From NCBI RefSeq assembly GCF_002886045.1, contig NZ_CP025791.1:4975001-5039000 (forward strand): a DNA stretch of 64,000 nt, in the 5' to 3' direction. The notes under the pieces were generated by a model. It was not told the DNA's origin and did not search any database. It worked only from the letters and a program-made list of their open reading frames with translations. Positions 1-64,000 of the stretch are shown one piece after another. Both the position numbers and the translations under genes were made by a program. The stretch's first letter is position 1. Every line of letters starts with the position of its first letter. Origin of the DNA: Flavivirga eckloniae (GTDB taxonomy: Bacteria > Bacteroidota > Bacteroidia > Flavobacteriales > Flavobacteriaceae).

Positions 1-644
1 TGGTTACTGTAGCAACTACCTACGGAGAAGAAAAGCAAATAACGTTGGCTGATGGTTCGGTAGTTTGGTTAAATGCAGCGAGCAAAATTTCTTATGAAAA
101 AGAATCACCCAGAACAATTCAATTAGACGGGGAAGCCTTTTTTGAGGTAGCAAAAGACAAAACGCGTCCCTTTACAGTTGAAACACCAGACCATGTTATT
201 GTGAGAGCTTTAGGAACCAGTTTTAATGTTAAAGCTTATCCAAAAAACAGCTATATGGAAACCACATTGTTAACTGGAAAAGTAGAAGTAACTTCTAAAG
301 ATTACTTTAAAGACCGCATAATCATGCTCCCCAATGATCATATTAAAATTGTTAAAGCAAATGGAAAACCTATAAAATCCGTCATAAAAAACAAGCAAAA
401 TGTTTTAGCCTGGAGAACAGGTAAGATGCGGTTTAATAATATGTCGTTTAAAGACATCGCAAACGAGTTGAGTAACCAATTAAATGTAAAACTGGTATTT
501 AAAAATAAAAAAATTGAAGCATCGAAGTTTACAGCAATATTTAAAAAATCAATGCCAATAGAAGATATTTTGGAAATTTTAAAAACCTCAAAAAACTTTA
601 ATTACAACCTAAACAAACAAACAAATGAGTGGATAATAAAATAA
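1..644 (+). CDS. FecR-type anti-sigma factor, 3' part only
   Basis: The reading frame is open from the left edge of the window, so the N-terminus (cytoplasmic sigma-binding part and membrane helix) lies outside. About 213 codons are visible. The first part matches the periplasmic FecR domain: 'LADGSVVWLNAASKI', then a 'GEAFFEVAKD' segment, then 'VRALGTSFNVKAY'. The last 70 residues, starting near 'FNNMSFKDIANELSNQL', match the DUF4974 C-terminal module of Bacteroidota FecR proteins. Family role: inner-membrane anti-sigma factor that relays a signal from an outer-membrane TonB receptor to an ECF sigma factor. The next gene is such a receptor with an STN domain, which fits. The sigma factor is presumably upstream, out of view. 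Confidence 0.9.
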   Translation, partial: VTVATTYGEEKQITLADGSVVWLNAASKISYEKESPRTIQLDGEAFFEVAKDKTRPFTVETPDHVIVRALGTSFNVKAYPKNSYMETTLLTGKVEVTSKDYFKDRIIMLPNDHIKIVKANGKPIKSVIKNKQNVLAWRTGKMRFNNMSFKDIANELSNQLNVKLVFKNKKIEASKFTAIFKKSMPIEDILEILKTSKNFNYNLNKQTNEWIIK

Positions 645-649
645 AAAAA

Positions 650-677
650 AGATGGGAAAATTGCCGCTTTCCCATCT
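650..677. terminator. hairpin between FecR and TonB-receptor genes
   Basis: Ten-base stem AGATGGGAAA / TTTCCCATCT with an 8-nt loop, 6 nt after the FecR stop codon. The T-rich tail is on the minus strand and the plus strand has no U-run. It may therefore be an attenuating or mRNA-stabilising hairpin rather than a full terminator for fecR. Confidence 0.45.
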
Positions 678-736
678 AAACATGTCAATAGAAACCAATC
701 GCCTAAGATTAGTATTAATTAACAATATTCAAATTT

Positions 737-3475
737 ATGAAAATAAAACAACTTGCTGTTTCATTAAAAATGGAGCGCATTTCAAAACGAAGTATTTTTT
801 TAATGAAATTAACATGTACTATATATTTGGTATGCTGTTTACAACTTATAGCCCTAAATAGCTTTTCCCAAAATAAAATCACCCTAAAACGAAACCATGT
901 TTCTTTACAATCTATCCTTAATGATATAGAATCGCAAACCAATTATAGTTTTGTATTTAATAATGATGATATTGATGTACTACAAAAGTTTAGCATAGAT
1001 GTTCTGGAAAAAGATATTACTTCTACTATCGATTTGTTGTTACGTAAAACACAAATAGTCTATAAGCTTAAAGATGAACTCGTAATTCTTACAAGTAAAA
1101 AAAGTAAAAAAGAAAACCATACCATAAGTGGCACCGTAAAGGATGCTGCTACAGGAGAAACTTTGCTTGGTGCAAATATTATTATAAAAGGAAATAATAT
1201 AGGTGCTACCACCAACGAATATGGGTTTTACTCCTTAACCTTACCACAGGGTGATTATACCATACAGGTTTCCTATTTAGGTTATACCTCCATAGAAGAA
1301 GTTATTGAATTGAATGGTAATTTAAAACGGATTTTCGAGCTCCAACCTGCATCCAATGAGTTGGATGAAGTGGTTGTAACGTCAGATAATAAAAGTAAAA
1401 GCCAGGTACATAATGTGCTGTCTGGAGTAAGCAATTTAAAGGTAGAGGGCATTAAACAATTACCCGCTTTTTTCGGAGAACCGGATATAAACAGGGCCGT
1501 TTTAACACTGTCAGGAGTATCTTCGGTAGGAGAGGGGACAGCTGGCTTTAATGTAAGGGGAGGAAATATTGACCAAAATCTTGTTTTGCTTGACGAAGCT
1601 CCATTATATATATCATCCCATATGTGGGGACTCTTTTCGGTTGTAAACGCCGATGGTATTAAAGATATGACACTTTATAAAGGAAGCATTCCTGCGAGAT
1701 ATGGAGGTCGAGGGTCTTCGGTAATGGATATTCGATTAAAAGAAGGTAATACTAAAGAATTTAAAGGAGAAGGTGGGTTGGGGACTTTGTTTTCAAGGTT
1801 AACAGTGGAAGGACCGTTAGTAGATGAAAAATTGAATTTTTTGGTGTCTGGGCGTAGATCATATTTCGATTTGTTTTTTCCTCTTTTAGGAGATGGTTTT
1901 AAAGGATCAAAAGCATTTTTTTATGATTTAAACACTAAAGTATCTTGGAATATTAATACGAACAATAAGTTATACATTTCTGGATATTTTGGAGCAGATG
2001 TTATGAAGATTGATGAAGTTGATTTTACAGGAAACTCTCAGGAACCAAAGTCAACTACAGATTTTAGATGGAAAAACACTACTGCAACCATACGCTGGAA
2101 TCATCTTTTCTCAAGTAAATTATTCATGAATCTATCTGCTATATATAGTAGCTATACGTATGGTTTAATTACTAAGAATAGTGATGGTATTGTTGAAGTT
2201 AAGACACCTCGATCTTTTAAATGGAGTTCGGGAGTAGAAAATTGGATTTTAAAACCAGATTTTACTTTTTATACTAATCCAAACACGAAAATGAGGTTTG
2301 GTATTAATAGTACATTTTACAAATTTAATCCAGCAGAATTATCCAGCGTAGAAGAAGGTTTTAATCCAGCAGGTTTTAATCCGGAAAGAGGTTTGGAAAT
2401 TGCACCTTATTATGAGATAGAAAAAAACTGGACTAAATGGTCATTTAATTTAGGTTTGCGTTATTCTTGGTTTGGAAATATGGGACCGAATGAAGTTGCA
2501 TTTTATAACCCGGATTTCCCATTAGCTGTCGATACTATTGAAGATACAAAGGAATATAAAGGAGGAGACATTATTAAAAGTTATTCCGGTTTTGAGCCTC
2601 GTTTTTCGTTGAAGTATAATTTAAATAATCGAAAATCATTTAAAATAGGATACAATAGGAACTTCCAATATATCCACCTTATATCTAACACAGCTGCAGT
2701 CTTGCCTTTTGATATATGGAAACCATCAGGAACTTATATAAAACCGTTAGAAGTAAATCAGATATCCGGTGGCTATAATTATGATACGCCTAACAAAAGG
2801 TATAATATGTCTATAGAAGCGTATTATAAAACGTTTAAAAACTTTGTGGAATATAAAAATGGAGCCGATTTATTTTTAAATAAAAATATAGAAACGCAAT
2901 TACTCCCTGCAAAAGGTTATGCTTATGGTTTGGAATTTGGTTTTTATAAAAACCGAGGTAAGCTAACAGGTAATTTAAATTATACCTATTCTGTGACTAA
3001 ACGAAGAACAATTAGTGAGTTTAATACAGAAAATATAAATAATGGAAGGTATTATCCATCTAACCACGACAGGCCGCATTTGCTCAATTTTACTGCGAAG
3101 TATAAACTTGGGAAAAAATGGGATTTAGGTACGTTTTTTACCTATCAAACAGGTAGACCCATAACAGTAGTTACTGGAAGGTTGAATCTTGATGATGAGC
3201 CTTATTTAACCTATTCAGATAGGAATGCTTTTCGAGTTCGGGATACGCACAGAATGGATATTTCTTTTACATATAAACCAAAAGGTAATCCAGATACTAA
3301 ATGGCAAAGTAGTTGGAGCTTTGGGGTTTACAATGTATATGGTCGTAAAAACGTCTTTTCTCAACATGCTTCATTTACAAATGATTACGAAATAAGGAAC
3401 TATCGTTTACAAACGTTTGAATTCTCGGTATTTGCAGCTCCAGTGCCTTTTGTAACCTATAACTTTAAATTTTAA
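737..3475 (+). CDS. TonB-dependent outer-membrane receptor with STN and carboxypeptidase-like domains (FecA-type)
   Basis: A 912-residue receptor. Order of parts: signal sequence with hydrophobic core at about 19-45 ending 'LNSFSQ'; STN (secretin/TonB short N-terminal) domain at about 52-118; CarboxypepD_reg-like domain at about 130-215 starting 'ISGTVKDAATGETLLGANI'; 'LDEVVVT' TonB-box-like linker; plug domain at about 230-330 including 'GFNVRGGNIDQNLVLLDEA'; C-terminal beta-barrel ending in an aromatic residue (YNFKF). The STN domain and the upstream FecR gene indicate that ligand binding is coupled to sigma-factor activation. The downstream DUF4249 lipoprotein, 10 bp away, is a frequent partner of this receptor class. 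The substrate cannot be told from sequence. A second Met at residue 12 is an alternative start. Confidence 0.93.
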   Translation: MKIKQLAVSLKMERISKRSIFLMKLTCTIYLVCCLQLIALNSFSQNKITLKRNHVSLQSILNDIESQTNYSFVFNNDDIDVLQKFSIDVLEKDITSTIDLLLRKTQIVYKLKDELVILTSKKSKKENHTISGTVKDAATGETLLGANIIIKGNNIGATTNEYGFYSLTLPQGDYTIQVSYLGYTSIEEVIELNGNLKRIFELQPASNELDEVVVTSDNKSKSQVHNVLSGVSNLKVEGIKQLPAFFGEPDINRAVLTLSGVSSVGEGTAGFNVRGGNIDQNLVLLDEAPLYISSHMWGLFSVVNADGIKDMTLYKGSIPARYGGRGSSVMDIRLKEGNTKEFKGEGGLGTLFSRLTVEGPLVDEKLNFLVSGRRSYFDLFFPLLGDGFKGSKAFFYDLNTKVSWNINTNNKLYISGYFGADVMKIDEVDFTGNSQEPKSTTDFRWKNTTATIRWNHLFSSKLFMNLSAIYSSYTYGLITKNSDGIVEVKTPRSFKWSSGVENWILKPDFTFYTNPNTKMRFGINSTFYKFNPAELSSVEEGFNPAGFNPERGLEIAPYYEIEKNWTKWSFNLGLRYSWFGNMGPNEVAFYNPDFPLAVDTIEDTKEYKGGDIIKSYSGFEPRFSLKYNLNNRKSFKIGYNRNFQYIHLISNTAAVLPFDIWKPSGTYIKPLEVNQISGGYNYDTPNKRYNMSIEAYYKTFKNFVEYKNGADLFLNKNIETQLLPAKGYAYGLEFGFYKNRGKLTGNLNYTYSVTKRRTISEFNTENINNGRYYPSNHDRPHLLNFTAKYKLGKKWDLGTFFTYQTGRPITVVTGRLNLDDEPYLTYSDRNAFRVRDTHRMDISFTYKPKGNPDTKWQSSWSFGVYNVYGRKNVFSQHASFTNDYEIRNYRLQTFEFSVFAAPVPFVTYNFKF

Positions 3476-3485
3476 ACATCAAGAA

Positions 3486-4349
3486 ATGAAACCAATAAAT
3501 CAAATATCAATATACATATTAGTGTCTTTAATGTTAGCTAGTTGTACAACCGAAATTCCAAATGATATTAATTTTGAACCTCAAGTATTTATCTCTGGAG
3601 CCATTACCGATGAAAAAGAGTATGTTACCATTAAAATACAGCGAACCGTTCCGGTTAATAATCTAGGTAATGACCCAATAAATAATGCTCAAATTTCATT
3701 ATACACAAAAAATGTATCTGGGGATAGAGAGTTGGTTACTAGCTCTTTTAATAGTGCAGAAGGAATATACAAAAGTTCTGAAATGATAACTTCTATAGTA
3801 GGAAACACATATTGGATAGAAATACAATTAGCTGATGGCACTTTTTTTAAATCTGATGAAGAAGTTCTAAAAGAAAAAATAATTATTAGCGATGTTGAGC
3901 TAACATATGATTATAATAGAGTAACTTTTGCAGATCCTGTTGATGATGCTAATTTTTATTTAATAAGTTTAAAGGTTATTGATCATCAAGATCCAGACCC
4001 AGAAAAATTCTCAAAAACTCTTGGGCTTACCAATGATGTGCTTTTTAATGGAAGTGACAAAGCTACTTTTGATGATAGCTATCATCTTTATGGTACCCCA
4101 CGAAATTTAGATGTACATGTTAGTATTTCAAATCTCAATTTTAATACCTACCAGTATTACCTCAATCAATTAGACCAATATGAAGCTCAAATAGGGATTG
4201 GAGTAGAAGAAGGAACAAATGATATAGGTCTTTTGTTTTTACCGCCGCCACCAAACCTGATTGGGAATATTATGAACATGACTACCAATACCAGAGCACT
4301 TGGTTTTTTTGGAGTTCAGAATACAACCAAATTTGTAAAAACTTATTAG
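3486..4349 (+). CDS. DUF4249 family lipoprotein
   Basis: 287 residues with a lipoprotein signal peptide; the lipobox 'LMLASC' puts the lipidated Cys at residue 20. The rest is beta-rich. The start of the mature part ('FEPQVFISGAITDEKEYVTIKIQRTVPVN') matches the DUF4249 family of Bacteroidota, whose function is unknown. Such genes commonly follow TonB receptors carrying a carboxypeptidase-like domain, as here (10-bp gap, same operon). A surface or periplasmic accessory to the receptor is an inference from context. Confidence 0.85.
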   Translation: MKPINQISIYILVSLMLASCTTEIPNDINFEPQVFISGAITDEKEYVTIKIQRTVPVNNLGNDPINNAQISLYTKNVSGDRELVTSSFNSAEGIYKSSEMITSIVGNTYWIEIQLADGTFFKSDEEVLKEKIIISDVELTYDYNRVTFADPVDDANFYLISLKVIDHQDPDPEKFSKTLGLTNDVLFNGSDKATFDDSYHLYGTPRNLDVHVSISNLNFNTYQYYLNQLDQYEAQIGIGVEEGTNDIGLLFLPPPPNLIGNIMNMTTNTRALGFFGVQNTTKFVKTY

Positions 4350-4373
4350 TCCCCAAATTAAAATATAGAAATT

Positions 4374-4574
4374 ATGAATAACTTAAACAACAAAGGAAAA
4401 AAGCCAGGAACAAAGCGTGTGTTTTCTAAAAATAATATGGTTTTTATTAGAAAAGAAGTTACTAATTCTTCTGGTTCTAATGATGATGAATGGTATCCAG
4501 TAAATTTCCAATGGATTCCAGTAATTAGTCTTAGAGAGAATCTAAGATTAACAAATGAAAATATCAGGGAATAG
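4374..4574 (+). CDS. small basic hypothetical protein
   Basis: 66 codons starting 24 bp after the DUF4249 gene, in the same direction, so possibly the last gene of the receptor operon. The product is basic at the N-terminus (NNKGKKPGTKRVFSKNN) with a more neutral middle, and has no signal peptide or membrane segment. I do not recognise a family. Position and spacing favour a real gene, but a chance ORF cannot be excluded. Confidence 0.45.
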   Translation: MNNLNNKGKKPGTKRVFSKNNMVFIRKEVTNSSGSNDDEWYPVNFQWIPVISLRENLRLTNENIRE

Positions 4575-4612
4575 AGTCAGTTTTATCAGTTTTTTGGAGA
4601 TTAACAACCATG

Positions 4613-4641
4613 ATACCTGTTTCATGAATTGGAGCAGGTAT
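4613..4641 (+). terminator. possible terminator after the receptor operon
   Basis: Seven-base inverted repeat ATACCTG (4613-4619) / CAGGTAT (4635-4641) with a 15-nt loop, followed by TTTGTTG. It sits 38 bp after the last plus-strand ORF. It is a weak stem, listed only because of its place at the end of a convergent pair. Confidence 0.35.
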
Positions 4642-4716
4642 TTGTTGAACAATGTTGAGTATAAAATATTTTTACCTATTTAAAACAAGCTTACCGTAAA
4701 ATAGACCGGTTTTAAA

Positions 4717-4869
4717 TTAATCTAAGGCGTTTTTAGTAACAAACCACCTCCAACCAATAATAGCCATTTGAAGTTTATTTGCTTTGGCTAGATCTAATCG
4801 TCGTTTAGAATAACTGGGTAAAATCATTTTATTAACCTTCGCTAAAAATTTAAATACTTGCTTTTGCAT
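4717..4869 (-). CDS. 50-residue conserved flavobacterial small protein (often labelled 'SsrA-binding protein')
   Basis: Read directly from the minus strand: ATG at 4869-4867, 50 codons, TAA at 4719-4717. The product begins MQKQVFKFLAKVNKMILPSY, continues 'SKRRLDLAKANKLQMAIIGW' and ends RWFVTKNALD. It is highly basic and amphipathic. From memory, near-identical 50-residue proteins are widespread in Flavobacteriaceae and are often auto-annotated as SsrA-binding protein, although they lack the true SmpB fold (about 150 residues). The label should not be trusted. The function is unknown. The regular codon pattern and the resemblance argue for a real gene in an otherwise empty region. Confidence 0.75.
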   Translation of the reverse strand: MQKQVFKFLAKVNKMILPSYSKRRLDLAKANKLQMAIIGWRWFVTKNALD

Positions 4870-4977
4870 TTTATAAAAATAGTAAAACTTATTCTAGACT
4901 AAGTTTTACTTTTTGTGAAATTTAAATAATGGAGACAATAATTAGTATTGCTTCGATTATTAGTTTGGCAAGAGTGA

Positions 4978-5244
4978 TCATGATTTTAAGGTTTTAAGGT
5001 TAACAAATAAGTTATTTATATCAATGTTTTTTGAAGATATATATTTACCAATATGTTCACCAAACATTTTGACTAAAATCAATGAAATTGAATATGGATT
5101 TGTAAGTAAAAAAATGAAAACGCTTACTGAATTAATGTGACCTTCTTCAATGAAGTTTTGTTTTGTAATATAAAATAAGGTTTTTTGTTGTAATTTATAA
5201 TAAATGTAGGGCTGTTTTGAGCCAATTTTTAATTGACAAGGCAA
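4978..5244 (-). CDS. hypothetical protein, uncertain ORF
   Basis: 88 codons on the minus strand, lying beyond the BlaR1 terminator, so it would need its own promoter. The product is rich in Ile, Asn, Lys and Phe, with one moderately hydrophobic stretch (VSVFIFLLTNPYSISLILV, about 41-59). I recognise no family and no motif. It could be a small one-helix membrane protein, a degraded gene fragment or a chance ORF in AT-rich DNA. The rest of 4870-5357 shows only a very short hydrophobic plus-strand ORF (4929-4997) that I do not support. Confidence 0.3.
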   Translation of the reverse strand: MPCQLKIGSKQPYIYYKLQQKTLFYITKQNFIEEGHINSVSVFIFLLTNPYSISLILVKMFGEHIGKYISSKNIDINNLFVNLKTLKS

Positions 5245-5302
5245 GATTTGTTTTAAAAAAGGTGTTTTTTTACTGTTTTGTCTTTCTCAAATAATAAAAC
5301 AT

Positions 5303-5330
5303 AAAAAAGGCACTCTGTACAGAGTGCCTT
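5303..5330 (-). terminator. terminator of the BlaI-BlaR1 operon
   Basis: Positions 5307-5330 form a perfect 24-base palindrome (arms AAGGCACTCTGT / ACAGAGTGCCTT). On the minus strand it is followed by a run of six T (5303-5308). It lies 28 bp after the BlaR1 stop codon. It is a classic intrinsic terminator for the minus-strand operon. Confidence 0.85.
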
Positions 5331-5357
5331 AAAATAGTTTGGTTTTTTATAGCTGGT

Positions 5358-5777
5358 TTATTCTTTCTTGGTAGTAATTTCTACAACTCCGTTTTTGCCT
5401 TTATCACCGTATTTTTTAAGATCAGATTTATTTTTTATGATCTTTATGGCTTCAATATCATCGTGATCTATAGTATTTTCTAAGTCTTCTTTTTTAACCT
5501 CTTTTCCATCTAAAATATAAAGAGGATGAGCGTTGCCATTTATCTCACTAAATATAATTTTTTTGTTTTTTTCTTTCTTAGTAGTAATTTCTACGACACC
5601 ATTTTTGCCTTTATCGCCGTATTTTTTAATATCAGATTTATTTTTTATGACCCTTATGGTTTCAATATCATCATGATCTATAATGTCTTCAACCTCCTCT
5701 TTTTTAATCTCTTTTCCATCTATAATATAAAGAGGATGAGCGTTGTTGCTTATTCCACTAAATATAATTTTTTTGTT
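5358..5777 (-). repeat. two near-identical 210-bp tandem units in the BlaR1 gene
   Basis: The segments at about 5358-5567 and 5568-5777 encode two consecutive 70-residue modules with only scattered substitutions. A more divergent third copy lies further towards the N-terminus (about 5778-5940). The high DNA identity suggests recent duplication, and the copy number could vary by slippage or recombination. Confidence 0.85.
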
Positions 5778-7877
5778 TTTTTGTTTTTTGGTAGTAATTT
5801 CTATTACGCCATTTTTACCTTTATCACCATATTTTTTTGTTGCAGACTTATCTTTTAAAAGGTTAATGCTATTTATTGCATTCTCATCTATTGATCTTAA
5901 TTCTTTTTCGGTAATTTCATTTCCATCTAGAATATATATCGCTTTACCTTTAAATGTCTTTATTAATTCGTCTATGATACCAGATCCTGGTTTACTATTG
6001 GCTATAAATGTGTCATTAGATGAAAGAACGATCTTATTCTTTTTTGATGATGCTTTTGAAAGTTTTCTATTAAAATCTTTAGAAAGTGGTGCAGGGCCAA
6101 TTTTAAGACCTTTTCCTTTACCGAAGTATGAAACTGCTATTGGGGTTATTGGTTTACCGGAATCTGGATTGTATTCAACATGGCCGTATTTTGATTTAGC
6201 ATCAATTTGAACAGAAATAATATCACCTTTGTCATTGCGTTTTACATTAGTAAACGTAGCCGTAATATCTTTTTCTTTTAATCTTTCTGAAATGTTTTTT
6301 AAGCTTTTGGCATTGTAATCTCGAGTAATCAAATGAATCATTTGTTTATCAAGATAGAGAACGTTACCATATGTAGGATCACCATTTTTATTAATCCCAT
6401 GACGGAATATGGAATTGGTTTTTGGGTCGTACTGAATGGCTAAAGAATTATCAGGAGTCGTTTCTAGACCATGCATAGCTCCTTTTTTACCTATTTGATA
6501 GGAAAATATAGGTATATCATTGTTTTGTGCAGATTTTTCCTCCGATACTTTAAAATTAAAAATAATACCATGCTTTTCTTTTAGAAGCTTTTTTTTATTC
6601 ACCAGTTCAGAAATAGTTGTATTGTTATCAATTATAATTTCTATTAAATCCCGGTTGTTTGAATTTCTTTTTTGAGCTTCAATAAAGTTTAATGTATTAA
6701 TAATAAACTTTTTTTCGGTTTTATGATACTCAATAACTACAGTTTCTAAGGGATTATGGCTAGATACCCTATATTCACCATGAACACCATGCTTACTAAC
6801 TTTTAAAAATATGGAAGTGATTATATTACCGTGATCTCGCGATAATTCTTTAAAGCTAAAATCGAAACCTTTACTTTTCAGCTCTGTTTTAAAAGCTTCT
6901 AACTTATCATCTGTAAAATTATTGTGTATAAAAAACCGTTCAATATCATTTTTGCTCGTAACCCCTTGTGCTAATGATGTGTTAGTGTCTGAGGTCAAAT
7001 TCGGGTTTTCAACATAAACTTCACTAGTATTAAAACTCATTAAAAATATCGTAAGCAAAGGAATTACAAAGGCATACTTGATTAAATTAATTTTTTTCGA
7101 TTTTGATTTGTGTAACATAATGATTCGTTTTTTGATTAATGAATTATAAAAATTATTGCTTAAAGCCATTTGATGAGATGGCATACTGGTTTTTAATAAT
7201 GTAGTTTGATAGCTTTTTTTACAACTAAGTTTACATTGCGTGATATGGTCTGCTATAAATTCCAGATTTTGTTTTATGCTTTTGTTATAGAGCCAAATAA
7301 AGGGGTTGAACCAAAGTATTATGCAAGAGATTTGTGCTAGCAAAATATCGATAGAATGGTATTGCTGTGCGTGTACTTTTTCGTGCGTAATGATTTGATT
7401 CAGTTCTGTGTCGTTAAATTGATCTGGATTATAAACGACCCAGTTAAAAAATGAAAATGGAGAAATTGTACTGCTCGTTTTTATAAACTTTAAACGACTT
7501 TGTCTTTCACTTTTATTTTTAAAAATCAATTTTGATAGTGAGATAAGTTGTATCGCAAAACGTATAAAAAAGAATATAACACCTATAACATAGACCAATG
7601 GGAGATAGTCTAAAATATTAAATGGTTCTGCTATGGCTTTGCTCTCAACAACCATACTATCTAAGCTATTATCATAACTTGTAATCGAAATAGGGGCAGA
7701 AACAGGCGTGTATTCGGTATAAATTGGTATTATTAAAAATGGAACGGAAAATGAAACTAATAAACCTAATAAGAGAAACCCTCTATTAGATTCAAAAAAG
7801 GTATCGCGTTGTAAAAAAACTTTATAAATAATATAAAAAATAGTGATTACGGCACTGACTTTTAATAAGTATTCCAT
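5358..7877 (-). CDS. BlaR1-like M56 family metallopeptidase with C-terminal TonB-plug-like repeats
   Basis: 839 residues. The N-terminal 290 residues carry membrane helices at about 2-20, 34-52 and 92-114 and one near 275. The zinc-protease motif HEKVH is at 165-169, followed by 'EFIADHI', typical of M56/BlaR1 peptidases that sense a signal and inactivate a BlaI repressor. The periplasmic part (about 300-635) holds repeated alpha-beta segments ('DDKLEAFKTELKSKG', 'ISERLKEKDITATF'). The tail has three copies of a module resembling the plug region of Bacteroidota TonB receptors: 'YILDGKEV', an acidic stretch, then 'KKYGDKGKNGVVEITTKKE'. The last two copies are about 70 residues each and nearly identical. 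It lies 2 bp after the BlaI-type gene. The signal and the regulon beyond itself are unknown. Confidence 0.88.
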   Translation of the reverse strand: MEYLLKVSAVITIFYIIYKVFLQRDTFFESNRGFLLLGLLVSFSVPFLIIPIYTEYTPVSAPISITSYDNSLDSMVVESKAIAEPFNILDYLPLVYVIGVIFFFIRFAIQLISLSKLIFKNKSERQSRLKFIKTSSTISPFSFFNWVVYNPDQFNDTELNQIITHEKVHAQQYHSIDILLAQISCIILWFNPFIWLYNKSIKQNLEFIADHITQCKLSCKKSYQTTLLKTSMPSHQMALSNNFYNSLIKKRIIMLHKSKSKKINLIKYAFVIPLLTIFLMSFNTSEVYVENPNLTSDTNTSLAQGVTSKNDIERFFIHNNFTDDKLEAFKTELKSKGFDFSFKELSRDHGNIITSIFLKVSKHGVHGEYRVSSHNPLETVVIEYHKTEKKFIINTLNFIEAQKRNSNNRDLIEIIIDNNTTISELVNKKKLLKEKHGIIFNFKVSEEKSAQNNDIPIFSYQIGKKGAMHGLETTPDNSLAIQYDPKTNSIFRHGINKNGDPTYGNVLYLDKQMIHLITRDYNAKSLKNISERLKEKDITATFTNVKRNDKGDIISVQIDAKSKYGHVEYNPDSGKPITPIAVSYFGKGKGLKIGPAPLSKDFNRKLSKASSKKNKIVLSSNDTFIANSKPGSGIIDELIKTFKGKAIYILDGNEITEKELRSIDENAINSINLLKDKSATKKYGDKGKNGVIEITTKKQKNKKIIFSGISNNAHPLYIIDGKEIKKEEVEDIIDHDDIETIRVIKNKSDIKKYGDKGKNGVVEITTKKEKNKKIIFSEINGNAHPLYILDGKEVKKEDLENTIDHDDIEAIKIIKNKSDLKKYGDKGKNGVVEITTKKE

Positions 7878-7879
7878 AA

Positions 7880-8239
7880 CTATTTATTTTTTTCGATTAA
7901 TTCGATGATTTCTTTGAGTTCTTCAATACTAATCTTTTCTTCCTTAGCAAAAAACGACACCATATTTTTATAAGAGTTGTTGAAATAATTATTTATGGCC
8001 AAATTCATAAACTTTTTCCTGTAATCCTCTTTGCTAACAATAGGGTAGTATTGGTGGGTTTTACCATAGGCGTTATATGCTACATAACCTTTTTCTTCCA
8101 GATTTCTTATTATAGTAGACAACGTATTATAGTGCGGTTTATCGTTTTTTATTTCTGCAAGCACATCTTTAACAAAAGCTTTTTCTAGCTTCCATAGAAT
8201 GTGCATGATTTCCTCTTCTTTGTTTGTTAGTTTTTCCAT
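7880..8239 (-). CDS. BlaI/MecI/CopY-family transcriptional repressor
   Basis: 119 residues, the usual size of the Penicillinase_R family. The N-terminal winged helix is clear: 'LTNKEEEIMHILWKLEKAFV', then 'NTLSTIIRNLEEKGYVAYNAYG' as recognition helix and wing. The C-terminal dimerisation part includes 'SFFAKEEKISIEELKEIIEL'. It binds operator DNA as a dimer and is normally cleaved when its BlaR1 partner is activated. The partner gene follows 2 bp downstream. Three dyad-symmetric sites directly upstream (8333-8388) are its likely operators, which implies autorepression. Confidence 0.93.
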   Translation of the reverse strand: MEKLTNKEEEIMHILWKLEKAFVKDVLAEIKNDKPHYNTLSTIIRNLEEKGYVAYNAYGKTHQYYPIVSKEDYRKKFMNLAINNYFNNSYKNMVSFFAKEEKISIEELKEIIELIEKNK

Positions 8240-8323
8240 TGATTAATATTTTTTCATTTCCCCAAAAGAAGGATTTTAATTTATTACAGCGTTACTTTTT
8301 AAGTTTAGCTTTCAATACGAGAA

Positions 8324-8388
8324 CAAATATATAACTATTTTTATAGTTACAAAACTATTTTAATAGTTATTTAACGATATTTATAGTT
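8324..8388 (-). promoter_or_regulatory. blaI promoter with three phased operator palindromes
   Basis: On the minus strand a Bacteroidota -7 box TATATTTG (8331-8324) lies 18 bp from a TTTG -33 box (8353-8350). The 18-bp spacer is itself a perfect palindrome, TAACTATTTTTATAGTTA (8332-8349). A second dyad, AACTATTTTAATAGTT (8353-8368), overlaps the -33 box. A third with one mismatch, AACGATATTTATAGTT, is at 8373-8388. The centres (8340.5, 8360.5, 8380.5) are exactly 20 bp apart, about two helical turns. This is the expected layout for cooperative repression by BlaI-type dimers; the binding itself is inferred. Confidence 0.85.
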
Positions 8389-8477
8389 TTTTTGTGTCGG
8401 AAAATAAAAATCTGGTTCTTGTTTTATGAACCGGATGGTGTTAAAATAGGAGTTTGATAAGAGGGGAATGAATAAAC

Positions 8478-8509
8478 TTGGGTCTTCGAGCTTCTAACTT
8501 CTAACTTTG
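8478..8509 (+). promoter_or_regulatory. candidate promoter of the Ca2+/Na+ antiporter gene
   Basis: TTG at 8478-8480, 21-bp spacer, then TAACTTTG at 8502-8509, a full match to the Bacteroidota -7 consensus TAnnTTTG. The start codon follows 25 bp downstream. Confidence 0.55.
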
Positions 8510-8534
8510 TAATATATTCGCAAAAAATATTTCT

Positions 8535-9479
8535 ATGAGTATACTTTGGGTAATCCTTGGTTTTACGTTATTGGTAATAGGAGGTGAGTTTCTTGTGCGC
8601 TCATCTGTAGCATTATCTTTTAAATTCAGTATATCCAAAATGGTGATTGGTATGACGGTGGTTTCTTTTGCAACCTCTGCTCCAGAACTTTTGGTAAGTC
8701 TGCAAGCAGCATTATCGGGATCGCCGGCTATAGCAATTAATAATGTAGTGGGGTCTAATATCGCCAATATCGGTTTGGTATTGGGGGTTACAGCCATGGT
8801 AGGAACCATTTCGGTAGACAAATCATTTTATAAGCTTAATTGGCCGGTTATGATGATCTTTTCTATCGTGTTATATTATTTTCTTAAAAACGATAATGTA
8901 CTTTCAGCACTGGAAGGCGGTATTTTATTTATAGCCCTTAGTGTTTTTTTATATGCTTTAATTAAAAAAGGAAAGAAGGATACAAAAATAGAAGAGGTAG
9001 ACGACGCTTTGGCTGTAGTCTCAAATTTTAAAATAATACTTTGGCTGGCTATTGGAGCATTAGCTTTATATTTTGGAAGTGAATGGCTGGTAGAAGGCTC
9101 GAAAGAAATTGCACGTTCGGTAGGCGTTAGCGAAGCTGTAATAGGGCTGTCGTTAATTGCTATCGGGACAAGTGTTCCAGAATTAGCAGCATCGGTTATT
9201 GCAGCAGCAAAACAGGAAAAAGCTATTTCTTTAGGGAATTTAATAGGCTCCAACATTTTTAATATAGCATCTGTATTGGGGTTAACCTCTATAATAAAAC
9301 CCATTCCGGTTACAGAACCTCAAATACTGTCTAATGATATTTTTTGGATGCTAGGTTTTAGTTTTGTTTTAGTACCAATAATATTCTTACCAAAGAAGTT
9401 GCAAATAAGTAGGGCAAAAGGTTTTTTCTTGGTTTTTGCTTACGGTATTTTTATGTTTTTAATATTTACTAGAGGTTAG
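8535..9479 (+). CDS. calcium/sodium antiporter (CaCA family, YrbG/CaxA type)
   Basis: 314 residues, nearly all hydrophobic, with about ten membrane helices and a short charged loop (KKGKKDTKIEEVDDA) between the halves. Two inverted alpha-repeats carry the ion-binding motifs: repeat 1 'SFATSAPELLVSLQAALSG' with 'GSNIANIGLVLG', repeat 2 'IGTSVPELAASVIAAAK' with 'GSNIFNIASVLG'. The acidic residues in the two PEL motifs bind the cation. Members exchange Na+ or H+ for Ca2+ across the inner membrane. It is a single-gene unit with its own promoter. Confidence 0.93.
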   Translation: MSILWVILGFTLLVIGGEFLVRSSVALSFKFSISKMVIGMTVVSFATSAPELLVSLQAALSGSPAIAINNVVGSNIANIGLVLGVTAMVGTISVDKSFYKLNWPVMMIFSIVLYYFLKNDNVLSALEGGILFIALSVFLYALIKKGKKDTKIEEVDDALAVVSNFKIILWLAIGALALYFGSEWLVEGSKEIARSVGVSEAVIGLSLIAIGTSVPELAASVIAAAKQEKAISLGNLIGSNIFNIASVLGLTSIIKPIPVTEPQILSNDIFWMLGFSFVLVPIIFLPKKLQISRAKGFFLVFAYGIFMFLIFTRG

Positions 9480-9733
9480 TTCAAAGTTCAAGGTTTAAAG
9501 TTTAAAGTTTAAAGTTGTGAGGTTAAGTCCTTACATCTGGACAGATTTACTTCATCACAACTGCACAGACCATATTTATCATTTGTTAAACCATATTTAC
9601 TTTATTGTAAATAATTTGTAGTTGGGATAATTTGAAAAATTTGTATCCTTGATTTTATAGTATTTATTAACGTGAGTTTAAAAACAGTTAGAAAGAATAT
9701 GAGTGATAGGTTAAACCTATTTCTAAAAACATA
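9480..9733. repeat. intergenic stretch with short AAGTTTA-type tandem repeat
   Basis: Positions 9481-9517 are several imperfect copies of a 7-bp unit (TTTAAAG / TTCAAAG). Similar wording recurs at 37541-37590. No ORF, tRNA or clear promoter is visible in the remaining 200 bp. Confidence 0.5.
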
Positions 9734-9767
9734 AAAAGGGCTTACAATTTAATTGTAAGCCCCTTTT
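9734..9767 (-). terminator. bidirectional terminator after the GSII gene
   Basis: Twelve-base perfect stem GGGCTTACAATT (9738-9749) / AATTGTAAGCCC (9751-9762), flanked by AAAA on one side and TTTT on the other, so it works in both directions. It is 22 bp after the minus-strand glutamine synthetase stop. Confidence 0.85.
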
Positions 9768-9789
9768 ATTATGAACAAAATAAATATTG

Positions 9790-10806
9790 TTATATGTTGG
9801 CAGATTTAACTGTTGTAACAATTCTACCAGCAATTTTGTAAGGATCTCCGTTTGAAGCAGGTCTTCTGTCTTCTAACCATCCTTTCCATCCTTTTTCTAC
9901 AGTAATAATAGGAATACGGATTGATGCCCCTCTATCAGAGATTCCATAAGAGAAATCGTTAATAGAAGCAGTTTCGTGTAAACCAGTTAAACGTTGGTCG
10001 TTAAACTCACCGTAAACTTCAATATGCTCTTTAGTAACAGGTCTAAACGCTTCACATATTTTCTCGTAAACTTCTTGAGAACCACAAGTTCTTAAAGTCG
10101 TGTTAGAGAAGTTTGCGTGCATACCAGAACCATTCCAGTCTCCTTTTACAGGTTTTGGGTGGTACTCAATGTAGTATCCGTATTTTTCAGTTAATCTATC
10201 TAGTAAATATCTAGCAACCCAAATTTCATCACCGGCTTTTTTAGCACCCTTAGCAAACAATTGGAATTCCCACTGACCACTAGCAACCTCTTGGTTAATA
10301 CCTTCGAAGTTTAAACCAGCATCAATACATAAATTCGCATGCTCTTCTACGAAATCTCTACCGTGAGTGTTTTTTCCACCAACAGAGCAGTAGTACATAC
10401 CTTGAGGTCCAGGATATCCTCCAATTGGGAATCCTAAAGGTAATTGCGTATGCGTATCCATGATAAAATATTCTTGCTCAAATCCAAACCAGAAATCATT
10501 ATCATTATCATCAATAGTCGCTCTTGCATTAGATTCGTGCGGAGTTCCATCAGCATTTAAAACTTCCGTCATTACTAAATATCCATTAATACGAGCAGGG
10601 TCTGGGTAAATTGCAACAGGTTTTAGTAAACAGTCTGAAGATCCTCCTTCTGCTTGTTGTGTAGATGAACCGTCAAAAGACCAGTTACCTAATTCTTCTA
10701 ATGTTCCTTTAAAGTTCTCATGCTCTTCTACCTTTGTTTTACTTCTCAAATTTTGAGTTGGCTTGTAACCATCTAACCAAAGGTACTCTAATTTAATTTT
10801 TGCCAT
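9790..10806 (-). CDS. glnII: glutamine synthetase, type II (eukaryote-like GSII)
   Basis: 338 residues, the short form typical of GSII rather than the 450-470 residues of GSI. It catalyses glutamate + NH3 + ATP to glutamine in the cytoplasm. The beta-grasp domain includes 'LEELGNWSFDGSSTQQAEG'. The catalytic domain has 'FGFEQEYFI' (metal-binding Glu), 'NGSGMHANFS' (ATP/glutamate site) and 'GLHETASINDFSYG' with 'DRGASIRIP'. It is divergent from a GSIII gene 275 bp away, so nitrogen control probably acts on the shared region. Confidence 0.95.
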   Translation of the reverse strand: MAKIKLEYLWLDGYKPTQNLRSKTKVEEHENFKGTLEELGNWSFDGSSTQQAEGGSSDCLLKPVAIYPDPARINGYLVMTEVLNADGTPHESNARATIDDNDNDFWFGFEQEYFIMDTHTQLPLGFPIGGYPGPQGMYYCSVGGKNTHGRDFVEEHANLCIDAGLNFEGINQEVASGQWEFQLFAKGAKKAGDEIWVARYLLDRLTEKYGYYIEYHPKPVKGDWNGSGMHANFSNTTLRTCGSQEVYEKICEAFRPVTKEHIEVYGEFNDQRLTGLHETASINDFSYGISDRGASIRIPIITVEKGWKGWLEDRRPASNGDPYKIAGRIVTTVKSANI

Positions 10807-11081
10807 AATGAATATTTTATGAATGAAATTTTAATAATAACCACAAATATAAATTATTATACAAATACTTTAAATTTATAGGGGGTATTTTAATAAAAGC
10901 AATAGTTATTTTTATTCATACCCCATAATTTCAAGGTTTATTTTAGAAAAAGAATATTTTTTTATATAAAAATTGAAAAAATGTTAACAATAAATTTTCA
11001 TGTTTTCATGTTTTTATTGCTACAGCTACTTATTTTTGTATTTAAGTATAAATATTACGAACCTTAATTAATTATCTGAAA
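10807..11081. promoter_or_regulatory. divergent promoter region between glnII and glnN
   Basis: This 275-bp AT-rich region holds no gene. A -7 box for the plus-strand GSIII gene is TATTTTTG (11031-11038), 43 bp before its ATG. A -7 box for the minus-strand GSII gene is TATATTTG on the minus strand (10851-10844), 37 bp before its ATG. I see no convincing -33 boxes. A 'CATGTTTT' direct repeat lies at about 10999-11013. Confidence 0.45.
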
Positions 11082-13268
11082 ATGTCAACATTAAGATTTC
11101 ATGCCATAAAAGAGTCCCTTAATTACAAAGCAGTTACCGTAGAAGAAAAGGAGCGTAGGTCAGAACTGTTTGGTAGACATGTATTTAATGAGAATACCAT
11201 GCGCCAGTATTTAACAAAGGATGCTTTTAAGGGGGTTACAAATGCAATACAATACGGAAAGAAAATCGATAGAAGTATAGCAGATCAAGTAGCATCCTCT
11301 ATGAAAGATTGGGCACTATCTAAAGGAGTAACGCATTATACACACTGGTTTCAGCCATTAACTGGAGCTACGGCAGAAAAGCATGATGCCTTTTTCGAAA
11401 CTATCGGTGATGGTATTGGGATTGAAAAATTTGGAGGAGGTCAGTTAGTACAACAAGAACCAGATGCATCCAGTTTTCCTAGTGGAGGCATTAGAAATAC
11501 TTTTGAAGCAAGAGGATATACAGCCTGGGATCCTACATCGCCGGCTTTTATATATGGTACGACCTTGTGTATTCCAACCATTTTCGTGGCATACACAGGT
11601 GAAGCATTGGATTATAAAACCCCTTTGTTAAGGGCATTGCACGCCGTAGATGATGCCGCTACGGCCATTTGCAAATATTTTGATAAAAATGTAAAGAAGG
11701 TATCATCCTCATTAGGTTGGGAACAAGAATACTTTTTGGTAGATAAAATGTTGGCGGCCAGTCGTCCGGATATATCCTTAACCGGAAGAACGCTGTTAGG
11801 GCATTCTCCGGCAAAAGGACAACAGTTGGACGATCATTACTTTGGATCCATTCCTAACAGGGCGCTTAACTTTATGCGAGAATTAGAAAAAGAATGTATG
11901 CTTTTAGGGATTCCTGTAAAAACCAGACATAACGAAGTAGCACCTAACCAGTTTGAGCTTGCTCCAATTTACGAAGAAGCGAATCTAGCTGTAGATCATA
12001 ACTCGCTTTTAATGGATATTATGGGGCGTGTGGCATCACGTCATAATTTTAAAGTATTATTTCACGAAAAACCATTTAAAGGTATTAATGGTTCCGGTAA
12101 ACACAATAACTGGTCTCTATCTACAGATACAGGCGTCAATCTGTTGAGTCCCGGAAAAACACCTATGAGCAACCTGCAATTCTTAACATTTTTTATAAAT
12201 ACCATTAAAGCAGTTCATAAAAACGAAGCCTTATTAAGAGCTACGGTGGCTTCTGCCAGTAACGATCATCGATTGGGGGCTAATGAGGCACCACCGGCCA
12301 TAATGTCTGTATTTATAGGAGAGCAGTTAACTAAAGTTTTAGAAGAGTTGGAAGGGGTTACCAAAGGGAAGTTGTCCCCACAGGAAAAAACAGAACTTAA
12401 GCTAAATGTAGTTGGTAAAATACCAGATGTTTTATTGGATAATACCGATAGAAACAGAACATCGCCTTTTGCATTCACAGGTAATAAATTTGAGTTTAGG
12501 GCAGTAGGTTCCACAGCAAATTGTGGAAACCCTATGACTATTTTAAATACGATAGTAGCCAAGCAGTTAAAAGATTTTAAAGTTGAAGTTGATAAGTTAA
12601 TCGATAAGAAAGATTTAAAGAAAGATGAAGCCATATTCAATGTACTAAGAGAGTATATTAAATCTACCAAACATATTTTATTTGAAGGCAATGGGTATGG
12701 AAAAGAATGGGAAGAAGAAGCAAAGAAAAGAGGTTTAAGCAATAATAAGGCTACACCAGAGGCTTTAAAAGCAAAAGTATCGAAAGAAACTATTGCATTA
12801 TTTGAAGAAATGGAAGTAATGAGCAGGATTGAGACCGAAGCACGTTACGAGATCGAGGTAGAAGCTTATATTATGCATATTCAAATTGAAAGTCGCGTTT
12901 TAGGAGATATTGCTCGTAATCATATTGTGCCAACGGCAGTGAAGTATCAAAATATTTTAATTGAAAATGTAAAAGGTCTAAAAGAAATATTTGATAAAAA
13001 GTTTAGTTCCGTTTCAAAAGAACAAATCAATTTAATTGAAGAAATTTCTGGACATATTGAGGGTATTAATGTGAATGTTATAAAAATGATAAATGAACGC
13101 AAAAAAGCGAATGCTCTTGACGATATAGAAAAGAAAGCAAATGCCTATTGCAATAATGTAAAACCTATATTTGATGATATTCGTTACCATTGTGATAAAT
13201 TGGAATTGTTGGTAGATGATGAAATTTGGCCGTTAACAAAATATCGAGAATTATTATTTACACGATAA
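11082..13268 (+). CDS. glnN: glutamine synthetase, type III (GSIII)
   Basis: 728 residues, matching the large GSIII form of Bacteroidota and cyanobacteria. The N-terminal GSIII domain includes 'FGRHVFNENTMRQYLTKD' and 'THYTHWFQPLTGATAEKHD'. The catalytic core has 'GWEQEYFLVDK', 'RHNEVAPNQFELAPIYEEAN' (a GSIII hallmark), 'NGSGKHNNWS' (ATP site) and 'LGANEAPPAI'. A helical C-terminal extension follows. It makes glutamine from glutamate and ammonia. Having GSII and GSIII back to back is common in this group; their division of labour is not shown by sequence. Confidence 0.96.
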   Translation: MSTLRFHAIKESLNYKAVTVEEKERRSELFGRHVFNENTMRQYLTKDAFKGVTNAIQYGKKIDRSIADQVASSMKDWALSKGVTHYTHWFQPLTGATAEKHDAFFETIGDGIGIEKFGGGQLVQQEPDASSFPSGGIRNTFEARGYTAWDPTSPAFIYGTTLCIPTIFVAYTGEALDYKTPLLRALHAVDDAATAICKYFDKNVKKVSSSLGWEQEYFLVDKMLAASRPDISLTGRTLLGHSPAKGQQLDDHYFGSIPNRALNFMRELEKECMLLGIPVKTRHNEVAPNQFELAPIYEEANLAVDHNSLLMDIMGRVASRHNFKVLFHEKPFKGINGSGKHNNWSLSTDTGVNLLSPGKTPMSNLQFLTFFINTIKAVHKNEALLRATVASASNDHRLGANEAPPAIMSVFIGEQLTKVLEELEGVTKGKLSPQEKTELKLNVVGKIPDVLLDNTDRNRTSPFAFTGNKFEFRAVGSTANCGNPMTILNTIVAKQLKDFKVEVDKLIDKKDLKKDEAIFNVLREYIKSTKHILFEGNGYGKEWEEEAKKRGLSNNKATPEALKAKVSKETIALFEEMEVMSRIETEARYEIEVEAYIMHIQIESRVLGDIARNHIVPTAVKYQNILIENVKGLKEIFDKKFSSVSKEQINLIEEISGHIEGINVNVIKMINERKKANALDDIEKKANAYCNNVKPIFDDIRYHCDKLELLVDDEIWPLTKYRELLFTR

Positions 13269-13292
13269 CTACAAACAATTAAAGTTTTACAA

Positions 13293-13745
13293 ATGAATAA
13301 TTGGCATCCTGAACTAATTCCTATAATGAGAGAAGAAGACTATCACACGCATTATTTAGGAGAAACGGAAAATGGAAATCTATTTTTTGGTTACGAAACT
13401 TTTGTGTTTTCTAATGGGGTTCCTGGCGCAGATTGGGAAAATAATAGATTTGAATATGCTTTAGTTTATCTTTTTGATAAAAACGGAAATCACCTTGAGA
13501 CAAAGCATAAACTGGCAGGGAAAACGAGTGAAATATCGATAGGGAAAACGAGTAAATTATTAAATGAATTATTGGTTGATCTTGGTAGACTTCAATTTAA
13601 GGATATTAAAGTAAAGCCTTTTAAATCAATTATTGACGGAATTGAATTTGGACTGATACCTAATGAAAAATGTGAGATGATTGAATTGCAACCAAGCTCC
13701 ACAATTGCATTTGGAGAACCTTGGAATGGAGAATATGATACCTGA
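13293..13745 (+). CDS. hypothetical protein, 150 residues
   Basis: Cytoplasmic-looking alpha-beta protein without signal peptide, 24 bp after glnN and in the same direction. It begins 'MNNWHPELIPIMREEDYHTH', has 'FEYALVYLFDKNGNHLETKH' in the middle and an acidic tail (GEPWNGEYDT). Its size and acidic, aromatic-rich character recall immunity-like proteins, but I do not recognise a family and no toxin gene is nearby. Co-transcription with glnN is possible because I see no terminator between them. Confidence 0.7.
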   Translation: MNNWHPELIPIMREEDYHTHYLGETENGNLFFGYETFVFSNGVPGADWENNRFEYALVYLFDKNGNHLETKHKLAGKTSEISIGKTSKLLNELLVDLGRLQFKDIKVKPFKSIIDGIEFGLIPNEKCEMIELQPSSTIAFGEPWNGEYDT

Positions 13746-13828
13746 AAAAGGTTAAAAACATCATCTGTAGCTTATAGTGTATAATGTCATTAAAGATTTG
13801 CTATTCTATGCCGCTTCTTTAGTAAAAT

Positions 13829-13870
13829 CCATAATATGTTCATCCTGTTCCGCTCAGAACTCATTTCAGT
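13829..13870. repeat. dispersed-repeat fragment
   Basis: Contains 'TTCATCCTGTTCCGCTCAGA' followed by ACTCATTTCAG. This is related to the wording at 31930-31955 ('TGTGCTGAACTCGTTTCAG') and 53099-53120 ('TGTCATGCTGAACTTGTTTC'). It lies between glnN and purM in a 263-bp gap that otherwise holds only the purM promoter region. Confidence 0.6.
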
Positions 13871-14008
13871 TAAAAAAAGGGATATAAAATAAGAGATTTT
13901 TATCTTAACAAGTTTTCAGCATGGAATTAAAAAGAAACACATCTCATACAGATATTAAATGTGATTAATTTTAAAATATTCCTTTACTTTGCACCACAAT
14001 AAAATATT

Positions 14009-15187
14009 ATGGGTCAAGAAGTTTCTAAACGCTACGCACAACGCGGGGTTTCCGCGTCAAAGGAGGATGTACACAACGCTATAAAGAATATAGATAAAGG
14101 ATTATTTCCAAAAGCATTTTGTAAAATAGTACCAGATTATTTAACAAACGATAATGATTATTGTTTGATTATGCATGCAGATGGAGCTGGAACAAAATCA
14201 TCTTTAGCTTATATGTATTGGAAAGAAACCGGAGATCTTTCGGTTTGGAAAGGTATTGCCCAAGATGCTTTAATAATGAACATTGATGATTTATTATGTG
14301 TTGGTGCAACCGATAATATTATGTTGTCTTCAACCATTGGTAGAAATAAAAATTTAATTCCGGGCGAAGTACTTTCTGCAATCATTAATGGTACGGAAGA
14401 ATTACTCGAAGATTTAAAATCGTTTGGGGTAACCATTCATTCAACGGGAGGTGAAACTGCAGATGTTGGAGATTTAGTAAGAACGATTATTGTAGATTCT
14501 ACGGTAACGGCAAGAATGAAGCGAGAGGATGTTATAGACAATGCGAATATAAAAGCTGGAGATGTTATAGTTGGCTTAGAGTCTTTTGGACAAGCAACTT
14601 ACGAAAAGTCGTATAACGGCGGTATGGGAAGTAATGGTTTAACATCAGCTCGACACGATGTTTTTAGTAAATATCTGGCAGAAAAATATCCAGAAAGTTT
14701 TGATGCATCGGTACCAGAAGAATTAGTGTATTCAGGAGGCGTTAAATTGACAGATGATGTTAAAGAATCTCCTATAGATGCAGGTAAATTGGTGTTATCT
14801 CCAACAAGAACTTATGCGCCGATTATTAAAAAAATATTATCAGAATTTAGTAGCGAAGATATTCATGGTATGGTTCACTGTAGCGGAGGAGCTCAGACCA
14901 AAATTTTACATTTTGTAGATGAGTTTCATATCGTAAAAGATAATATGTTTCCAATTCCGCCATTGTTTAAACTTATTCAAGAGCAATCCAAAACAGATTG
15001 GAAAGAAATGTATCAGGTGTTTAATTGCGGTCACAGAATGGAACTGTATGTAAGTCCGGAAGTTGCCGAAAACATTATAGCCATTTCTAAATCTTTTAAT
15101 GTTAATGCTAAAATTATAGGTAGGGTAGAACCTTCAAAAACAAAAAAACTTACAATAAAATCTGAGTTTGGGGAGTTTAGTTACTAA
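14009..15187 (+). CDS. purM: phosphoribosylformylglycinamidine cyclo-ligase (AIR synthase)
   Basis: 392 residues in the long Bacteroidota form. It closes the imidazole ring of AIR from FGAM using ATP, step five of purine synthesis, in the cytoplasm. Seen: 'SKRYAQRGVSASKEDVHNAI' N-terminus, 'HADGAGTKSSLAY' (substrate and ATP loop), 'DALIMNIDDLLCVGA', 'IHSTGGETADVGDL' and 'GMVHCSGGAQTKILHF'. The AIR synthase N- and C-domains are both complete. Single transcription unit; an ACTTTG box lies about 20 bp upstream of the ATG. Confidence 0.93.
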   Translation: MGQEVSKRYAQRGVSASKEDVHNAIKNIDKGLFPKAFCKIVPDYLTNDNDYCLIMHADGAGTKSSLAYMYWKETGDLSVWKGIAQDALIMNIDDLLCVGATDNIMLSSTIGRNKNLIPGEVLSAIINGTEELLEDLKSFGVTIHSTGGETADVGDLVRTIIVDSTVTARMKREDVIDNANIKAGDVIVGLESFGQATYEKSYNGGMGSNGLTSARHDVFSKYLAEKYPESFDASVPEELVYSGGVKLTDDVKESPIDAGKLVLSPTRTYAPIIKKILSEFSSEDIHGMVHCSGGAQTKILHFVDEFHIVKDNMFPIPPLFKLIQEQSKTDWKEMYQVFNCGHRMELYVSPEVAENIIAISKSFNVNAKIIGRVEPSKTKKLTIKSEFGEFSY

Positions 15188-15264
15188 ATTCTATCTTTAC
15201 AAAAAAAATGGAACGATTGTTGATAAAGGAATTTTGTTTGTATAATTAACTGTAATTAAGCACC

Positions 15265-16224
15265 ATGAAAAGAGTTCTAGTCATCTTTCTATGTTTTTGT
15301 TTTCAACTTATTACCGCACAACCAGATTCGCTTTTTTTCAAAAAAAAAGTTGAGAAAAGAATAGGACCGGAATGGGTTCAAAAAAATAAAGCTAAAGTAG
15401 ATTTAAGTCAAGTTTCATTCACCAACTGGAATTCTGGGGGTAGTAATTCTATATCGGGGCTTTTAGGGTTTACATCTTCTGCGAATTATAGAGATAAATA
15501 TTTTTCTTGGAGAAATGGAGTGTCGGTACGTTATGGGATAAATAAGCAAGAATCCAGAGAATTAAGAAAAACCGATGATTTGTTCGAAATCAACTCAGAT
15601 ATAGGATATAAGCCTGATGAGTCGTCCAACTGGTTTTATTCTGCCAAGCTTAATTTTAGAACACAGCTTACCAACGGTTATAAATACCCAGATAAAGAAG
15701 TGCCAATTTCTAGGTTATTAGCACCAGGTTATTTGTTCTTTGGTGGAGGAATGGAATATGGGAAAGACATTGAAGAATTGTCGTTTTATTTTTCGCCACT
15801 AACTTTAAAAGCGACTTTTGTTTTGGACGAAGACTTGGCTAATGCTGGTTCTTTTGGGGTTGCTCCAGCTGTATTAGATGTAGACGGCAATATTATTGAG
15901 CCAGGTGAAAGAGTAAGAAAAGAGGTCGGGATTCTAATGACCAATAGTTACGAAATGGAAGTAGCTAGTAATGTTAATATGAAACACAAAGTAAGTTTAT
16001 ATACAGATTATGTAAATAATTTTGGCAATGTGGACTTAGATTGGCAAATCGATTTTAACTTCAAAGTAAATAATTTTATAAGTGCAACTTTAGGATCTCA
16101 CTTAAAGTACGACGACGATGTAAAAACAACCAGACCAACAGAGGTCGAAGGAGAGCTTGAAGAAGCCGGGGCTAAGGTGCAATGGAAGCAGATTTTTGGG
16201 GTTGGATTTGCTGTAGATTTTTAA
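15265..16224 (+). CDS. DUF3078 family outer-membrane-type protein
   Basis: 319 residues with a signal peptide (MKRVLVIFLCFCFQLITAQ). The mature part alternates short beta strands ending in aromatic residues, as in outer-membrane barrels. 'VSFTNWNSGGSNSISGLLGF', 'RNGVSVRYGINKQES' and 'PGYLFFGGGMEYG' match the Bacteroidota DUF3078 family. The function is unknown. It starts 78 bp after purM on the same strand, without a clear terminator between. Confidence 0.85.
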   Translation: MKRVLVIFLCFCFQLITAQPDSLFFKKKVEKRIGPEWVQKNKAKVDLSQVSFTNWNSGGSNSISGLLGFTSSANYRDKYFSWRNGVSVRYGINKQESRELRKTDDLFEINSDIGYKPDESSNWFYSAKLNFRTQLTNGYKYPDKEVPISRLLAPGYLFFGGGMEYGKDIEELSFYFSPLTLKATFVLDEDLANAGSFGVAPAVLDVDGNIIEPGERVRKEVGILMTNSYEMEVASNVNMKHKVSLYTDYVNNFGNVDLDWQIDFNFKVNNFISATLGSHLKYDDDVKTTRPTEVEGELEEAGAKVQWKQIFGVGFAVDF

Positions 16225-16408
16225 AATACCTGCACCGTTCATCCTTGAAAAATTTGTTAACTTTTTATTGTTAATAAAATTATAAATAATTAAAAATCAG
16301 ATATTTAACTGTTTTTAGTTGTGAACTTTATGATTTTTGTCATGTTTTTGGTTGCTCATTTTTAGCTATATTTACAGCTAATTAATAATCCAAAACCGCA
16401 ACTTACTA

Positions 16409-18964
16409 ATGAATCACAATGTGACAAAAGCTTCACCAAAAACTTACACCCAAGACCAAGCCTTTAATGCAACATTAAAGTATTTTAAAAATGACGATTT
16501 AGCAGCTCGCGTATGGCTCAATAAATATGCGCTAAAAGACTCTCAAGGAAATATTTATGAATTAACCCCCAACGACATGCATCTACGAATTGCTAACGAG
16601 CTGGCAAGAGTAGAGAAAAAGTATGCGAATCCGTTATCGGCAGACGATATTTTTAATTTAATTAAGGATTTTAAATATATCGTTCCTCAAGGAAGCCCAA
16701 TGGCAGGAATAGGAAATCCGTTTCAAATAGCGTCGCTTTCCAACTGTTTTGTAATAGGTAATGACGGGAATTCAGATTCTTACGGAGGCATCATGAAAAT
16801 CGATCAAGAGCAAGTACAGCTCATGAAACGTAGGGGAGGTGTTGGTCATGATTTGTCACATATTCGCCCAAAAGGTTCCATGGTTAAAAATTCAGCGTTA
16901 ACCTCTACGGGTATTGTTCCTTTTATGGAGCGTTACTCAAACTCAACCAGAGAAGTCGCACAAGATGGTAGGCGCGGTGCGTTAATGTTATCGGTATCGA
17001 TTAACCATCCGGACTCAGAAGACTTTATCGATGCTAAATTAGAGCAGGGTAAAGTTACCGGGGCTAATGTATCGGTTAGAATTGACGATGATTTTATGCG
17101 AGCGGTTAAAGGAGATACAGATTATACCCAGAAATATCCAATATTTAGTGATAACCCTAAAGTATCGAAAACAGTAAAGGCTAACGATTTATGGAAAAAA
17201 ATTGTACATAATGCCTGGAAATCGGCAGAACCCGGAATCTTGTTTTGGGATACCATTATAAATGAATCTGTTCCAGATTGTTATGCCGATTTAGGATATA
17301 AAACAGTTTCGACAAACCCATGCGGGGAGATTCCGTTATGTCCTTACGATTCTTGTAGATTGTTGGCAATTAATTTATTTTCTTATGTAGATAAGCCATT
17401 TACTAAAGAAGCTTCGTTCAACTTCCCGTTGTTTAAAAAGCATATTGTAGCGGCGCAACGTATCATGGACGATATTATTGATTTAGAGCTGGAAAAAATA
17501 GATGTTATTTTACAGAAGATTGATGAAGACCCTGAGATAGATGAAGTTAAAGCTACAGAACGCACTTTATGGATTAACATAAAGCGAAAAGCAGAAGAAG
17601 GACGTAGGACTGGTATTGGAATTACAGCAGAAGGTGATATGTTGGCTGCATTAGGTATCCAGTATGGTAGTGAAGAAGGGAATGCTTTTTCGTTGGAAGT
17701 ACATAAAACCATTGCAATTGAAACATATAGAGCGTCTGTGCATTTGGCAAAAGAACGCGGGCCTTTTGCTATTTTTGATGCTGAGCTTGAAAAGAACAAC
17801 CCGTTTATACAGCGTTTAAAAGAAGCAGATAGCAAATTGTACTATGAAATGTTGGAATACGGTAGACGAAACATCGCTTTGCTTACTATAGCCCCAACGG
17901 GTACAACAAGTTTAATGACCCAAACTACATCTGGGATCGAACCAGTGTTTTTACCTGTTTATAAGCGTAGAAGAAAAGTAAATCCTAATGATAAAGATGT
18001 GCGTGTGGATTTTGTTGATGAAGTTGGTGATTCATGGGAAGAATACGTAGTTTTCCATCACAGATTTAAACAATGGATGGAAGTAAATGGTATAGATAGT
18101 TCTAAAAATTTCTCACAGGAAGAGCTAGACGATTTGGTAAAACAATCACCATATTATAAAGCAACTTCGAATGATGTAGATTGGTTAAGCAAAGTGAGCA
18201 TGCAGGGTGCTATTCAGAAGTGGGTAGATCACTCCATAAGCGTAACGATTAATTTACCTAACGACGTTTCTGAAGATTTAGTTGGAGACTTATACTTAAA
18301 AGCTTGGGAAGCAGGATGTAAAGGTGTTACGGTTTATAGAGATGGTTCCCGTTCTGGTGTATTGATTTCCAACGACGATAAAAAAGAGGAAAAATGTAAA
18401 GACTCGTTAACCTCGTTCCCGGTAAAACGTCCGCAAGTATTACAAGCAGATGTAGTGCGTTTTCAGAATAATAAAGAAAAATGGATTGCCTTTATTGGTA
18501 TTATAGACGATAAGCCTTATGAGATTTTTACAGGTTTAACAGATGATGAAGACGGTATTTTAATTCCTCGTTGGGTAAATAGCGGATTGATAATTAAAAG
18601 TAGAACAGATAAAGGAGCGTCTCGTTACGATTTTCAGTATGAAAATAAAAGAGGCTATAAAACGACTATAGAAGGACTTTCTCATAAGTTTAATCCTGAA
18701 TATTGGAACTATGCCAAACTTATTTCCAGTACACTAAGACACGGTATGCCTATCGATAATATTGTAGATTTAATTAATAGTTTACAGTTAGATAGCGAAT
18801 CGATTAACACGTGGAAAAACGGTGTGGGGCGTGCCTTAAAGCGTTACGTGGCAGATGGCACTCAAGCTAAAGGGCAAACCTGCGATTCCTGTAAATCGGA
18901 TAAATTAATATACCAAGAAGGCTGCTTGACTTGTAAGGATTGCGGGTCTTCGAAATGTGGTTAA
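16409..18964 (+). CDS. nrdJ: adenosylcobalamin-dependent ribonucleoside-diphosphate reductase (class II)
   Basis: 851 residues. It reduces ribonucleotides to deoxyribonucleotides using a radical made from coenzyme B12. Seen: 'SNCFVIGND' with one catalytic Cys at about 113, 'MKRRGGVGHDLSHIRPKGS', the active-site 'STNPCGEIPLCPYDSC', 'GRRTGIGITAEGDMLAALG', 'TIAPTGTTSLMTQTTSGIEP' and a C-terminal zinc-ribbon tail with CDSC, CLTC and CKDCGSSKCG pairs that probably carries the re-reducing thiols. No separate radical subunit is next to it, as expected for class II. I looked for a cobalamin riboswitch in the 184 bp upstream and saw none. Confidence 0.95.
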   Translation: MNHNVTKASPKTYTQDQAFNATLKYFKNDDLAARVWLNKYALKDSQGNIYELTPNDMHLRIANELARVEKKYANPLSADDIFNLIKDFKYIVPQGSPMAGIGNPFQIASLSNCFVIGNDGNSDSYGGIMKIDQEQVQLMKRRGGVGHDLSHIRPKGSMVKNSALTSTGIVPFMERYSNSTREVAQDGRRGALMLSVSINHPDSEDFIDAKLEQGKVTGANVSVRIDDDFMRAVKGDTDYTQKYPIFSDNPKVSKTVKANDLWKKIVHNAWKSAEPGILFWDTIINESVPDCYADLGYKTVSTNPCGEIPLCPYDSCRLLAINLFSYVDKPFTKEASFNFPLFKKHIVAAQRIMDDIIDLELEKIDVILQKIDEDPEIDEVKATERTLWINIKRKAEEGRRTGIGITAEGDMLAALGIQYGSEEGNAFSLEVHKTIAIETYRASVHLAKERGPFAIFDAELEKNNPFIQRLKEADSKLYYEMLEYGRRNIALLTIAPTGTTSLMTQTTSGIEPVFLPVYKRRRKVNPNDKDVRVDFVDEVGDSWEEYVVFHHRFKQWMEVNGIDSSKNFSQEELDDLVKQSPYYKATSNDVDWLSKVSMQGAIQKWVDHSISVTINLPNDVSEDLVGDLYLKAWEAGCKGVTVYRDGSRSGVLISNDDKKEEKCKDSLTSFPVKRPQVLQADVVRFQNNKEKWIAFIGIIDDKPYEIFTGLTDDEDGILIPRWVNSGLIIKSRTDKGASRYDFQYENKRGYKTTIEGLSHKFNPEYWNYAKLISSTLRHGMPIDNIVDLINSLQLDSESINTWKNGVGRALKRYVADGTQAKGQTCDSCKSDKLIYQEGCLTCKDCGSSKCG

Positions 18965-18992
18965 TATTAAAAATACGTAACTAAAATTATCG

Positions 18993-19045
18993 CATCGAGT
19001 GTAATCGGGAACTTTTTAAATAAGACATCTCGACTGCACTCGATG
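18993..19045. repeat. inverted repeat after nrdJ
   Basis: CATCGAGTG (18993-19001) and CACTCGATG (19037-19045) form a 9-bp inverted repeat with a 35-nt loop, 29 bp after the nrdJ stop. The right arm reads 'CTCGACTGCACTCGATGTGA', a form typical of the dispersed repeat family in this genome. It may also act as a weak terminator. Confidence 0.6.
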
Positions 19046-19061
19046 TGACATTTTAATTCAA

Positions 19062-19284
19062 TAATTAACGAATTCGATTTAAAAACAGTCTAATTTTAAC
19101 GATAAATACACTAAAAAATGTTACTTGTTGCCTTGAGTACTTCGGCTATGCTCAGCATAAACTAAAGTCGAAAGGTCATTAAAATCTATAAATTTAAATA
19201 GGTTACGGCTGTGTTCTTGATACCTGAATTAAATTTCTGATATTCAATGTGATAATGTTGCAGTTACGTCGAATTCGTTAATTA
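19062..19284. repeat. 223-bp element bounded by 16-bp perfect inverted repeats (MITE-like)
   Basis: Left arm TAATTAACGAATTCGA (19062-19077) is the exact reverse complement of the right arm TCGAATTCGTTAATTA (19269-19284). Between them lie 191 bp without an ORF, including a repeat-like phrase 'CTTCGGCTATGCTCAGCATA' near 19140. The right arm includes the stop codon of the minus-strand ABC ATPase gene. Size, perfect terminal arms and lack of coding suggest a miniature inverted-repeat element; target-site duplication was not established. Confidence 0.5.
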
Positions 19285-19944
19285 ACCTAAAGTACCCATA
19301 CTTAAGTATTTGTAATCTTCAAGATCTGTTAAGTTGTCAATTAGTTTTGTGCAACCATTTTTTAGAAGATAAATAGAGTCCGAAGACGAGATAATATGCT
19401 CGTACATATGATCTGTAATGATGATGGCTTTTTTCTGTTTTTCTTCCTCGATAAGAGCTTTTATTTTTTCAATATATAAAGGAGCGACATGGGAAAAAGG
19501 TTCATCTAAAAATACGATGCCCCTTTGGCATTTTAGAATTAAGTAGATTTCTATAATTCTACGTTCTCCACCAGATAGCCTGTTGAAATAAAAGTTTTTG
19601 TAAAGGGCAAAAGTTTCAAACTTTTTAATAAACATATCCCAATCTACCCCGAAAAGATTAAAAGCAGTCTTGATTTTCATCCTGTTCGGAATAAAGTGGT
19701 GTTGAGGCAAATAGCTAGCCAATTTGGTTTTATATAGAGGCTTTAAAATGGGGGTGCTATTAATTCGTATCAATTTATATTTAGCGCTTAAATTACCAAA
19801 AGCAATATTTAGTAAGCAGCTTTTTCCGCAGCCATTGCTTCCCAAAATACCAGTAATCTTTCCTGTTTCAGCTTTTAGGTAAACCCCATTTAAAATGGTT
19901 TTGTTGTCGAAATAAAGTTCAATATTATCAATTTCCAGAATCAT
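19282..19944 (-). CDS. ABC transporter ATP-binding protein
   Basis: 220 residues with all ATPase motifs: Walker A GSNGCGKS at 35-42, Q-loop 'SYLPQHHF', signature LSGGE at 123-127, Walker B 'GIVFLDEPFSH', and the switch His in 'AIIITDHMYEH'. It hydrolyses ATP to drive a membrane partner. The partner is probably the 97-residue membrane protein encoded immediately upstream (4-bp overlap). No substrate-binding protein or full-size permease is adjacent, so the substrate is unknown. The stop codon lies in the arm of the inverted-repeat element at 19062-19284. Confidence 0.9.
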   Translation of the reverse strand: MILEIDNIELYFDNKTILNGVYLKAETGKITGILGSNGCGKSCLLNIAFGNLSAKYKLIRINSTPILKPLYKTKLASYLPQHHFIPNRMKIKTAFNLFGVDWDMFIKKFETFALYKNFYFNRLSGGERRIIEIYLILKCQRGIVFLDEPFSHVAPLYIEKIKALIEEEKQKKAIIITDHMYEHIISSSDSIYLLKNGCTKLIDNLTDLEDYKYLSMGTLG

Positions 19945-20234
19945 ATAAATTCCTTAAGAATTAATAGAAACGGAATGCTTAAAAATAAATCAATAATAAA
20001 CGATAATGCAAATAATTTAAAAGAGGAGATTCCCAGGTTTTTATGAAATATTAATTTTTGCTTGGAATTAGCTACATCCATAAAGAACCACGTCCATATA
20101 AAAACAACTAAAAAAAGTTTAGCGATAAGAATAGGAATGATATTGTATTTTAAAAATGAAAAAACAATATTAAAACCAAAAGACCAAAAAACAAAAGGTC
20201 TGTAAAAAACGAATATGGAAAACAATTGATTCAT
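19941..20234 (-). CDS. small membrane protein, partner of the ABC ATPase
   Basis: 97 residues with three likely membrane helices (about 9-29, 32-53 and 74-94) and a short basic loop (NSKQKLIFHKN). The stop overlaps the ATPase start by 4 bp (ATGA), indicating translational coupling. It is much shorter than a normal permease, so it may be one component of a reduced or multi-part exporter. No family recognised. Confidence 0.7.
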   Translation of the reverse strand: MNQLFSIFVFYRPFVFWSFGFNIVFSFLKYNIIPILIAKLFLVVFIWTWFFMDVANSKQKLIFHKNLGISSFKLFALSFIIDLFLSIPFLLILKEFI

Positions 20235-20327
20235 GAATATATGATTAGAAACGCTGAAAGTTGAATATTATTCTAACCTAATGACTAATAGATAAATATA
20301 TTCCTGCCGAAAATTCATAAATTATCG

Positions 20328-20335
20328 TATTTTTG
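20328..20335 (+). promoter_or_regulatory. -7 box of prfA
   Basis: TATTTTTG matches TAnnTTTG and lies 20 bp before the prfA ATG. No good -33 box is visible. Confidence 0.4.
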
Positions 20336-20355
20336 ATTCCCAATTAAAAAGGTAG

Positions 20356-21432
20356 ATGTTAGAGAAATTACAAATAGTAAAACAGCGTTTTGACGAGGTT
20401 AGCGATTTAATTATTCAACCCGATATTATTTCAGATCAAAAGCGTTATGTAGAGCTTAATAGAGAATATAAGGACTTGCGAATTCTTATGGATAAGCGAG
20501 ACTCGTATATAGAACTTACAGATAATTTAAAAGAAGCCGAATCTATTATTGCAGACGGTAGTGATGCCGAAATGGTTGAAATGGCTAAAATGCAGTATGA
20601 AGAATCTAAAGAAGGAATTCCTAAATTAGAAGAAGAAATAAGAGTACTACTTATACCAAAAGATCCAGAAGATGCTAAAAATGCTGTAGTAGAGCTACGT
20701 GCAGGAACTGGTGGTGATGAGGCGAGTATTTTTGCAGGAGATTTATTTAGAATGTACACGAAGTACTGCGAAAGCAGAGGTTGGCGTGTAGATACCGTAG
20801 ATTTTAGTGAAGGAACCAATGGCGGTTTTAAAGAAATTCAGTTTGAAGTTAGCGGTGAAGATGTTTATGGCACCTTAAAATTTGAAGCAGGTGTACACCG
20901 TGTACAGCGTGTGCCACAAACCGAAACTCAAGGACGTGTACATACCAGTGCAGCTACCGTTATGGTATTTCCAGAAGCAGAAGAGTTTGATGTAGAGATA
21001 GACCCAAAAGATGTAAGAATAGATTTTTTCTGTTCGTCAGGACCAGGAGGGCAATCTGTAAATACCACTTATTCGGCAGTGCGTTTAACACACATTCCAA
21101 CCGGCTTGGTGGCACAATGTCAAGACCAGAAATCGCAGCATAAAAATAAAGAGAAAGCCTTTAAGGTATTACGTTCCCGTTTATACGATCTAGAACTAGC
21201 AAAAAAGCAGGAAGAAGATGCTGCAAAACGTGGTAGTATGGTATCGTCGGGAGATAGAAGTGCAAAAATTAGGACCTATAACTATCCACAAGGGCGTGTA
21301 ACCGATCATAGAATAGGCTTAACACTTTACGATTTAAGTAATATTGTAAATGGGGATATTCAAAAGATAATAGACGAATTAATGTTAGCCGAAAATACCG
21401 AGAAGTTAAAGGCTAGTGATGATGTGATATAA
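20356..21432 (+). CDS. prfA: peptide chain release factor 1
   Basis: 358 residues, standard length. It recognises UAA and UAG stop codons in the ribosomal A site and triggers peptide release. The catalytic GGQ motif is at 231-233 within '[20 protein letters not shown]'. The RF1-specific region '[20 protein letters not shown]' is present, which separates it from RF2. The N-terminal helical domain (about 1-100) and the C-terminal '[18 protein letters not shown]' are complete. It is followed after 122 bp by pyrF. Confidence 0.97.
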
Positions 21433-21554
21433 AGCCCTTTCTGACTCTTTCCCAAAGGGAAAGACACTCTGCTGAAAGCAAGAGTTTTACATTAGAACAA
21501 TAAAGATATAACAGTAATACACAACAGTTTCCTCCTTTGGAGGATTAAGGAGGC
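21433..21554. repeat. prfA-pyrF spacer with short palindromic repeats
   Basis: Contains 'CTTTCCCAAAGGGAAAG' (a short inverted repeat around 21449-21465) and 'CCTCCTTTGGAGGATTAAGG' (CCTCC/GGAGG) just before the pyrF start. These compact repeat forms recur in flavobacterial intergenic DNA. The GGAGG next to the ATG may also serve as a ribosome binding site. Confidence 0.45.
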
Positions 21555-22379
21555 ATGACTACAAACCAACTCGTTCAGCAAATCAAAAAAAAGAAATCCT
21601 TTTTATGCATAGGATTAGATGTTGATTTAAATAAAATACCGCAACATCTTTTAGAAGAAGAAGACCCGATTTTTGCTTTCAATAAAGCAATTATAGATGC
21701 TACACATCATTTATGTGTGGCTTATAAACCAAATACAGCATTTTATGAAGCCTATGGTTTAAAAGGTTGGAAAGCTCTGGAGAAAACCATCAATTATTTA
21801 AATGAAAACCATCCGGATATTTTCACTATTGCTGATGCAAAACGAGGTGATATCGGTAATACAAGTACGATGTATGCCAAAGCCTTTTTTGAAGATTTAG
21901 CTTTCGATTCTGTTACCGTAGCGCCTTACATGGGTAAGGATTCCGTAGAACCTTTTTTAGCGTTCAAAAATAAACATACTATACTCTTGGCATTAACCTC
22001 CAATAAGGGGGCGTTTGATTTTCAAACAAAAACAGTTGATGGTAAAGAAGTGTACAAACAAGTTTTGGAAACTTCTAAAACCTGGGAGCATTCAGAGAAC
22101 TTAATGTATGTTGTTGGTGCTACCAAAGCTGAATTTTTAGCAGACATTAGACAAATTATTCCTGACAGCTTTTTATTAGTTCCAGGTGTTGGCGCACAAG
22201 GAGGCAATTTACAAGATGTTTGTAAATATGGTATGAACAACCAAGTAGGTTTACTTATTAACTCTTCCCGTGGTATTATTTACGCATCAAAAGAAGATGA
22301 CTTTGCTCAAGCAGCCGCTGCGAAAGCAAAAGAGCTTCAACAGGAAATGGAAGTAGAGTTGCATAGTCTATTGGTTTAG
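21555..22379 (+). CDS. pyrF: orotidine-5'-phosphate decarboxylase (long form)
   Basis: 274 residues, the longer PyrF subfamily. It converts OMP to UMP, the last step of UMP synthesis, in the cytoplasm. Seen: '[20 protein letters not shown]', the catalytic '[13 protein letters not shown]' with its essential Asp-Lys pair, '[14 protein letters not shown]', '[14 protein letters not shown]' and the phosphate-binding '[16 protein letters not shown]' and '[11 protein letters not shown]'. The ATG is preceded by 'GGATTAAGGAGGC', a strong ribosome binding site for this group. Confidence 0.95.
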
Positions 22380-22449
22380 TTTTCTTTTTTCTATGCATGT
22401 TTTAGTATTGCTTAAAAAAAGAAACATGTAGTAAAAATGTCTTTATAAT

Positions 22450-22800
22450 ATGCATATAATTTATTGGATTTCAACCGTATTAATTTCTTGCTTTTTAGCA
22501 CTAAGTTCGTACACATACTTTTTTAGTAAAAGTACTATCGAAGGAGTTCGGGCATTAGGATTTCCCGATTTTTTCAGAATCGAACTTGCTGTTTTAAAGT
22601 TGGTGGCAATTTTTGTTATACTGGTACCTTCTGTTCCTAATAATGTAAAAGAATGGGGCTATGCCGGTATCGGTTTATTTTTAATTACCGCATTAATTGC
22701 TCATATAGCACATAAAGACAGTATTTTTATTTCACTTCTTTTAGTTGTATTAATGGCTTTGTTAATAATTTCGAGATATACCATGTTTGCGGTTCGCTAA
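22450..22800 (+). CDS. DoxX-like integral membrane protein
   Basis: 116 residues with four membrane helices (about 4-24, 46-64, 70-88 and 92-110). 'GVRALGFPDFFRIELAVLKL' and the following helix pattern fit the DoxX/DoxX-like family of small four-helix inner-membrane proteins. The role in this organism is unknown. It starts 70 bp after pyrF. Confidence 0.75.
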   Translation: MHIIYWISTVLISCFLALSSYTYFFSKSTIEGVRALGFPDFFRIELAVLKLVAIFVILVPSVPNNVKEWGYAGIGLFLITALIAHIAHKDSIFISLLLVVLMALLIISRYTMFAVR

Positions 22801-23136
22801 ACTATTTCGAATAACTGAGCTCATTACCATAGTTTAAACCTCTTTAAATCTTCGTTGTAACAGGGTGATTTCTAAATTTCAAATTTGCACATAAATAGTA
22901 GCTTTTTTGTGATTTAATTACCAGTTTGCATACACAACTAATTGTGCCAGAAATACGCCGTATTACTTTACTTGTCTTCTTTTAGGAAACCCTTGGGTAC
23001 AAACACGTGGTTGTGTATCAATAAATATCATAAATGACTCAAAATCGCAATACTTCAATAAACAATTTTCACTGAAAATGGGGTATTGTAGTTAATGCTT
23101 TAGGCCTATTTTTGACTTTAATTTTATGAAAACAAT
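22801..23136. other. 336-bp gap with long-loop inverted repeat
   Basis: No ORF is supported. ATACACAAC (22930-22938) and GTTGTGTAT (23010-23018) form a 9-bp inverted repeat around a 71-bp segment. The ends and wording ('GCCAGAAATACGCCGTATTA') look like a mobile or degraded element, not like a terminator. I could not match it to a known repeat class. Confidence 0.4.
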
Positions 23137-23772
23137 ATGGACAAGTTTATAAAGAGATTAATAAAAAGGGAAGAAGGCATTAGAGATTGGTTAAAGGAAA
23201 AAAAGATTGATTCATTATTAAAAAAAGTAGATCAAATACTTGATGATTTACCAAGAAAAGATATTAAAAAAGAATATCAAGATGCAATTAAAAAAGCATT
23301 GGAGTATTGTGTGGAAAACGAAGAAATAAAGGCTCTCGATTTTCAATGGTATTACGGAGGTAGTGAAATTGGAGGTGCCCTGGCTTATGGGTTAGATGGT
23401 TGTAAAACTAAAGGAAAGTTATCCAAAACCGATCTTGGTCCAAAAGAGTTGCCAGGCATTGAGTTAGATCTAGAACATGGAGATTTAATCGATGAGTATT
23501 TTGCAGAAATACCTGTTAATTATGCTATTAATGCCATGGTTGAAAAGATTAGCCCTGTTTTTGAACAAGAAGAATGGTTTGGAGACTTGCTAGGAGATGT
23601 CGAAAGCGTTATAACCGATTATTTTCAAATTTGGAACTATAAAGTTGGTTACGAAGCTTGCGAACAGTTAAGAGAAAGTAGTGTCGTAGTAAAATTAAAA
23701 AGTAGAGGACCGTTTTGGGTTACTATGACTAGACATGAAAGATGGTCTGTCGCTATTATGTTGATAAACTAG
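23137..23772 (+). CDS. hypothetical protein, 211 residues
   Basis: Soluble acidic protein. The N-terminus is a charged, helical, probably coiled region (about 1-65: 'KRLIKREEGIRDWLKEKKID', 'KVDQILDDLPRKDIKKEYQD'). A mixed domain follows with 'DFQWYYGGSEIGGALAYGLD', 'DEYFAEIPVNYAINAMVEKI' and 'FWVTMTRHERWSVAIMLIN'. No signal peptide and no family recognised. A 33-codon orphan coding fragment directly follows, suggesting this locus has been rearranged. Confidence 0.7.
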   Translation: MDKFIKRLIKREEGIRDWLKEKKIDSLLKKVDQILDDLPRKDIKKEYQDAIKKALEYCVENEEIKALDFQWYYGGSEIGGALAYGLDGCKTKGKLSKTDLGPKELPGIELDLEHGDLIDEYFAEIPVNYAINAMVEKISPVFEQEEWFGDLLGDVESVITDYFQIWNYKVGYEACEQLRESSVVVKLKSRGPFWVTMTRHERWSVAIMLIN

Positions 23773-23773
23773 T

Positions 23774-23872
23774 ATAGATTCTTTTAAAAACCTATCTAAA
23801 AAAGAAGAAGTAGAATTGATGCAGTCGGAACACGATGGAGGTGATGAGTTTGATGTCACTTTTAGTCAATAA
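23774..23872 (+). pseudogene. orphan C-terminal coding fragment
   Basis: An open frame with protein-like composition, IDSFKNLSKKEEVELMQSEH then DGGDEFDVTFSQ and TAA at 23870-23872. It begins right after the stop of the preceding gene in another frame and has no convincing start. It looks like the surviving tail of a deleted or truncated gene. Confidence 0.4.
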
Positions 23873-23985
23873 AATCTGTTTTAAAGAAGTTTGCGTATAT
23901 GAATTAACATATGTTAATTATGTGGGGATAATTGACTTGCTAACTTAAAAAGACAATTAACTAAAAGCGTTTAAACATTAACATC

Positions 23986-24402
23986 ATGAGACATTTTATT
24001 ATTTTATTACTAGCTTTATCTTCATTATCATTTGTAACCACAAAAAGTGAAGCACCCTTTATAGGAACATGGAAAGGAGAAGACAGGGGGGAAGTAGCAT
24101 ACATCACTTTTGACCATGAAGGTTACGCCATATTAAGAATAGGAGGAGAAGTTCTTGGAGGAAAAGATTTTGTTTATAAAGAGAAAAAAGCTGAATTAAA
24201 ATACAAAGTCATCCCAAACACAAAACCAATTCAACTAGACTTAATTATCTCTACAAATGAGCCTGTTAAGGAAAATAAAATGCTTTGCATTGCAGAATTT
24301 ATGTCTGACGATACCATGAAATTTGCATCTAATTTTGGTTTAAATTCCAGACCCACCGAATTCAATATCAAGAATTCAATAGTTTTACTTCGAGAGAAAT
24401 AA
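23986..24402 (+). CDS. secreted lipocalin-like hypothetical protein
   Basis: 138 residues with a signal peptide (MRHFIILLLALSSLSFVTTK). The mature part starts 'APFIGTWKGEDRGEVAYITF', the G-x-W pattern common at the start of lipocalin-like beta barrels, then 'YAILRIGGEVLGGKDFVY' and alternating strands. It probably sits in the periplasm. The function is unknown. It ends 186 bp before the seven-gene biosynthetic operon and is probably not part of it. Confidence 0.7.
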   Translation: MRHFIILLLALSSLSFVTTKSEAPFIGTWKGEDRGEVAYITFDHEGYAILRIGGEVLGGKDFVYKEKKAELKYKVIPNTKPIQLDLIISTNEPVKENKMLCIAEFMSDDTMKFASNFGLNSRPTEFNIKNSIVLLREK

Positions 24403-24463
24403 TCACTTGTCGTAATGCATAAAATCAGGGCAATTCAATAACTTCTCGAAAGTTGTTCTCCGT

Positions 24464-24494
24464 TTTGAAAAGGCGTTGAATTTTTATAAGTTTA
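24464..24494 (+). promoter_or_regulatory. candidate promoter of the seven-gene biosynthetic operon
   Basis: TTTG (24464-24467), 19-bp spacer, TAAGTTTA (24487-24494), one mismatch to the TAnnTTTG -7 consensus. It would give a leader of about 90 nt before the TTG start at 24589. Confidence 0.35.
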
Positions 24495-24588
24495 AAATAT
24501 AAGAATGACACAGGATATAATAGGCATTTTTGCACTATATTACTTTGAATGTCCTGACCTAATAGTAGGTCTGTAAACGATAATTTAT

Positions 24589-25677
24589 TTGAAAAACAAA
24601 AGCATACTTATATTAGGTGCCCGAGCTCCAATGACCCTTGTACTTGCCCGAAGTTTCAAAAAACATGGTATTCGGGTAATTTTAGCAGATTCTTTGGTTT
24701 TGCCCATAGGACGATGGACAAATGCGATAGCAAAATATAAACGATTGCCTTCAGCTCGATTTAACACACAAGCGTATATTGATGCTATTGCTCGATTAAT
24801 TTCAGAACATAACATTACCGATCTTATTCCTTGTTGTGAAGAAGCTTTTTATATAGCTAAATACAAACATAAACTAGCTTGTAAGGTTTGGACAGATGAT
24901 ATCCAAAGTTTAAATCTTTTACATAATAAAGAAACTTTTACAGAAGCTTTTAAAGATTTGCTATCTGTACCAAAAACAATATCGGCAGACAAATTCAAGG
25001 ATTGGGACGATAGCAATCATTATGTGTTCAAGCAAAAGTATTCAAGATTTGCCGGGAACATTTTTAATGGCGTTTTAATTACTAAAGATAGGCTTACCGA
25101 TCCAAAAAAATGGATTGCACAAAAAAAGATACATGGAAAGGAAGTTTGTGTGTATTCTATTTGGGATAAAGGACAAATAAGAGGTATAGTTTGTTACGAA
25201 CCAATTTATAGGGCAGGTAAAGGTGCTGGAATATTTTTTAAATGCATTGAAAACAAAACAGTAGAAGCACAAGTTCAAAAATTGGGAGAGCATTTAAATT
25301 ACACCGGGCAATTAAGCTTTGACGTTATAATAGACAAAGTTGGGGCGTGGTTTATAGAATGTAATCCTCGCGGTATCAGTGGAGCTCATTTGTTAGATAA
25401 TCAATTAGCGGCATGTTTTTTGGAAAACGGACTACAACCTCGTTTAGATAAACGAAACCATATGCTTTTAACTCTTATGCTATTAGGACACCCTTTTAAA
25501 CTTTTAAAAAAAGAAGTGAGGCAAGCCAAAGATGCCGTATTTCGTTTTTACGATCCGCTTCCAGCCATGCTACAGTGGCTGAGTTTAATCGAAATAGCAT
25601 ATATTAAACTATCGAAAGGAGTAAGCTGGTTACAAGCTACAACCTATGATATTGAATGGAACGGAGATGAAAGTTAG
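24589..25677 (+). CDS. ATP-grasp domain protein, first gene of the biosynthetic operon
   Basis: 362 residues from a TTG start; the first ATG (24630) would cut away the N-terminal 'SILILGARAPMTLVLARSF' nucleotide-binding-like fold, so TTG is preferred. The central ATP-grasp region includes 'HYVFKQKYSRFAGNIFNGV' (ATP-binding Lys), 'KKIHGKEVCVYSIWDKGQI' and the metal-binding 'GAWFIECNPRGISGAHLL'. ATP-grasp enzymes form amide, ester or thioester bonds via an acyl-phosphate, so it may join a carboxylate to an amine in this pathway. Its 3' end overlaps the next gene. Confidence 0.85.
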   Translation: MKNKSILILGARAPMTLVLARSFKKHGIRVILADSLVLPIGRWTNAIAKYKRLPSARFNTQAYIDAIARLISEHNITDLIPCCEEAFYIAKYKHKLACKVWTDDIQSLNLLHNKETFTEAFKDLLSVPKTISADKFKDWDDSNHYVFKQKYSRFAGNIFNGVLITKDRLTDPKKWIAQKKIHGKEVCVYSIWDKGQIRGIVCYEPIYRAGKGAGIFFKCIENKTVEAQVQKLGEHLNYTGQLSFDVIIDKVGAWFIECNPRGISGAHLLDNQLAACFLENGLQPRLDKRNHMLLTLMLLGHPFKLLKKEVRQAKDAVFRFYDPLPAMLQWLSLIEIAYIKLSKGVSWLQATTYDIEWNGDES

Positions 25678-26779
25678 ATGGGCTAAACAAGAAGAGCTAA
25701 CCGAAAAGGTTAGAGATTTCAGCAAGATGTTTCAAAGCGATTCGGAGCTGTTAATAGAAAATGTAAAAACGACATATCGAGTTTTGCGGGTAAATGACAA
25801 CTTATTTTTCCCGGTAACGATTAATGATGAAGAATGGGATAATTCGTTTGTTTGTTCTCCGTACACAGCTTATGCCAATTATTCCAAGGATGAAATAAAG
25901 TGGAAAATAAAAAACAGAATAGTAAAAAAACTATTGCTAATTCTGTTAAATGTTATAGCAAAATGGCTTAGAAAAGGAGCGCTCAATAAAAACATTCATG
26001 TTAATAATTTTTTGCTTTCAACCAATCCGTTTCCAGAATGGGACGGAAGGGAAATTGAAGCGATTACTGCATTTATAGTATCGGAATATCCAGAACATGC
26101 CATTATTTTCAGGTCACTCAATATATACCAACACAGCAAACTAATTGATGTGTTAAAAGCAAGTAGCTATGATGCTATTGGAAGTAGACAGGTGTATATA
26201 TTCGATCTTTCAAAAGAAGCCTGGTTAAAACATCGTAACAACAAGCACGACAATAGATTAATTAGGAAATCAGGACTTCGATTGATAGACCATGATAAAA
26301 TGAAAGAATACCTTCCGCAGGCATTGGAATTGTATCGAAAACTATATTTGGTAAAATATTCAAAATTCAATCCCCAGTTTACACTTAAATATATTCAAGA
26401 ATGTCACGAAAAAGAGTTGGTGAAATTTCAAGGTTATATAGATGAACACGATAGTTTAAAAGCCTTTTCGGGCGTGTTTACCATAGAAAATACCATAACG
26501 TCTCCATTAGTTGGGTACGATACCGATATGCCTCAAAAAGATGGACTTTACATTCATGCTGCACAATTAGCAATTCTTGAAAAATTCGAAACAGGACTGT
26601 TGCTTAATTTAAGTTCTGGAGCATCAGGATTTAAGCGTATGCGTGGCGGGCAGCCATCTATTGAATATTCTTTATTATATTTGAAACACTTACCACGTAA
26701 AAGACGCCTGCGTTGGCAAGCCCTAAAAGTTTTATCCAATAAAATAGGTGTACCTATTATTAAGAAATACAAACTCTAA
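25667..26779 (+). CDS. GNAT/FemAB-like acyltransferase, second gene of the operon
   Basis: 370 residues from ATG 25667; an in-frame ATG at 25646 would add seven residues. Either start overlaps the ATP-grasp gene. The C-terminal half has the look of the BioF2/FemAB-like double-GNAT fold: 'KHRNNKHDNRLIRKSGL' (compare the R/K-N-R-I-R-K pattern), 'LELYRKLYLVKYSKFN', 'LKAFSGVFTIENTITSPLVG' and 'LNLSSGASGFKRMRGGQPSI'. Such enzymes transfer acyl or aminoacyl groups to amines. It may act on the same intermediate as the ATP-grasp enzyme. Confidence 0.75.
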   Translation: MKVRWAKQEELTEKVRDFSKMFQSDSELLIENVKTTYRVLRVNDNLFFPVTINDEEWDNSFVCSPYTAYANYSKDEIKWKIKNRIVKKLLLILLNVIAKWLRKGALNKNIHVNNFLLSTNPFPEWDGREIEAITAFIVSEYPEHAIIFRSLNIYQHSKLIDVLKASSYDAIGSRQVYIFDLSKEAWLKHRNNKHDNRLIRKSGLRLIDHDKMKEYLPQALELYRKLYLVKYSKFNPQFTLKYIQECHEKELVKFQGYIDEHDSLKAFSGVFTIENTITSPLVGYDTDMPQKDGLYIHAAQLAILEKFETGLLLNLSSGASGFKRMRGGQPSIEYSLLYLKHLPRKRRLRWQALKVLSNKIGVPIIKKYKL

Positions 26780-26799
26780 CTCTCATTAGTAAAGCACAC

Positions 26800-27780
26800 A
26801 TGGATAATCAGAATAATTGGTACCCGATCTCACTTATCGGTAAATTAAAAAAATCACCTCAAAGGTTGATTTTGCAGGGGTGTCCAATTGTGGTGTATAA
26901 GGGGAAATCGGGCTGGGTTGTACAAAAAGATAGCTGCCCGCATAGAAATTATCCCTTATCTGCCGGAAAAGTAATTAACAATGAATTACGCTGTAAATAT
27001 CACGGTTGGCGTTTTGATGACAAAGGGTTTACTACAGAAATCCCCGGATTAAAATCACACTATAAAGGAAAATGTGCTGTACTTACCACTTATAGCTCGC
27101 ATGAACATAATGGATTGTTATGGGTATGTCTTAAACCCGGTACACCTTTTCAGCTTGCAGCAAAACCATTGCCCGATCGTAAAATTTATTCGTATCGAAC
27201 AACCATTAAAGGAGATACAGCCGATATTTTAGAGAATTTTTTAGATCCAATGCACACATCCTTTTTACACGATGGCCTTATTAGAAAGTCTACCAAAGTA
27301 AATAAAACCATTGCAGAAATAAGAGCAATTAAAAATGGTGTACAAGTAAAATATACCGAAGAGTCACACCAATCTGGTATAATAGGATCGGTTTTCGGTA
27401 GGTTTATAACGCATAGTTACGGTATTTTATCCAAAGGAAATATTATCGATTTGGAGTTTTATTCCAAAAAAGGATTAGAAATGACAAATCGATTTATAAT
27501 AGTACCAACTAAACCAGGAGAGAATTACTTTTTCTCGCAAATTACCGCTAATAATAGATGGGTGCCATCTTGGTTAAAAATAGGCATGTTGACTCCATTT
27601 TTTTATATGGCTTTGCAACAAGATAAAAAAGCTGTAGAGCTTTTAAGCGCTAACAAAAAACAAGTAGAACTCGACCCGCTTCAAAGTACATATTTGGATA
27701 TCATGCGACGGTATATAGACAGAATGTTAAACGGAGAAGCATTTAATGTAACAGAGAAAGATATCGAACTTTACTTATAA
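26800..27780 (+). CDS. Rieske non-heme iron oxygenase
   Basis: 326 residues. The N-terminal Rieske [2Fe-2S] site is complete: 'CPHRN' with C46 and H48, then 'CKYHGW' with C65 and H68. The catalytic domain carries the mononuclear iron motif 'ENFLDPMHTSFLHDG' with H152 and H157. Family members (VanA/KSH-like) hydroxylate or demethylate small organic substrates with O2 and need a reductase, which is not encoded here. It starts 20 bp after the acyltransferase gene and supplies an oxidative tailoring step. Confidence 0.9.
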   Translation: MDNQNNWYPISLIGKLKKSPQRLILQGCPIVVYKGKSGWVVQKDSCPHRNYPLSAGKVINNELRCKYHGWRFDDKGFTTEIPGLKSHYKGKCAVLTTYSSHEHNGLLWVCLKPGTPFQLAAKPLPDRKIYSYRTTIKGDTADILENFLDPMHTSFLHDGLIRKSTKVNKTIAEIRAIKNGVQVKYTEESHQSGIIGSVFGRFITHSYGILSKGNIIDLEFYSKKGLEMTNRFIIVPTKPGENYFFSQITANNRWVPSWLKIGMLTPFFYMALQQDKKAVELLSANKKQVELDPLQSTYLDIMRRYIDRMLNGEAFNVTEKDIELYL

Positions 27781-27788
27781 TTAAACAA

Positions 27789-28778
27789 ATGAAAGTACTA
27801 CTTACAGGAGCAACAGGGTTTTTAGGATGGCGAACATTAGAAGTTCTCGCAGACGATCCGCGTATAAGTACAATAGTTGCAACCGGTAGAACTCTAAAGA
27901 ACACACACCAAGTAAAGCACGAAAAAGTAACCTATATTTTAGGAGATTTAGAGAATATATCCTTTGTAAAAGAACTAGTAAAAGACGTAGATTATATTAT
28001 ACATGCAGCAGCATTGTCCTCACCTTGGGGTAAAAGGGAGTGGTTTGAAAAAGCCAATATACAGACCCAACAAAACCTAATAAAAGTAGCCCAAGAAAAC
28101 AAGATTAAAAATTTTGTGTTCATTTCTACCCCCAGTATTTATTTTGAATTTAAGGATAAGTTCAATGTAAAAGAAGATGATACATTGCCAAAAACACTAA
28201 TTAATGCATATGCCGAAACAAAAAGAAAGGCAGAAATAGTTTTGGCTAACTCTGGATTAACACATGTTATACTAAGACCCAGAGCTATTATAGGTCGTGG
28301 AGATACGGTTATAATGCCTCGATTAATCCGGGCGTTTGATGAAGGGCGTTTAAAAATTATTGGAAACGGAAAGAATATTGCCGATCTCACCTCGGTAGAA
28401 AATGTAGCAAACGCCATACTGTTAGCCCTAGTGGCAAAAGATAAAGCCCTTAATGAAACCTATAATATAACAAATGACGAACCAGTTGTCCTATGGGATG
28501 CCATTACAAATGTTTTAACCCAATTAGGCAAAAAGGCTCCAGAAAAAAAACTCCCATATAAACTGGTTAAAACCATAGCAACATTGCTCGAATTAAAGGC
28601 TAGTCTAACTAATAAGAAAGAACCGCCTTTAACAAAGTATGGCGTTGGCACATTGGCAAAATCGCTTACTATGGACATTTCTAAGGCAAAACAATTATTG
28701 GGTTATAATCCTAAAGTGACAACGCAAGAGGCTATAAACGAATTTGTAAATTGGTATCGATCAAATGGAAAGCAGTAA
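27789..28778 (+). CDS. NAD(P)-dependent epimerase/dehydratase or 3-beta-HSD-like SDR
   Basis: 329 residues of the extended short-chain dehydrogenase type. NAD(P)-binding GATGFLG is at 7-13. Catalytic Tyr141 and Lys145 are in 'YAETKRKAE', with the Ser/Thr of 'FISTPSIYF' nearby. 'VILRPRAIIGRGDTVIMPRL' and 'TSVENVANAILLAL' match 3-beta-hydroxysteroid dehydrogenase/OleD-like members. It is 8 bp after the Rieske gene and overlaps the next gene by 14 bp. With the ketosynthase-like last gene it could reduce a beta-keto product, as OleD does in olefin synthesis (inference). Confidence 0.88.
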   Translation: MKVLLTGATGFLGWRTLEVLADDPRISTIVATGRTLKNTHQVKHEKVTYILGDLENISFVKELVKDVDYIIHAAALSSPWGKREWFEKANIQTQQNLIKVAQENKIKNFVFISTPSIYFEFKDKFNVKEDDTLPKTLINAYAETKRKAEIVLANSGLTHVILRPRAIIGRGDTVIMPRLIRAFDEGRLKIIGNGKNIADLTSVENVANAILLALVAKDKALNETYNITNDEPVVLWDAITNVLTQLGKKAPEKKLPYKLVKTIATLLELKASLTNKKEPPLTKYGVGTLAKSLTMDISKAKQLLGYNPKVTTQEAINEFVNWYRSNGKQ

Positions 28779-29610
28779 ACTCTATTTAGGTTATGCCGGA
28801 CATTGTTTGGCAAAAGAAAACGAAGCCATTCGAGGAGGGAGGAAACAGCTTATCGAATTTAAAGCACTTTGGGGGTTAATCGAACATCCAACCCAAGGCT
28901 TAATGCTTTTCGATACCGGGTATACCAAGCGGTTTTATAAAGCAACGTCATCTTTTCCCAATAAAATATATGCAAAAATCACGAAGGTGACCATAACTCC
29001 AGAAAGTGAGGTGAAAGCACAATTAATTGCTCATGGCATCCAGCCCGAAGCGATCAAGCATATTTTTATTTCGCACTTTCATGCCGATCATATTGCAGGG
29101 TTGCGGGACTTTCCGAATGCCACACTTCACGCTTCAAAGGACGCGTTAAAACAATTAAACAGCATTCCAAAAGCTTTGGGCTTTACCAAAGGCATACTAA
29201 AAGAACTACTTCCCGAGAATTACATGGAAAGAATCTCGGTGATTGAAACTAGTGTGAAAAGAAACATATCTGCATTGGGCGAGGTTTACGATTTATTTGG
29301 AGATGGCCATATAATAGCTGTTCCTTTGCCCGGTCATGCAGCAGGCCAAATGGGGTTACTGATTTCAACAAAAAAACAAACTTATTTTTTGGTAGCCGAT
29401 GCTTGTTGGTTAAAAGAAACCTATAAAAAAGGAACACTGCCACATCCTATAGTTCGTATATTTTTCCATTCATGGAAAGACTTTAAAAATAGCCTGACAC
29501 GCTTAAGAGCATATCACAAGGAAAACCCCGAAACCATTATTGTGCCGACTCATTGCTCTGAAACTACAGACGCTTTGGTGCATAAAAAAATAGACTTGGA
29601 TGTACTTTAA
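28765..29610 (+). CDS. MBL-fold metallo-hydrolase
   Basis: 281 residues. The zinc site HFHADH is at 104-109 within 'HIFISHFHADHIAGLRDFPN'. Further metal ligands are in 'PLPGHAAGQMGLLIS', 'FLVADACWL' and 'VPTHCSE'. It resembles lactonase and thioesterase-like MBL proteins ('QGLMLFDTGYTKRFY'). It overlaps both neighbours (14 bp and 11 bp). Hydrolysis of a thioester or lactone intermediate is a reasonable guess, not shown. Confidence 0.88.
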   Translation: MESSKLYLGYAGHCLAKENEAIRGGRKQLIEFKALWGLIEHPTQGLMLFDTGYTKRFYKATSSFPNKIYAKITKVTITPESEVKAQLIAHGIQPEAIKHIFISHFHADHIAGLRDFPNATLHASKDALKQLNSIPKALGFTKGILKELLPENYMERISVIETSVKRNISALGEVYDLFGDGHIIAVPLPGHAAGQMGLLISTKKQTYFLVADACWLKETYKKGTLPHPIVRIFFHSWKDFKNSLTRLRAYHKENPETIIVPTHCSETTDALVHKKIDLDVL

Positions 29611-30883
29611 AATTCAAATACTGTTCAATCTATTGTCACTTCGTATAAACAAGAGGCGCTATAAAAACAAGCTAAATCGGCTACAGGATAAGCGGTGGAA
29701 AAAATTAAATAAAACCTTATTAAAGTCGCCTTATTATTGGGAGAAAGCAAAAGAGCATATGTCTTTAGAAAAGTATCCGATAATTAATAAAGCCATTTTT
29801 ATGGCAAACTTCGATAAAATCAATACTAAGGGAGTATCACTCGAGCAGGCTTTTAAAGTAGCTGTTAAAGCAGAAGAGTCGCGAGATTTTTCACCTTTAA
29901 TAGATGGTGTAACCGTAGGCTTATCAACAGGAACAAGTGGCAATAGGGGTGTGTTTTTAGCAACAGAGGCAGAAAGGGCAAAATGGGTAGCTTGTGTATT
30001 AGATCGTGTTATTGGCTTTTCCTTAAAAAAACGTAGTGTCGCTTTCTTTTTAAGAGCGAATAGTAATCTTTATGATTCTGTAACATCAAAATCCCTAAAA
30101 TTTGAGTTTTTCGATATTCTTGAAAGTATTAAGACCTATATCCCTAAACTAAACAAGTTGCAGCCTACAATTTTAGTAGCCCAACCTAGCGTTTTATTGG
30201 AATTGGCTGCTTGTGTAGAAACAGGAGAGCTATTAATAAAACCGACCAAAATAATTTCGGTGGCAGAAGTGCTGTATCATGAAGATGCCACTTTTCTGGA
30301 ACAAGTTTTTAAGCAAACCATTCATCAAGTATACCAATGTACAGAAGGGATGTTGGCAACGACTTGCGGACACGGAACATTACATTTTAATGACGATTTT
30401 TTAATCATTGAGAAAAAATATCTCGATAAGGAGAAAACACGTTTTCATCCCATTATCACAGATTTATTAAGAACAACACAGCCTATAGTAAGATACGAGT
30501 TAAACGATATTATTCATGAAAAAACGAACTGTGCATGTGGAAGTCATTTTACAGCCATAGAGAAGATTGAAGGCAGGTCGGATGATGTGCTTAGGTTTAC
30601 ATCCCTAAAAGGAAAGGACATAAAAGTATATCCCGATTTTTTAAGGCGAGCAATTATATTGGCCGATCCGTCAATTAATGATTATACGCTGGTACAAAAG
30701 AATGAAAATACATTGGAATTATATGTAAGTAATACTAATGTATATGAATTGGCGGCTAAAGCTCTGAAAGATTATTTAGAGACCTTAGGAGTAAAAGATA
30801 TTATAATAAAGAAGTCCCTTGTAAGGAATCATGTCAAAGGGAATAAATTAAGAAGAATACGGAATGATTGGAAAATCAATTAA
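29600..30883 (+). CDS. adenylate-forming enzyme (F390 synthetase/PaaK-like)
   Basis: 427 residues. The ATP-binding P-loop of the ANL superfamily is 'VGLSTGTSGNRGVFL' at about 106-120. 'IYQCTEG'-type region appears as 'VYQCTEGMLATTCGHGTLHF', and 'EKIEGRSDDVLRF' is the hinge. Cysteines in 'TTCG' and 'CACGSHF' resemble the zinc site of PaaK/F390-synthetase relatives. It should activate a carboxylate as an acyl-adenylate. It overlaps the MBL gene by 11 bp and the ketosynthase gene by 20 bp. This is a separate subfamily from classical acyl-CoA ligases; the substrate is unknown. Confidence 0.85.
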   Translation: MYFKIQILFNLLSLRINKRRYKNKLNRLQDKRWKKLNKTLLKSPYYWEKAKEHMSLEKYPIINKAIFMANFDKINTKGVSLEQAFKVAVKAEESRDFSPLIDGVTVGLSTGTSGNRGVFLATEAERAKWVACVLDRVIGFSLKKRSVAFFLRANSNLYDSVTSKSLKFEFFDILESIKTYIPKLNKLQPTILVAQPSVLLELAACVETGELLIKPTKIISVAEVLYHEDATFLEQVFKQTIHQVYQCTEGMLATTCGHGTLHFNDDFLIIEKKYLDKEKTRFHPIITDLLRTTQPIVRYELNDIIHEKTNCACGSHFTAIEKIEGRSDDVLRFTSLKGKDIKVYPDFLRRAIILADPSINDYTLVQKNENTLELYVSNTNVYELAAKALKDYLETLGVKDIIIKKSLVRNHVKGNKLRRIRNDWKIN

Positions 30884-31853
30884 AATAGAAGGAACAGGAA
30901 TTTATTTGCCAGAAGCAAAATCCTCTGAAGCTATCGAAAAAATGCATGGTATTCCACTGGGCTGGAGTGAGAAATATTCTGGAGTAAAAAACAGGCATCA
31001 TGTAACGCATGAAACTAATGGCTTTATGGGGGCCAGAGCAGCCGAACAGGCTTTGCAAAATACAGGTTTGACCTTGGAAGCTATTGATATGCTTATTTTT
31101 GCTGGTAGTTCATATGATTATCCTTTACCCAATCAAGCGAGCATCATCAAGCATGAATTAAAAGGAGCTTCGTTCGATTTTCCGGCTATTGATGTCGATA
31201 GTACTTGTTTAAGTTTTGTAACCGGTTTGGAAATGGCAGCGAGTATGTTAGATGGGGAAAACTATAAATGCATACTGCTTGTGTCTTCCGAAGTCGCATC
31301 AAGAGGGTTAGACCCATCAAATTGGGAAACAGCTACGTTGTTTGGTGATGGTGCAGCTGCAGCTATAATAACTCACGACCCTTCTGGAGAGTCAGTGGTG
31401 GTTAAAAGTCAACAGAAAACATATACAGAAGGGGTGTATCATGCCATAATTGAAGGTGGAGGAGCTGTTGATTATTTTAATGATGATACTATTAATCCTA
31501 AAGGACGTTTTTTTAAAATGCAGGGAAAAAAGCTATTGCGCTTGGCAAAGAAAAAAATTCCGGTTTTTGTAAAAGATTTTTTTAAAGACCTCCCAATTAA
31601 AATTGAAGATATAGACTTAATTATACCGCATCAAGCCTCATCAACAGGGCTTGAGATTTTTAAAAATATGTATGCTTTTAATGAATCCCAAGTTATAGAT
31701 ACTTTAGCTGAGAATGGTAACTGTATTGCAGCATCAATTCCATTAACCTTGCACGATGCTATCACCAAGAAAAAATTGAAAAGAGGACAAACCTGTTTGC
31801 TTATAGGTACGTCGGCAGGCTTTTCAATAGGAGCATTATTGTTTCAATATTAG
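30864..31853 (+). CDS. 3-oxoacyl-ACP synthase III-like (FabH/OleA-type) ketosynthase
   Basis: 329 residues of the thiolase fold. The catalytic triad is visible: Cys115 in 'DVDSTCLSFVTGLEMA', His256 in 'LIIPHQASSTG' and Asn286 in 'NGNCIAASIPLTLHDA'. 'ATLFGDGAAAAIIT' is also conserved. FabH starts fatty-acid synthesis; OleA joins two acyl chains head to head. Its place as last gene of a non-fatty-acid operon argues against housekeeping FabH. It starts 20 bp inside the preceding gene, so the operon is translationally coupled. Confidence 0.9.
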   Translation: MIGKSIKIEGTGIYLPEAKSSEAIEKMHGIPLGWSEKYSGVKNRHHVTHETNGFMGARAAEQALQNTGLTLEAIDMLIFAGSSYDYPLPNQASIIKHELKGASFDFPAIDVDSTCLSFVTGLEMAASMLDGENYKCILLVSSEVASRGLDPSNWETATLFGDGAAAAIITHDPSGESVVVKSQQKTYTEGVYHAIIEGGGAVDYFNDDTINPKGRFFKMQGKKLLRLAKKKIPVFVKDFFKDLPIKIEDIDLIIPHQASSTGLEIFKNMYAFNESQVIDTLAENGNCIAASIPLTLHDAITKKKLKRGQTCLLIGTSAGFSIGALLFQY

Positions 31854-32187
31854 TTTTATTAGTGAAACTCTATTTTAAAAAGTTGCGAAGCAAAGCATTC
31901 AAAATAGTAAGTAGAACTAATCCCGCTTCTTGTGCTGAACTCGTTTCAGTATCCAGTGGGATCTTAGGTTTAATACCTCGAAGCTAGCTTCAGAATTTAT
32001 AAATAATATTTTCAATTGAATGCCTCGTGCGCTTGCTCCGAAGGTCATTAACTTCTTCTAGCAATTAATTATTTTAAAAAGGGAAGCACATTGTTTGTAA
32101 TAACCTACTTTATACTTTTTATAGGCTATTAGATAACTACTTTTTTACTAATTTTAATTTTCGAATACATTAGAAAATAGATAAAGA
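31854..32187. repeat. 334-bp gap with two dispersed-repeat fragments
   Basis: Holds no gene. One repeat-like phrase at about 31930-31968 ('TGTGCTGAACTCGTTTCAG' bounded by ATCCC and GGGAT) and another at about 32021-32050 ('CTCGTGCGCTTGCTCCGAAG'). No clear U-run terminator for the biosynthetic operon was found; the ATCCC/GGGAT hairpin may serve. Confidence 0.55.
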
Positions 32188-32688
32188 ATGAGTAAAGAAA
32201 CGCCTTTGGTAAACTCAGAGTATTTGCTGCAAAAATTCCCTGGAAAGGGTGGTTGGACTTACGCGGCGATACCAGAAGTACTTCAAAATAAAAATAACCC
32301 ATTTGGTTGGGTAAAAGTAAAAGGTTTTATTGATGACTTTGAATTGAAGCAATATAAATTAATGCCCATGGGTAATGGCAAATTGTTTTTACCTGTTAAA
32401 GCTGAAATTCGAAAAAAGATTAAAAAGAACCATGGCGATTATGTCAATGTCATTCTTTATTCTGATGATTCGCTACTTGAAATTCCGCAAGAAATTTTAG
32501 ACTGTTTTGCAAACGAACCTAAAAAGACACATGAGACGTTCCTGAATTTTACAGAAGGCGAGCAAAAAGCATATTTAGATTGGATTTATGGGGCTAAAAC
32601 AGATGAAACCAAAGCGAACAGAATTTTAAAAATGATGAATAGACTGGAGAGGAAATTAAAATTTCATGATAAGGAAGATAGAGAATAG
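32188..32688 (+). CDS. DUF1905/YdeI (OmpD-associated)-type protein
   Basis: 166 residues. The N-terminal part is the DUF1905 beta-barrel ('KGGWTYAAIPEVLQNKNN', 'GWVKVKGFIDDFELKQYKLM', 'LFLPVKAEIRKKIKKNHGDY'). The C-terminal part has the YdeI/OmdA helical motif 'NFTEGEQKAYLDWIYGAKTD' followed by 'KANRILKMMNRLERK'. The biochemical role of this family is unknown; related YdeI proteins have been linked to bacteriocin protection. It appears to be a single-gene unit. Confidence 0.82.
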   Translation: MSKETPLVNSEYLLQKFPGKGGWTYAAIPEVLQNKNNPFGWVKVKGFIDDFELKQYKLMPMGNGKLFLPVKAEIRKKIKKNHGDYVNVILYSDDSLLEIPQEILDCFANEPKKTHETFLNFTEGEQKAYLDWIYGAKTDETKANRILKMMNRLERKLKFHDKEDRE

Positions 32689-33008
32689 TAAGGACTAATT
32701 CATGTCTTAACGAAAATGCAAAACCTTATAGCAGATATAAAGCGAACTATAGAGATTATCAAATAAACAAACCGGCATAAGAACATTACCTGTAATTCAA
32801 GAATAAGTATGGACGTATAGAGCCTCGTGTACCATAGTATATGATGGTCTCTTACCTCAATATTACTCTTGGACATTTAAGTAAAATCAGAAACAAATTG
32901 TCCAGAAAATAATTTCTTAATCTAGATTAAGAAATTTGTTTTAAAAAGCTTTGACTTTTGTATCATGAAAATCAAGAAGAACGTTTTGGAATTAATAAAT
33001 AAACCCAT
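32689..33008. promoter_or_regulatory. 320-bp gap holding a 26-bp perfect palindrome with nested arms
   Basis: Positions 32911-32936 are a perfect palindrome with half-site AATTTCTTAATCT. A further inverted repeat encloses it: AAACAAATT (32891-32899) with AATTTGTTT (32933-32941). It lies about 70 bp before the GNAT gene start. It may be an operator for a dimeric regulator or a terminator-like hairpin of the preceding gene (followed by TTGTTTT). No ORF seen in the gap. Confidence 0.5.
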
Positions 33009-33728
33009 ATGAAAGAGGAAATAGCCAATAATATGTTTGAATTATACGAGCTTATAGGTGCAAGTAATCAATCCTTAAAGACCTCGAAAGGGTGTAGCTA
33101 TGTTATGTCGGCTAACAATTCCTGGCCTACTAAAGTTTTTAGACTAAACGAATTACAAATAGATTACGGGGATTTGTATCAAAAAATGGAATTTGGAGAA
33201 ATTCCTGATTCAGTTTTTCTGAATGAAGATGAGGTGGCTGAATCGCAGCTTGTAAAGCATGGATTTAAAATGAAATCTACAATTTTGAGCATGTATGCAA
33301 ACTTATCTGAACAAACAAAATCCGCAAATAGTTTTACTTCTATTGATAGGGTTGATACAGAAAAAGCAGCAGCAATATTTGCAAAAATAGCTTCGGTGGC
33401 TTTTAGTTACGAAGTCCGTCCTGAAACTATAGCCTCTTTAATAAACAATCCCAAGTTAAAAATATATATAGGGAAGTACAAAGAAACTTATGCGAGTAGC
33501 GGGATGCTGTTATTAGATAGAAACGGAATTTCTGGTTTGCATATGATAGGGACTCTTCCCGAATATAGAGGGTATGGTTTAGGGAAAGTTATGACAGGTA
33601 AATTGCTGTTTGAAGCTTACGAAAACTCAAGTAAACAGGCGGTACTGGGAGCTTCGGAATTGGGACATCGGGTTTACTCCAAACTAGGGTTTAAAGTTGA
33701 AGGGACATTAAAATCGTACTCGATATAG
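33009..33728 (+). CDS. GNAT-family N-acetyltransferase
   Basis: 239 residues. The C-terminal half (about 110-239) has the GNAT acetyl-CoA site 'GLHMIGTLPEYRGYGLGKVM' with the RGYGLG pyrophosphate loop, preceded by 'YASSGMLLLDRNGI' and followed by 'LGASELGHRVYSKLGFKVEG'. The N-terminal half is a separate alpha-beta region of unknown role. The acceptor substrate is unknown. It precedes the alkylation-repair group by 98 bp. Confidence 0.85.
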   Translation: MKEEIANNMFELYELIGASNQSLKTSKGCSYVMSANNSWPTKVFRLNELQIDYGDLYQKMEFGEIPDSVFLNEDEVAESQLVKHGFKMKSTILSMYANLSEQTKSANSFTSIDRVDTEKAAAIFAKIASVAFSYEVRPETIASLINNPKLKIYIGKYKETYASSGMLLLDRNGISGLHMIGTLPEYRGYGLGKVMTGKLLFEAYENSSKQAVLGASELGHRVYSKLGFKVEGTLKSYSI

Positions 33729-33826
33729 AAGTGCTTTTTCTTTTCTGTTATCAATAAATACATCTAGCAAGTTTCGGGTTTTAAGGCAACGGTATAGTTT
33801 CGATATTTGTAATATATAATTCAGAC

Positions 33827-34684
33827 ATGATGAACGAACAACAAAAATTGAATTACGACCGTATTGCAGAAGCCATAGCCTATATAAGGAATAACTTTAA
33901 GGAACAACCCAATCTTGATGAGGTAGCCTCTAAGGTACATTTGAGTTCTTTTCATTTTCAACGTTTATTTAATGAATGGGCAGGAACTACTCCCAAGAAG
34001 TTTTTGCAGTATATTAGTTTGGAGTATGCCAAAAAGCTTTTAAAAGAACAACAAGCCACTTTATTTGATGCTGCAATTGAAACAGGATTGTCTGGAACAG
34101 GTAGACTACATGATCTTTTTATTAATGTGGAAGGCATGACACCAGCCGAATATAAAAACGGCGGTAAAAATCTTTTTATAAATTACAGTTTTGCAGAGAG
34201 CCCTTTTGGGAGTTTAATGGTAGCTAGCACTCAAAAAGGAATTTGTCATATGGCTTTTATTGCAGAAGAAGCTAGTGCATTGAGCGACTTGAAAACAAAA
34301 TTTCCGAATGCAACATTTCAACAAAAACTGGATTTGATGCAACAGCATGCATTGTTTATTTTTCAAAATGATTGGAGTAAATTAGCAGAAATCAAATTGC
34401 ACTTAAAAGGCACAAGTTTTCAATTAAAAGTATGGGAAACATTGCTAAAAATTCCAATGGGAGGCCTCACGACTTATGGTGGTATTGCAGAACAAATAGG
34501 AAATAAAAATGCTTCCAGAGCTGTAGGTACAGCCATAGGGAACAATCCTGTAGCATTTCTTATTCCGTGCCACCGTGTTATTCAATCTACAGGAGGTATA
34601 GGCGGGTATATGTGGGGAGAAACAAGAAAAACAGCTATTATTGGTTGGGAAGGTGCAAAAATAGATAGCGTTAAAATAGAATAA
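33827..34684 (+). CDS. AraC-type regulator fused to methylated-DNA-protein cysteine methyltransferase
   Basis: 285 residues. The N-terminal AraC/HTH_18 domain (about 8-108) has two helix-turn-helix units ('LDEVASKVHLSSFHFQRLF', 'FDAAIETGLSGTGRLHDLF'). The C-terminal Ogt/MGMT domain has the methyl-acceptor motif IPCHRV, Cys248, with 'GGLTTYGGIAEQIGNKNASR' as the DNA-binding helix. It repairs O6-methylguanine and may regulate adaptive-response genes. It lacks the N-terminal metal-binding domain of E. coli Ada, which here is encoded separately 44 bp downstream. Confidence 0.93.
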   Translation: MMNEQQKLNYDRIAEAIAYIRNNFKEQPNLDEVASKVHLSSFHFQRLFNEWAGTTPKKFLQYISLEYAKKLLKEQQATLFDAAIETGLSGTGRLHDLFINVEGMTPAEYKNGGKNLFINYSFAESPFGSLMVASTQKGICHMAFIAEEASALSDLKTKFPNATFQQKLDLMQQHALFIFQNDWSKLAEIKLHLKGTSFQLKVWETLLKIPMGGLTTYGGIAEQIGNKNASRAVGTAIGNNPVAFLIPCHRVIQSTGGIGGYMWGETRKTAIIGWEGAKIDSVKIE

Positions 34685-34727
34685 GCTGCTTATTTATGTA
34701 TATTTTGATGCTTTGAGTTGCGAGAAT

Positions 34728-34973
34728 ATGGTACGACATAACGATATCTCAGATATAGATTTAAGACGTAGAATTAAACGTCGTAAAATTCAGCTTGGTG
34801 GGAATCGCAATTTAAAAATTTACGGAACCCTGTCCTGTTCATCAGGAAAAAGAATGAAAACCGAGAATCGTGTTTTCTTTAGCTCGGAAAAAGAAGCTGT
34901 AAAACATGGCTATCGTCCTTGTGGACATTGTATGCGATTGCAATATAAAAATTGGAAACATGGAATTGTTTGA
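34728..34973 (+). CDS. stand-alone Ada metal-binding-domain protein
   Basis: 81 residues from ATG 34728; an upstream TTG at 34713 is in frame but less likely. The segment 'NRNLKIYGTLSCSSGKRMK', 'ENRVFF' and 'GYRPCGHCMR' matches the Ada zinc-binding domain. Only three cysteines are present (C37, C65, C68). The position of the E. coli methyl-accepting Cys38 has none, so it may bind DNA or metal without accepting methyl groups. The N-terminus is strongly basic (RRRIKRRK). It overlaps the AlkB-like gene by 14 bp. Confidence 0.8.
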   Translation: MVRHNDISDIDLRRRIKRRKIQLGGNRNLKIYGTLSCSSGKRMKTENRVFFSSEKEAVKHGYRPCGHCMRLQYKNWKHGIV

Positions 34974-35568
34974 TGAATTGGTGGATAAAACTAGAAATTG
35001 GCTACCCAAAGACGGGGAGGTAAACTATTATGGCAAAATTTTTTCAATGGAAGAAGCAGATCATTATTTCAATACCCTGCTCAATACGATTGCGTGGCGA
35101 AATGATGAAGCCATTATTTTTGGAAAAAAAATTATAACCAAAAGAAAAGTAGCTTGGTATGGCGATAAACCTTATGAATACACGTACTCGAACACGACAA
35201 AACATGCTTTAAATTGGACAGCAGCATTGTTGGAGTTAAAAGCTATAATAGAAAAGGAAACGGGGGAGACATTTAATTCCTGCTTGCTCAATCTTTATCA
35301 CAGTGGAGAAGAAGGAATGGCTTGGCATAGTGATGGTGAAACCGATTTAAAAAAAGATGGCGCCATAGGGTCGTTGAGTTTTGGAGCAGAAAGAAAGTTT
35401 TCGTTTAAGCATAAACAAACTAATGAGAAAGTTGAACTGGTTTTAAAACACGGAAGCCTTTTGGTTATGAAAGATATTACGCAAACGCACTGGTTGCATA
35501 GGCTTCCTCCAACAAAACGTATTACGGCACCACGAGTAAATCTTACATTTAGGACTATGGTTGAGTAA
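34960..35568 (+). CDS. AlkB-like Fe(II)/2-oxoglutarate-dependent DNA repair dioxygenase
   Basis: 202 residues from ATG 34960, overlapping the Ada-domain gene by 14 bp. The iron ligands are His123 and Asp125 in 'GMAWHSDGE' and His180 in 'THWLHR'; 2-oxoglutarate-binding Arg residues lie in 'APRVNLTFR'. 'RKVAWYGDKPYEYTYSN' and 'NSCLLNLYHSGEEG' are typical of AlkB/ALKBH2-like enzymes, which oxidatively remove methyl groups from DNA bases such as 1-methyladenine. Its place beside the MGMT and Ada-domain genes supports an adaptive response unit. Confidence 0.93.
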   Translation: MELFDELVDKTRNWLPKDGEVNYYGKIFSMEEADHYFNTLLNTIAWRNDEAIIFGKKIITKRKVAWYGDKPYEYTYSNTTKHALNWTAALLELKAIIEKETGETFNSCLLNLYHSGEEGMAWHSDGETDLKKDGAIGSLSFGAERKFSFKHKQTNEKVELVLKHGSLLVMKDITQTHWLHRLPPTKRITAPRVNLTFRTMVE

Positions 35569-35656
35569 GTACGCTGCCAATTAATATGGTATCTTGCGGA
35601 TTGAAAAAAACAAAATTCCATTTTAGTATTGATACCAAACCACCGATGTACATAGA

Positions 35657-36460
35657 ATGAAATCTATTAGAACTATAAAAGATCAACTAGATCGAATCAT
35701 ACATTTAAAAGAAACCCCACAACGTATTATTTCACTAGTGCCAAGTCAAACAGAATTGTTGTGCGATTTAGGTTTGGAGGATTTTCTTGTTGGGGTAACC
35801 AAGTTTTGTGTGCATCCGCATCATATTAGAAAAGATGTAGCTGTTATTGGTGGGACAAAACAAATTCATTTAGATAAAATAAAAGCATTACAGCCTGATA
35901 TTATTCTTTGCAATAAAGAAGAAAACACCAAAGCAATTGTTGAGTCTTGTGAGTCTATTTGTAATGTGCATGTTTCAGATATTTTTACAATTAACGATAG
36001 TTTGGAATTAATTTCCCAGTACGGCGATATATTTAATAAAGCGAAAGAAGCGCTGATTATTGTCAACAGTATTCAAAGAGAATTAAAAGATTTCAAAACA
36101 TTTATTAAAAATAAACCCGTATTAAAAACGGTTTACTTTATATGGAAGGATCCGTGGATGGCAGCCGCAAACAATACTTTTATTAATTATTTGCTAGAAC
36201 TTAATAAGTTTGAAAATACATTTAAAAATGAGAGTCGCTATCCTGTAGTAGAACTTGGTAAATCTACTGTAAATGAAGATGTGGATACAGTGCTTTTATC
36301 TAGCGAGCCTTACCCGTTTAAAGAAAAGCATATAAAAGACATTCAGGAGTTTTATCCCAACGCCACTATTTTATTAGCAGATGGTGAGATGTTTTCCTGG
36401 TATGGCTCTAGGTTAATTAAAGCGTTTAAATACTTTAAAAACTTGCGCCTAAGTCTTTAG
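35657..36460 (+). CDS. BtuF-like helical-backbone substrate-binding protein
   Basis: 267 residues. 'QRIISLVPSQTELLCDLGLE', 'VGVTKFCVHP', 'GGTKQIHLDKIKALQPDII' and 'FIWKDPWMAAANNTFINYLL' match the BtuF/periplasmic-binding family that binds cobalamin or iron-siderophores. No signal peptide is visible, although this is common in annotated flavobacterial members and may reflect an unusual location. No permease or ATPase is adjacent. A cobalamin role is plausible because this window encodes two B12 enzymes (nrdJ, icmF). Confidence 0.8.
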   Translation: MKSIRTIKDQLDRIIHLKETPQRIISLVPSQTELLCDLGLEDFLVGVTKFCVHPHHIRKDVAVIGGTKQIHLDKIKALQPDIILCNKEENTKAIVESCESICNVHVSDIFTINDSLELISQYGDIFNKAKEALIIVNSIQRELKDFKTFIKNKPVLKTVYFIWKDPWMAAANNTFINYLLELNKFENTFKNESRYPVVELGKSTVNEDVDTVLLSSEPYPFKEKHIKDIQEFYPNATILLADGEMFSWYGSRLIKAFKYFKNLRLSL

Positions 36461-36581
36461 AATAATCAACTTTAGTAGTATCTTCTACAAAGTTTGCGAT
36501 CTTAGTTTCTAATTCTTTCAAGCTAATTAGCTTATTTAAATTTGGTTTTATTTTACCAACTCTACAAAAATGTGTACTCAT
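36435..36581 (-). CDS. possible 48-residue protein
   Basis: Minus-strand frame: ATG at 36581-36579, TAA at 36437-36435. The product begins MSTHFCRVGKIKPNLNKLIS and continues 'LKELETKIANFVEDTTKVDY'. It is soluble and helical, and its codon pattern looks regular. It overlaps the 3' end of the BtuF-like gene by 26 bp on the other strand. No family recognised; chance ORF possible. Confidence 0.35.
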   Translation of the reverse strand: MSTHFCRVGKIKPNLNKLISLKELETKIANFVEDTTKVDYSKDLGASF

Positions 36582-36648
36582 GACTTGTTTTTATTATAAA
36601 GTACGAGGATTTCTGTATTTTGGATGTAATAAGAAAGTTAAGGAATTA

Positions 36649-36855
36649 CTAAATTTTATTTAGGTGAACATGCGAGTTTTCCCTGGCTAAATATTTGAGC
36701 CTATTTAGCTTGTCAAGAAGTTTAATCGCTCGATATTCAGAAATGTCACTTAAGGCAGAATCTGTTTGTCGAAAGTTATAAGCTTGCTCGATGAGTTCTT
36801 TGTAACGTTTACAAAGTCTTTTTTTATGAGTTTCTATGTTGTCTAATTTATTCAT
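36649..36855 (-). CDS. small helical protein, possibly Lacal_2735 family
   Basis: 68 residues, highly charged and helical: 'HKKRLCKRYKELIEQAYNFR', then 'SEYRAIKLLDKLNRLKYLAR'. The pattern K-K-Y-x-x-L-x-x-E-A-Y followed by a Ser/Asp-rich turn and a second helix recalls the Lacal_2735 family of small flavobacterial proteins of unknown function, from memory only. It has its own start on the minus strand after a C-rich leader (CCCCCC at about 36866). Confidence 0.6.
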   Translation of the reverse strand: MNKLDNIETHKKRLCKRYKELIEQAYNFRQTDSALSDISEYRAIKLLDKLNRLKYLARENSHVHLNKI

Positions 36856-37026
36856 GGTATCCCCCCCGAAATAGCAAGTATTTAAATATACACTTTTTAT
36901 TCAAAAATTAAAAGAAAACCACGAACTATTTGGTTGAAATGCATCTATTTATGAATTCATGTGAACAAATGTTAATTTATCATTGTTGGTAACTAAAAAA
37001 ACCATAGCTTTAAAAATTAACCAAAA

Positions 37027-37539
37027 ATGTTAAAAATGAAGTTCTTTTTAAACACTTTATTCATCTTGTTGTTTTCGCTTACAAATTATGCTCAAGAAAC
37101 TAATTGTAAATGTTGTAAGGAAAAGCATAACGAATTTGACTTTTGGATAGGTACTTGGACGGTTTACAATACTGATGGAAAAGTAGTAGGAAAAAATGTT
37201 ATTGATAAAATTCAGGATAATTGTATTTTAAGAGAAAATTGGACTAGTGAGAAAGGCAACCTTACTGGCACAAGTAATAATTTTTATAACTATGATACTA
37301 AGCAATGGGAGCAAATTTGGATTGATAACCAAGGAGGGAATTTACACCTAAAAGGGAATCGGGTTAGAAACCAAATGATTTTATTAACCGACGTTGCCAA
37401 TAATAAAGAAGGTAAGCCCTTTTATCATCGTGTTACCTGGACACTGAATGATGATGGCACAGTACGCCAATACTGGGAAACCATTACAGATGACAAAGAT
37501 ATTACAGTCGCTTTTGATGGATTGTATAAGAAGGAGTAG
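37027..37539 (+). CDS. secreted DUF1579-like hypothetical protein
   Basis: 170 residues with a signal peptide (cleavage near 'LTNYAQ'); a second Met at residue 4 is an alternative start. The mature part begins with 'NCKCCKEKHNEFDFWIGTWT', the F-D-F-W-I-G-x-W pattern of DUF1579-like proteins, followed by beta strands ('LRENWTSEKGNLTGTSNNFY', 'YWETITDDKDITVAFDGLY'). Probably a periplasmic beta barrel. Function unknown. Confidence 0.72.
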   Translation: MLKMKFFLNTLFILLFSLTNYAQETNCKCCKEKHNEFDFWIGTWTVYNTDGKVVGKNVIDKIQDNCILRENWTSEKGNLTGTSNNFYNYDTKQWEQIWIDNQGGNLHLKGNRVRNQMILLTDVANNKEGKPFYHRVTWTLNDDGTVRQYWETITDDKDITVAFDGLYKKE

Positions 37540-37599
37540 TTTTAAAGTTTAAATTCAAAGTTCTCGGTTTCGAGTTCTAAACTCAAAAATCGCCAATCG

Positions 37600-38316
37600 T
37601 TAATATTTGTCTTGTAAAGCAAACACCTTTTTCAATAAATCTGTTGTTCTAGAAGATAATTTAGTTCGTATTTCGGTTTCTTCAGCAGCTATCATAGTGA
37701 ATACGCCATCTAAAGCCTCTCCAGTAACGTAGTCTGTTAAGTCCGGATTCACATTATTTGTAAAAGGAATGTTGTTGTATTTGGTTATTAAATTAGCCCA
37801 TATTTGATCGGCACCAACTTTACTAAACGAGTTTTTTATAACAGGGTTAAATTTACTATACAAGGCAGTTCGTGTTTTAGCACTTAAATATCTGGTTGCA
37901 GCATCATTTTTACCTAATAAAATATTTTTAGCATCTGCAAACGTAATGCCTTTAACAGCATCTACAAAAATAGGAGTAGCCTCTTTAACAGCGTCTTCTG
38001 CCGCTCTGTTAAGCACTTTTAATCCTTCGTCTGCTAACTTGCTTAAGCCAATATCTCGAAGTGTTTTATCAACCTTTTGTAATTCCTGTGGCAATACTAT
38101 TTTAACCAATTCATTTTTAAAAAAGCCATCGGTTTGAGTTAGCTTAGTTACCTGTTTATTAATACCAAAATCTAAAGCCTGTCTTAGTCCAGAAGCAATT
38201 TCTGTATTACCAATAATACTGCCGCCATCTTGAGGTAGCTGATTAACAACTTGTTGTAGTTCTGCACATGCAGTAAGATTATATACTAAGGCGAATACTA
38301 AAAATTTGCGAATCAT
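37600..38316 (-). CDS. DUF4197 family lipoprotein
   Basis: 238 residues with a lipoprotein signal (lipobox 'YNLTAC', Cys17). The mature part is helical: 'IASGLRQALDFGINKQVTKL', 'LGKNDAATRYLSAKTRTALY' and 'DLTDYVTGEALDGVFTMIA', matching DUF4197. Members are periplasmic or outer-membrane lipoproteins of unknown function. It ends close to a repeat-like spacer (37541-37590) shared with the convergent gene. Confidence 0.87.
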   Translation of the reverse strand: MIRKFLVFALVYNLTACAELQQVVNQLPQDGGSIIGNTEIASGLRQALDFGINKQVTKLTQTDGFFKNELVKIVLPQELQKVDKTLRDIGLSKLADEGLKVLNRAAEDAVKEATPIFVDAVKGITFADAKNILLGKNDAATRYLSAKTRTALYSKFNPVIKNSFSKVGADQIWANLITKYNNIPFTNNVNPDLTDYVTGEALDGVFTMIAAEETEIRTKLSSRTTDLLKKVFALQDKY

Positions 38317-38404
38317 ATTTTTCGGGATTTATATATTTAACAAATATATGTTTTTAGATGTTTAATAGAAAAGAATTCATTTAAGCATGTTATAATGTGG
38401 TTAT

Positions 38405-38440
38405 TAAAAAAATAAGACACCTAAAGAAAGGTGTCTTATT
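38405..38440 (-). terminator. orphan intrinsic terminator in a 387-bp gap
   Basis: Perfect 12-base stem AATAAGACACCT (38411-38422) / AGGTGTCTTATT (38429-38440) with loop AAAGAA. On the minus strand it is followed by seven T. The gap 38317-38703 lies between two divergent start codons, so no visible coding gene ends here. It may terminate a small minus-strand RNA from about 38450-38650 or an upstream leader. No ORF longer than a few codons is present there. Confidence 0.6.
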
Positions 38441-38703
38441 GTGCAAACCAAATATCCCACACGATATATCCTTAAAATGCTAAACGTGATAGAATCTTCT
38501 CTTAAACCTTATTTATTAGACACAGAGAAAAAATAAAAGTCACAACTTAATTAAAAAAATCTTTAGAGGGTATTTAATTCCGTTATTTTATGTAGCTTAA
38601 CGGCATAGTTTATAACAATTTATTATAATTTTTTTCAATTTTAATATGAAACTATAATGCTGTTAAAATATTATTTTTGTGTAACAAGAATGCATAGCAC
38701 GAG

Positions 38704-39843
38704 ATGATTCTAAAAATGAAATTAAGAAAGCTACTTATATTTTTATTTGTTTTTTTTAGTTCTTTAGTAATTTTTGGACAAATTAAAGTTTCAGAATTTA
38801 TTCAAACATCAAAACTTTCAGAAACAGATAACAATGCACTTTATTTTATTGATTTTTGGGCTACATGGTGTGGGCCGTGTATTCATGCATCTAAATATCT
38901 AGAAACTCTTCAAAAACAAAATCCTAATAACTTTTATATTATATCGCTAACCAAGGAAAATCCAGAAGCAGTTAAGCAATTTATAAGGAAACATAAAACA
39001 GGATTAGCAATTGCCATAGATTTTAAAGGAGAAACCTATAGAAAACATAAGGTTTTGAGCTTGCCATATGGTGTTTTGTACAATGCCGAGGGAACCAAGT
39101 TGTGGGAAGGTCATCCTGCCGAATTTAAGCAGTACCATATTAAAAGGTATTTAAAAAGAAACAGCAAACGAATTGCTGTTAATGAGATGTTTCAAACAAG
39201 TATATATAAAGAAGAAACATCAAAAGAAGCTTTTGTACTTAACAAAGACTTTGAGTTTTTTAGACTAAAAGAAGATCTAAATTTCAATTCATTACAAATA
39301 AAGAAGCTTAATGGAGTTTTAGAATTAAAAGGAAACTTAAAAGATATTTTAGCATATACATTGCATGTTTATAAAAAGCAAATTAATCTTTCTGAAGATT
39401 TAAATGAATCCTACCAAATGCAGTTTAAGTTGGACTCAAATGCGTTTTTTAACCAAACGGAAACGATTATGAAAGCTTTATCAATTAATAAGCAACTTGT
39501 AAAGGATAAAGGAGAAGTATTGGTTTTTAATATTGTAAAACCAACTTTTTGGGACACTAGGCAAATAGAATGGGGTAATGATAGTCCGCATTTTTTAATA
39601 GGAGAGGCAGATATACAAGCAGACAATGTGTCTCTTAGTCGGGTAAAATACCAATTGTCAAACCTATTAGAAACTCCAGTACTGTTAGAGGATTATGTAG
39701 ATGATAGTAAATTACACGATTGGCAAATACACTATAAATATTTTGATTTAATGGTAGCTAATATGAATGATAATTATGGTATTAAAATAGAAAAGAAAAT
39801 TACCGATTATACACAATATGTAATAACAAAAAAAGCTCCTTAA
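38704..39843 (+). CDS. thioredoxin-like (TlpA-type) envelope protein with DUF3738-like tail
   Basis: 379 residues with an N-terminal signal or anchor helix (about 8-26). The thioredoxin domain has 'FIDFWATWCGPCIHASKYLE' with redox Cys56 and Cys59, and the cis-Pro region 'KVLSLPYGVLYNAEG'. The C-terminal 200 residues do not resemble thioredoxin. 'VSLSRVKYQLSNLLETPVLL' and 'YKYFDLMVANMNDNYGIKIE' recall the DUF3738 module. Probably a periplasmic disulphide reductase. The stop codon lies inside a terminator hairpin. Confidence 0.82.
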   Translation: MILKMKLRKLLIFLFVFFSSLVIFGQIKVSEFIQTSKLSETDNNALYFIDFWATWCGPCIHASKYLETLQKQNPNNFYIISLTKENPEAVKQFIRKHKTGLAIAIDFKGETYRKHKVLSLPYGVLYNAEGTKLWEGHPAEFKQYHIKRYLKRNSKRIAVNEMFQTSIYKEETSKEAFVLNKDFEFFRLKEDLNFNSLQIKKLNGVLELKGNLKDILAYTLHVYKKQINLSEDLNESYQMQFKLDSNAFFNQTETIMKALSINKQLVKDKGEVLVFNIVKPTFWDTRQIEWGNDSPHFLIGEADIQADNVSLSRVKYQLSNLLETPVLLEDYVDDSKLHDWQIHYKYFDLMVANMNDNYGIKIEKKITDYTQYVITKKAP

Positions 39844-39854
39844 AAAGGAGCTTT
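39832..39854. terminator. shared terminator between thioredoxin and OmpA genes
   Basis: Perfect 10-base stem AAAGCTCCTT (39832-39841) / AAGGAGCTTT (39845-39854) with loop AAA. On the minus strand it runs into seven T. It serves the minus-strand OmpA gene and overlaps the stop codon of the plus-strand gene. Confidence 0.8.
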
Positions 39855-39886
39855 CAATTTTCAAGCAAAGTATTCGTCCCCCAAGT

Positions 39887-40984
39887 TTAATTGCTCAAAA
39901 CTCTAAATTCTGTTCTTCTATTCTTTTTGTGTTCAGACTCAGCACAATCTACACCATTAGAACAGCGATTTACTAATCTTGTTTCTCCATATCCTTTGGC
40001 AGATAATCTGCTTCTGGAAATACCTTTAGATACTAAATAGTTAACAACTGAATTTGCACGTTGTTGAGATAAAGACATGTTATAATCGTCATTACCTCTA
40101 GAGTCTGTATGAGACATAAGCTCTATGCTTACAGGTTTGTTTTTAAGTAAAGGCAATAACGTTTCATCTATAACCCTTTTAGAAGCAGGAGTAATACGTG
40201 CACTGGCTAATTCGTAAAAAATAGGTAATACATTAGCATCCAATAGTCCGCAATCTACTTCTTCCCAAGTCGTAATGCCTCCCTTTTTAGCTAAAACAGT
40301 TTTAGTTACTGTTTTGTTTCTGGCAGCCACAGTTACACTTCTTGTTGTAGCAGGAGTTGCCACAACTTGTCTTTTAATTGTAGCGTATTCAGCAGGAATA
40401 TCAATTTCATTCATTCTGGCTGGTGTTTTTATAACACGTTTTTTGTAGACGGTATTTACCTCAGAAATAGGTATATTGTTAGTAGAAGCGTCGTTCGCCA
40501 ATGTGGTAAAGCCTACATCTTTAAACCGTGCAGGATATTCAACAAAACAAGCTACAACACAATCATCTTTACTTGGAGAGTTGCAAGCTGTTTCTTTGTA
40601 CTCCCAACCTGAGGTTTTAGGGTATATTTCGAATGTTCGAGAGTCTGACCCAAAAGAAGCTGGTATAACTTTTAAATCAGTTCTACCTTCTTTTTTTACA
40701 TAAGAAACTTCTACAGTTTCGTAAGTAGCAGGAACATAAACGAATTTTTTAGTAGCTTCTTTTACTAAAACACGTTCTTCTACAGTTTTATAAGTTGCGG
40801 GTACAATTTCAAGCTTAGTGTAGGAGGGATAAACTTCTATAGTTTCTTCAATGTCTTTGAATTCATCTTTAGTGATACACTTAACGTAACATTTACCAGG
40901 TTCTGGATTTTCTGGTAAATTTTGGGCTTGAGAAAAGCCTAAGCTTAATAAAAGAAATAATGATAAAAATAAATTTGTTTTCAT
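39887..40984 (-). CDS. OmpA-family outer-membrane protein
   Basis: 365 residues with signal peptide (ending 'LGFSQAQ'). The C-terminal OmpA/MotB peptidoglycan-binding domain (about 255-365) has 'PVSIELMSHTDSRGNDDYNM', 'SLSQQRANSVVNYLVSKGIS' and 'RLSAKGYGETRLVNRC'. The N-terminal 230 residues have internal similarity: 'VEVYPSYTKLEIVPATYKTV', 'KFVYVPATYETVE' and 'IDIPAEYATIKRQVVATPAT' look like repeats of a short beta unit with a VPATY core. It probably anchors the outer membrane to the cell wall. Confidence 0.9.
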   Translation of the reverse strand: MKTNLFLSLFLLLSLGFSQAQNLPENPEPGKCYVKCITKDEFKDIEETIEVYPSYTKLEIVPATYKTVEERVLVKEATKKFVYVPATYETVEVSYVKKEGRTDLKVIPASFGSDSRTFEIYPKTSGWEYKETACNSPSKDDCVVACFVEYPARFKDVGFTTLANDASTNNIPISEVNTVYKKRVIKTPARMNEIDIPAEYATIKRQVVATPATTRSVTVAARNKTVTKTVLAKKGGITTWEEVDCGLLDANVLPIFYELASARITPASKRVIDETLLPLLKNKPVSIELMSHTDSRGNDDYNMSLSQQRANSVVNYLVSKGISRSRLSAKGYGETRLVNRCSNGVDCAESEHKKNRRTEFRVLSN

Positions 40985-41181
40985 AGGATTAAATTAAGTT
41001 AGTGAGTAATATCTCTCACGGAATTTTGACACAAGAAAAAATCAAGCGTCACATTTCGCTTTAAGAAAACAAGCTTGTTTTAGATAATGAAATATATGAA
41101 AACCCTCTAAAACACTATGATTTTAAAGCTTTGTGTAAATACAAAAAGTCCTTCGGGGTTCCTGTAGAATTTAAAAAACGC

Positions 41182-42036
41182 TTAAGAAAAAATAACAGTC
41201 TTATTATTGTATACCATTACTTTTCTGTCGGCATGTAGTTTCACGGCATTTGCCAAAACAATTTTTTCTAAATCACGACCTTTGGCAATTAGATCCTTAA
41301 TGGAATGGGTATGGGATACATGAGCGACATCCTGTTCAATTATTGGTCCGGCATCCAATTCTTCGGTAACGTAGTGACTCGTTGCTCCAATAATTTTTAC
41401 CCCTCGTTTATATGCAGAATGATAAGGTTTAGCACCAACAAATGCTGGAAGAAAGGAATGGTGGATGTTTATTATTTTGTTCGGGTATTTTGTAATGAGT
41501 TTTTCCGAAACTATTTGCATGTATCTGGCTAACACAATAAAATCTATATGGTGTTCTTCCAATAGTTTCAATTGCTTGTCTTCAGCTTCAGCTTTGGTAT
41601 CCTTAGTAACAGGAATATGATGAAATGGAATTTTAAAATTATCTGCAATAGGTTTTAAGTCCAAATGATTACTAACAATAAAAGGAATTTCCAAATTAAG
41701 TTCGCCAGAATTATAGCGGCCTAATAAATCATATAAACAGTGATCGTACTTAGAAATAAACAAAGCCATTTTTGGTTTAACTTCAGAAGAATAAATGCGC
41801 CATTTCATATCAAACCCATTAACCAAATTGTTTTTAAAAGATTCTTTAAAAGCGTCTGTTGAAAAAGATTGTGCTGTGAATTCACTCTCTAAGCGCATAA
41901 AAAAGATATCTTGCTCTCTATCTACATGTTGATCTATATAAACAATGTTGCCACCTTCTTTAGCAATAAAATTTGTTACCGAAGCAATGATATTGGGGCG
42001 GTCTTTACAATGGATTAAAAGGGTAATTTTATTCAT
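41182..42036 (-). CDS. purU: formyltetrahydrofolate deformylase
   Basis: 284 residues from ATG 42036; an in-frame TTG five codons upstream is less likely. It hydrolyses 10-formyl-THF to formate and THF, balancing one-carbon pools. The N-terminal ACT-like domain is 'KITLLIHCKDRPNIIASVTN'. The formyltransferase domain has 'VLARYMQIVSEKLITKYPNK', 'NIHHSFLPAFVGAKPYHSAY' (catalytic Asn-His) and 'ATSHYVTEELDAGPIIEQD' (catalytic Asp). Single minus-strand unit. Confidence 0.94.
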   Translation of the reverse strand: MNKITLLIHCKDRPNIIASVTNFIAKEGGNIVYIDQHVDREQDIFFMRLESEFTAQSFSTDAFKESFKNNLVNGFDMKWRIYSSEVKPKMALFISKYDHCLYDLLGRYNSGELNLEIPFIVSNHLDLKPIADNFKIPFHHIPVTKDTKAEAEDKQLKLLEEHHIDFIVLARYMQIVSEKLITKYPNKIINIHHSFLPAFVGAKPYHSAYKRGVKIIGATSHYVTEELDAGPIIEQDVAHVSHTHSIKDLIAKGRDLEKIVLANAVKLHADRKVMVYNNKTVIFS

Positions 42037-42182
42037 GTATGTAGAAATCAATTGGTCTCAAAATTAGTGTAAAAAATAAACAAGAGGTAATAGTGATTAT
42101 TATTTTAGATAATATTGTGTAAATGGTTTATTTTTTTGAATATTTCGTAAATTGCAGCACCTAAAATTAAGATTCTTTACGA

Positions 42183-45100
42183 ATGAAACAACAAGAAGCA
42201 TATAAGCCAAAGCATAAAGTTCGAATAGTAACAGCAGCATCATTATTTGATGGTCATGATGCCTCTATAAACATTATGCGCCGAATCATACAGGCTACAG
42301 GAGTTGAAGTGATTCATTTGGGACATGATAGAAGTGTAGAAGAAGTTGTAAATACTGCAATTCAGGAAGATGTAAATGCCATTTGTTTAACCTCTTACCA
42401 GGGCGGACATAATGAGTATTTCAAGTATATGTACGATTTATTAAAAGAAAAAGGAGCTGGTCATATCAAGATTTTTGGTGGCGGTGGTGGCGTTATCCTG
42501 CCCTCAGAGATTAAAGATTTGATGGATCATGGCATTACTCGTATTTATTCTCCCGACGATGGTCGCGAAATGGGGCTACAAGGCATGATTAATGATTTGG
42601 TAGAGCAGTCGGATTTTGCCATAGGAGATGCTTTAAATGGAGAAGCCGACAGTTTAACAAAAAAGCAACCAAAATCAATTGCTCGTATCATTTCTTCAGC
42701 AGAAAATTTTCCGGAAGTAGCTAAAGATGTTTTAAATAAAATACATGAAAAAAATAAAACATCTAAAGCACCAGTTTTAGGAATTACGGGTACAGGAGGT
42801 GCTGGAAAGTCCAGTTTGGTTGACGAATTGGTAAGACGGTTTTTAAGCGATTTTCCAGAGAAAACAGTTGGAATTATCTCGGTAGATCCTTCAAAACGAA
42901 AAACAGGCGGGGCGTTATTAGGCGATAGAATTCGTATGAATGCTATTAACTCTCCTCGAGTATATATGCGTAGTTTAGCAACACGTCAATCTAACTTGGC
43001 GCTCTCTAAATATGTAAACGAAGCGGTTGAAGTTTTAAAAGCAGCTGAATACGATTTAATAATTTTGGAAACCTCTGGTATCGGGCAGTCTGATACGGAA
43101 ATTATAGAGCATTCCGATGTATCGTTATATGTTATGACGCCAGAGTTTGGAGCCGCCACGCAGTTGGAAAAAATCGATATGCTTGATTTTGCAGACTTGG
43201 TCGCTATTAATAAGTTTGATAAACGCGGCGCTTTAGATGCTTTACGCGATGTTAAAAAACAGTACATGCGTAATAACAATCTTTGGGAAGTACCGCAAGA
43301 AGAGTTACCGGTTTTCGGAACGATAGCGTCTCAATTTAACGACCCGGGAATGAATACGCTTTATAAAGCGGTAATAGATTTGTTGGTTGAAAAGGCTGAT
43401 GCAGATTTAAAATCTACATTTACGATTTCGGGCGCTATGAGCGAAAAGATTTTTGTAATTCCGCCAGCAAGAACCCGTTACCTTTCTGAAATAGCTGAAA
43501 CAAATCGAGCTTACGATCAAAAGGCTAACACTCAAGTTGAAGTGGCTCAGAAACTTTATGGTATATATAAAACGATTTGTTCGGTTGCGAATGTCACTTC
43601 AGGCACTTCGACTGAAAGGTCTTTAATTAAAAAATCTGGTTTAGATCAAGAAGAGGTTCTTCGCTTTGCCCAGAACGACAATGACAAAAACTTTTTAGAG
43701 CTATTATTGAAAGAGTTTGATAGAGTAAAACTAGATTTAGATCCATATAATTGGGAAGTTATTGTAGGTTGGGACGAAAAAGTAGATAAATACAAAAATC
43801 CAATATATTCATTTAAGGTTCGAGATAAGGAAATTAATATTAAAACACATACAGAATCCTTATCGCATACTCAAATTCCGAAAGTAGCATTGCCTAAATA
43901 TCAGGCATGGGGCGATATTTTACGTTGGTGTTTACAGGAAAATGTTCCAGGGGAATTTCCTTATGCTTCCGGTTTATATCCATTTAAAAGGACAGGAGAA
44001 GATCCTGCACGAATGTTTGCAGGAGAAGGCGGTCCAGAACGAACTAACCGTCGTTTTCATTATGTGAGTATGGGGTTACCGGCAAAACGTTTATCAACTG
44101 CTTTCGATAGTGTGACGCTTTATGGTAACGATCCGGACCCTCGACCAGATATTTACGGAAAAATAGGTAATGCGGGTGTTTCGGTGTGTTGTTTAGACGA
44201 TGCTAAAAAGCTTTATTCTGGGTTTAATTTAGCAGATGTATTGACTTCTGTGAGTATGACAATTAATGGTCCGGCACCTATGTTGTTAGGCTTTTTTATG
44301 AATGCAGCTATAGACCAGCAGTGCGAACTTTATATTAAAGAAAAAGGATTAGAAAAAGAAGTTGAAGCCAAGATTGCTAAAATTTACAAAGGAAAGGAAC
44401 GTCCAAAATATAATGGGGAATTACCAGAGGGTAATAATGGCTTAGGGCTTATGTTGCTTGGTGTTACTGGAGATCGGGTTTTACCATTAGACGTTTATAA
44501 CGATATTAAAACAAAAACGATTGCTCAGGTTAGAGGTACAGTGCAAGCAGATATTTTAAAGGAAGATCAGGCTCAAAACACTTGTATTTTCTCTACCGAA
44601 TTTGCTTTGAGGTTAATGGGCGACGTTCAGGAATATTTTATTGAAAATAATGTTCGTAATTTTTATTCCGTGTCTATTTCTGGGTACCATATTGCAGAAG
44701 CAGGAGCTAACCCCATTACACAGTTGGCCTTAACACTTTCCAATGGGTTTACTTATGTAGAGTATTATTTAAGTAGGGGGATGGATATTAATAAGTTCGG
44801 ACCAAACTTATCGTTCTTTTTCTCTAATGGCATCGATCCGGAATATGCAGTGATAGGTCGTGTAGCCCGAAAAATTTGGGCTAAGGCCATGAAACACAAA
44901 TATGGAGCAAATGCCAGAGCGCAAATGCTTAAATATCATATTCAGACTTCCGGGCGTAGTTTGCATGCTCAGGAAATAGACTTTAACGACATTCGTACCA
45001 CACTACAAGCATTATATGCTATTTATGATAATTGTAACTCATTGCATACTAATGCTTATGACGAAGCTATTACAACACCAACAGAAGAGTCGGTGCGTAG

Positions 45101-45626
45101 AGCCATGGCTATTCAGCTTATAATAAATAAAGAATTAGGATTAGCGAAGAATGAAAATCCTATTCAAGGGTCGTTTATTATTGAAGAGCTTACCGATTTG
45201 GTAGAAGAAGCTGTGTTACTGGAATTCGATAGAATTACAGAGCGTGGCGGTGTTCTTGGAGCAATGGAAACGATGTACCAACGTAGTAAAATCCAAGAAG
45301 AAAGTTTGTACTATGAAACCTTAAAACACAACGGTGATTTTCCAATAGTGGGAGTAAATACCTTTTTGAGTTCTAAAGGGTCACCGACGGTACTACCAAA
45401 GGAGGTTATTCGAGCTACCGAAGAGGAGAAACAATTTCAAATAAAAATCTTAGAAAATCTTCATAAGGCAAATGACACAACAGCTTTATTGAAAGAACTG
45501 CAAACTAAAGCGGTTCACAACGAGAATATTTTTGAGGTTTTAATGGAAGTATGTAAAGTATGTTCTTTAGGAGAAATAACAAATGCGTTATTTGAAGTAG
45601 GCGGTCAGTATCGCCGAAATATGTAA
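42183..45626 (+). CDS. icmF: fused acyl-CoA mutase with G-protein chaperone (IcmF type)
   Basis: 1147 residues in IcmF order: B12-binding domain first ('[16 protein letters not shown]', cobalt-ligating His25; '[20 protein letters not shown]'), then the MeaB-like GTPase with P-loop GTGGAGKSS at about 203-211 and '[20 protein letters not shown]', then the mutase barrel ('[20 protein letters not shown]', '[20 protein letters not shown]'). IcmF interconverts isobutyryl- and butyryl-CoA or related branched acyl-CoAs using adenosylcobalamin. In flavobacteria it is often named methylmalonyl-CoA mutase family. Residues about 470-501, in the linker before the mutase domain, look like a translated dispersed repeat (43592-43685). 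Confidence 0.93.
43592..43685. repeat. dispersed-repeat-like segment inside the icmF reading frame
   Basis: Left end reads 'TGTCACTTCAGGCACTTCGA', right end 'TTCTTCGCTTTGCCCAGAAC' followed by GACAATGAC. These two ends have the form of the intergenic repeat seen elsewhere in the window (for example 'GAGCGAAGCCGAAGGATCT' at 45677-45695). It is translated as ...[10 protein letters not shown]...[12 protein letters not shown] without breaking the frame. The position is the flexible linker between GTPase and mutase domains. Confidence 0.7.
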
Positions 45627-45634
45627 GCAGAGAA

Positions 45635-45817
45635 CCACTTTTTGCCTTAGCAAAAAGTGTGTGAATCGCTTATCCTGAGCGAAGCCGAAGGATCTAATTA
45701 ACAAAATCTAAAAGTTAACCACCACTTTTAGCCTTAGCAAAAAGTGAGTGAATCGCTTATCCCGAAGTCGAGGGATCTCATTAATAGAATCTATAAATTA
45801 GACACCACTTTTTTACT
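45635..45817. repeat. tandem intergenic repeat, two copies of about 85 bp plus a partial third
   Basis: Copies begin at 45635, 45722 and 45805 with 'CCACTTTTTGCCTTAGCAAA' or a close variant. Each full copy has a hairpin (CACTTTTTG / CAAAAAGTG, 45636-45659 in copy 1), then 'GTGAATCGCTTATCCTGAGC' and a GGATCT end. The first hairpin is 9 bp after the icmF stop and may terminate that gene. The rest of 45627-45940 holds no ORF. Confidence 0.75.
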
Positions 45818-45940
45818 TTTTAGACATCTTCAAATTGGTTTCGATTATATCATTCCCTATATCTTTTAAAATAAGGCGAGTAGCAACGCAACTTTTTTTG
45901 GTATTTAGCATCTAAAGGATATATTCTTAAAATCTATGAA

Positions 45941-46378
45941 ATGAGAAATGTACTAGTACTTTTTCTTCTAATATTGTCAATAGGTTGCTCATCTGACGAT
46001 GGGAAGCCAAAAGAAGAAAACTCAAAGTTATTAGGTAAATGGAAATTGATAGAAGAGTTGTTAGATCCAGGGGATGGAAGTGGTACGTTTACACCAGTAA
46101 CTAGCGATAGGGTTATTGAGTTTTTTAATGATGGTACGGTAACGGTAAATGGAATATTGTGTTATATGAGCTCAGATGTTGGAATCTCAAGTTCTGGTAC
46201 TTATTCTGAGGTTATAGGAAATGAATTTAGGGACGGAGAAATTGTGTTTAAAGGCTGTTTATCTAGTAACAGTGAAGCAGAAACAAAAATCCTCTTTAAG
46301 TTAGAAGATGGAAATTTAATACTTTGGTATTTCTGCATTGAACCCTGCGGACAAAAATTTAAGAAGTTAACCGATTAA
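45941..46378 (+). CDS. lipocalin-like lipoprotein
   Basis: 145 residues with a lipoprotein signal peptide (lipobox 'LSIGC', Cys16) and an acidic linker (SSDDGKPKEENS). The domain starts 'LLGKWKLIEELLDPGDGSGT', has 'DRVIEFFNDGTVTVNGILCY' and ends 'ILWYFCIEPCGQKFKKL', typical of Bacteroidota lipocalin-like proteins. Anchored in the outer or inner membrane, ligand unknown. It overlaps the convergent minus-strand gene by 4 bp. Confidence 0.8.
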   Translation: MRNVLVLFLLILSIGCSSDDGKPKEENSKLLGKWKLIEELLDPGDGSGTFTPVTSDRVIEFFNDGTVTVNGILCYMSSDVGISSSGTYSEVIGNEFRDGEIVFKGCLSSNSEAETKILFKLEDGNLILWYFCIEPCGQKFKKLTD

Positions 46379-46770
46379 AGGGTTAGCATCCACGAGCGTT
46401 GCAATTTTTTAAACTTTTTTAATTCACTTCGTAAAATAGGCAAAAAGTCTTTGCCATTACTGTTTGAACGTTCTAACCGATATGAATTCTTATAAAGCAA
46501 ATTCGTTAGACGTTTAAGTGAAGCAATATGTTTATATTTCTTTTCAGACCCACGCTCTAATTCTGCATTTAAAATTTCCGGAGCTAATGATACGGATTGT
46601 TGTACAATATCACCCGAAAAATAGATATTAGTATCTTCAGTACCATCACTTTTTAAAACAGATAGATCGTGATTAAGGTATGTAGAAATGCTTTGAGAAA
46701 GCCTGATAATCTCAACAGCTTTTTTATATATCGGTAATTCCGATAGGTTTAATGGGATATTCGTAGACAT
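46375..46770 (-). CDS. four-helix-bundle-like hypothetical protein
   Basis: 131 residues, all-helical in appearance: 'LPIYKKAVEIIRLSQSIS', 'SGDIVQQSVSLAPEILNAEL', 'YKHIASLKRLTNLLYKNSYR' and 'LRSELKKFKKLQRSWMLTL'. The spacing of helices and the Y-K-x-A-x-x-I opening recall the four-helix-bundle (23S rRNA intervening sequence/Avd-like) family, from memory and not certain. No rRNA gene or diversity-generating retroelement is nearby. Confidence 0.65.
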   Translation of the reverse strand: MSTNIPLNLSELPIYKKAVEIIRLSQSISTYLNHDLSVLKSDGTEDTNIYFSGDIVQQSVSLAPEILNAELERGSEKKYKHIASLKRLTNLLYKNSYRLERSNSNGKDFLPILRSELKKFKKLQRSWMLTL

Positions 46771-46847
46771 ATTTCTTTTTTCTTAGCATTTTTATCAAAA
46801 TTAATGACAAGAAATTATATACAACTTTAGATTTTAAAGTAAAATCG

Positions 46848-46855
46848 TATATTTG
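46848..46855 (+). promoter_or_regulatory. -7 box of the Lrp-family gene
   Basis: TATATTTG matches TAnnTTTG, 37 bp before the ATG. A weak -33 (TTTA, 46826-46829) lies 18 bp upstream. Confidence 0.45.
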
Positions 46856-46892
46856 CTTTAAATTTTAATTTTTTATAGTTAAATTTCGTTAA

Positions 46893-47336
46893 ATGGATAT
46901 TGATGGTCTTAATTGGAAGATTTTAAGATGTTTACAAGAAAATGCGCGACTCTCTAATGCCGAAATTGGGAGACGTGTTGGTGTTAGTTCTCCAGCTGTT
47001 TCTGAACGTATAAAAAAGATGGAAGACTTAGGTGTTATAGAAGGTTATAAAGCCATAATCTCTCCATTTGAAGTAGGTTATCAACTTAAAGCTATAATTA
47101 CGCTACGCGCTTTTATGGGGAAGTTAAAACCGTTTTTAGATAAGGTGAAAACTTACGATGAAGTTGTAAACTGTTACCGTATTACCGGTAATGAAAATAT
47201 TGTTATGGAAGTGGTTCTTAGAAATCAAAAACACTTGGAATCGTTTATTGATGAGCTTATAGTTTATGGCGAGAGTAAAACACAAATAGTTCTATCTCAG
47301 GTTGTAAAAAATGGATCTGTAGTAAAACGGGATTAA
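46893..47336 (+). CDS. Lrp/AsnC-family transcriptional regulator
   Basis: 147 residues. The N-terminal winged HTH is 'DGLNWKILRCLQENARLSNA' then 'EIGRRVGVSSPAVSERIKKM'. The C-terminal AsnC effector domain includes 'YQLKAIITLRAFMGKLKPFL', 'VVNCYRITGNENIVMEVVLR' and 'YGESKTQIVLSQVVKNG'. It binds DNA as octamers or dimers and responds to amino acids. The target cannot be assigned; no amino-acid gene is adjacent. Confidence 0.93.
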   Translation: MDIDGLNWKILRCLQENARLSNAEIGRRVGVSSPAVSERIKKMEDLGVIEGYKAIISPFEVGYQLKAIITLRAFMGKLKPFLDKVKTYDEVVNCYRITGNENIVMEVVLRNQKHLESFIDELIVYGESKTQIVLSQVVKNGSVVKRD

Positions 47337-47422
47337 AATTAATATAAAAAATTAATGTTAAAAGTATAGGATGATGTAGTCTGTATCCCCAGTTTTTTTA
47401 TTTTAGAATAAAGTAAAACTTT

Positions 47423-48793
47423 ATGAGTAGGTTTTTTGTTCTTATTTTCATCTCCAGTTTTGGCTATGTAATTGGTCAAAATAATGATTTTGAAACCGAA
47501 AAAGTTGTTGACTCAATAACGGTTAAAAATACAGAAGAGACTTTTGCCTTATATCTTCCTGCCAACTTTAATAAACAAGAACCGTCTGCAATTGTTTTTA
47601 TTTTTGATCCTGTAGCAAGAGGAAAGATAGGAATTCAGCCCTTTATTGAAGCGGCAGAAAAGCATAATTACATATTAATTTGTTCCAATAATTGTAGAAA
47701 TGGACCTTTTAAAGATAATTATAAAAGAATTAATAATTTGTTCGAAACGGTATTTGCTATTTTTAATATTAACCGAGACCGAATATACACCGCAGGTTTT
47801 TCAGGTGGCTCCAGATTAGCCACATCGGTAGCTGTTCTTACAAAGCAAATTCAAGGTATAATTGGTTGTGGAGCTGGATTTCCATCTAACAGAATGCGTA
47901 TGCCAGGTATAGAGACTTTTTCGTATGTAGGGCTGGTTGGCGATGAAGATATGAATTACAAGGAAATGTTTACTGTAAAAGAGTGGTACTCTAAGTTTAA
48001 CATTGATAATGAACTTTTTATTTACAACGGAAACCATAGTTGGCCTCCTTCTAATCAAATTCTAAAGGCTTTTGATTGGTTAGAGCTTCAAGCGTATAAA
48101 AAAGGGATTAAATCTGCAGATGAATCTTTTATTAAGGAAAGTTTTGATAGTAATTATACTTCTGCCGAATTATTAGAAAAGAACAATAAAATTGAACATG
48201 CAGTATGGGAATATGAAAGAATAGTTAGAAATTATTCAAGGTATTTTAAATTGGACAGTTTAATTTTAAAAATAAAGGCTTTAAAAAAAAGTAAGAAATA
48301 TAGAATAGATGCTAAAAAGCGAGAAACTATTAAAAACCTGGAACTTAAGATTACTAAAGCTTTTAGAAGTAAATTTAAATTTGAGTTTGAAAATAATAAG
48401 AACAACTACAAATGGTGGGAAAAAGAGTTTAGTAATTTTAGAGATAAATATCTTTTAAATGAAGACGATGATTTAAAAAAAATGGGTGAGCGCATTAACT
48501 ATTCTATATTTGCCTTAGCCTACGAAACTGGTCAGAAAGAATTACGGAAAAATAATATTAAAAAAGCTTTGTATTGCCATAAGCTAAACACTGTTCTATA
48601 TCCAGACAAACCCTATGTTTTTTTGAGATTGGCTTTAGATTATGCTTTGTTAGATAATGAGGAAAAGGTAATCGTTAATTTAAAAAAGGCCATTGATAAT
48701 GGGTTTAATAATAAAGGCTATGTATTAAAATCACCGGAATTGTCAAAATACATAGAAAAAGAAGCTTTTAAAAAATTACTGGACAGAATTTAA
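47423..48793 (+). CDS. secreted alpha/beta-hydrolase-like protein with C-terminal helical repeats
   Basis: 456 residues with signal peptide (ending 'GYVIGQ'). The N-terminal half resembles esterase/PHB-depolymerase-type hydrolases: 'EETFALYLPANFNKQEPSAI', 'AEKHNYILICSNNCRNGPFK', the nucleophile elbow 'TAGFSGGSR' and 'FIYNGNHSWPPSNQILKAFD' with a likely catalytic His. The C-terminal half (about 235-456) is helical, TPR-like ('LRKNNIKKALYCHKLNTVLY', 'LALDYALLDNEEKVIVNLKK'). The substrate is unknown. It overlaps the convergent DJ-1 gene by 4 bp. Confidence 0.78.
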   Translation: MSRFFVLIFISSFGYVIGQNNDFETEKVVDSITVKNTEETFALYLPANFNKQEPSAIVFIFDPVARGKIGIQPFIEAAEKHNYILICSNNCRNGPFKDNYKRINNLFETVFAIFNINRDRIYTAGFSGGSRLATSVAVLTKQIQGIIGCGAGFPSNRMRMPGIETFSYVGLVGDEDMNYKEMFTVKEWYSKFNIDNELFIYNGNHSWPPSNQILKAFDWLELQAYKKGIKSADESFIKESFDSNYTSAELLEKNNKIEHAVWEYERIVRNYSRYFKLDSLILKIKALKKSKKYRIDAKKRETIKNLELKITKAFRSKFKFEFENNKNNYKWWEKEFSNFRDKYLLNEDDDLKKMGERINYSIFALAYETGQKELRKNNIKKALYCHKLNTVLYPDKPYVFLRLALDYALLDNEEKVIVNLKKAIDNGFNNKGYVLKSPELSKYIEKEAFKKLLDRI

Positions 48794-49575
48794 TGGGGTA
48801 CAACAATATGGGGTACTTTGTTTAAATTCCAGTCAATAACCAAGCCTCCTGCTAAAGATTGGGCAATTTCTTTACCATAAAGAAACTCACATAAATATAA
48901 AGCTGCTTCAAAGCTTTTGGCGCCACCTGCCGAGGTTATATATTTGCCGTCGTGAACAAACAACACTTCTTCTCTAATATCCAGTTTAGGAAACATGGTT
49001 TTCATTTTATCAATATCCCCTGGAAATGTAGTGGAAATGGCATTATTAAGCAGTCCTGCTTTAGCCAGAACAAAAGCACCATCGCAATGTGATGTAACAA
49101 ACTGAGCGTCTTGGTCTACCTGTTTTACGAAATTAATCATAGCTGTATCTTCCAAATCAGAATCTAAATGATGTTCCGCACTTGGTACCACAAGAATATC
49201 AATTTTTGGGAGCGCATCTTTTAAATAATTAAAATCTGGAAGAATCCGCATACCTTCAAAGGTTGTAATAGCATTATCTGTATTCGCAACAGTAAACACA
49301 TTCATGGCTTTTATGCTATCTCTAAAAATAGTGTGCTGAAAAATATCAAAAGGCGCCGTTAATTCTGTATTGTAAGTGCCATCCATGATTAAGAACGCAA
49401 CATTATATCTATTGGGTTCAAGTTTAGGAAATGACTTCTTATAATCAGCATTTGTGCGGAGCGAAGTCGAAGCATGTTTTGGTAGTTCGTTACTAGTAGT
49501 TTCTTCTTTCTTTTTACTTGAAGAGTTACAACTTATAAAAACAAGTATATAGAGCGTATAAAATATATATTTCAT
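48790..49575 (-). CDS. DJ-1/PfpI-family lipoprotein
   Basis: 261 residues with lipobox 'LVFISC' (Cys16), so envelope-anchored, unlike most cytoplasmic DJ-1/PfpI proteins. The domain includes 'RYNVAFLIMDGTYNTELTAP', 'IDILVVPSAEHHLDSDL', the nucleophile elbow 'VTSHCDGAFVLAKAGLLNN' and 'FVHDGKYITSAGGAKSFEAA', close to GATase1/AraC-effector-like members. The enzymatic role is unknown. The linker residues 35-41 (ASTSLRT) come from a repeat-like DNA segment (49453-49474). Confidence 0.85.
   Translation of the reverse strand: MKYIFYTLYILVFISCNSSSKKKEETTSNELPKHASTSLRTNADYKKSFPKLEPNRYNVAFLIMDGTYNTELTAPFDIFQHTIFRDSIKAMNVFTVANTDNAITTFEGMRILPDFNYLKDALPKIDILVVPSAEHHLDSDLEDTAMINFVKQVDQDAQFVTSHCDGAFVLAKAGLLNNAISTTFPGDIDKMKTMFPKLDIREEVLFVHDGKYITSAGGAKSFEAALYLCEFLYGKEIAQSLAGGLVIDWNLNKVPHIVVPH
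49453..49474. repeat. repeat-like segment inside the DJ-1 lipoprotein gene
   Basis: The core GAGCGAAGTCGAAG (49459-49472) matches GAGCGAAGCCGAAG in the intergenic tandem repeat (45677-45690) at 13 of 14 positions. It falls in the low-complexity linker between lipid anchor and domain. Confidence 0.5.
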
Positions 49576-49618
49576 GTATTGGCTTTGTTATTTTTCAATT
49601 TGAGTTATTTCCATGGCG

Positions 49619-49999
49619 TTATGAATTTACACGCCATGGTGGGTTCTTTCTGTTTTCTCCAGCATGAAATAAAATAATATTATTTCCGTCCAAATCCTGT
49701 AAGCGTGCTTCACGCCATAAATATGTTTGGTCTTCTGGCAATTGGGTAAAACGTATTCCTTTTTTTTGAAGGTTGGTAACTAAATCATCAAGGTTGTCAT
49801 CTTCAAAATAAATAGTAATGCCGTTACCTTGAGGCATAGCATCTACTTTATGAATTGAAAAGGTACTATTGCCATCTGGGCATTCAAATCGTACATACCT
49901 TGGGGCTGCATCTACAATAAGATGCAATCCCAAGGTTTTATAGAATTCTGTTGCTTTTTCTACATCCAATGAAGGAATGGTAATTTGGTTTAAATCCAT
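49619..49999 (-). CDS. VOC (glyoxalase/bleomycin-resistance) family protein
   Basis: 126 residues, the usual single-domain VOC size. 'LNQITIPSLDVEKATEFYKT', 'GLHLIVDAAPRYVRFECPDG', 'GITIYFEDDNLDDLVTNLQK' and 'REARLQDLDGNNIILFHAGE' give the paired beta-alpha-beta-beta-beta units with metal-binding Glu near the end. Cytoplasmic; substrate unknown. Its start overlaps the MFS transporter stop by 10 bp, so the two are co-transcribed and may share a substrate. Confidence 0.88.
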   Translation of the reverse strand: MDLNQITIPSLDVEKATEFYKTLGLHLIVDAAPRYVRFECPDGNSTFSIHKVDAMPQGNGITIYFEDDNLDDLVTNLQKKGIRFTQLPEDQTYLWREARLQDLDGNNIILFHAGENRKNPPWRVNS

Positions 50000-51243
50000 A
50001 AAATTTCTTTTTCTTCTTCGTTTTTAATTTTTTCTTTTCGTCGTTTTAGGGCATTCAAATATTGGCTTAATAAAAATAATAAGAATACACAAAGTGCAGC
50101 TAGTAATGTAATAATATACCAGGTATTATCAAAACCTACTTTATCTATTAACTGTAACCCTGTGTTGTGCCCAAAAATATGTGCTATGGAAAACGAAATA
50201 CTGTATAAAGCCATGTATTCGCCTTGATTTCCTTTTTTAGCTCTGTCTAAGGCAAATGCGTTCGAGAAAGGAAAAGCAATCATTTCTCCAAATGACATTA
50301 ACAGCATTCCAATTACCAAAACACCAGCCCAATTTGTAAAGTTTAGTATAACGAAACTTAGCCCGGTTAAAATGGCTCCAAAAAGCATTAATCCGGTTTT
50401 AGTAAATCTGGTATTTTCTAGCCATTTTATTAAAGGCATTTCAAATACGAAAATGAGGAACCCATTGAGTCCTAATAGTAAACCAATCTCAAATTCACTT
50501 AAAAAATGTGCATCTTTATAGTATAATGGCATCGTTGAAAAGTATTGTAAAAAGACAACTCCAAAAAGTACCATAGCCATAAAAAATATTAAAAATGCTT
50601 TATCTCCGTATACCGATTTTGGGTTTTCTGTTTTTACATCGTCCAAAGTTTTTACCTTTTTAGGGTTTAAAACATTTACTAAAACTAAAGTTGCTAGTAT
50701 ACAGGTAATACCATCTACCCAAAATAAACCGCCATAGCTAAGCGAGGTAATAATAATACCCCCAATAGCCGGACCAGCAGAAAAACCAAGGTTTATAGCC
50801 AGACGGATTAACGTAACAGATCGTATTTTGTTTTCAGGTTTGCTATAAGCGCTTAAAGCTACAAATATAGCTGGACGAAACATATCTGCAACAAGCATAA
50901 CTAAAAAGATACCAAGGCAGAACAATATGAATGTGTTTAGGAATTGCAAGACTATAAATAGGCCTCCTGTTGCAAGTAAGCTAAATACCATGACTTTGTA
51001 AAAGCCAATCTTATCGGTTAATTTACCGCCTAACCATGAACCAACAACCGAACCCAAACCGAAAGCACTCATTATCCATCCGACATCGCTGGGAGTAAAG
51101 TTAAGGCTCTTGGTCAGGTATAACGATAAAAATGGAATGACCATGGTACCTGCTCTATTAATAAGTGTAATTAAAGAGAGCCACCATACTTCTGTTGATA
51201 AGCCTTTAAAAGTGTTTACGTAATTGTTGAATAAAGTTTTCAT
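49990..51243 (-). CDS. MFS transporter
   Basis: 417 residues with about 12 membrane helices and a central charged loop (NPKKVKTLDDVKTENPK). The MFS signature appears after helix 2 as 'GSWLGGKLTDKIGFYKVMVF', and 'RAGTMVIPFLSLYLTKSLNF' opens helix 1. It resembles MdtH/YfcJ-like drug or metabolite exporters. It is translationally coupled to the downstream VOC gene. Confidence 0.9.
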   Translation of the reverse strand: MKTLFNNYVNTFKGLSTEVWWLSLITLINRAGTMVIPFLSLYLTKSLNFTPSDVGWIMSAFGLGSVVGSWLGGKLTDKIGFYKVMVFSLLATGGLFIVLQFLNTFILFCLGIFLVMLVADMFRPAIFVALSAYSKPENKIRSVTLIRLAINLGFSAGPAIGGIIITSLSYGGLFWVDGITCILATLVLVNVLNPKKVKTLDDVKTENPKSVYGDKAFLIFFMAMVLFGVVFLQYFSTMPLYYKDAHFLSEFEIGLLLGLNGFLIFVFEMPLIKWLENTRFTKTGLMLFGAILTGLSFVILNFTNWAGVLVIGMLLMSFGEMIAFPFSNAFALDRAKKGNQGEYMALYSISFSIAHIFGHNTGLQLIDKVGFDNTWYIITLLAALCVFLLFLLSQYLNALKRRKEKIKNEEEKEILWI

Positions 51244-51373
51244 TAGTTCTAATTGTTCAGGTTTGTGTTTCTACATATAGTTTTGTTTATTAAATTCTGA
51301 CCTCCGTCAGGGTTAGCTCAACTATTAAATTTATTTGCCGTGCAACAATTAAATTTCAAGTTTTACTAAAAAT

Positions 51374-51403
51374 AAAAAGTCCGACTGTGAAGTCGGACTT
51401 TTT
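51374..51403. terminator. strong bidirectional hairpin in the 398-bp MFS-P450 gap
   Basis: Thirteen-base perfect stem AAAAAGTCCGACT / AGTCGGACTTTTT with loop GTGA. It sits between two divergent start codons (51243 and 51642), so it does not end any visible gene. The rest of 51244-51641 holds a small TGAC/GTCA hairpin near 51298 and repeat-like wording near 51446-51475 ('AACCCTTTCTCTTTAAAGAG') but no ORF. Confidence 0.7.
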
Positions 51404-51641
51404 TATATTGTAATATTTTATATTTATATCACCACAATATATGATAAGCCCAACCCTTTCTCTTTAAAGAGGTCCATTGCTTTCTATAAATTGTGACGAT
51501 GCAGCGCATTTTATTTATTTTGAATCATCAAAGCTATATAAAATATTCTTAAGTTGTATTTTTGAAATAAGATTTTTTTTTTTTCAATTTTAAAAAATCA
51601 AGTGAGTCAAAAGCCTTATAGATTTAAAAAATATAAAATTT

Positions 51642-53051
51642 ATGACTGATAATCAGTTAGTTGAAGTCCGTGAGTTAAAATCACCAAAGGGGGCATTTTT
51701 ATTAGGGCACTTGCCTCAGTTTAATACGTATAACAAACATCAAGTTTTAGAACGTTGGGTTGAAGAGTGTGGCGATCTGTTTAAAATACATTTTGTTGGG
51801 AAGGAATTTGTGGTGTCTGCAAACCCAGATATCAACAATAAAATGTTGAGATTAAGACCGGAAGGGTTTAAACGTTTTTCGAAGATCGACGAGATTTTAA
51901 AAGAAATGGGGGTCGATGGGGTTTTTAATGCAGAAGGTGATACGTGGAAACGCCATAGAAAGCCCATAGCAGAAGCATTGAGTGTAAAGAACGTTAAGGC
52001 ATATTATCCTATAATTCTAGATAAAACAAACAGAATTCTTGAAAAGTTTAAAAACTATTCGCAACAAAAAACTATAGTAGATGTACAAAAAGAGTTTATG
52101 GCATTTACTATCGATATTACTACGGAAATAGCTTTTGGACATAAATTGGATACTATAAATAACAGAGCAGATAGTTTTCAAAAACATTTGGAAGTTATTT
52201 TTCCTATGATTAATACTCGTGTTACAGCACCAATTCCTATATGGCGCTATTTTAAAAGGAAAAAGGATAAAACACTGGATGATTCTTTAAAAGCTATTGA
52301 AAAAGTAATTTACGAGTTTATTGATGGTGCTAAAAAGCGTATAGCAGAAAATCCGAAATTAAAAGAACACCCTTCAAACTTTTTAGAGGCATTATTGGTA
52401 GAAAATGGCGATGTAAATTTTACAGATAAAGAGATTTATGGAAATGTGTTTACCATGTTATTGGCAGGAGAGGACACGACATCGAACTCATTGTCCTGGG
52501 CTATGTTTTATTTGGCACAGCATCCCGAAACCGTAGAAAAAGTGCGAGAAGAGGCTAAGCGTGTTTATACTGAGGATGCGCCAAATAATTATGAAAACGT
52601 TGAGGATTTAAAATACGCAAATGCAGTAGCTCAGGAAACTATGCGTTTAAAACCGACAACCCCTCAATTGTATTTGGAATCTAATGACGATATTATTGTG
52701 GAGCATGTTGTTATACCTAAAGGCACTAGTATTATTTTGCAGAATAAGGTAGCACAAACGCAAGACGATTATTTTTCCAGTCCAGATGATTTTGTTCCCG
52801 AAAGGTGGTTGTCTGGAGGGTGTCCGATGCATGAAAATCATGCGCCCAATGTTATGAGAGCTTTTGGAGGAGGGGCAAGATACTGCCCTGGGATGCATTT
52901 AGCAAAAACAGAAATGGTTGTTTTAATTTCAACCTTGTGTAAGCATTTTAATTTTGAATTAGAGGTAGCTCCAGAAGATGTTAGGGAAAAATTTGAGTTT
53001 ACCATGTATCCGGGAAATTTGAAAGTGACCTTTACACCTGTAGTAGATTAA
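51642..53051 (+). CDS. cytochrome P450
   Basis: 469 residues. The heme-ligand loop is 'FGGGARYCPGMHLAKTEM' (Cys at about 414). The I-helix is 'FTMLLAGEDTTSNSLSWAMF' with the acid-alcohol pair, and ExxR is in 'QETMRLKP'. 'PERWLSGG' is the PERF region. There is no membrane anchor, so it is probably soluble. It inserts oxygen into a small organic substrate and needs a separate reductase, not encoded here. It has similarity to self-standing bacterial CYPs of the fatty-acid/steroid type, but the substrate is unknown. Confidence 0.94.
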   Translation: MTDNQLVEVRELKSPKGAFLLGHLPQFNTYNKHQVLERWVEECGDLFKIHFVGKEFVVSANPDINNKMLRLRPEGFKRFSKIDEILKEMGVDGVFNAEGDTWKRHRKPIAEALSVKNVKAYYPIILDKTNRILEKFKNYSQQKTIVDVQKEFMAFTIDITTEIAFGHKLDTINNRADSFQKHLEVIFPMINTRVTAPIPIWRYFKRKKDKTLDDSLKAIEKVIYEFIDGAKKRIAENPKLKEHPSNFLEALLVENGDVNFTDKEIYGNVFTMLLAGEDTTSNSLSWAMFYLAQHPETVEKVREEAKRVYTEDAPNNYENVEDLKYANAVAQETMRLKPTTPQLYLESNDDIIVEHVVIPKGTSIILQNKVAQTQDDYFSSPDDFVPERWLSGGCPMHENHAPNVMRAFGGGARYCPGMHLAKTEMVVLISTLCKHFNFELEVAPEDVREKFEFTMYPGNLKVTFTPVVD

Positions 53052-53094
53052 ATAAAAATTAATAGTAGTAGTTATTGATTAATGAAGTAATTTT

Positions 53095-53130
53095 GGCTTG
53101 TCATGCTGAACTTGTTTCAGCTTCTTATAT
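53095..53130. repeat. dispersed-repeat fragment
   Basis: 'TGTCATGCTGAACTTGTTTC' followed by AGCTTCTTATATT, the same phrase family as at 13835 and 31930. Confidence 0.55.
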
Positions 53131-53156
53131 TATAAAAAAACCTACAAGTTATAACC

Positions 53157-53765
53157 ATGAAAAATAAATACGTTTTAGCGGTGCTGTTATTGACAACTAT
53201 TTTTAGTTGTGCACAAGATAAAAGACCCCTTTTAGGTGAAACGGAATTTCAAAAAAAGATAAATGCAGAATATAAAGATGTAACGACATCGCCTTTAAAA
53301 GATAAGGATAGAAAACATTTTGAAGGATTAGATTTCTTTAAGTTCGATTCTGCATATGTTGTAAAAGCGCAATTTAAAAGGACACCAAATGAGACGCCTT
53401 TTAAAATGAAAACAACCACAGATAGATTGCCTGTTTATGTGAAATATGGAGAACTGGCTTTTAATTTAAAAGGAGAGGCTTTTAAATTAAATATCTATCA
53501 GAATCAAGGGCTTATTAAAAAAGAGGGGTTTGAAGATTATTTGTTTCTCCCTTTTTTAGATGAAACCAACGGTCTTGAAAGTTATGGTGGTGGACGTTAT
53601 ATTGATGCCAGAATTCCGAAAGGTGATAGTATGGTAATTGATTTTAATACAGCCTATAACCCTTATTGTGCTTATAATGATAAGTATTCCTGCCCTTTGG
53701 TGCCTAGAAAGAATTATTTAAAGATTAGAATAGAGGCAGGGGTTAAGGTTTTTGGGGAGCATTGA
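53157..53765 (+). CDS. DUF1684 family lipoprotein
   Basis: 202 residues with lipobox 'TTIFSC' (Cys18). 'SPLKDKDRKHFEGLDFFKFD', 'VKYGELAFNLKGEAFKLNIY', 'GLESYGGGRYIDARIPKGDS' and the C-terminal 'FNTAYNPYCAYNDKYSCPLV' are characteristic of DUF1684. Function unknown; envelope location. It follows the P450 gene by 105 bp in the same direction. Confidence 0.9.
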   Translation: MKNKYVLAVLLLTTIFSCAQDKRPLLGETEFQKKINAEYKDVTTSPLKDKDRKHFEGLDFFKFDSAYVVKAQFKRTPNETPFKMKTTTDRLPVYVKYGELAFNLKGEAFKLNIYQNQGLIKKEGFEDYLFLPFLDETNGLESYGGGRYIDARIPKGDSMVIDFNTAYNPYCAYNDKYSCPLVPRKNYLKIRIEAGVKVFGEH

Positions 53766-53912
53766 CCAAATTAAATCTATGTTAGTTTAATGTGTTCGTG
53801 TATGGTTAGTTGCGTTGGCTAGGACTAAATTGGTAAAAAGAAACCGAACCAGAAGAAAACCCGTAGGATTTTCCGAGTACACAAAGACCAAGCAATTATT
53901 AACAGTAGTTTT

Positions 53913-54899
53913 TTAAATTTCTCGATAGAATTCTTCATAAAAATGTTTAGCATTAACCATTGAATAGAGTTCATTTACATGATCTTGGTCTCTATCTCTG
54001 TGCGGATCTTTTAAACCATGATAGCCTAATTTCTTTTCAAACTGTTCAGTTTCAATATTGGCTAAAACTAATCTTATTTCTTCACAAAGCACTTCATATT
54101 GATATCCAATGTCCATCAACTCCCTTGTTTTTATATCTGTAATAATATAGCGATGCACAACTTTGTTTCTTAAGCCGTAAAGTGTATATAATTTATCATG
54201 TTGTTCGTCAGAGAGAATATCCATTAACTTGGCTTTGTCATATATTTTCTTCTCCATTATTGGCCTATCATTTTCGCTTTGAAGTAAATATTCCAATTTA
54301 AATAGGCTTGATTTTTCTATGATTTGAAATTTTAATGCAATACATAATCTTAAATATGCATCAATTTGGTTTGCGTTTATTATGATCAGTTCTATAAAAG
54401 AGCGATTACCTAATGCTTTATTTTTCAAGTCGAATGATGCTGCTAAAGAGGCGTTAAATTTTTCGAATCTATCACAACTAATAACAAAATCTCTTCTATC
54501 TTCACTTAAGCACATTAAAGTAGAAAGACATTTTTCAACTTTTTCAATTTGCTTATTTATTACTTTTAAATTTTTCTTTGTTGGTTGACATATATATTTG
54601 GCCATAAAGAAATAATCTTCAACTACTGTAGCCCATAATATCATTTTAAATTCTGAATCTGGAAGTTCAGATTGAATAAATTTTAATTTGTCTTGGTTAT
54701 ATTGACCTTTAGGTAAATTCGAGTTTAACTTATTTTCGTTCTTATGATAACAACTCAATTGGAAACAGCCTTGAGTGTTTTCAAATAATTCAAAACTAAA
54801 AGGTGATTTGTTTTCATATCCAGCTACTTCATTTTTATAATACCAATCTAATGGAATTCTAATTTCGAAAATACCCTTTGGATGAGTAAAGTATTTCAT
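53913..54899 (-). CDS. hypothetical protein with HEPN-like RNKVVH motif
   Basis: 328 residues, no signal peptide. The N-terminal third is beta-rich ('KGIFEIRIPLDWYYKNEVAG', 'PFSFELFENTQGCFQLSCYH') and may be a binding domain. The C-terminal two thirds are helical with 'LIIINANQIDAYLRLCIALK' and 'DKLYTLYGLRNKVVHRYIIT': R244 and H249 form the Rx4H motif of HEPN ribonuclease-like domains. HEPN proteins often act in toxin-antitoxin or defence systems. No partner gene is adjacent. The assignment rests on one motif and the helical context. Confidence 0.6.
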   Translation of the reverse strand: MKYFTHPKGIFEIRIPLDWYYKNEVAGYENKSPFSFELFENTQGCFQLSCYHKNENKLNSNLPKGQYNQDKLKFIQSELPDSEFKMILWATVVEDYFFMAKYICQPTKKNLKVINKQIEKVEKCLSTLMCLSEDRRDFVISCDRFEKFNASLAASFDLKNKALGNRSFIELIIINANQIDAYLRLCIALKFQIIEKSSLFKLEYLLQSENDRPIMEKKIYDKAKLMDILSDEQHDKLYTLYGLRNKVVHRYIITDIKTRELMDIGYQYEVLCEEIRLVLANIETEQFEKKLGYHGLKDPHRDRDQDHVNELYSMVNAKHFYEEFYREI

Positions 54900-55005
54900 A
54901 TTATAGCTCTAGTAATTACTGCTAACGACCTGATATAAAATCATTTTAATGTTTTAAATCTAAAGCAAAACAAAACTAGAAGAAAATTTTTACAAATTCA
55001 AGTTT

Positions 55006-55371
55006 TCACCTCACCAAAAACATCCCAAAAAATACAGCCAAAAACCCAATAACAAAACTGGCTATAGTGTAAATGGCAAAACTTGTAAAGTCCCCCGATT
55101 TTAAAAACATATGGTTTTCATATGCAAAGGTTGAAAAGGTGGTAAAGCCACCACAAAATCCAGTAGCTAATAATAAGGTTTGGTTCTGTGAAAGCGAATC
55201 ATTTTTTGCTGCTAAACCTAATATGATACCAATAAGTAAACTTCCTAAAATATTAGCCGTAAAGGTACCGTAGGGAAAGCTTGTATCTGCACTATTTAAA
55301 TATTTACCAATAATATAACGCAGTACACTACCAAAGCCACCACCTAAAAAAACGAGTAAAAGATTCTTCAT
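55006..55371 (-). CDS. crcB: fluoride efflux channel CrcB/Fluc
   Basis: 121 residues with four membrane helices. 'GGGFGSVLRYIIGKYLN', 'YGTFTANILGSLLIGIILGL' and the signature 'TGFCGGFTTFSTFAYE' are typical. It forms a dual-topology dimer that exports fluoride. It follows the SRPBCC-GyrI gene by 4 bp on the same strand, so it is in that operon. I saw no fluoride riboswitch upstream. Confidence 0.94.
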   Translation of the reverse strand: MKNLLLVFLGGGFGSVLRYIIGKYLNSADTSFPYGTFTANILGSLLIGIILGLAAKNDSLSQNQTLLLATGFCGGFTTFSTFAYENHMFLKSGDFTSFAIYTIASFVIGFLAVFFGMFLVR

Positions 55372-55375
55372 TAAT

Positions 55376-56398
55376 TTACTTTACAGCAATATATATTTCC
55401 GTAACCCAGTCGGCTGGATTGGGTGTGCTCATAGGGTCTGTTAAATACGTTTCTAACATAGGACCATCGGCTGTAAATTCAAAACCATTTTCTGGTATAT
55501 ATTTCATAGCAGATTCCCAGGCTTCTTTTAAATTATCGTAATTGCCATTAAGTGTTGTTTTAACTGCTTTAAAAGGTTTTATTTGACCAGTTAAAATCTC
55601 ACTATCGGTACTTATCACCTTAGTTGTAGTAGGTACACAAGACGAGAACATAACAGCATTGTTTTTTTCATCCCATTTGTGATAATATGTAAAAGGAGCT
55701 CCTGCCATAGTAATATTGTTAGCCATTGCATAGTTACCCACTTTAGGGAGCATTTCGGTCATTTTAGCTTTTAATTCTGTTATTTTACAAGAAGCCGTGT
55801 TGTATAAATAATAGCCACCACTGTGATCCGCTATACTATCATCAATTTTTATACTGTATACTTTCATGCTAGCAGAAACAATACTATCTAATTTTTCTAA
55901 GCTGCGTTCGTAATGAGGTCCTATTTGTTTTTCCATACCTCCGGTAAAAGTTGCAAAAGCTTTAAAATCGAAAGGCAGATCTTTTCCAGAAATAGTCCAG
56001 GTAACATCTGTTGAGCCATCGTCGTTTGGAGTAAACTTCCAATTTACGTCCGAAGAAGGAAAATTTTCAAATTGCATGATTTGTTCAATAGACGCATTAG
56101 GAGCCACTTTTAAGGTTTTCATCGTACCAATACCGTGTTTATCTTGCCAGGAGTACGAACCACCAACACCTTTGGTTTGTTCGGGAATTGTAATTAGCAT
56201 ATCTGGATCTGCTTCGACCCAAGACGACCAGGCTTCCCAGTTTTTAAAATCAATAACATTATCGTATATAACAGCAGATGGTGCTTTTATCGTTCTAGTT
56301 CTACTAACTTCAAATGAATTAGGTTGTACAGCAATATAAATAGCGGTTCCTATAATTGCTATAAGTAATAAGAATAAAATGTATTTGATAGCTTTCAT
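55376..56398 (-). CDS. SRPBCC domain fused to GyrI-like effector-binding domain
   Basis: 340 residues with one N-terminal membrane helix (about 4-23). Residues about 28-175 form an SRPBCC/polyketide-cyclase-like domain ('RTRTIKAPSAVIYDNVIDFK', 'NWEAWSSWVEADPDM', 'WTISGKDLPFDFKAFATFTG'). Residues about 180-340 resemble the GyrI-like/BmrR effector-binding domain ('PKVGNYAMANNITMAGAPFT', 'YDNLKEAWESAMKYIPENGF'). Membrane-anchored ligand-binding protein of unknown role, co-transcribed with crcB. Confidence 0.85.
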   Translation of the reverse strand: MKAIKYILFLLLIAIIGTAIYIAVQPNSFEVSRTRTIKAPSAVIYDNVIDFKNWEAWSSWVEADPDMLITIPEQTKGVGGSYSWQDKHGIGTMKTLKVAPNASIEQIMQFENFPSSDVNWKFTPNDDGSTDVTWTISGKDLPFDFKAFATFTGGMEKQIGPHYERSLEKLDSIVSASMKVYSIKIDDSIADHSGGYYLYNTASCKITELKAKMTEMLPKVGNYAMANNITMAGAPFTYYHKWDEKNNAVMFSSCVPTTTKVISTDSEILTGQIKPFKAVKTTLNGNYDNLKEAWESAMKYIPENGFEFTADGPMLETYLTDPMSTPNPADWVTEIYIAVK

Positions 56399-56584
56399 TT
56401 TGGTTTTTTGTGGAATTATTTAAACCAAATATAATCATTTTTAAACCTCGTTTAATAAATTATTATATTTGTTACATCGAAAATGAATTTTTCTTAATTA
56501 AATTATTGATTTTTAAATTAATCAATAATTTATAAGCGTTTAACAATCAGTTTTTTGCATAATAATTAAAATTTTTTTAATAAA

Positions 56585-58624
56585 ATGAAACTAAAATCAA
56601 TATTAAATTTGGTATTAATTGCCACGTTATGTTTATCATGTGGTAATGATAAATCTAAAGACACCAAAAAAGAAGAGGTGGTAGAAGAAAGTACTACTTT
56701 TGATTATAAAGTAGAGCAGTTTGCAGATATTCAAATTCTTCGTTATCAAATTCCTGGATGGGAAAATTTAACACTTAAAGAACAAACACTAGTGTATTAC
56801 CTATCTCAAGCTGGTTTGGCTGGAAGAGATATTATGTGGGATCAAAATTATAGGCATAATCTTAAAATAAGAAAGGCGCTTGAAAATGTGTATTCGAACT
56901 ATAGTGGAGATAAAACTTCTGAGGACTGGACTAATTTTGAAGTTTATTTAAAGCGGGTTTGGTTTAGTAATGGGATTCACCATCATTACTCGAATGATAA
57001 ATTAAAACCTGAGTTTTCCTCAGATTACTTAAAGCAATTATTAGCAGATACCAATACCACTTTAGAAGGTGAAGCTTTTGACGTTATTTTTAATGATGCC
57101 GATGCAAAAAAAGTAAATCAGGCAAAAGGAGTGGACAACGTAGGACTTTCTGCGGTTAATTTTTATGGCCCAAATGTTACTAATAGTGATGTACAGCGTT
57201 TTTATGCTGCAAAAAAGTCTCCGAATCCGGAAAAGCCATTATCATTAGGTTTAAACTCTCAGTTAGTAAAAGAGAATGGAGAATTAAAAGAGCGTGTTTA
57301 TAAATCTGGTGGTTTATATGGTACGGCCATCGACGAAATTGTTAAATGGTTAGAATTGGCTCAAGGTGTAGCAGAAAATAAAGCTCAGGGTGATGCTTTA
57401 GGTTTATTAATTGAGTATTATAAAACGGGTGATTTACAGATATGGGATGATTACAATGTTGCCTGGACTTCTGCTACTAAAGGCAATATTGATTATATAA
57501 ATAGTTTTATTGAAGTATATAACGATCCGTTGGGCTACAGAGGTTCTTATGAGTCAATTATTCAAATAAATGATTTTGATATGTCTCAAAAAATGAAGGT
57601 ATTGTCGGATAACGCCCAGTGGTTTGAAGATAACTCGCCGTTAATGGATGCACATAAAAAGGATAATGTTGTTGGGGTTAGTTATAAAGTTGTTACAGTA
57701 GCAGGTGAAGCGGGCGATGCCTCTCCAAGTACACCAATAGGTGTGAATTTACCTAATTCGAGCTGGATAAGAAAAGATGTGGGAAGTAAATCTGTTTCTT
57801 TAGGAAACATTATACATGCTTATAGTAATGCTGGTGGCAAAAGTCGCTTAAAGGAATTTGTGCATGATGAAGAAGAGCTAAGGTTAGAAGAGACATACGG
57901 ACAATTAGCCGATAAGTTACACACAGCTTTACATGAGGTAATAGGTCATGCCTCTGGGCAATTAAACCCAGGCGTAGGGGTTACGAAAGAAACACTAAAA
58001 AATTATGCATCAACTTTAGAAGAGGGTAGAGCGGATTTAGTTGGGTTGTATTATTTGTATAATGCCAAATTGCAGGAACTTGGTCTGGTTGATGATTGGA
58101 AGCTTGTTGGTAAAACAGCTTACGATGGTTACATTAGAAATGGTCTTATGACGCAATTAATCCGATTAAACTTAGGCGATGATGTTGAGGAAGCCCATAT
58201 GAGAAACAGACAATGGGTAAGTGCTTGGGTATTTGAAAAGGGTAAGAAAGATAATGTCATTGAAAAAGTTAAGCGTGATGGCAAAACGTATTTCAATATT
58301 AACGATTATGAAAAGTTGCATGATCTTTTCGGGCAGTTATTGAGAGAAACGCAACGTATAAAATCTGAAGGTGATTTTGCAGCCGTGGAAGCTTTAGTTG
58401 AAGGTTATGGTGTTAAAGTAGATAAAGCCATACATGAAGAGGTTTTAGAGCGTAATAAGCAGTTTTCATCGGCACCATACAATGGTTTTGTAAATCCTGT
58501 ATTAGTAGCAGATAAGAATGAAACAGGTGAAATAATAGGGGTAAAAGTGACACAACCAGAATCCTTTGCCAGTCAAATGTTAGATTATAGTAAAAACTAT
58601 AATTATTTGCCCGAGGTAAACTAG
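56585..58624 (+). CDS. dipeptidyl-peptidase III-like M49 metallopeptidase lipoprotein
   Basis: 679 residues with lipobox 'TLCLSC' (Cys19), so envelope-anchored. The M49 zinc motif HEVIGH is at 450-455 and the second motif EEGRAD at 479-484; both metal-binding elements are intact. 'GLYGTAIDEIVKWLELAQGV' and 'DDVEEAHMRNRQWVSAWVFE' also fit. DPP III removes dipeptides from the N-terminus of oligopeptides. Automatic annotation sometimes calls relatives dihydrofolate reductase, which the motifs do not support. A strong terminator follows. Confidence 0.93.
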   Translation: MKLKSILNLVLIATLCLSCGNDKSKDTKKEEVVEESTTFDYKVEQFADIQILRYQIPGWENLTLKEQTLVYYLSQAGLAGRDIMWDQNYRHNLKIRKALENVYSNYSGDKTSEDWTNFEVYLKRVWFSNGIHHHYSNDKLKPEFSSDYLKQLLADTNTTLEGEAFDVIFNDADAKKVNQAKGVDNVGLSAVNFYGPNVTNSDVQRFYAAKKSPNPEKPLSLGLNSQLVKENGELKERVYKSGGLYGTAIDEIVKWLELAQGVAENKAQGDALGLLIEYYKTGDLQIWDDYNVAWTSATKGNIDYINSFIEVYNDPLGYRGSYESIIQINDFDMSQKMKVLSDNAQWFEDNSPLMDAHKKDNVVGVSYKVVTVAGEAGDASPSTPIGVNLPNSSWIRKDVGSKSVSLGNIIHAYSNAGGKSRLKEFVHDEEELRLEETYGQLADKLHTALHEVIGHASGQLNPGVGVTKETLKNYASTLEEGRADLVGLYYLYNAKLQELGLVDDWKLVGKTAYDGYIRNGLMTQLIRLNLGDDVEEAHMRNRQWVSAWVFEKGKKDNVIEKVKRDGKTYFNINDYEKLHDLFGQLLRETQRIKSEGDFAAVEALVEGYGVKVDKAIHEEVLERNKQFSSAPYNGFVNPVLVADKNETGEIIGVKVTQPESFASQMLDYSKNYNYLPEVN

Positions 58625-58650
58625 GTTTTTATTCTTTCAAAAACATAAAA

Positions 58651-58688
58651 TAAAAGAACAGACCCTTAATTAAGGGTCTGTTCTTTTA
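58651..58688. terminator. 38-bp perfect palindromic terminator after the M49 peptidase gene
   Basis: Half-site TAAAAGAACAGACCCTTAA is followed by its exact reverse complement. Plus-strand transcripts end in CTTTTA. It is 27 bp after the stop codon. Confidence 0.85.
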
Positions 58689-58780
58689 TTTACACTAAAA
58701 GTCAAAAGAATCAAATTAACAACAATAAGGATGCTAATTATAATTAAAATTTTCATTTTTTGAGTTTGTTTGTTAAACAT
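58670..58780 (-). CDS. possible 36-residue single-helix membrane peptide
   Basis: Minus-strand frame: ATG at 58780-58778, TAA at 58672-58670. The product begins MFNKQTQK and continues 'MKILIIISILIVVNLILLTF' then 'SVNKRTDP': a short basic head, one hydrophobic helix and a basic tail. The stop lies in the centre of the terminator palindrome, so the end of this ORF uses the terminator sequence. Small peptides of this design are common in bacteria but easily overlooked. Confidence 0.4.
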   Translation of the reverse strand: MFNKQTQKMKILIIISILIVVNLILLTFSVNKRTDP

Positions 58781-59341
58781 TAGATGCAAAAGTTTTAAAA
58801 AGGTTGCGTAAAAATCTTGCAACTATTTATATAACAAGTGAGTTATTATTTTTCCTACCATGGAGCTACTATAATTACACTTAAAATACATTATTGGGTG
58901 GTTAAAACCATATAAATCATCTAAAAACAGTTTAAAACTTACAGTTAAAGTAGGAATTTTAATATTTTTTGTTCACATTAGTTTAATATATTAAAAAAAC
59001 AGGTAAACAATGTTTTGTGATGTCAACACCTGCCTGCCGGTAGGCAGGGAGCGAAGTATGAGCCCTTCGACTGAGCTCAGGATAAATTTTCGAGATATCT
59101 CATAATGATGAGATTCTTCCTCGATAGCTTCGCTATATACGTTCGAGTAAAATGTATTTTACTCTCCGTAGCGTTCGGGATGACAGAATCCCTTTATTCA
59201 AATATACAAATATCTGATTATCAGGTTTAATATGCCAAACTGACGCTAACTAAATAATGTTTTGATATTTGGTTTTCTGTCTTATAATTACACTTAGTTT
59301 TAGCTATGCATTGGAGTGCGTAGGCGTATTTACTGTAACTA
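58781..59341. repeat. gene-free region with compound dispersed repeat (59029-59190)
   Basis: A GC-rich hairpin CCTGCCT-GCCGGT-AGGCAGG (59029-59048) is followed by 'GGAGCGAAGTATGAGCCCTT', 'CGACTGAGCTCAGG', and a second part with 'GATGAGATTCTTCCTCGATA' and 'CGTAGCGTTCGGGATGACAG'. It appears to be several repeat units side by side. No ORF or RNA gene recognised in the rest. Confidence 0.65.
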
Positions 59342-59367
59342 AAAAATTCCCGATAAAGGGAATTTTT
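59342..59367. terminator. terminator after the outer-membrane barrel gene
   Basis: Ten-base stem AAAAATTCCC / GGGAATTTTT with loop GATAAA, 38 bp beyond the minus-strand stop at 59405. On the minus strand the stem ends in TTTTTT. Confidence 0.75.
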
Positions 59368-59404
59368 GTATTATCTATGTTAGTTATAGTTAGCCAAGTA
59401 TGTC

Positions 59405-60154
59405 TTAGGTTTTGGTTAGTTTATATATAATTTTAAATGCCAAAGTGCCAGCATATCTATCGTAGTAATAATTGTTATCGGATATTTCAATGGCATTTAC
59501 AGTTTCTCCATTAACTTGAATTTCTTGACCTTCAAGATTTAATAAGAAGTCTTTTGGTTTTCTATATGAAATTAATTCATAGCTAAGCCCTAATGAAAAA
59601 TCTCTGCTGAAACTATACGAAATACCAAGACCACCGCTTATTTTTTGGTTAAAAACGTCTCCCGACTCTGCACCTTTTAATGTTACCAGATTTACAACAC
59701 CTATAATACTCCATTCAGATATTCTGTGAACTTGTCCTATTTCAGCGCCATCTTTATCGGTAATTCTGTATGCTCTTCTTTTGTTATAGGATATTGGTAC
59801 AGAGACGGCTGTGGATAAAACAAAGCTTGTTTTTTGGGCGTTAGATATTAATAGTGTGTTATCTATTGGTGATATTTGGGCTACCTTTAAATTTTCTAAT
59901 GCGTTGTTAAAGCCTAAGCTTAAACCGAACGAAATATTTTCACTAAGTGAGCCAAATTCCTTTTCATCTTGCTCTAGTTGAGTTAAAGCTTTAGAGGTAT
60001 TGTTAACAGACAAGGGGCCTAATGGGGTAGGTACAGAGTCTGTTTTGACTGTTTTTTGGGTTTCATTCGGATTATACTTTTTAAATACTTTTTGTTGGCT
60101 TAATGCAGTAGAAGTAAGTAATAAGGTAAAGAACACTACGGTTATTTTTTTCAT
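59405..60154 (-). CDS. outer-membrane beta-barrel-type hypothetical protein
   Basis: 249 residues with signal peptide (ending 'STALSQQ'). The mature part starts with a disordered, charged stretch and then 'ENISFGLSLGFNNALENLKV', 'SWSIIGVVNLVTL'-type strands ('RISEWSIIGVVNLVTLKGAE'), 'GGLGISYSFSRDFSLGLSYE' and ends 'YDRYAGTLAFKIIYKLTKT'. The alternating strands and the terminal strand suggest an eight-strand barrel. Function unknown. Confidence 0.75.
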   Translation of the reverse strand: MKKITVVFFTLLLTSTALSQQKVFKKYNPNETQKTVKTDSVPTPLGPLSVNNTSKALTQLEQDEKEFGSLSENISFGLSLGFNNALENLKVAQISPIDNTLLISNAQKTSFVLSTAVSVPISYNKRRAYRITDKDGAEIGQVHRISEWSIIGVVNLVTLKGAESGDVFNQKISGGLGISYSFSRDFSLGLSYELISYRKPKDFLLNLEGQEIQVNGETVNAIEISDNNYYYDRYAGTLAFKIIYKLTKT

Positions 60155-60289
60155 AATTAATAAGTTTTAATAGTTTTTAGTTTGTGTTGTAATTCTTTAA
60201 ATAAGCTTTATTGGTAGTTAAATTTTAAAATATAACTAGATTTCCTTTTTTGTTATGCAAATACCCTTAAGATCTTTTAGATGATTGGG

Positions 60290-60655
60290 TTATTTGTTGT
60301 TTGGAGTAGGAACCAAAAGACCAGCTAAAGCACCTATAGATGCGGAGGCTATCATGATAAAAAAGGAATCGATTTCTCTTTTCTCTCGAATAATTTTGCC
60401 CTCCAGGTTTGTATATTCAATAATGGGTGACCATATTGAAATAACCGTACTTACTATAATACATAATAGTAATGCTGCGCCAACAATGTAAACGATTTTT
60501 AGAAAGACAAATTTATCTTCCATTGGCGATTTATCCGATACCTCGTTCATGAACTTAATAGGATCTTTTGTAAATTCCCTTTTTATCGTTTCTGAGCTTG
60601 CTACCTTTTTTCTAAAATCAGCAAAACTTTTTACTTCTATGTTTTTCTGTATCAT
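60290..60655 (-). CDS. two-helix membrane hypothetical protein
   Basis: 121 residues. Soluble N-terminal part (about 1-48, 'KSFADFRKKVASSETIKREF'), then helices at about 53-76 (VYIVGAALLLCIIVSTVISIW) and 98-115 (FFIMIASASIGALAGLLV). No family recognised. It lies 92 bp downstream of the response-regulator gene on the same strand and could belong to that operon. Confidence 0.7.
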   Translation of the reverse strand: MIQKNIEVKSFADFRKKVASSETIKREFTKDPIKFMNEVSDKSPMEDKFVFLKIVYIVGAALLLCIIVSTVISIWSPIIEYTNLEGKIIREKREIDSFFIMIASASIGALAGLLVPTPNNK

Positions 60656-60747
60656 ACTTTTTTTGAATTTAAATTGATATTATTCAAAAGTAGATTACAA
60701 AAGGGCGTAAGGAAATACCCGATTGGGGGTATTTTTTAGAGATATAA

Positions 60748-61371
60748 CTAAAATTTATACTTTTTTTCTATGGCATAGCGTAGTAATTCACCCTTGCCTT
60801 TTAGACCAAGAATACGAACCATGTTTTTTCGATGGGTATCTACGGTATGAACTCCTATAAAAAGCAATTCAGCAATTTCGCGAGATGTTTTGCCTTGCCC
60901 TATGAGCTCTAAGATTTCTATTTGACGCTTAGTCAATACACCTTTGTTTTTCGATGAAGCTTTCGAAGTTAAGGCGTTGATATTGATATTGCCATCAAAG
61001 TAAGTTTCTCCTTGGTGTACTTTAATAATGGCTTCATGAACCTCTTTTAGGGATGAGTTTTTTAAGATATACCCTGAAGCACCGGCAGCGATCATTTGTT
61101 CGATGGCGTCTACCTGATCAAACATGGTAAAAGCCAATACTTTTATTTCGGGGAATTCTTTTTTAATGTATTTGGTTGCCGTAATACCGTCCATTTTTGG
61201 CATTCTAATATCTGTAACAACAATACCGGGGCGCTTTAAACGAACCAGAGCTAATAGCTCTTCGCCGTTGTTTGCAGTACCTACAATAGAAATGTTCTCT
61301 TCGTACTCCAGAAGTAACCGTACGCCATCAATTAACGATTGATGATCTTCAGCTATAGCTAGTCGTATCAT
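60748..61371 (-). CDS. NarL/LuxR-family response regulator
   Basis: 207 residues. Receiver domain with phospho-acceptor Asp54 in 'GIVVTDIRMPKMDGITATKY', acidic pocket 'AIAEDHQSLIDGVRLLLEYE' and switch 'VLAFTMFDQVDAIEQMIAAG'. C-terminal LuxR-type HTH at about 140-200: 'LTKRQIEILELIGQGKTSRE', 'IAELLFIGVHTVDTHRKNMV'. It overlaps the histidine-kinase gene by 4 bp and is its cognate partner. Targets unknown. Confidence 0.95.
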   Translation of the reverse strand: MIRLAIAEDHQSLIDGVRLLLEYEENISIVGTANNGEELLALVRLKRPGIVVTDIRMPKMDGITATKYIKKEFPEIKVLAFTMFDQVDAIEQMIAAGASGYILKNSSLKEVHEAIIKVHQGETYFDGNININALTSKASSKNKGVLTKRQIEILELIGQGKTSREIAELLFIGVHTVDTHRKNMVRILGLKGKGELLRYAIEKKYKF

Positions 61372-63140
61372 ATTGGAATATCTATTATTATGGTAGTGCC
61401 CTTATCTAGTTCAGACTCTATAGTCATGGTGCCTTCTAAATGTTCAACACGTTTATCTATACTACTAATTCCCATACCTTTATTTCTGGTTGTTATTTGA
61501 TTGGTATTAAGACCTTTACCATTGTCTTCTACCATGATATTTAAAGTGTCTTTATGGTTGGTTAAATGGATCATAGCCTCGGTTGCCTCTGCATGTTTAA
61601 TAATATTAGCGATCAATTCTTGGATGATTCTGAAAATAGTAAGCTCTAAACTATTTTCTAGCCGGTCTTCTAATCCGTGATCTAAAACATTGATAGAGAT
61701 TTTGTTGGAAACAGAAATTTTATCTGCCATATTTTTAATGGCTTTTAACAAACCTTGTTTGGCAATCATGCCAGAATTTTTAGCATGAGCTATAGAACGT
61801 ATTTTTAGATAAGCTTCGTCCAATAGGTTGGTGGTTTTATCGTATAACTCAGGGGTTTGCTTGTCTTTGAGAGCATCAAAATGAAGCTTCACAGTAGCCA
61901 TAAGTCCGCCCAAATCATCGTGTAGGTCGTTTGCAATGCGTTGACGTTCTTTTTCTTGCCCCTCGATCATAGCATCAATGCTCATAAGTTCCTGTTCTTT
62001 TAAAACAGTTGCAAGTTTTTGAGTTTCTAATGCTTTTTCTTGCTCGGCTAGTTTTTGTTTTTTTCGTGTGTTTTTGTATAGCAAGAATACTGTTATACCT
62101 CCAAAAAGTATAAAAGCCAAAGATCCAATTAATAAATTTCGATTTTGTTTTCGTTTAGATTCTATTTCCAGGTTATCTGCACGGAGCTTTTCATTGTCGT
62201 ACTGTTCTTTGATTTTTGATATTTCAATGTTTTGTCTGGTGTCGTTTATAGAATCGTTAATAGCTAATAATCTTTCAGCAGATAAAAACGCGTTTTTGAA
62301 GTCATCAATTTCTTTATATGCGTTAAGTTGGTTATTGTAATATATTGCTCTGGTTTTTAAGTCGAAATCGTTCAGATCGTAATTGCTGGTTTTCTTGTAA
62401 AGTTCGATAGCTTTTTCATGATTTTCTGCCAATTCGTATGCCTTAGCCTGATTATTATAGTTTATAGATATAAACTGATCTAAATTTAGTTTTTGAAAAA
62501 CCTTCATTGATTTTTTATAAAATAATAAGGCAGAATCTGAATCTTTTTTTATTGAATAATAAGATGTACCAATGTTCATTTCAATTAAGGCAACTCTTAA
62601 TGTGTCTTTTATTTTATTTAGTTCATCAATGGTTCTACGATAATAAAGAAAGGTGTTTTTAAAATCATTTTTATTAGAATGAATTCCAGCAATTTTAGAA
62701 TATGCCCGTGCCATTCTTAATGGCTCTTTAGTGGACTTAGCATAATTAAAGTATTCATCTAAATAGGGGTGTGAATCTATATCAAGATTACTTTGATGCG
62801 TCAATAAATCGTAAATTTCGTAGTTAGTATCTGCGACAAACTTTAGGCTATCTATTTGTTCAAAAAAAGTAATTGATTTTAATAGCTCTTTATAAGATAG
62901 ATGATGTTGATCTTTTCGTTTCAAATAAATTCCATTGTAATAGGTGTATAAACCTTTTTCAAATACTGTTTTTTCTAGAGGTTTGATTTTTTTGAGTTCA
63001 ATTTCTGCAGAATCTAGTTCTGCATTATTAAGGTATCGATCTATATTATTAAAATCAATATTTTGAGAAACGCAAAAACCAGTAATGAAAAATATTACTG
63101 GTAAAATCAAAGATTTTATATGTTGTTCTTTGTTAATCAA
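61368..63140 (-). CDS. TPR-containing sensor histidine kinase (HisKA_3)
   Basis: 590 residues. A signal or anchor segment (about 10-25) is followed by about 280 residues of TPR-like repeats ('RMARAYSKIAGIHSNKNDFK', 'SINYNNQAKAYELAENHEKA') that probably face the periplasm, one membrane helix at about 335-355, a coiled linker, then HisKA_3 with phospho-acceptor His407 in 'RQRIANDLHDDLGGLMATVK' and the ATPase with 'QELIANIIKHAEATEA' (N box), 'MVEDNGKGL' and 'GMGISSIDKRVEHLEGTM'. It phosphorylates the adjacent response regulator. It overlaps genes on both sides. Confidence 0.94.
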   Translation of the reverse strand: MINKEQHIKSLILPVIFFITGFCVSQNIDFNNIDRYLNNAELDSAEIELKKIKPLEKTVFEKGLYTYYNGIYLKRKDQHHLSYKELLKSITFFEQIDSLKFVADTNYEIYDLLTHQSNLDIDSHPYLDEYFNYAKSTKEPLRMARAYSKIAGIHSNKNDFKNTFLYYRRTIDELNKIKDTLRVALIEMNIGTSYYSIKKDSDSALLFYKKSMKVFQKLNLDQFISINYNNQAKAYELAENHEKAIELYKKTSNYDLNDFDLKTRAIYYNNQLNAYKEIDDFKNAFLSAERLLAINDSINDTRQNIEISKIKEQYDNEKLRADNLEIESKRKQNRNLLIGSLAFILFGGITVFLLYKNTRKKQKLAEQEKALETQKLATVLKEQELMSIDAMIEGQEKERQRIANDLHDDLGGLMATVKLHFDALKDKQTPELYDKTTNLLDEAYLKIRSIAHAKNSGMIAKQGLLKAIKNMADKISVSNKISINVLDHGLEDRLENSLELTIFRIIQELIANIIKHAEATEAMIHLTNHKDTLNIMVEDNGKGLNTNQITTRNKGMGISSIDKRVEHLEGTMTIESELDKGTTIIIDIPI

Positions 63141-63577
63141 ATACTTACGATTATTGCGCCGTCTTTGGATTCTGGTGTTAGACTTCTAAGCTCACAGGAG
63201 TAAGAATTGCCACAGCTTTCTTGGTTCACTATAAAAAGTAGAGTGGCAAATTTATTTTTTGAAAGGTTTAGATGCCCAAAATCCGAATTACTAGCAAGAA
63301 AAGGGTTTGATTGGCCATTTGTTAGACCTCCTTTTTTGGAAAGGTGTATGGCTATATAGTCTCCAAATTCAGCATTGTCTACTTTACATTCCATGACTTT
63401 ACATATTTTGTATTCGTTTGCTCCTATATTTTGAAGGTCAAAATCTATTTTGGTTACATTGTCATTTGCGTCCCAAGTTAAATTGGAGTAAAGATTAATT
63501 TCGTCGTCATTAAATAGTAGATGTCTATTTTGGTCTTCAACTCTCCAAGATCTAGTTTGTAAATTTAAATTATTCAT
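63137..63577 (-). CDS. hypothetical protein coupled to the histidine kinase
   Basis: 146 residues, no signal peptide, beta-rich: 'SWRVEDQNRHLLFNDDEINL', 'YSNLTWDANDNVTKIDFDLQ', 'FGDYIAIHLSKKGGLTNGQS'. The stop overlaps the kinase start by 4 bp and its start lies 10 bp after the protease stop, so it is in one operon. No family recognised. It may be a ligand or regulator of the kinase or a partner of the protease. Confidence 0.75.
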   Translation of the reverse strand: MNNLNLQTRSWRVEDQNRHLLFNDDEINLYSNLTWDANDNVTKIDFDLQNIGANEYKICKVMECKVDNAEFGDYIAIHLSKKGGLTNGQSNPFLASNSDFGHLNLSKNKFATLLFIVNQESCGNSYSCELRSLTPESKDGAIIVSI

Positions 63578-63587
63578 GCTTTTTGTT

Positions 63588-64000
63588 TTATTGATTATGG
63601 TTATTGATAAAATCTAAGTTTAAGTTTTCTGATAGTGTGAACCTATCGATTAAGCTAGTATGTATATCGCCATTAAAAGTAGGACCTGTCTCAGTTCGCT
63701 TATATACTTCTTGCTTTAGAGGAAAAGAATAATTAAAGATTCGAGATAAATTGTTTGCAACTGAAAAACATCGAGTTGTGGATTGAGAATCAGGATCAAC
63801 TGCTATCCATTGAGCCTCCTCCGCAAAAAGTAACCCAATAGCAACTGGTGGCATATCATCATTCTTTTTTTTGAAAACCAGAGCGCCAGAATCTCCTCCA
63901 TTGTGAATTCTTTCGATGAGAAGTTGATGTCTAAATATTTTAATTTTATTAGGAAATAAAGGATCCCTATTTTTTATTGTAGCATTTATTGAGATTATTT
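63588..64000 (-). CDS. trypsin-like serine protease, C-terminal part
   Basis: The frame is open to the right edge, so the start is outside the window; about 136 codons are visible. 'IERIHNGGDSGALVFKKK' holds the catalytic-Ser motif GDSG, followed by 'PPVAIGLLFAEEA' and then 'TTRCFSVANNLSRIFNYSFP', the pattern after the active site of chymotrypsin-like and Nal1-like peptidases. His and Asp of the triad would lie upstream and cannot be checked. It is the most upstream visible gene of the kinase operon. Confidence 0.72.
   Translation of the reverse strand, partial: IISINATIKNRDPLFPNKIKIFRHQLLIERIHNGGDSGALVFKKKNDDMPPVAIGLLFAEEAQWIAVDPDSQSTTRCFSVANNLSRIFNYSFPLKQEVYKRTETGPTFNGDIHTSLIDRFTLSENLNLDFINNHNQ

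What the first reader, a model, noticed from the sequence alone, without database searches (positions are those of the whole stretch)
24589..31853. Seven-gene coupled operon for an unknown small molecule
Seven plus-strand genes are packed with gaps of 20 bp or less and four overlaps: ATP-grasp, GNAT/FemAB-like, Rieske oxygenase, SDR, MBL hydrolase, adenylate-forming enzyme and FabH/OleA-like ketosynthase. All active-site motifs I checked are intact (Cys115-His256-Asn286; Rieske C46/H48/C65/H68; HFHADH; Tyr141-Lys145). Ketosynthase, SDR and an adenylate-forming enzyme recall oleA-oleD-oleC, but OleB is absent and the ligase is of the F390/PaaK kind. The extra amide-forming and oxidative enzymes suggest an N-acylated, hydroxylated lipid or a beta-lactone-like product. 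I know of no named product for this set.
Basis: partly seen in the sequence, partly recalled or inferred. Interest (0 to 1): 0.85.

Follow-up and report, generated by a model that had tools for sequence, protein, structure and literature searches.

The report
Mobile conserved lipid-like biosynthesis gene cluster
Seven tightly packed genes in a marine flavobacterium form one version of an unstudied, exchangeable pathway, probably for an unusual lipid, whose four core genes also occur together in distant bacteria, including many E. coli.

Summary
The seven genes are real, overlapping, intact and under purifying selection. They are not a local oddity. Four of them (ketosynthase, SDR, metallo-hydrolase, F390/PaaK-like ligase) lie together in 27 of 33 ligase loci examined, from Bacteroidota, Bacillota, Fusobacteriota, Pseudomonadota and Saccharibacteria. 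All seven recur in Rhizobium and Shinella. A seven-gene E. coli version with the same core is in 671 of 5426 complete E. coli genomes. In the window's genus the cluster fills a variable site (2 of 12 genomes). The ketosynthase is neither housekeeping FabH nor OleA. It groups with MxnB/CorB, enzymes that fuse two acyl chains, and the OleA/PpyS glutamate is absent in 27 of 27. In two Saccharibacteria genomes, near-identical here, the core runs on into ACP, acetyl-CoA carboxylase, FabD, FabF and a glycosyltransferase; no other ACP, FabF or acyltransferase hit and no FabA/FabZ hit was found there. Best reading: the core builds a beta-oxo/beta-hydroxy long-chain, perhaps chain-fused, acid, finished by exchangeable genes (here ATP-grasp, GNAT, Rieske). 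Ole/beta-lactone is not supported. Product and chain fusion are inferred. My ten paper searches showed no description of it.

The parts
24589..25677 (+). ATP-grasp ligase (PRK06849-like); proposed amide- or ester-forming head-group step
   Evidence: PF02655 30 bits over cut-off 23.2; NF005315 289 bits, under cut-off 406; in 11 of 27 core loci
25646..26779 (+). GNAT-like (Acetyltransf_6) protein; partner of the ATP-grasp
   Evidence: no Pfam hit itself; PF13480 in 4 of 13 relatives, best 2.6e-5; in 12 of 27 core loci; an ATP-grasp and GNAT pair without core genes on two Deinococcus plasmids
26800..27780 (+). Rieske non-haem iron oxygenase; proposed oxidative tailoring
   Evidence: PF00355 56 bits; C46/H48/C65/H68 in 8 of 8, N146-D149-H152-H157 in 7 of 8
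27789..28778 (+). SDR (epimerase/3beta-HSD/OleD-like), core gene
   Evidence: OleD model 180 bits, under cut-off 580; S113, Y141, K145 in 27 of 27
28765..29610 (+). metallo-hydrolase of the AHL-lactonase branch of the MBL fold, core gene
   Evidence: seven metal-ligand residues invariant in 18 of 18; family profile: top 18 hits at 73-94 bits, mostly named lactonases, PqsE 28
29600..30883 (+). F390/PaaK-type adenylate-forming enzyme (TIGR02304), core gene
   Evidence: 450 bits over cut-off 251.9; S109, G111, S113, E249, D303, R326, K416 invariant in 18 of 18
30864..31853 (+). KAS III ketosynthase of the MxnB/CorB branch, core gene
   Evidence: best solved relatives 4v2p (203 bits) and CorB 4yuc (201), FabH at most 133; 100/100 tree branch with MxnB/CorB against FabH rows; C115/H256/N286 in 27 of 27

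Best explanation
A horizontally exchanged, modular lipid-type biosynthetic cluster. Core module, proposed: the MxnB/CorB-branch ketosynthase condenses an ACP-bound beta-ketoacyl or acyl chain with a second acyl chain; the OleD-like SDR reduces the keto group to a hydroxyl; the lactonase-like metallo-hydrolase opens a lactone or thioester and frees the acid; the F390/PaaK-like ligase adenylates that carboxylate for transfer. Exchangeable module, here: ATP-grasp and GNAT put an amino-acid or other amide head group on it and the Rieske enzyme hydroxylates the chain. Elsewhere the neighbours are glycosyltransferases, a sulfotransferase, a DUF3419 (BtaA-like) enzyme, or a fatty-acid hydroxylase with a desaturase and a PAP2 phosphatase. 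Shown: gene content, intact motifs, co-conservation, KS clade, variable insertion site. Inferred: substrates, order of steps, chain fusion, head group and product class.
For: 27 of 33 ligase loci hold all four core genes together in one (rotated) order. Distances of the four families correlate at 0.86-0.93, none of 2000 permutations reaching any of the six values. KS with MxnB/CorB: 100/100 branch of length 1.16 against FabH rows; profile 331 and 322 bits against 266 for the best FabH, 172 PqsD, 128 OleA. Lipid-type neighbours: FA_hydroxylase (nearest OlsE, 67 bits, under its cut-off of 475), FA_desaturase and PAP2 in E. coli, FA_hydroxylase in Burkholderia stagnalis; GT21 in Fusobacterium and GT4 in Saccharibacteria; sulfotransferase beside three Rhodobacterales loci; DUF3419 in L074 and annotated in L077. 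Saccharibacteria: GT4-SDR-MBL-F390-KS-ACP-BCCP-AccC-AccAD-FabD-FabF-BirA-AMP ligase-GT2 in one run, with the only ACP, FabF-type and acyltransferase hits of two genomes and no FabA/FabZ hit. That set can make beta-ketoacyl-ACP but not run the usual elongation cycle.
Against: I found no enzyme assay, metabolite or structure for this set. PMC4578411 places MxnB/CorB themselves inside the FabH clade, and my tree held no OleA, PqsD or PpyS rows; the cluster KSs as one group have only 81/88, and two rows have long branches. Shared descent does not prove shared chemistry. PaaK-type ligases often take aromatic acids (recalled). Accessory genes are neighbours only, each kind in one or a few lineages. 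The Saccharibacteria genomes are draft MAGs of untold completeness, so the lack of FabZ may be a gap; one FabG-like SDR lies elsewhere in each. Ligase loci without the core exist: L010, L062-L064, L068, L094 and the weaker hit L051. The rank correlations of the family distances are lower, 0.44-0.72.
Confidence: 0.5

Rival explanations
1. Ordinary one-chain route: the KS extends one acyl chain with malonyl-ACP, the SDR makes a beta-hydroxyacyl thioester, and GNAT/ATP-grasp put it on an amino acid, giving an ornithine-lipid-like N-acyl amino acid.
For: KS belongs to the FabH superfamily with the C-H-N triad, and MxnB/CorB were placed inside the FabH clade in print; the Saccharibacteria run makes malonyl-CoA and malonyl-ACP; the E. 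coli hydroxylase is nearest OlsE; GNAT beside the core in 12 of 27.
Against: The KS branch with MxnB/CorB is apart from the FabH rows with 100/100; the place that is Phe in three of the four FabH sequences looked at is I or L in 27 of 27; no GNAT seen in the fetched stretch of 15 of 27 core loci; a PaaK-type ligase and a lactonase are not needed for it.
Confidence: 0.27
2. Signal or antibiotic of the PQS kind: the PaaK-like ligase activates an aryl acid, the KAS III (PqsD-like) condenses it, the MBL acts as a PqsE-like thioesterase and the Rieske enzyme hydroxylates.
For: Same enzyme classes as PqsA/PqsD/PqsE/PqsH (recalled); PqsD 172 bits and PqsE 28 bits in the profile searches.
Against: KS is nearer MxnB/CorB and FabH than PqsD; MBL nearer lactonases (73-94 bits) than PqsE; lipid-type neighbours; fatty-acid genes beside the core in Saccharibacteria.
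Confidence: 0.1
3. Alpha-pyrone or other lactone as final product, as with MxnB/CorB.
For: KS clade; lactonase-like enzyme in the core.
Against: The SDR would remove a keto group that pyrone formation needs and a lactonase would open a ring (inference); no PKS genes are among the seven.
Confidence: 0.08
4. Ole-type pathway to a beta-lactone or olefin.
For: SDR nearest OleD (180 bits); KS, SDR and an adenylate-forming enzyme together.
Against: OleA/PpyS catalytic Glu absent in 27 of 27 (its role from PMC4578411); no OleB-like hydrolase among the seven; ligase has only a sub-threshold PF00501 hit; OleA ranks below PqsD in similarity.
Confidence: 0.05

Closest known systems
MxnB and CorB, chain-interconnecting ketosynthases of myxopyronin and corallopyronin
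   Same: Nearest solved relatives of the KS; same C-H-N triad; no OleA/PpyS glutamate (V in MxnB/CorB, I/L here)
   Different: Those serve PKS lines; here no PKS, but an SDR, a lactonase-like enzyme and a PaaK-like ligase
TIGR02304, NCBI 'F390 synthetase-related protein'
   Same: Window ligase scores over the family cut-off
   Different: A family name that tells no function; the cluster around it did not appear in my paper searches
OleABCD long-chain olefin/beta-lactone pathway
   Same: KAS III, OleD-like SDR and an adenylate-forming enzyme together
   Different: No OleB-like gene, no OleA glutamate, ligase of another subfamily, added lactonase-like enzyme
PqsA-D-E alkylquinolone pathway
   Same: Ligase, KAS III, MBL hydrolase and an oxygenase as classes
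   Different: KS and MBL are nearer other families; SDR, ATP-grasp and GNAT are extra
Ornithine lipid genes (OlsB, OlsE)
   Same: A GNAT-like protein and, in E. coli, an OlsE-like hydroxylase
   Different: The window GNAT matches no NCBIfam model; a KS core is added

Membership tests
TIGR02304 F390 synthetase-related | score over curated cut-off 251.9 | tested here: met
   450.4 bits
MxnB/CorB-type chain-fusing KS | common branch apart from FabH | tested here: met
   100/100, length 1.16; 25 rows, only four of them outside references, none OleA, PqsD or PpyS
MxnB/CorB-type chain-fusing KS | C-H-N triad and no Glu base | tested here: met
   C115/H256/N286 in 27 of 27, I/L at place 88 in 27 of 27
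MxnB/CorB-type chain-fusing KS | condenses two acyl chains | not testable with these tools
   needs an assay
Housekeeping FabH | score over TIGR00747 cut-off 292.1 | tested here: not met
   200.4 bits; two other copies in the genome score 372 and 349
OleABCD | OleA catalytic Glu | tested here: not met
   I/L in 27 of 27
OleABCD | OleB alpha/beta hydrolase in the operon | tested here: not met
   none among the seven genes; not checked at the other loci
OleABCD | OleD over its cut-off | tested here: not met
   179.6 against 580
AHL lactonase (AttM/AiiA/GcL) | binuclear metal ligands | tested here: met
   H104 H106 D108 H109 H191 D212 H263 in 18 of 18
AHL lactonase (AttM/AiiA/GcL) | AttM model cut-off 390 | tested here: not met
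   86.2 bits
PQS pathway | MBL and KS nearest PqsE and PqsD | tested here: not met
Rieske oxygenase | CxH...CxxH and mononuclear iron motif | tested here: met
   8 of 8 and 7 of 8
GNAT acyltransferase | GNAT domain match | tested here: inconclusive
   PF13480 in 4 of 13 relatives, not in the window protein; fold prediction unusable, pLDDT 34

The most novel reading that the evidence does not exclude
A so far undescribed class of two-chain lipids, mycolate-like alpha-branched beta-hydroxy acids with exchangeable head groups, made by a small fatty-acid-linked chain-fusing pathway that moves between phyla and is carried by gut Saccharibacteria, by many E. coli and by marine flavobacteria.
Probability: 0.3. 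Interest if true: 0.87.

Novelty: new variant of a known kind. Interest (0 to 1): 0.73.

Why it matters
The same uncharacterised core is in about one in eight complete E. coli genomes (671 of 5426), among them a Nissle derivative and ATCC 25922, and in small Saccharibacteria genomes where it sits with the only ACP, FabF-type and acyltransferase hits. Gene removal and lipidomics in laboratory strains could therefore reveal a widespread unknown bacterial product, and would give TIGR02304 a function.

Tried and rejected
Housekeeping FabH, Ole/beta-lactone and PQS readings were tested and are not met. A fold model of the GNAT was useless (pLDDT 34); no fold search was run and the second fold job was not used. 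A PDB profile search for the GNAT gave no hit better than E 0.025, which I take as chance. Promoter and terminator scans were no better than shuffles.

Paper searches, all ten: (0 papers; 0; 2; 10; 5; 0; 0; 24, of which 10 listed; 0), 109 (2). No title or abstract start in these listings names this cluster. Of the ten papers I read passages of three.

Dropped before the count of 33: L055 (same locus as L012), L014 (near-identical to L013), L065 and L066 (E. coli again), L045/L015 (the window), L016, L017 and L046-L050 (short copies of loci fetched longer), L092 (same locus as L013), L093 (short copy of L094), L052-L054 (short copies of L062-L064), L051 (ligase hit at 7e-24, 27% identity) and L018-L044, which are under the family cut-off. 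In L051 and L018-L044 saw no core gene, but those stretches are only 2.8-4.2 kb. With L051 the count would be 27 of 34. The 27 are not independent: L059-L061 are one genus, and several Rhizobium/Shinella loci are close kin. Of 64 plasmid records with a ligase hit I fetched 20. Of the other 44, six are same-genus or same-species records of hits I fetched (H37-H40, H42, H54), 34 are lower-ranked, mostly PaaK-like hits and four were not listed. The genome-contig scan gave three relatives, so breadth rests on plasmid records, E. coli, 395 Bacteroidota genomes (7 with a ligase at 1e-20) and 286 genomes of the Saccharibacteria's phylum (2, one of them the starting genome).
Full report
Observation. 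The seven ORFs are as described. Spacings are -32, +20, +8, -14, -11 and -20, and the same in Flavivirga algicola L012 except for one (-11 for -14), where the seven proteins are 80-85% identical with dN/dS 0.06-0.11. dS is 1.05-1.5, so the ratios are rough. The window lies in a single-contig 5.67 Mb genome. Motifs: KS C115/H256/N286 and SDR Y141/K145 are invariant in 27 of 27; Rieske cluster ligands in 8 of 8 and the mononuclear iron motif in 7 of 8, the eighth being one piece of a gene split in two ORFs; MBL metal ligands in 18 of 18; ligase S109, G111, S113, E249, D303, R326 and K416 in 18 of 18.

Site. In the same genus the ligase is over its family cut-off in the window genome and in G011 but in none of the other ten genomes, so 2 of 12 hold the cluster. 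G011 and L012 are the same genome (same contig place). In four of the ten without it (L085-L088) pyrF is followed directly by the homologue of window gene 35657. In five more other genes lie between the two, and in one (L089) the order differs (ORFs of 80 aa or more). The cluster is thus a gain at a variable site.

Distribution. I collected loci by the ligase: 32 plus one; the rows left out are named under Tried and rejected. All four core genes lie together in 27 of 33. The exceptions are L010 (dispersed), L062-L064 (a second paralogue in one genus), L068 (ligase and ATP-grasp only) and L094 (ligase alone). The order is SDR-MBL-F390-KS or KS-(ATP-grasp)-SDR-MBL-F390, one a rotation of the other. 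Hosts: Bacteroidota, Pontibacillus and Paenibacillus, Fusobacterium, Saccharibacteria, alpha-, beta- and gammaproteobacteria. Deinobacterium chartae has a ligase over the cut-off, its neighbours unseen. The complete seven-gene set is intact in 6 of 27 (window, L012, L072, L073, L075, L078), in the last four with the ATP-grasp gene on the other strand; a seventh locus (L067) has a split Rieske gene. ATP-grasp is in 11 of 27, GNAT in 12, Rieske in 8, within the fetched stretches. Of 12 plasmid records with a GNAT homologue, ten also hold the ligase hit close by, and I fetched nine of these ten. The two Deinococcus records hold ATP-grasp and GNAT side by side with no core gene annotated as such around them, so that pair is probably a module of its own; L081 has SDR-type genes a few kb away.

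E. coli. 671 of 5426 complete genomes hold at least 80% of the E. coli version KS-SDR-MBL-F390-PAP2-FA hydroxylase-FA desaturase. In the two chromosomes I read it lies between narI and tRNA-Tyr/purU. A Nissle derivative, ATCC 25922 and ST131 strains are in the listing.

Co-inheritance. Distance matrices of the four core families over 27 loci correlate at 0.86-0.93 (Pearson) and none of 2000 permutations reached any of the six values. Rank correlations are lower, 0.44-0.72, and common descent of the hosts contributes.

Ketosynthase. The best solved relatives are 4v2p and CorB 4yuc, at 203 and 201 bits, then FabH (133 and less), PqsD (78) and OleA (58). With a family profile the numbers are 331, 322, 266, 172 and 128. 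That 4v2p is MxnB, 3row OleA, 3h76 PqsD and 2ebd a FabH is recalled or taken from molecule names. A tree of 18 cluster KSs, three KAS III of the same genome and four references puts cluster KSs plus MxnB/CorB on a 100/100 branch of length 1.16; the cluster KSs as one group have 81/88, two rows have long branches and three an odd make-up. The tree holds no OleA, PqsD or PpyS row. PMC4578411 (parts 1 and 2 of 3 read) says that OleA and PpyS use a partner-subunit Glu that is V94 in MxnB/CorB, and that MxnB and CorB lie inside the FabH clade of its own tree. That place is L or I in 27 of 27 here. It is Phe in three of the four FabH sequences I looked at (two references and own copy 1) and not in own copy 2. 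That this Phe limits chain length in FabH is recalled. PMC4901931 (passages) describes the T-shaped cavity and the fusion of two ketoacyl chains by CorB/MxnB.

Other enzymes. The MBL profile's top 18 PDB hits, at 73-94 bits, are mostly named lactonases; the match to GcL runs over positions 15-277 of 280, other matches are partial, and PqsE scores 28. The ligase's nearest solved relatives are phenylacetate-CoA ligases at 44 and 31 bits. The SDR is nearest the OleD models and, among solved chains, a sterol-4-alpha-carboxylate 3-dehydrogenase at 69 bits.

Neighbours as clues. FA_hydroxylase (nearest OlsE, under its cut-off), FA_desaturase and PAP2 in E. coli; FA_hydroxylase in B. stagnalis; sulfotransferase next to Ketogulonicigenium and two Paracoccus loci (domain checked for the first); DUF3419 in L074 by domain and in L077 by annotation; GT21 in Fusobacterium, GT4 in Saccharibacteria, and MMPL exporter, cupin and acyltransferase in L056. 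That DUF3419 includes BtaA is recalled. Other neighbours gave no clue: two large genes at L058 and a 215-aa gene at L009 have no Pfam hit, nor has a 536-aa gene at L011, and the one at L059 is an amidase.

Saccharibacteria. L013 reads GT4, SDR, MBL, F390, KS, ACP (from 12080, with a DSL motif), BCCP, AccC, AccAD, FabD, FabF, BirA, AMP ligase, GT2. In its genome and in that of L014 there is one ACP, one FabF-type and one acyltransferase hit each, all in this run, no FabA/FabZ hit (the window's genome and 9 of 14 controls have one), and one FabG-like SDR elsewhere. The two genomes are near-identical here and count as one observation. Such a set can supply malonyl-ACP and beta-ketoacyl-ACP. This fits a core that consumes beta-ketoacyl-ACP; it also fits simple extension. 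The core is rare in that phylum: 2 of 286 genomes have a ligase hit, and the second one (L094) lacks the core.

Verdict. A real, conserved, mobile and modular biosynthetic cluster (near certain), most likely for a lipid-type product (about three in four, my estimate), with chain fusion as the favoured but unproven first step. PMC2649909 (passages) mentions an F390 synthetase-like ligase beside fatty-acid genes of Desulfotalea psychrophila (genus name recalled; the passage says D. psychrophila), a faint independent hint towards lipid chemistry. PMC5724707 was seen only in a search listing with the start of its abstract.

Noticed in passing
L013 6750-20730 (and L014): Saccharibacteria gene run joining the core to ACP, acetyl-CoA carboxylase, FabD, FabF, biotin ligase, AMP ligase and two glycosyltransferases, in genomes with no other ACP, FabF-type or acyltransferase hit.
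   Followed up: partly
L065, L066, L007: E. coli version of the core, between narI and tRNA-Tyr/purU in the two chromosomes read, in 671 of 5426 complete genomes, with PAP2, FA hydroxylase and FA desaturase.
   Followed up: partly
window 22380-35656; L082-L091: The stretch between pyrF and gene 35657 is a variable insertion site in the genus; other genes fill it in five of the ten relatives without the cluster.
   Followed up: yes
window 33827-35568: Ada-like and AlkB-like genes (named from their sequence, no family search run) downstream of the cluster; homologues fill the same site in L090.
   Followed up: partly
L067 13612-14632: Rieske gene of a Paraburkholderia plasmid is split into two overlapping ORFs.
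   Followed up: no
L062, L063, L064: A second, diverged F390-like ligase in one Bacteroidota genus with its own conserved neighbourhood and no core genes.
   Followed up: no
L080 7877-10125, L081 7862-10119: ATP-grasp and GNAT pair without the core on two Deinococcus plasmids; the ATP-grasp is annotated as hypothetical.
   Followed up: partly
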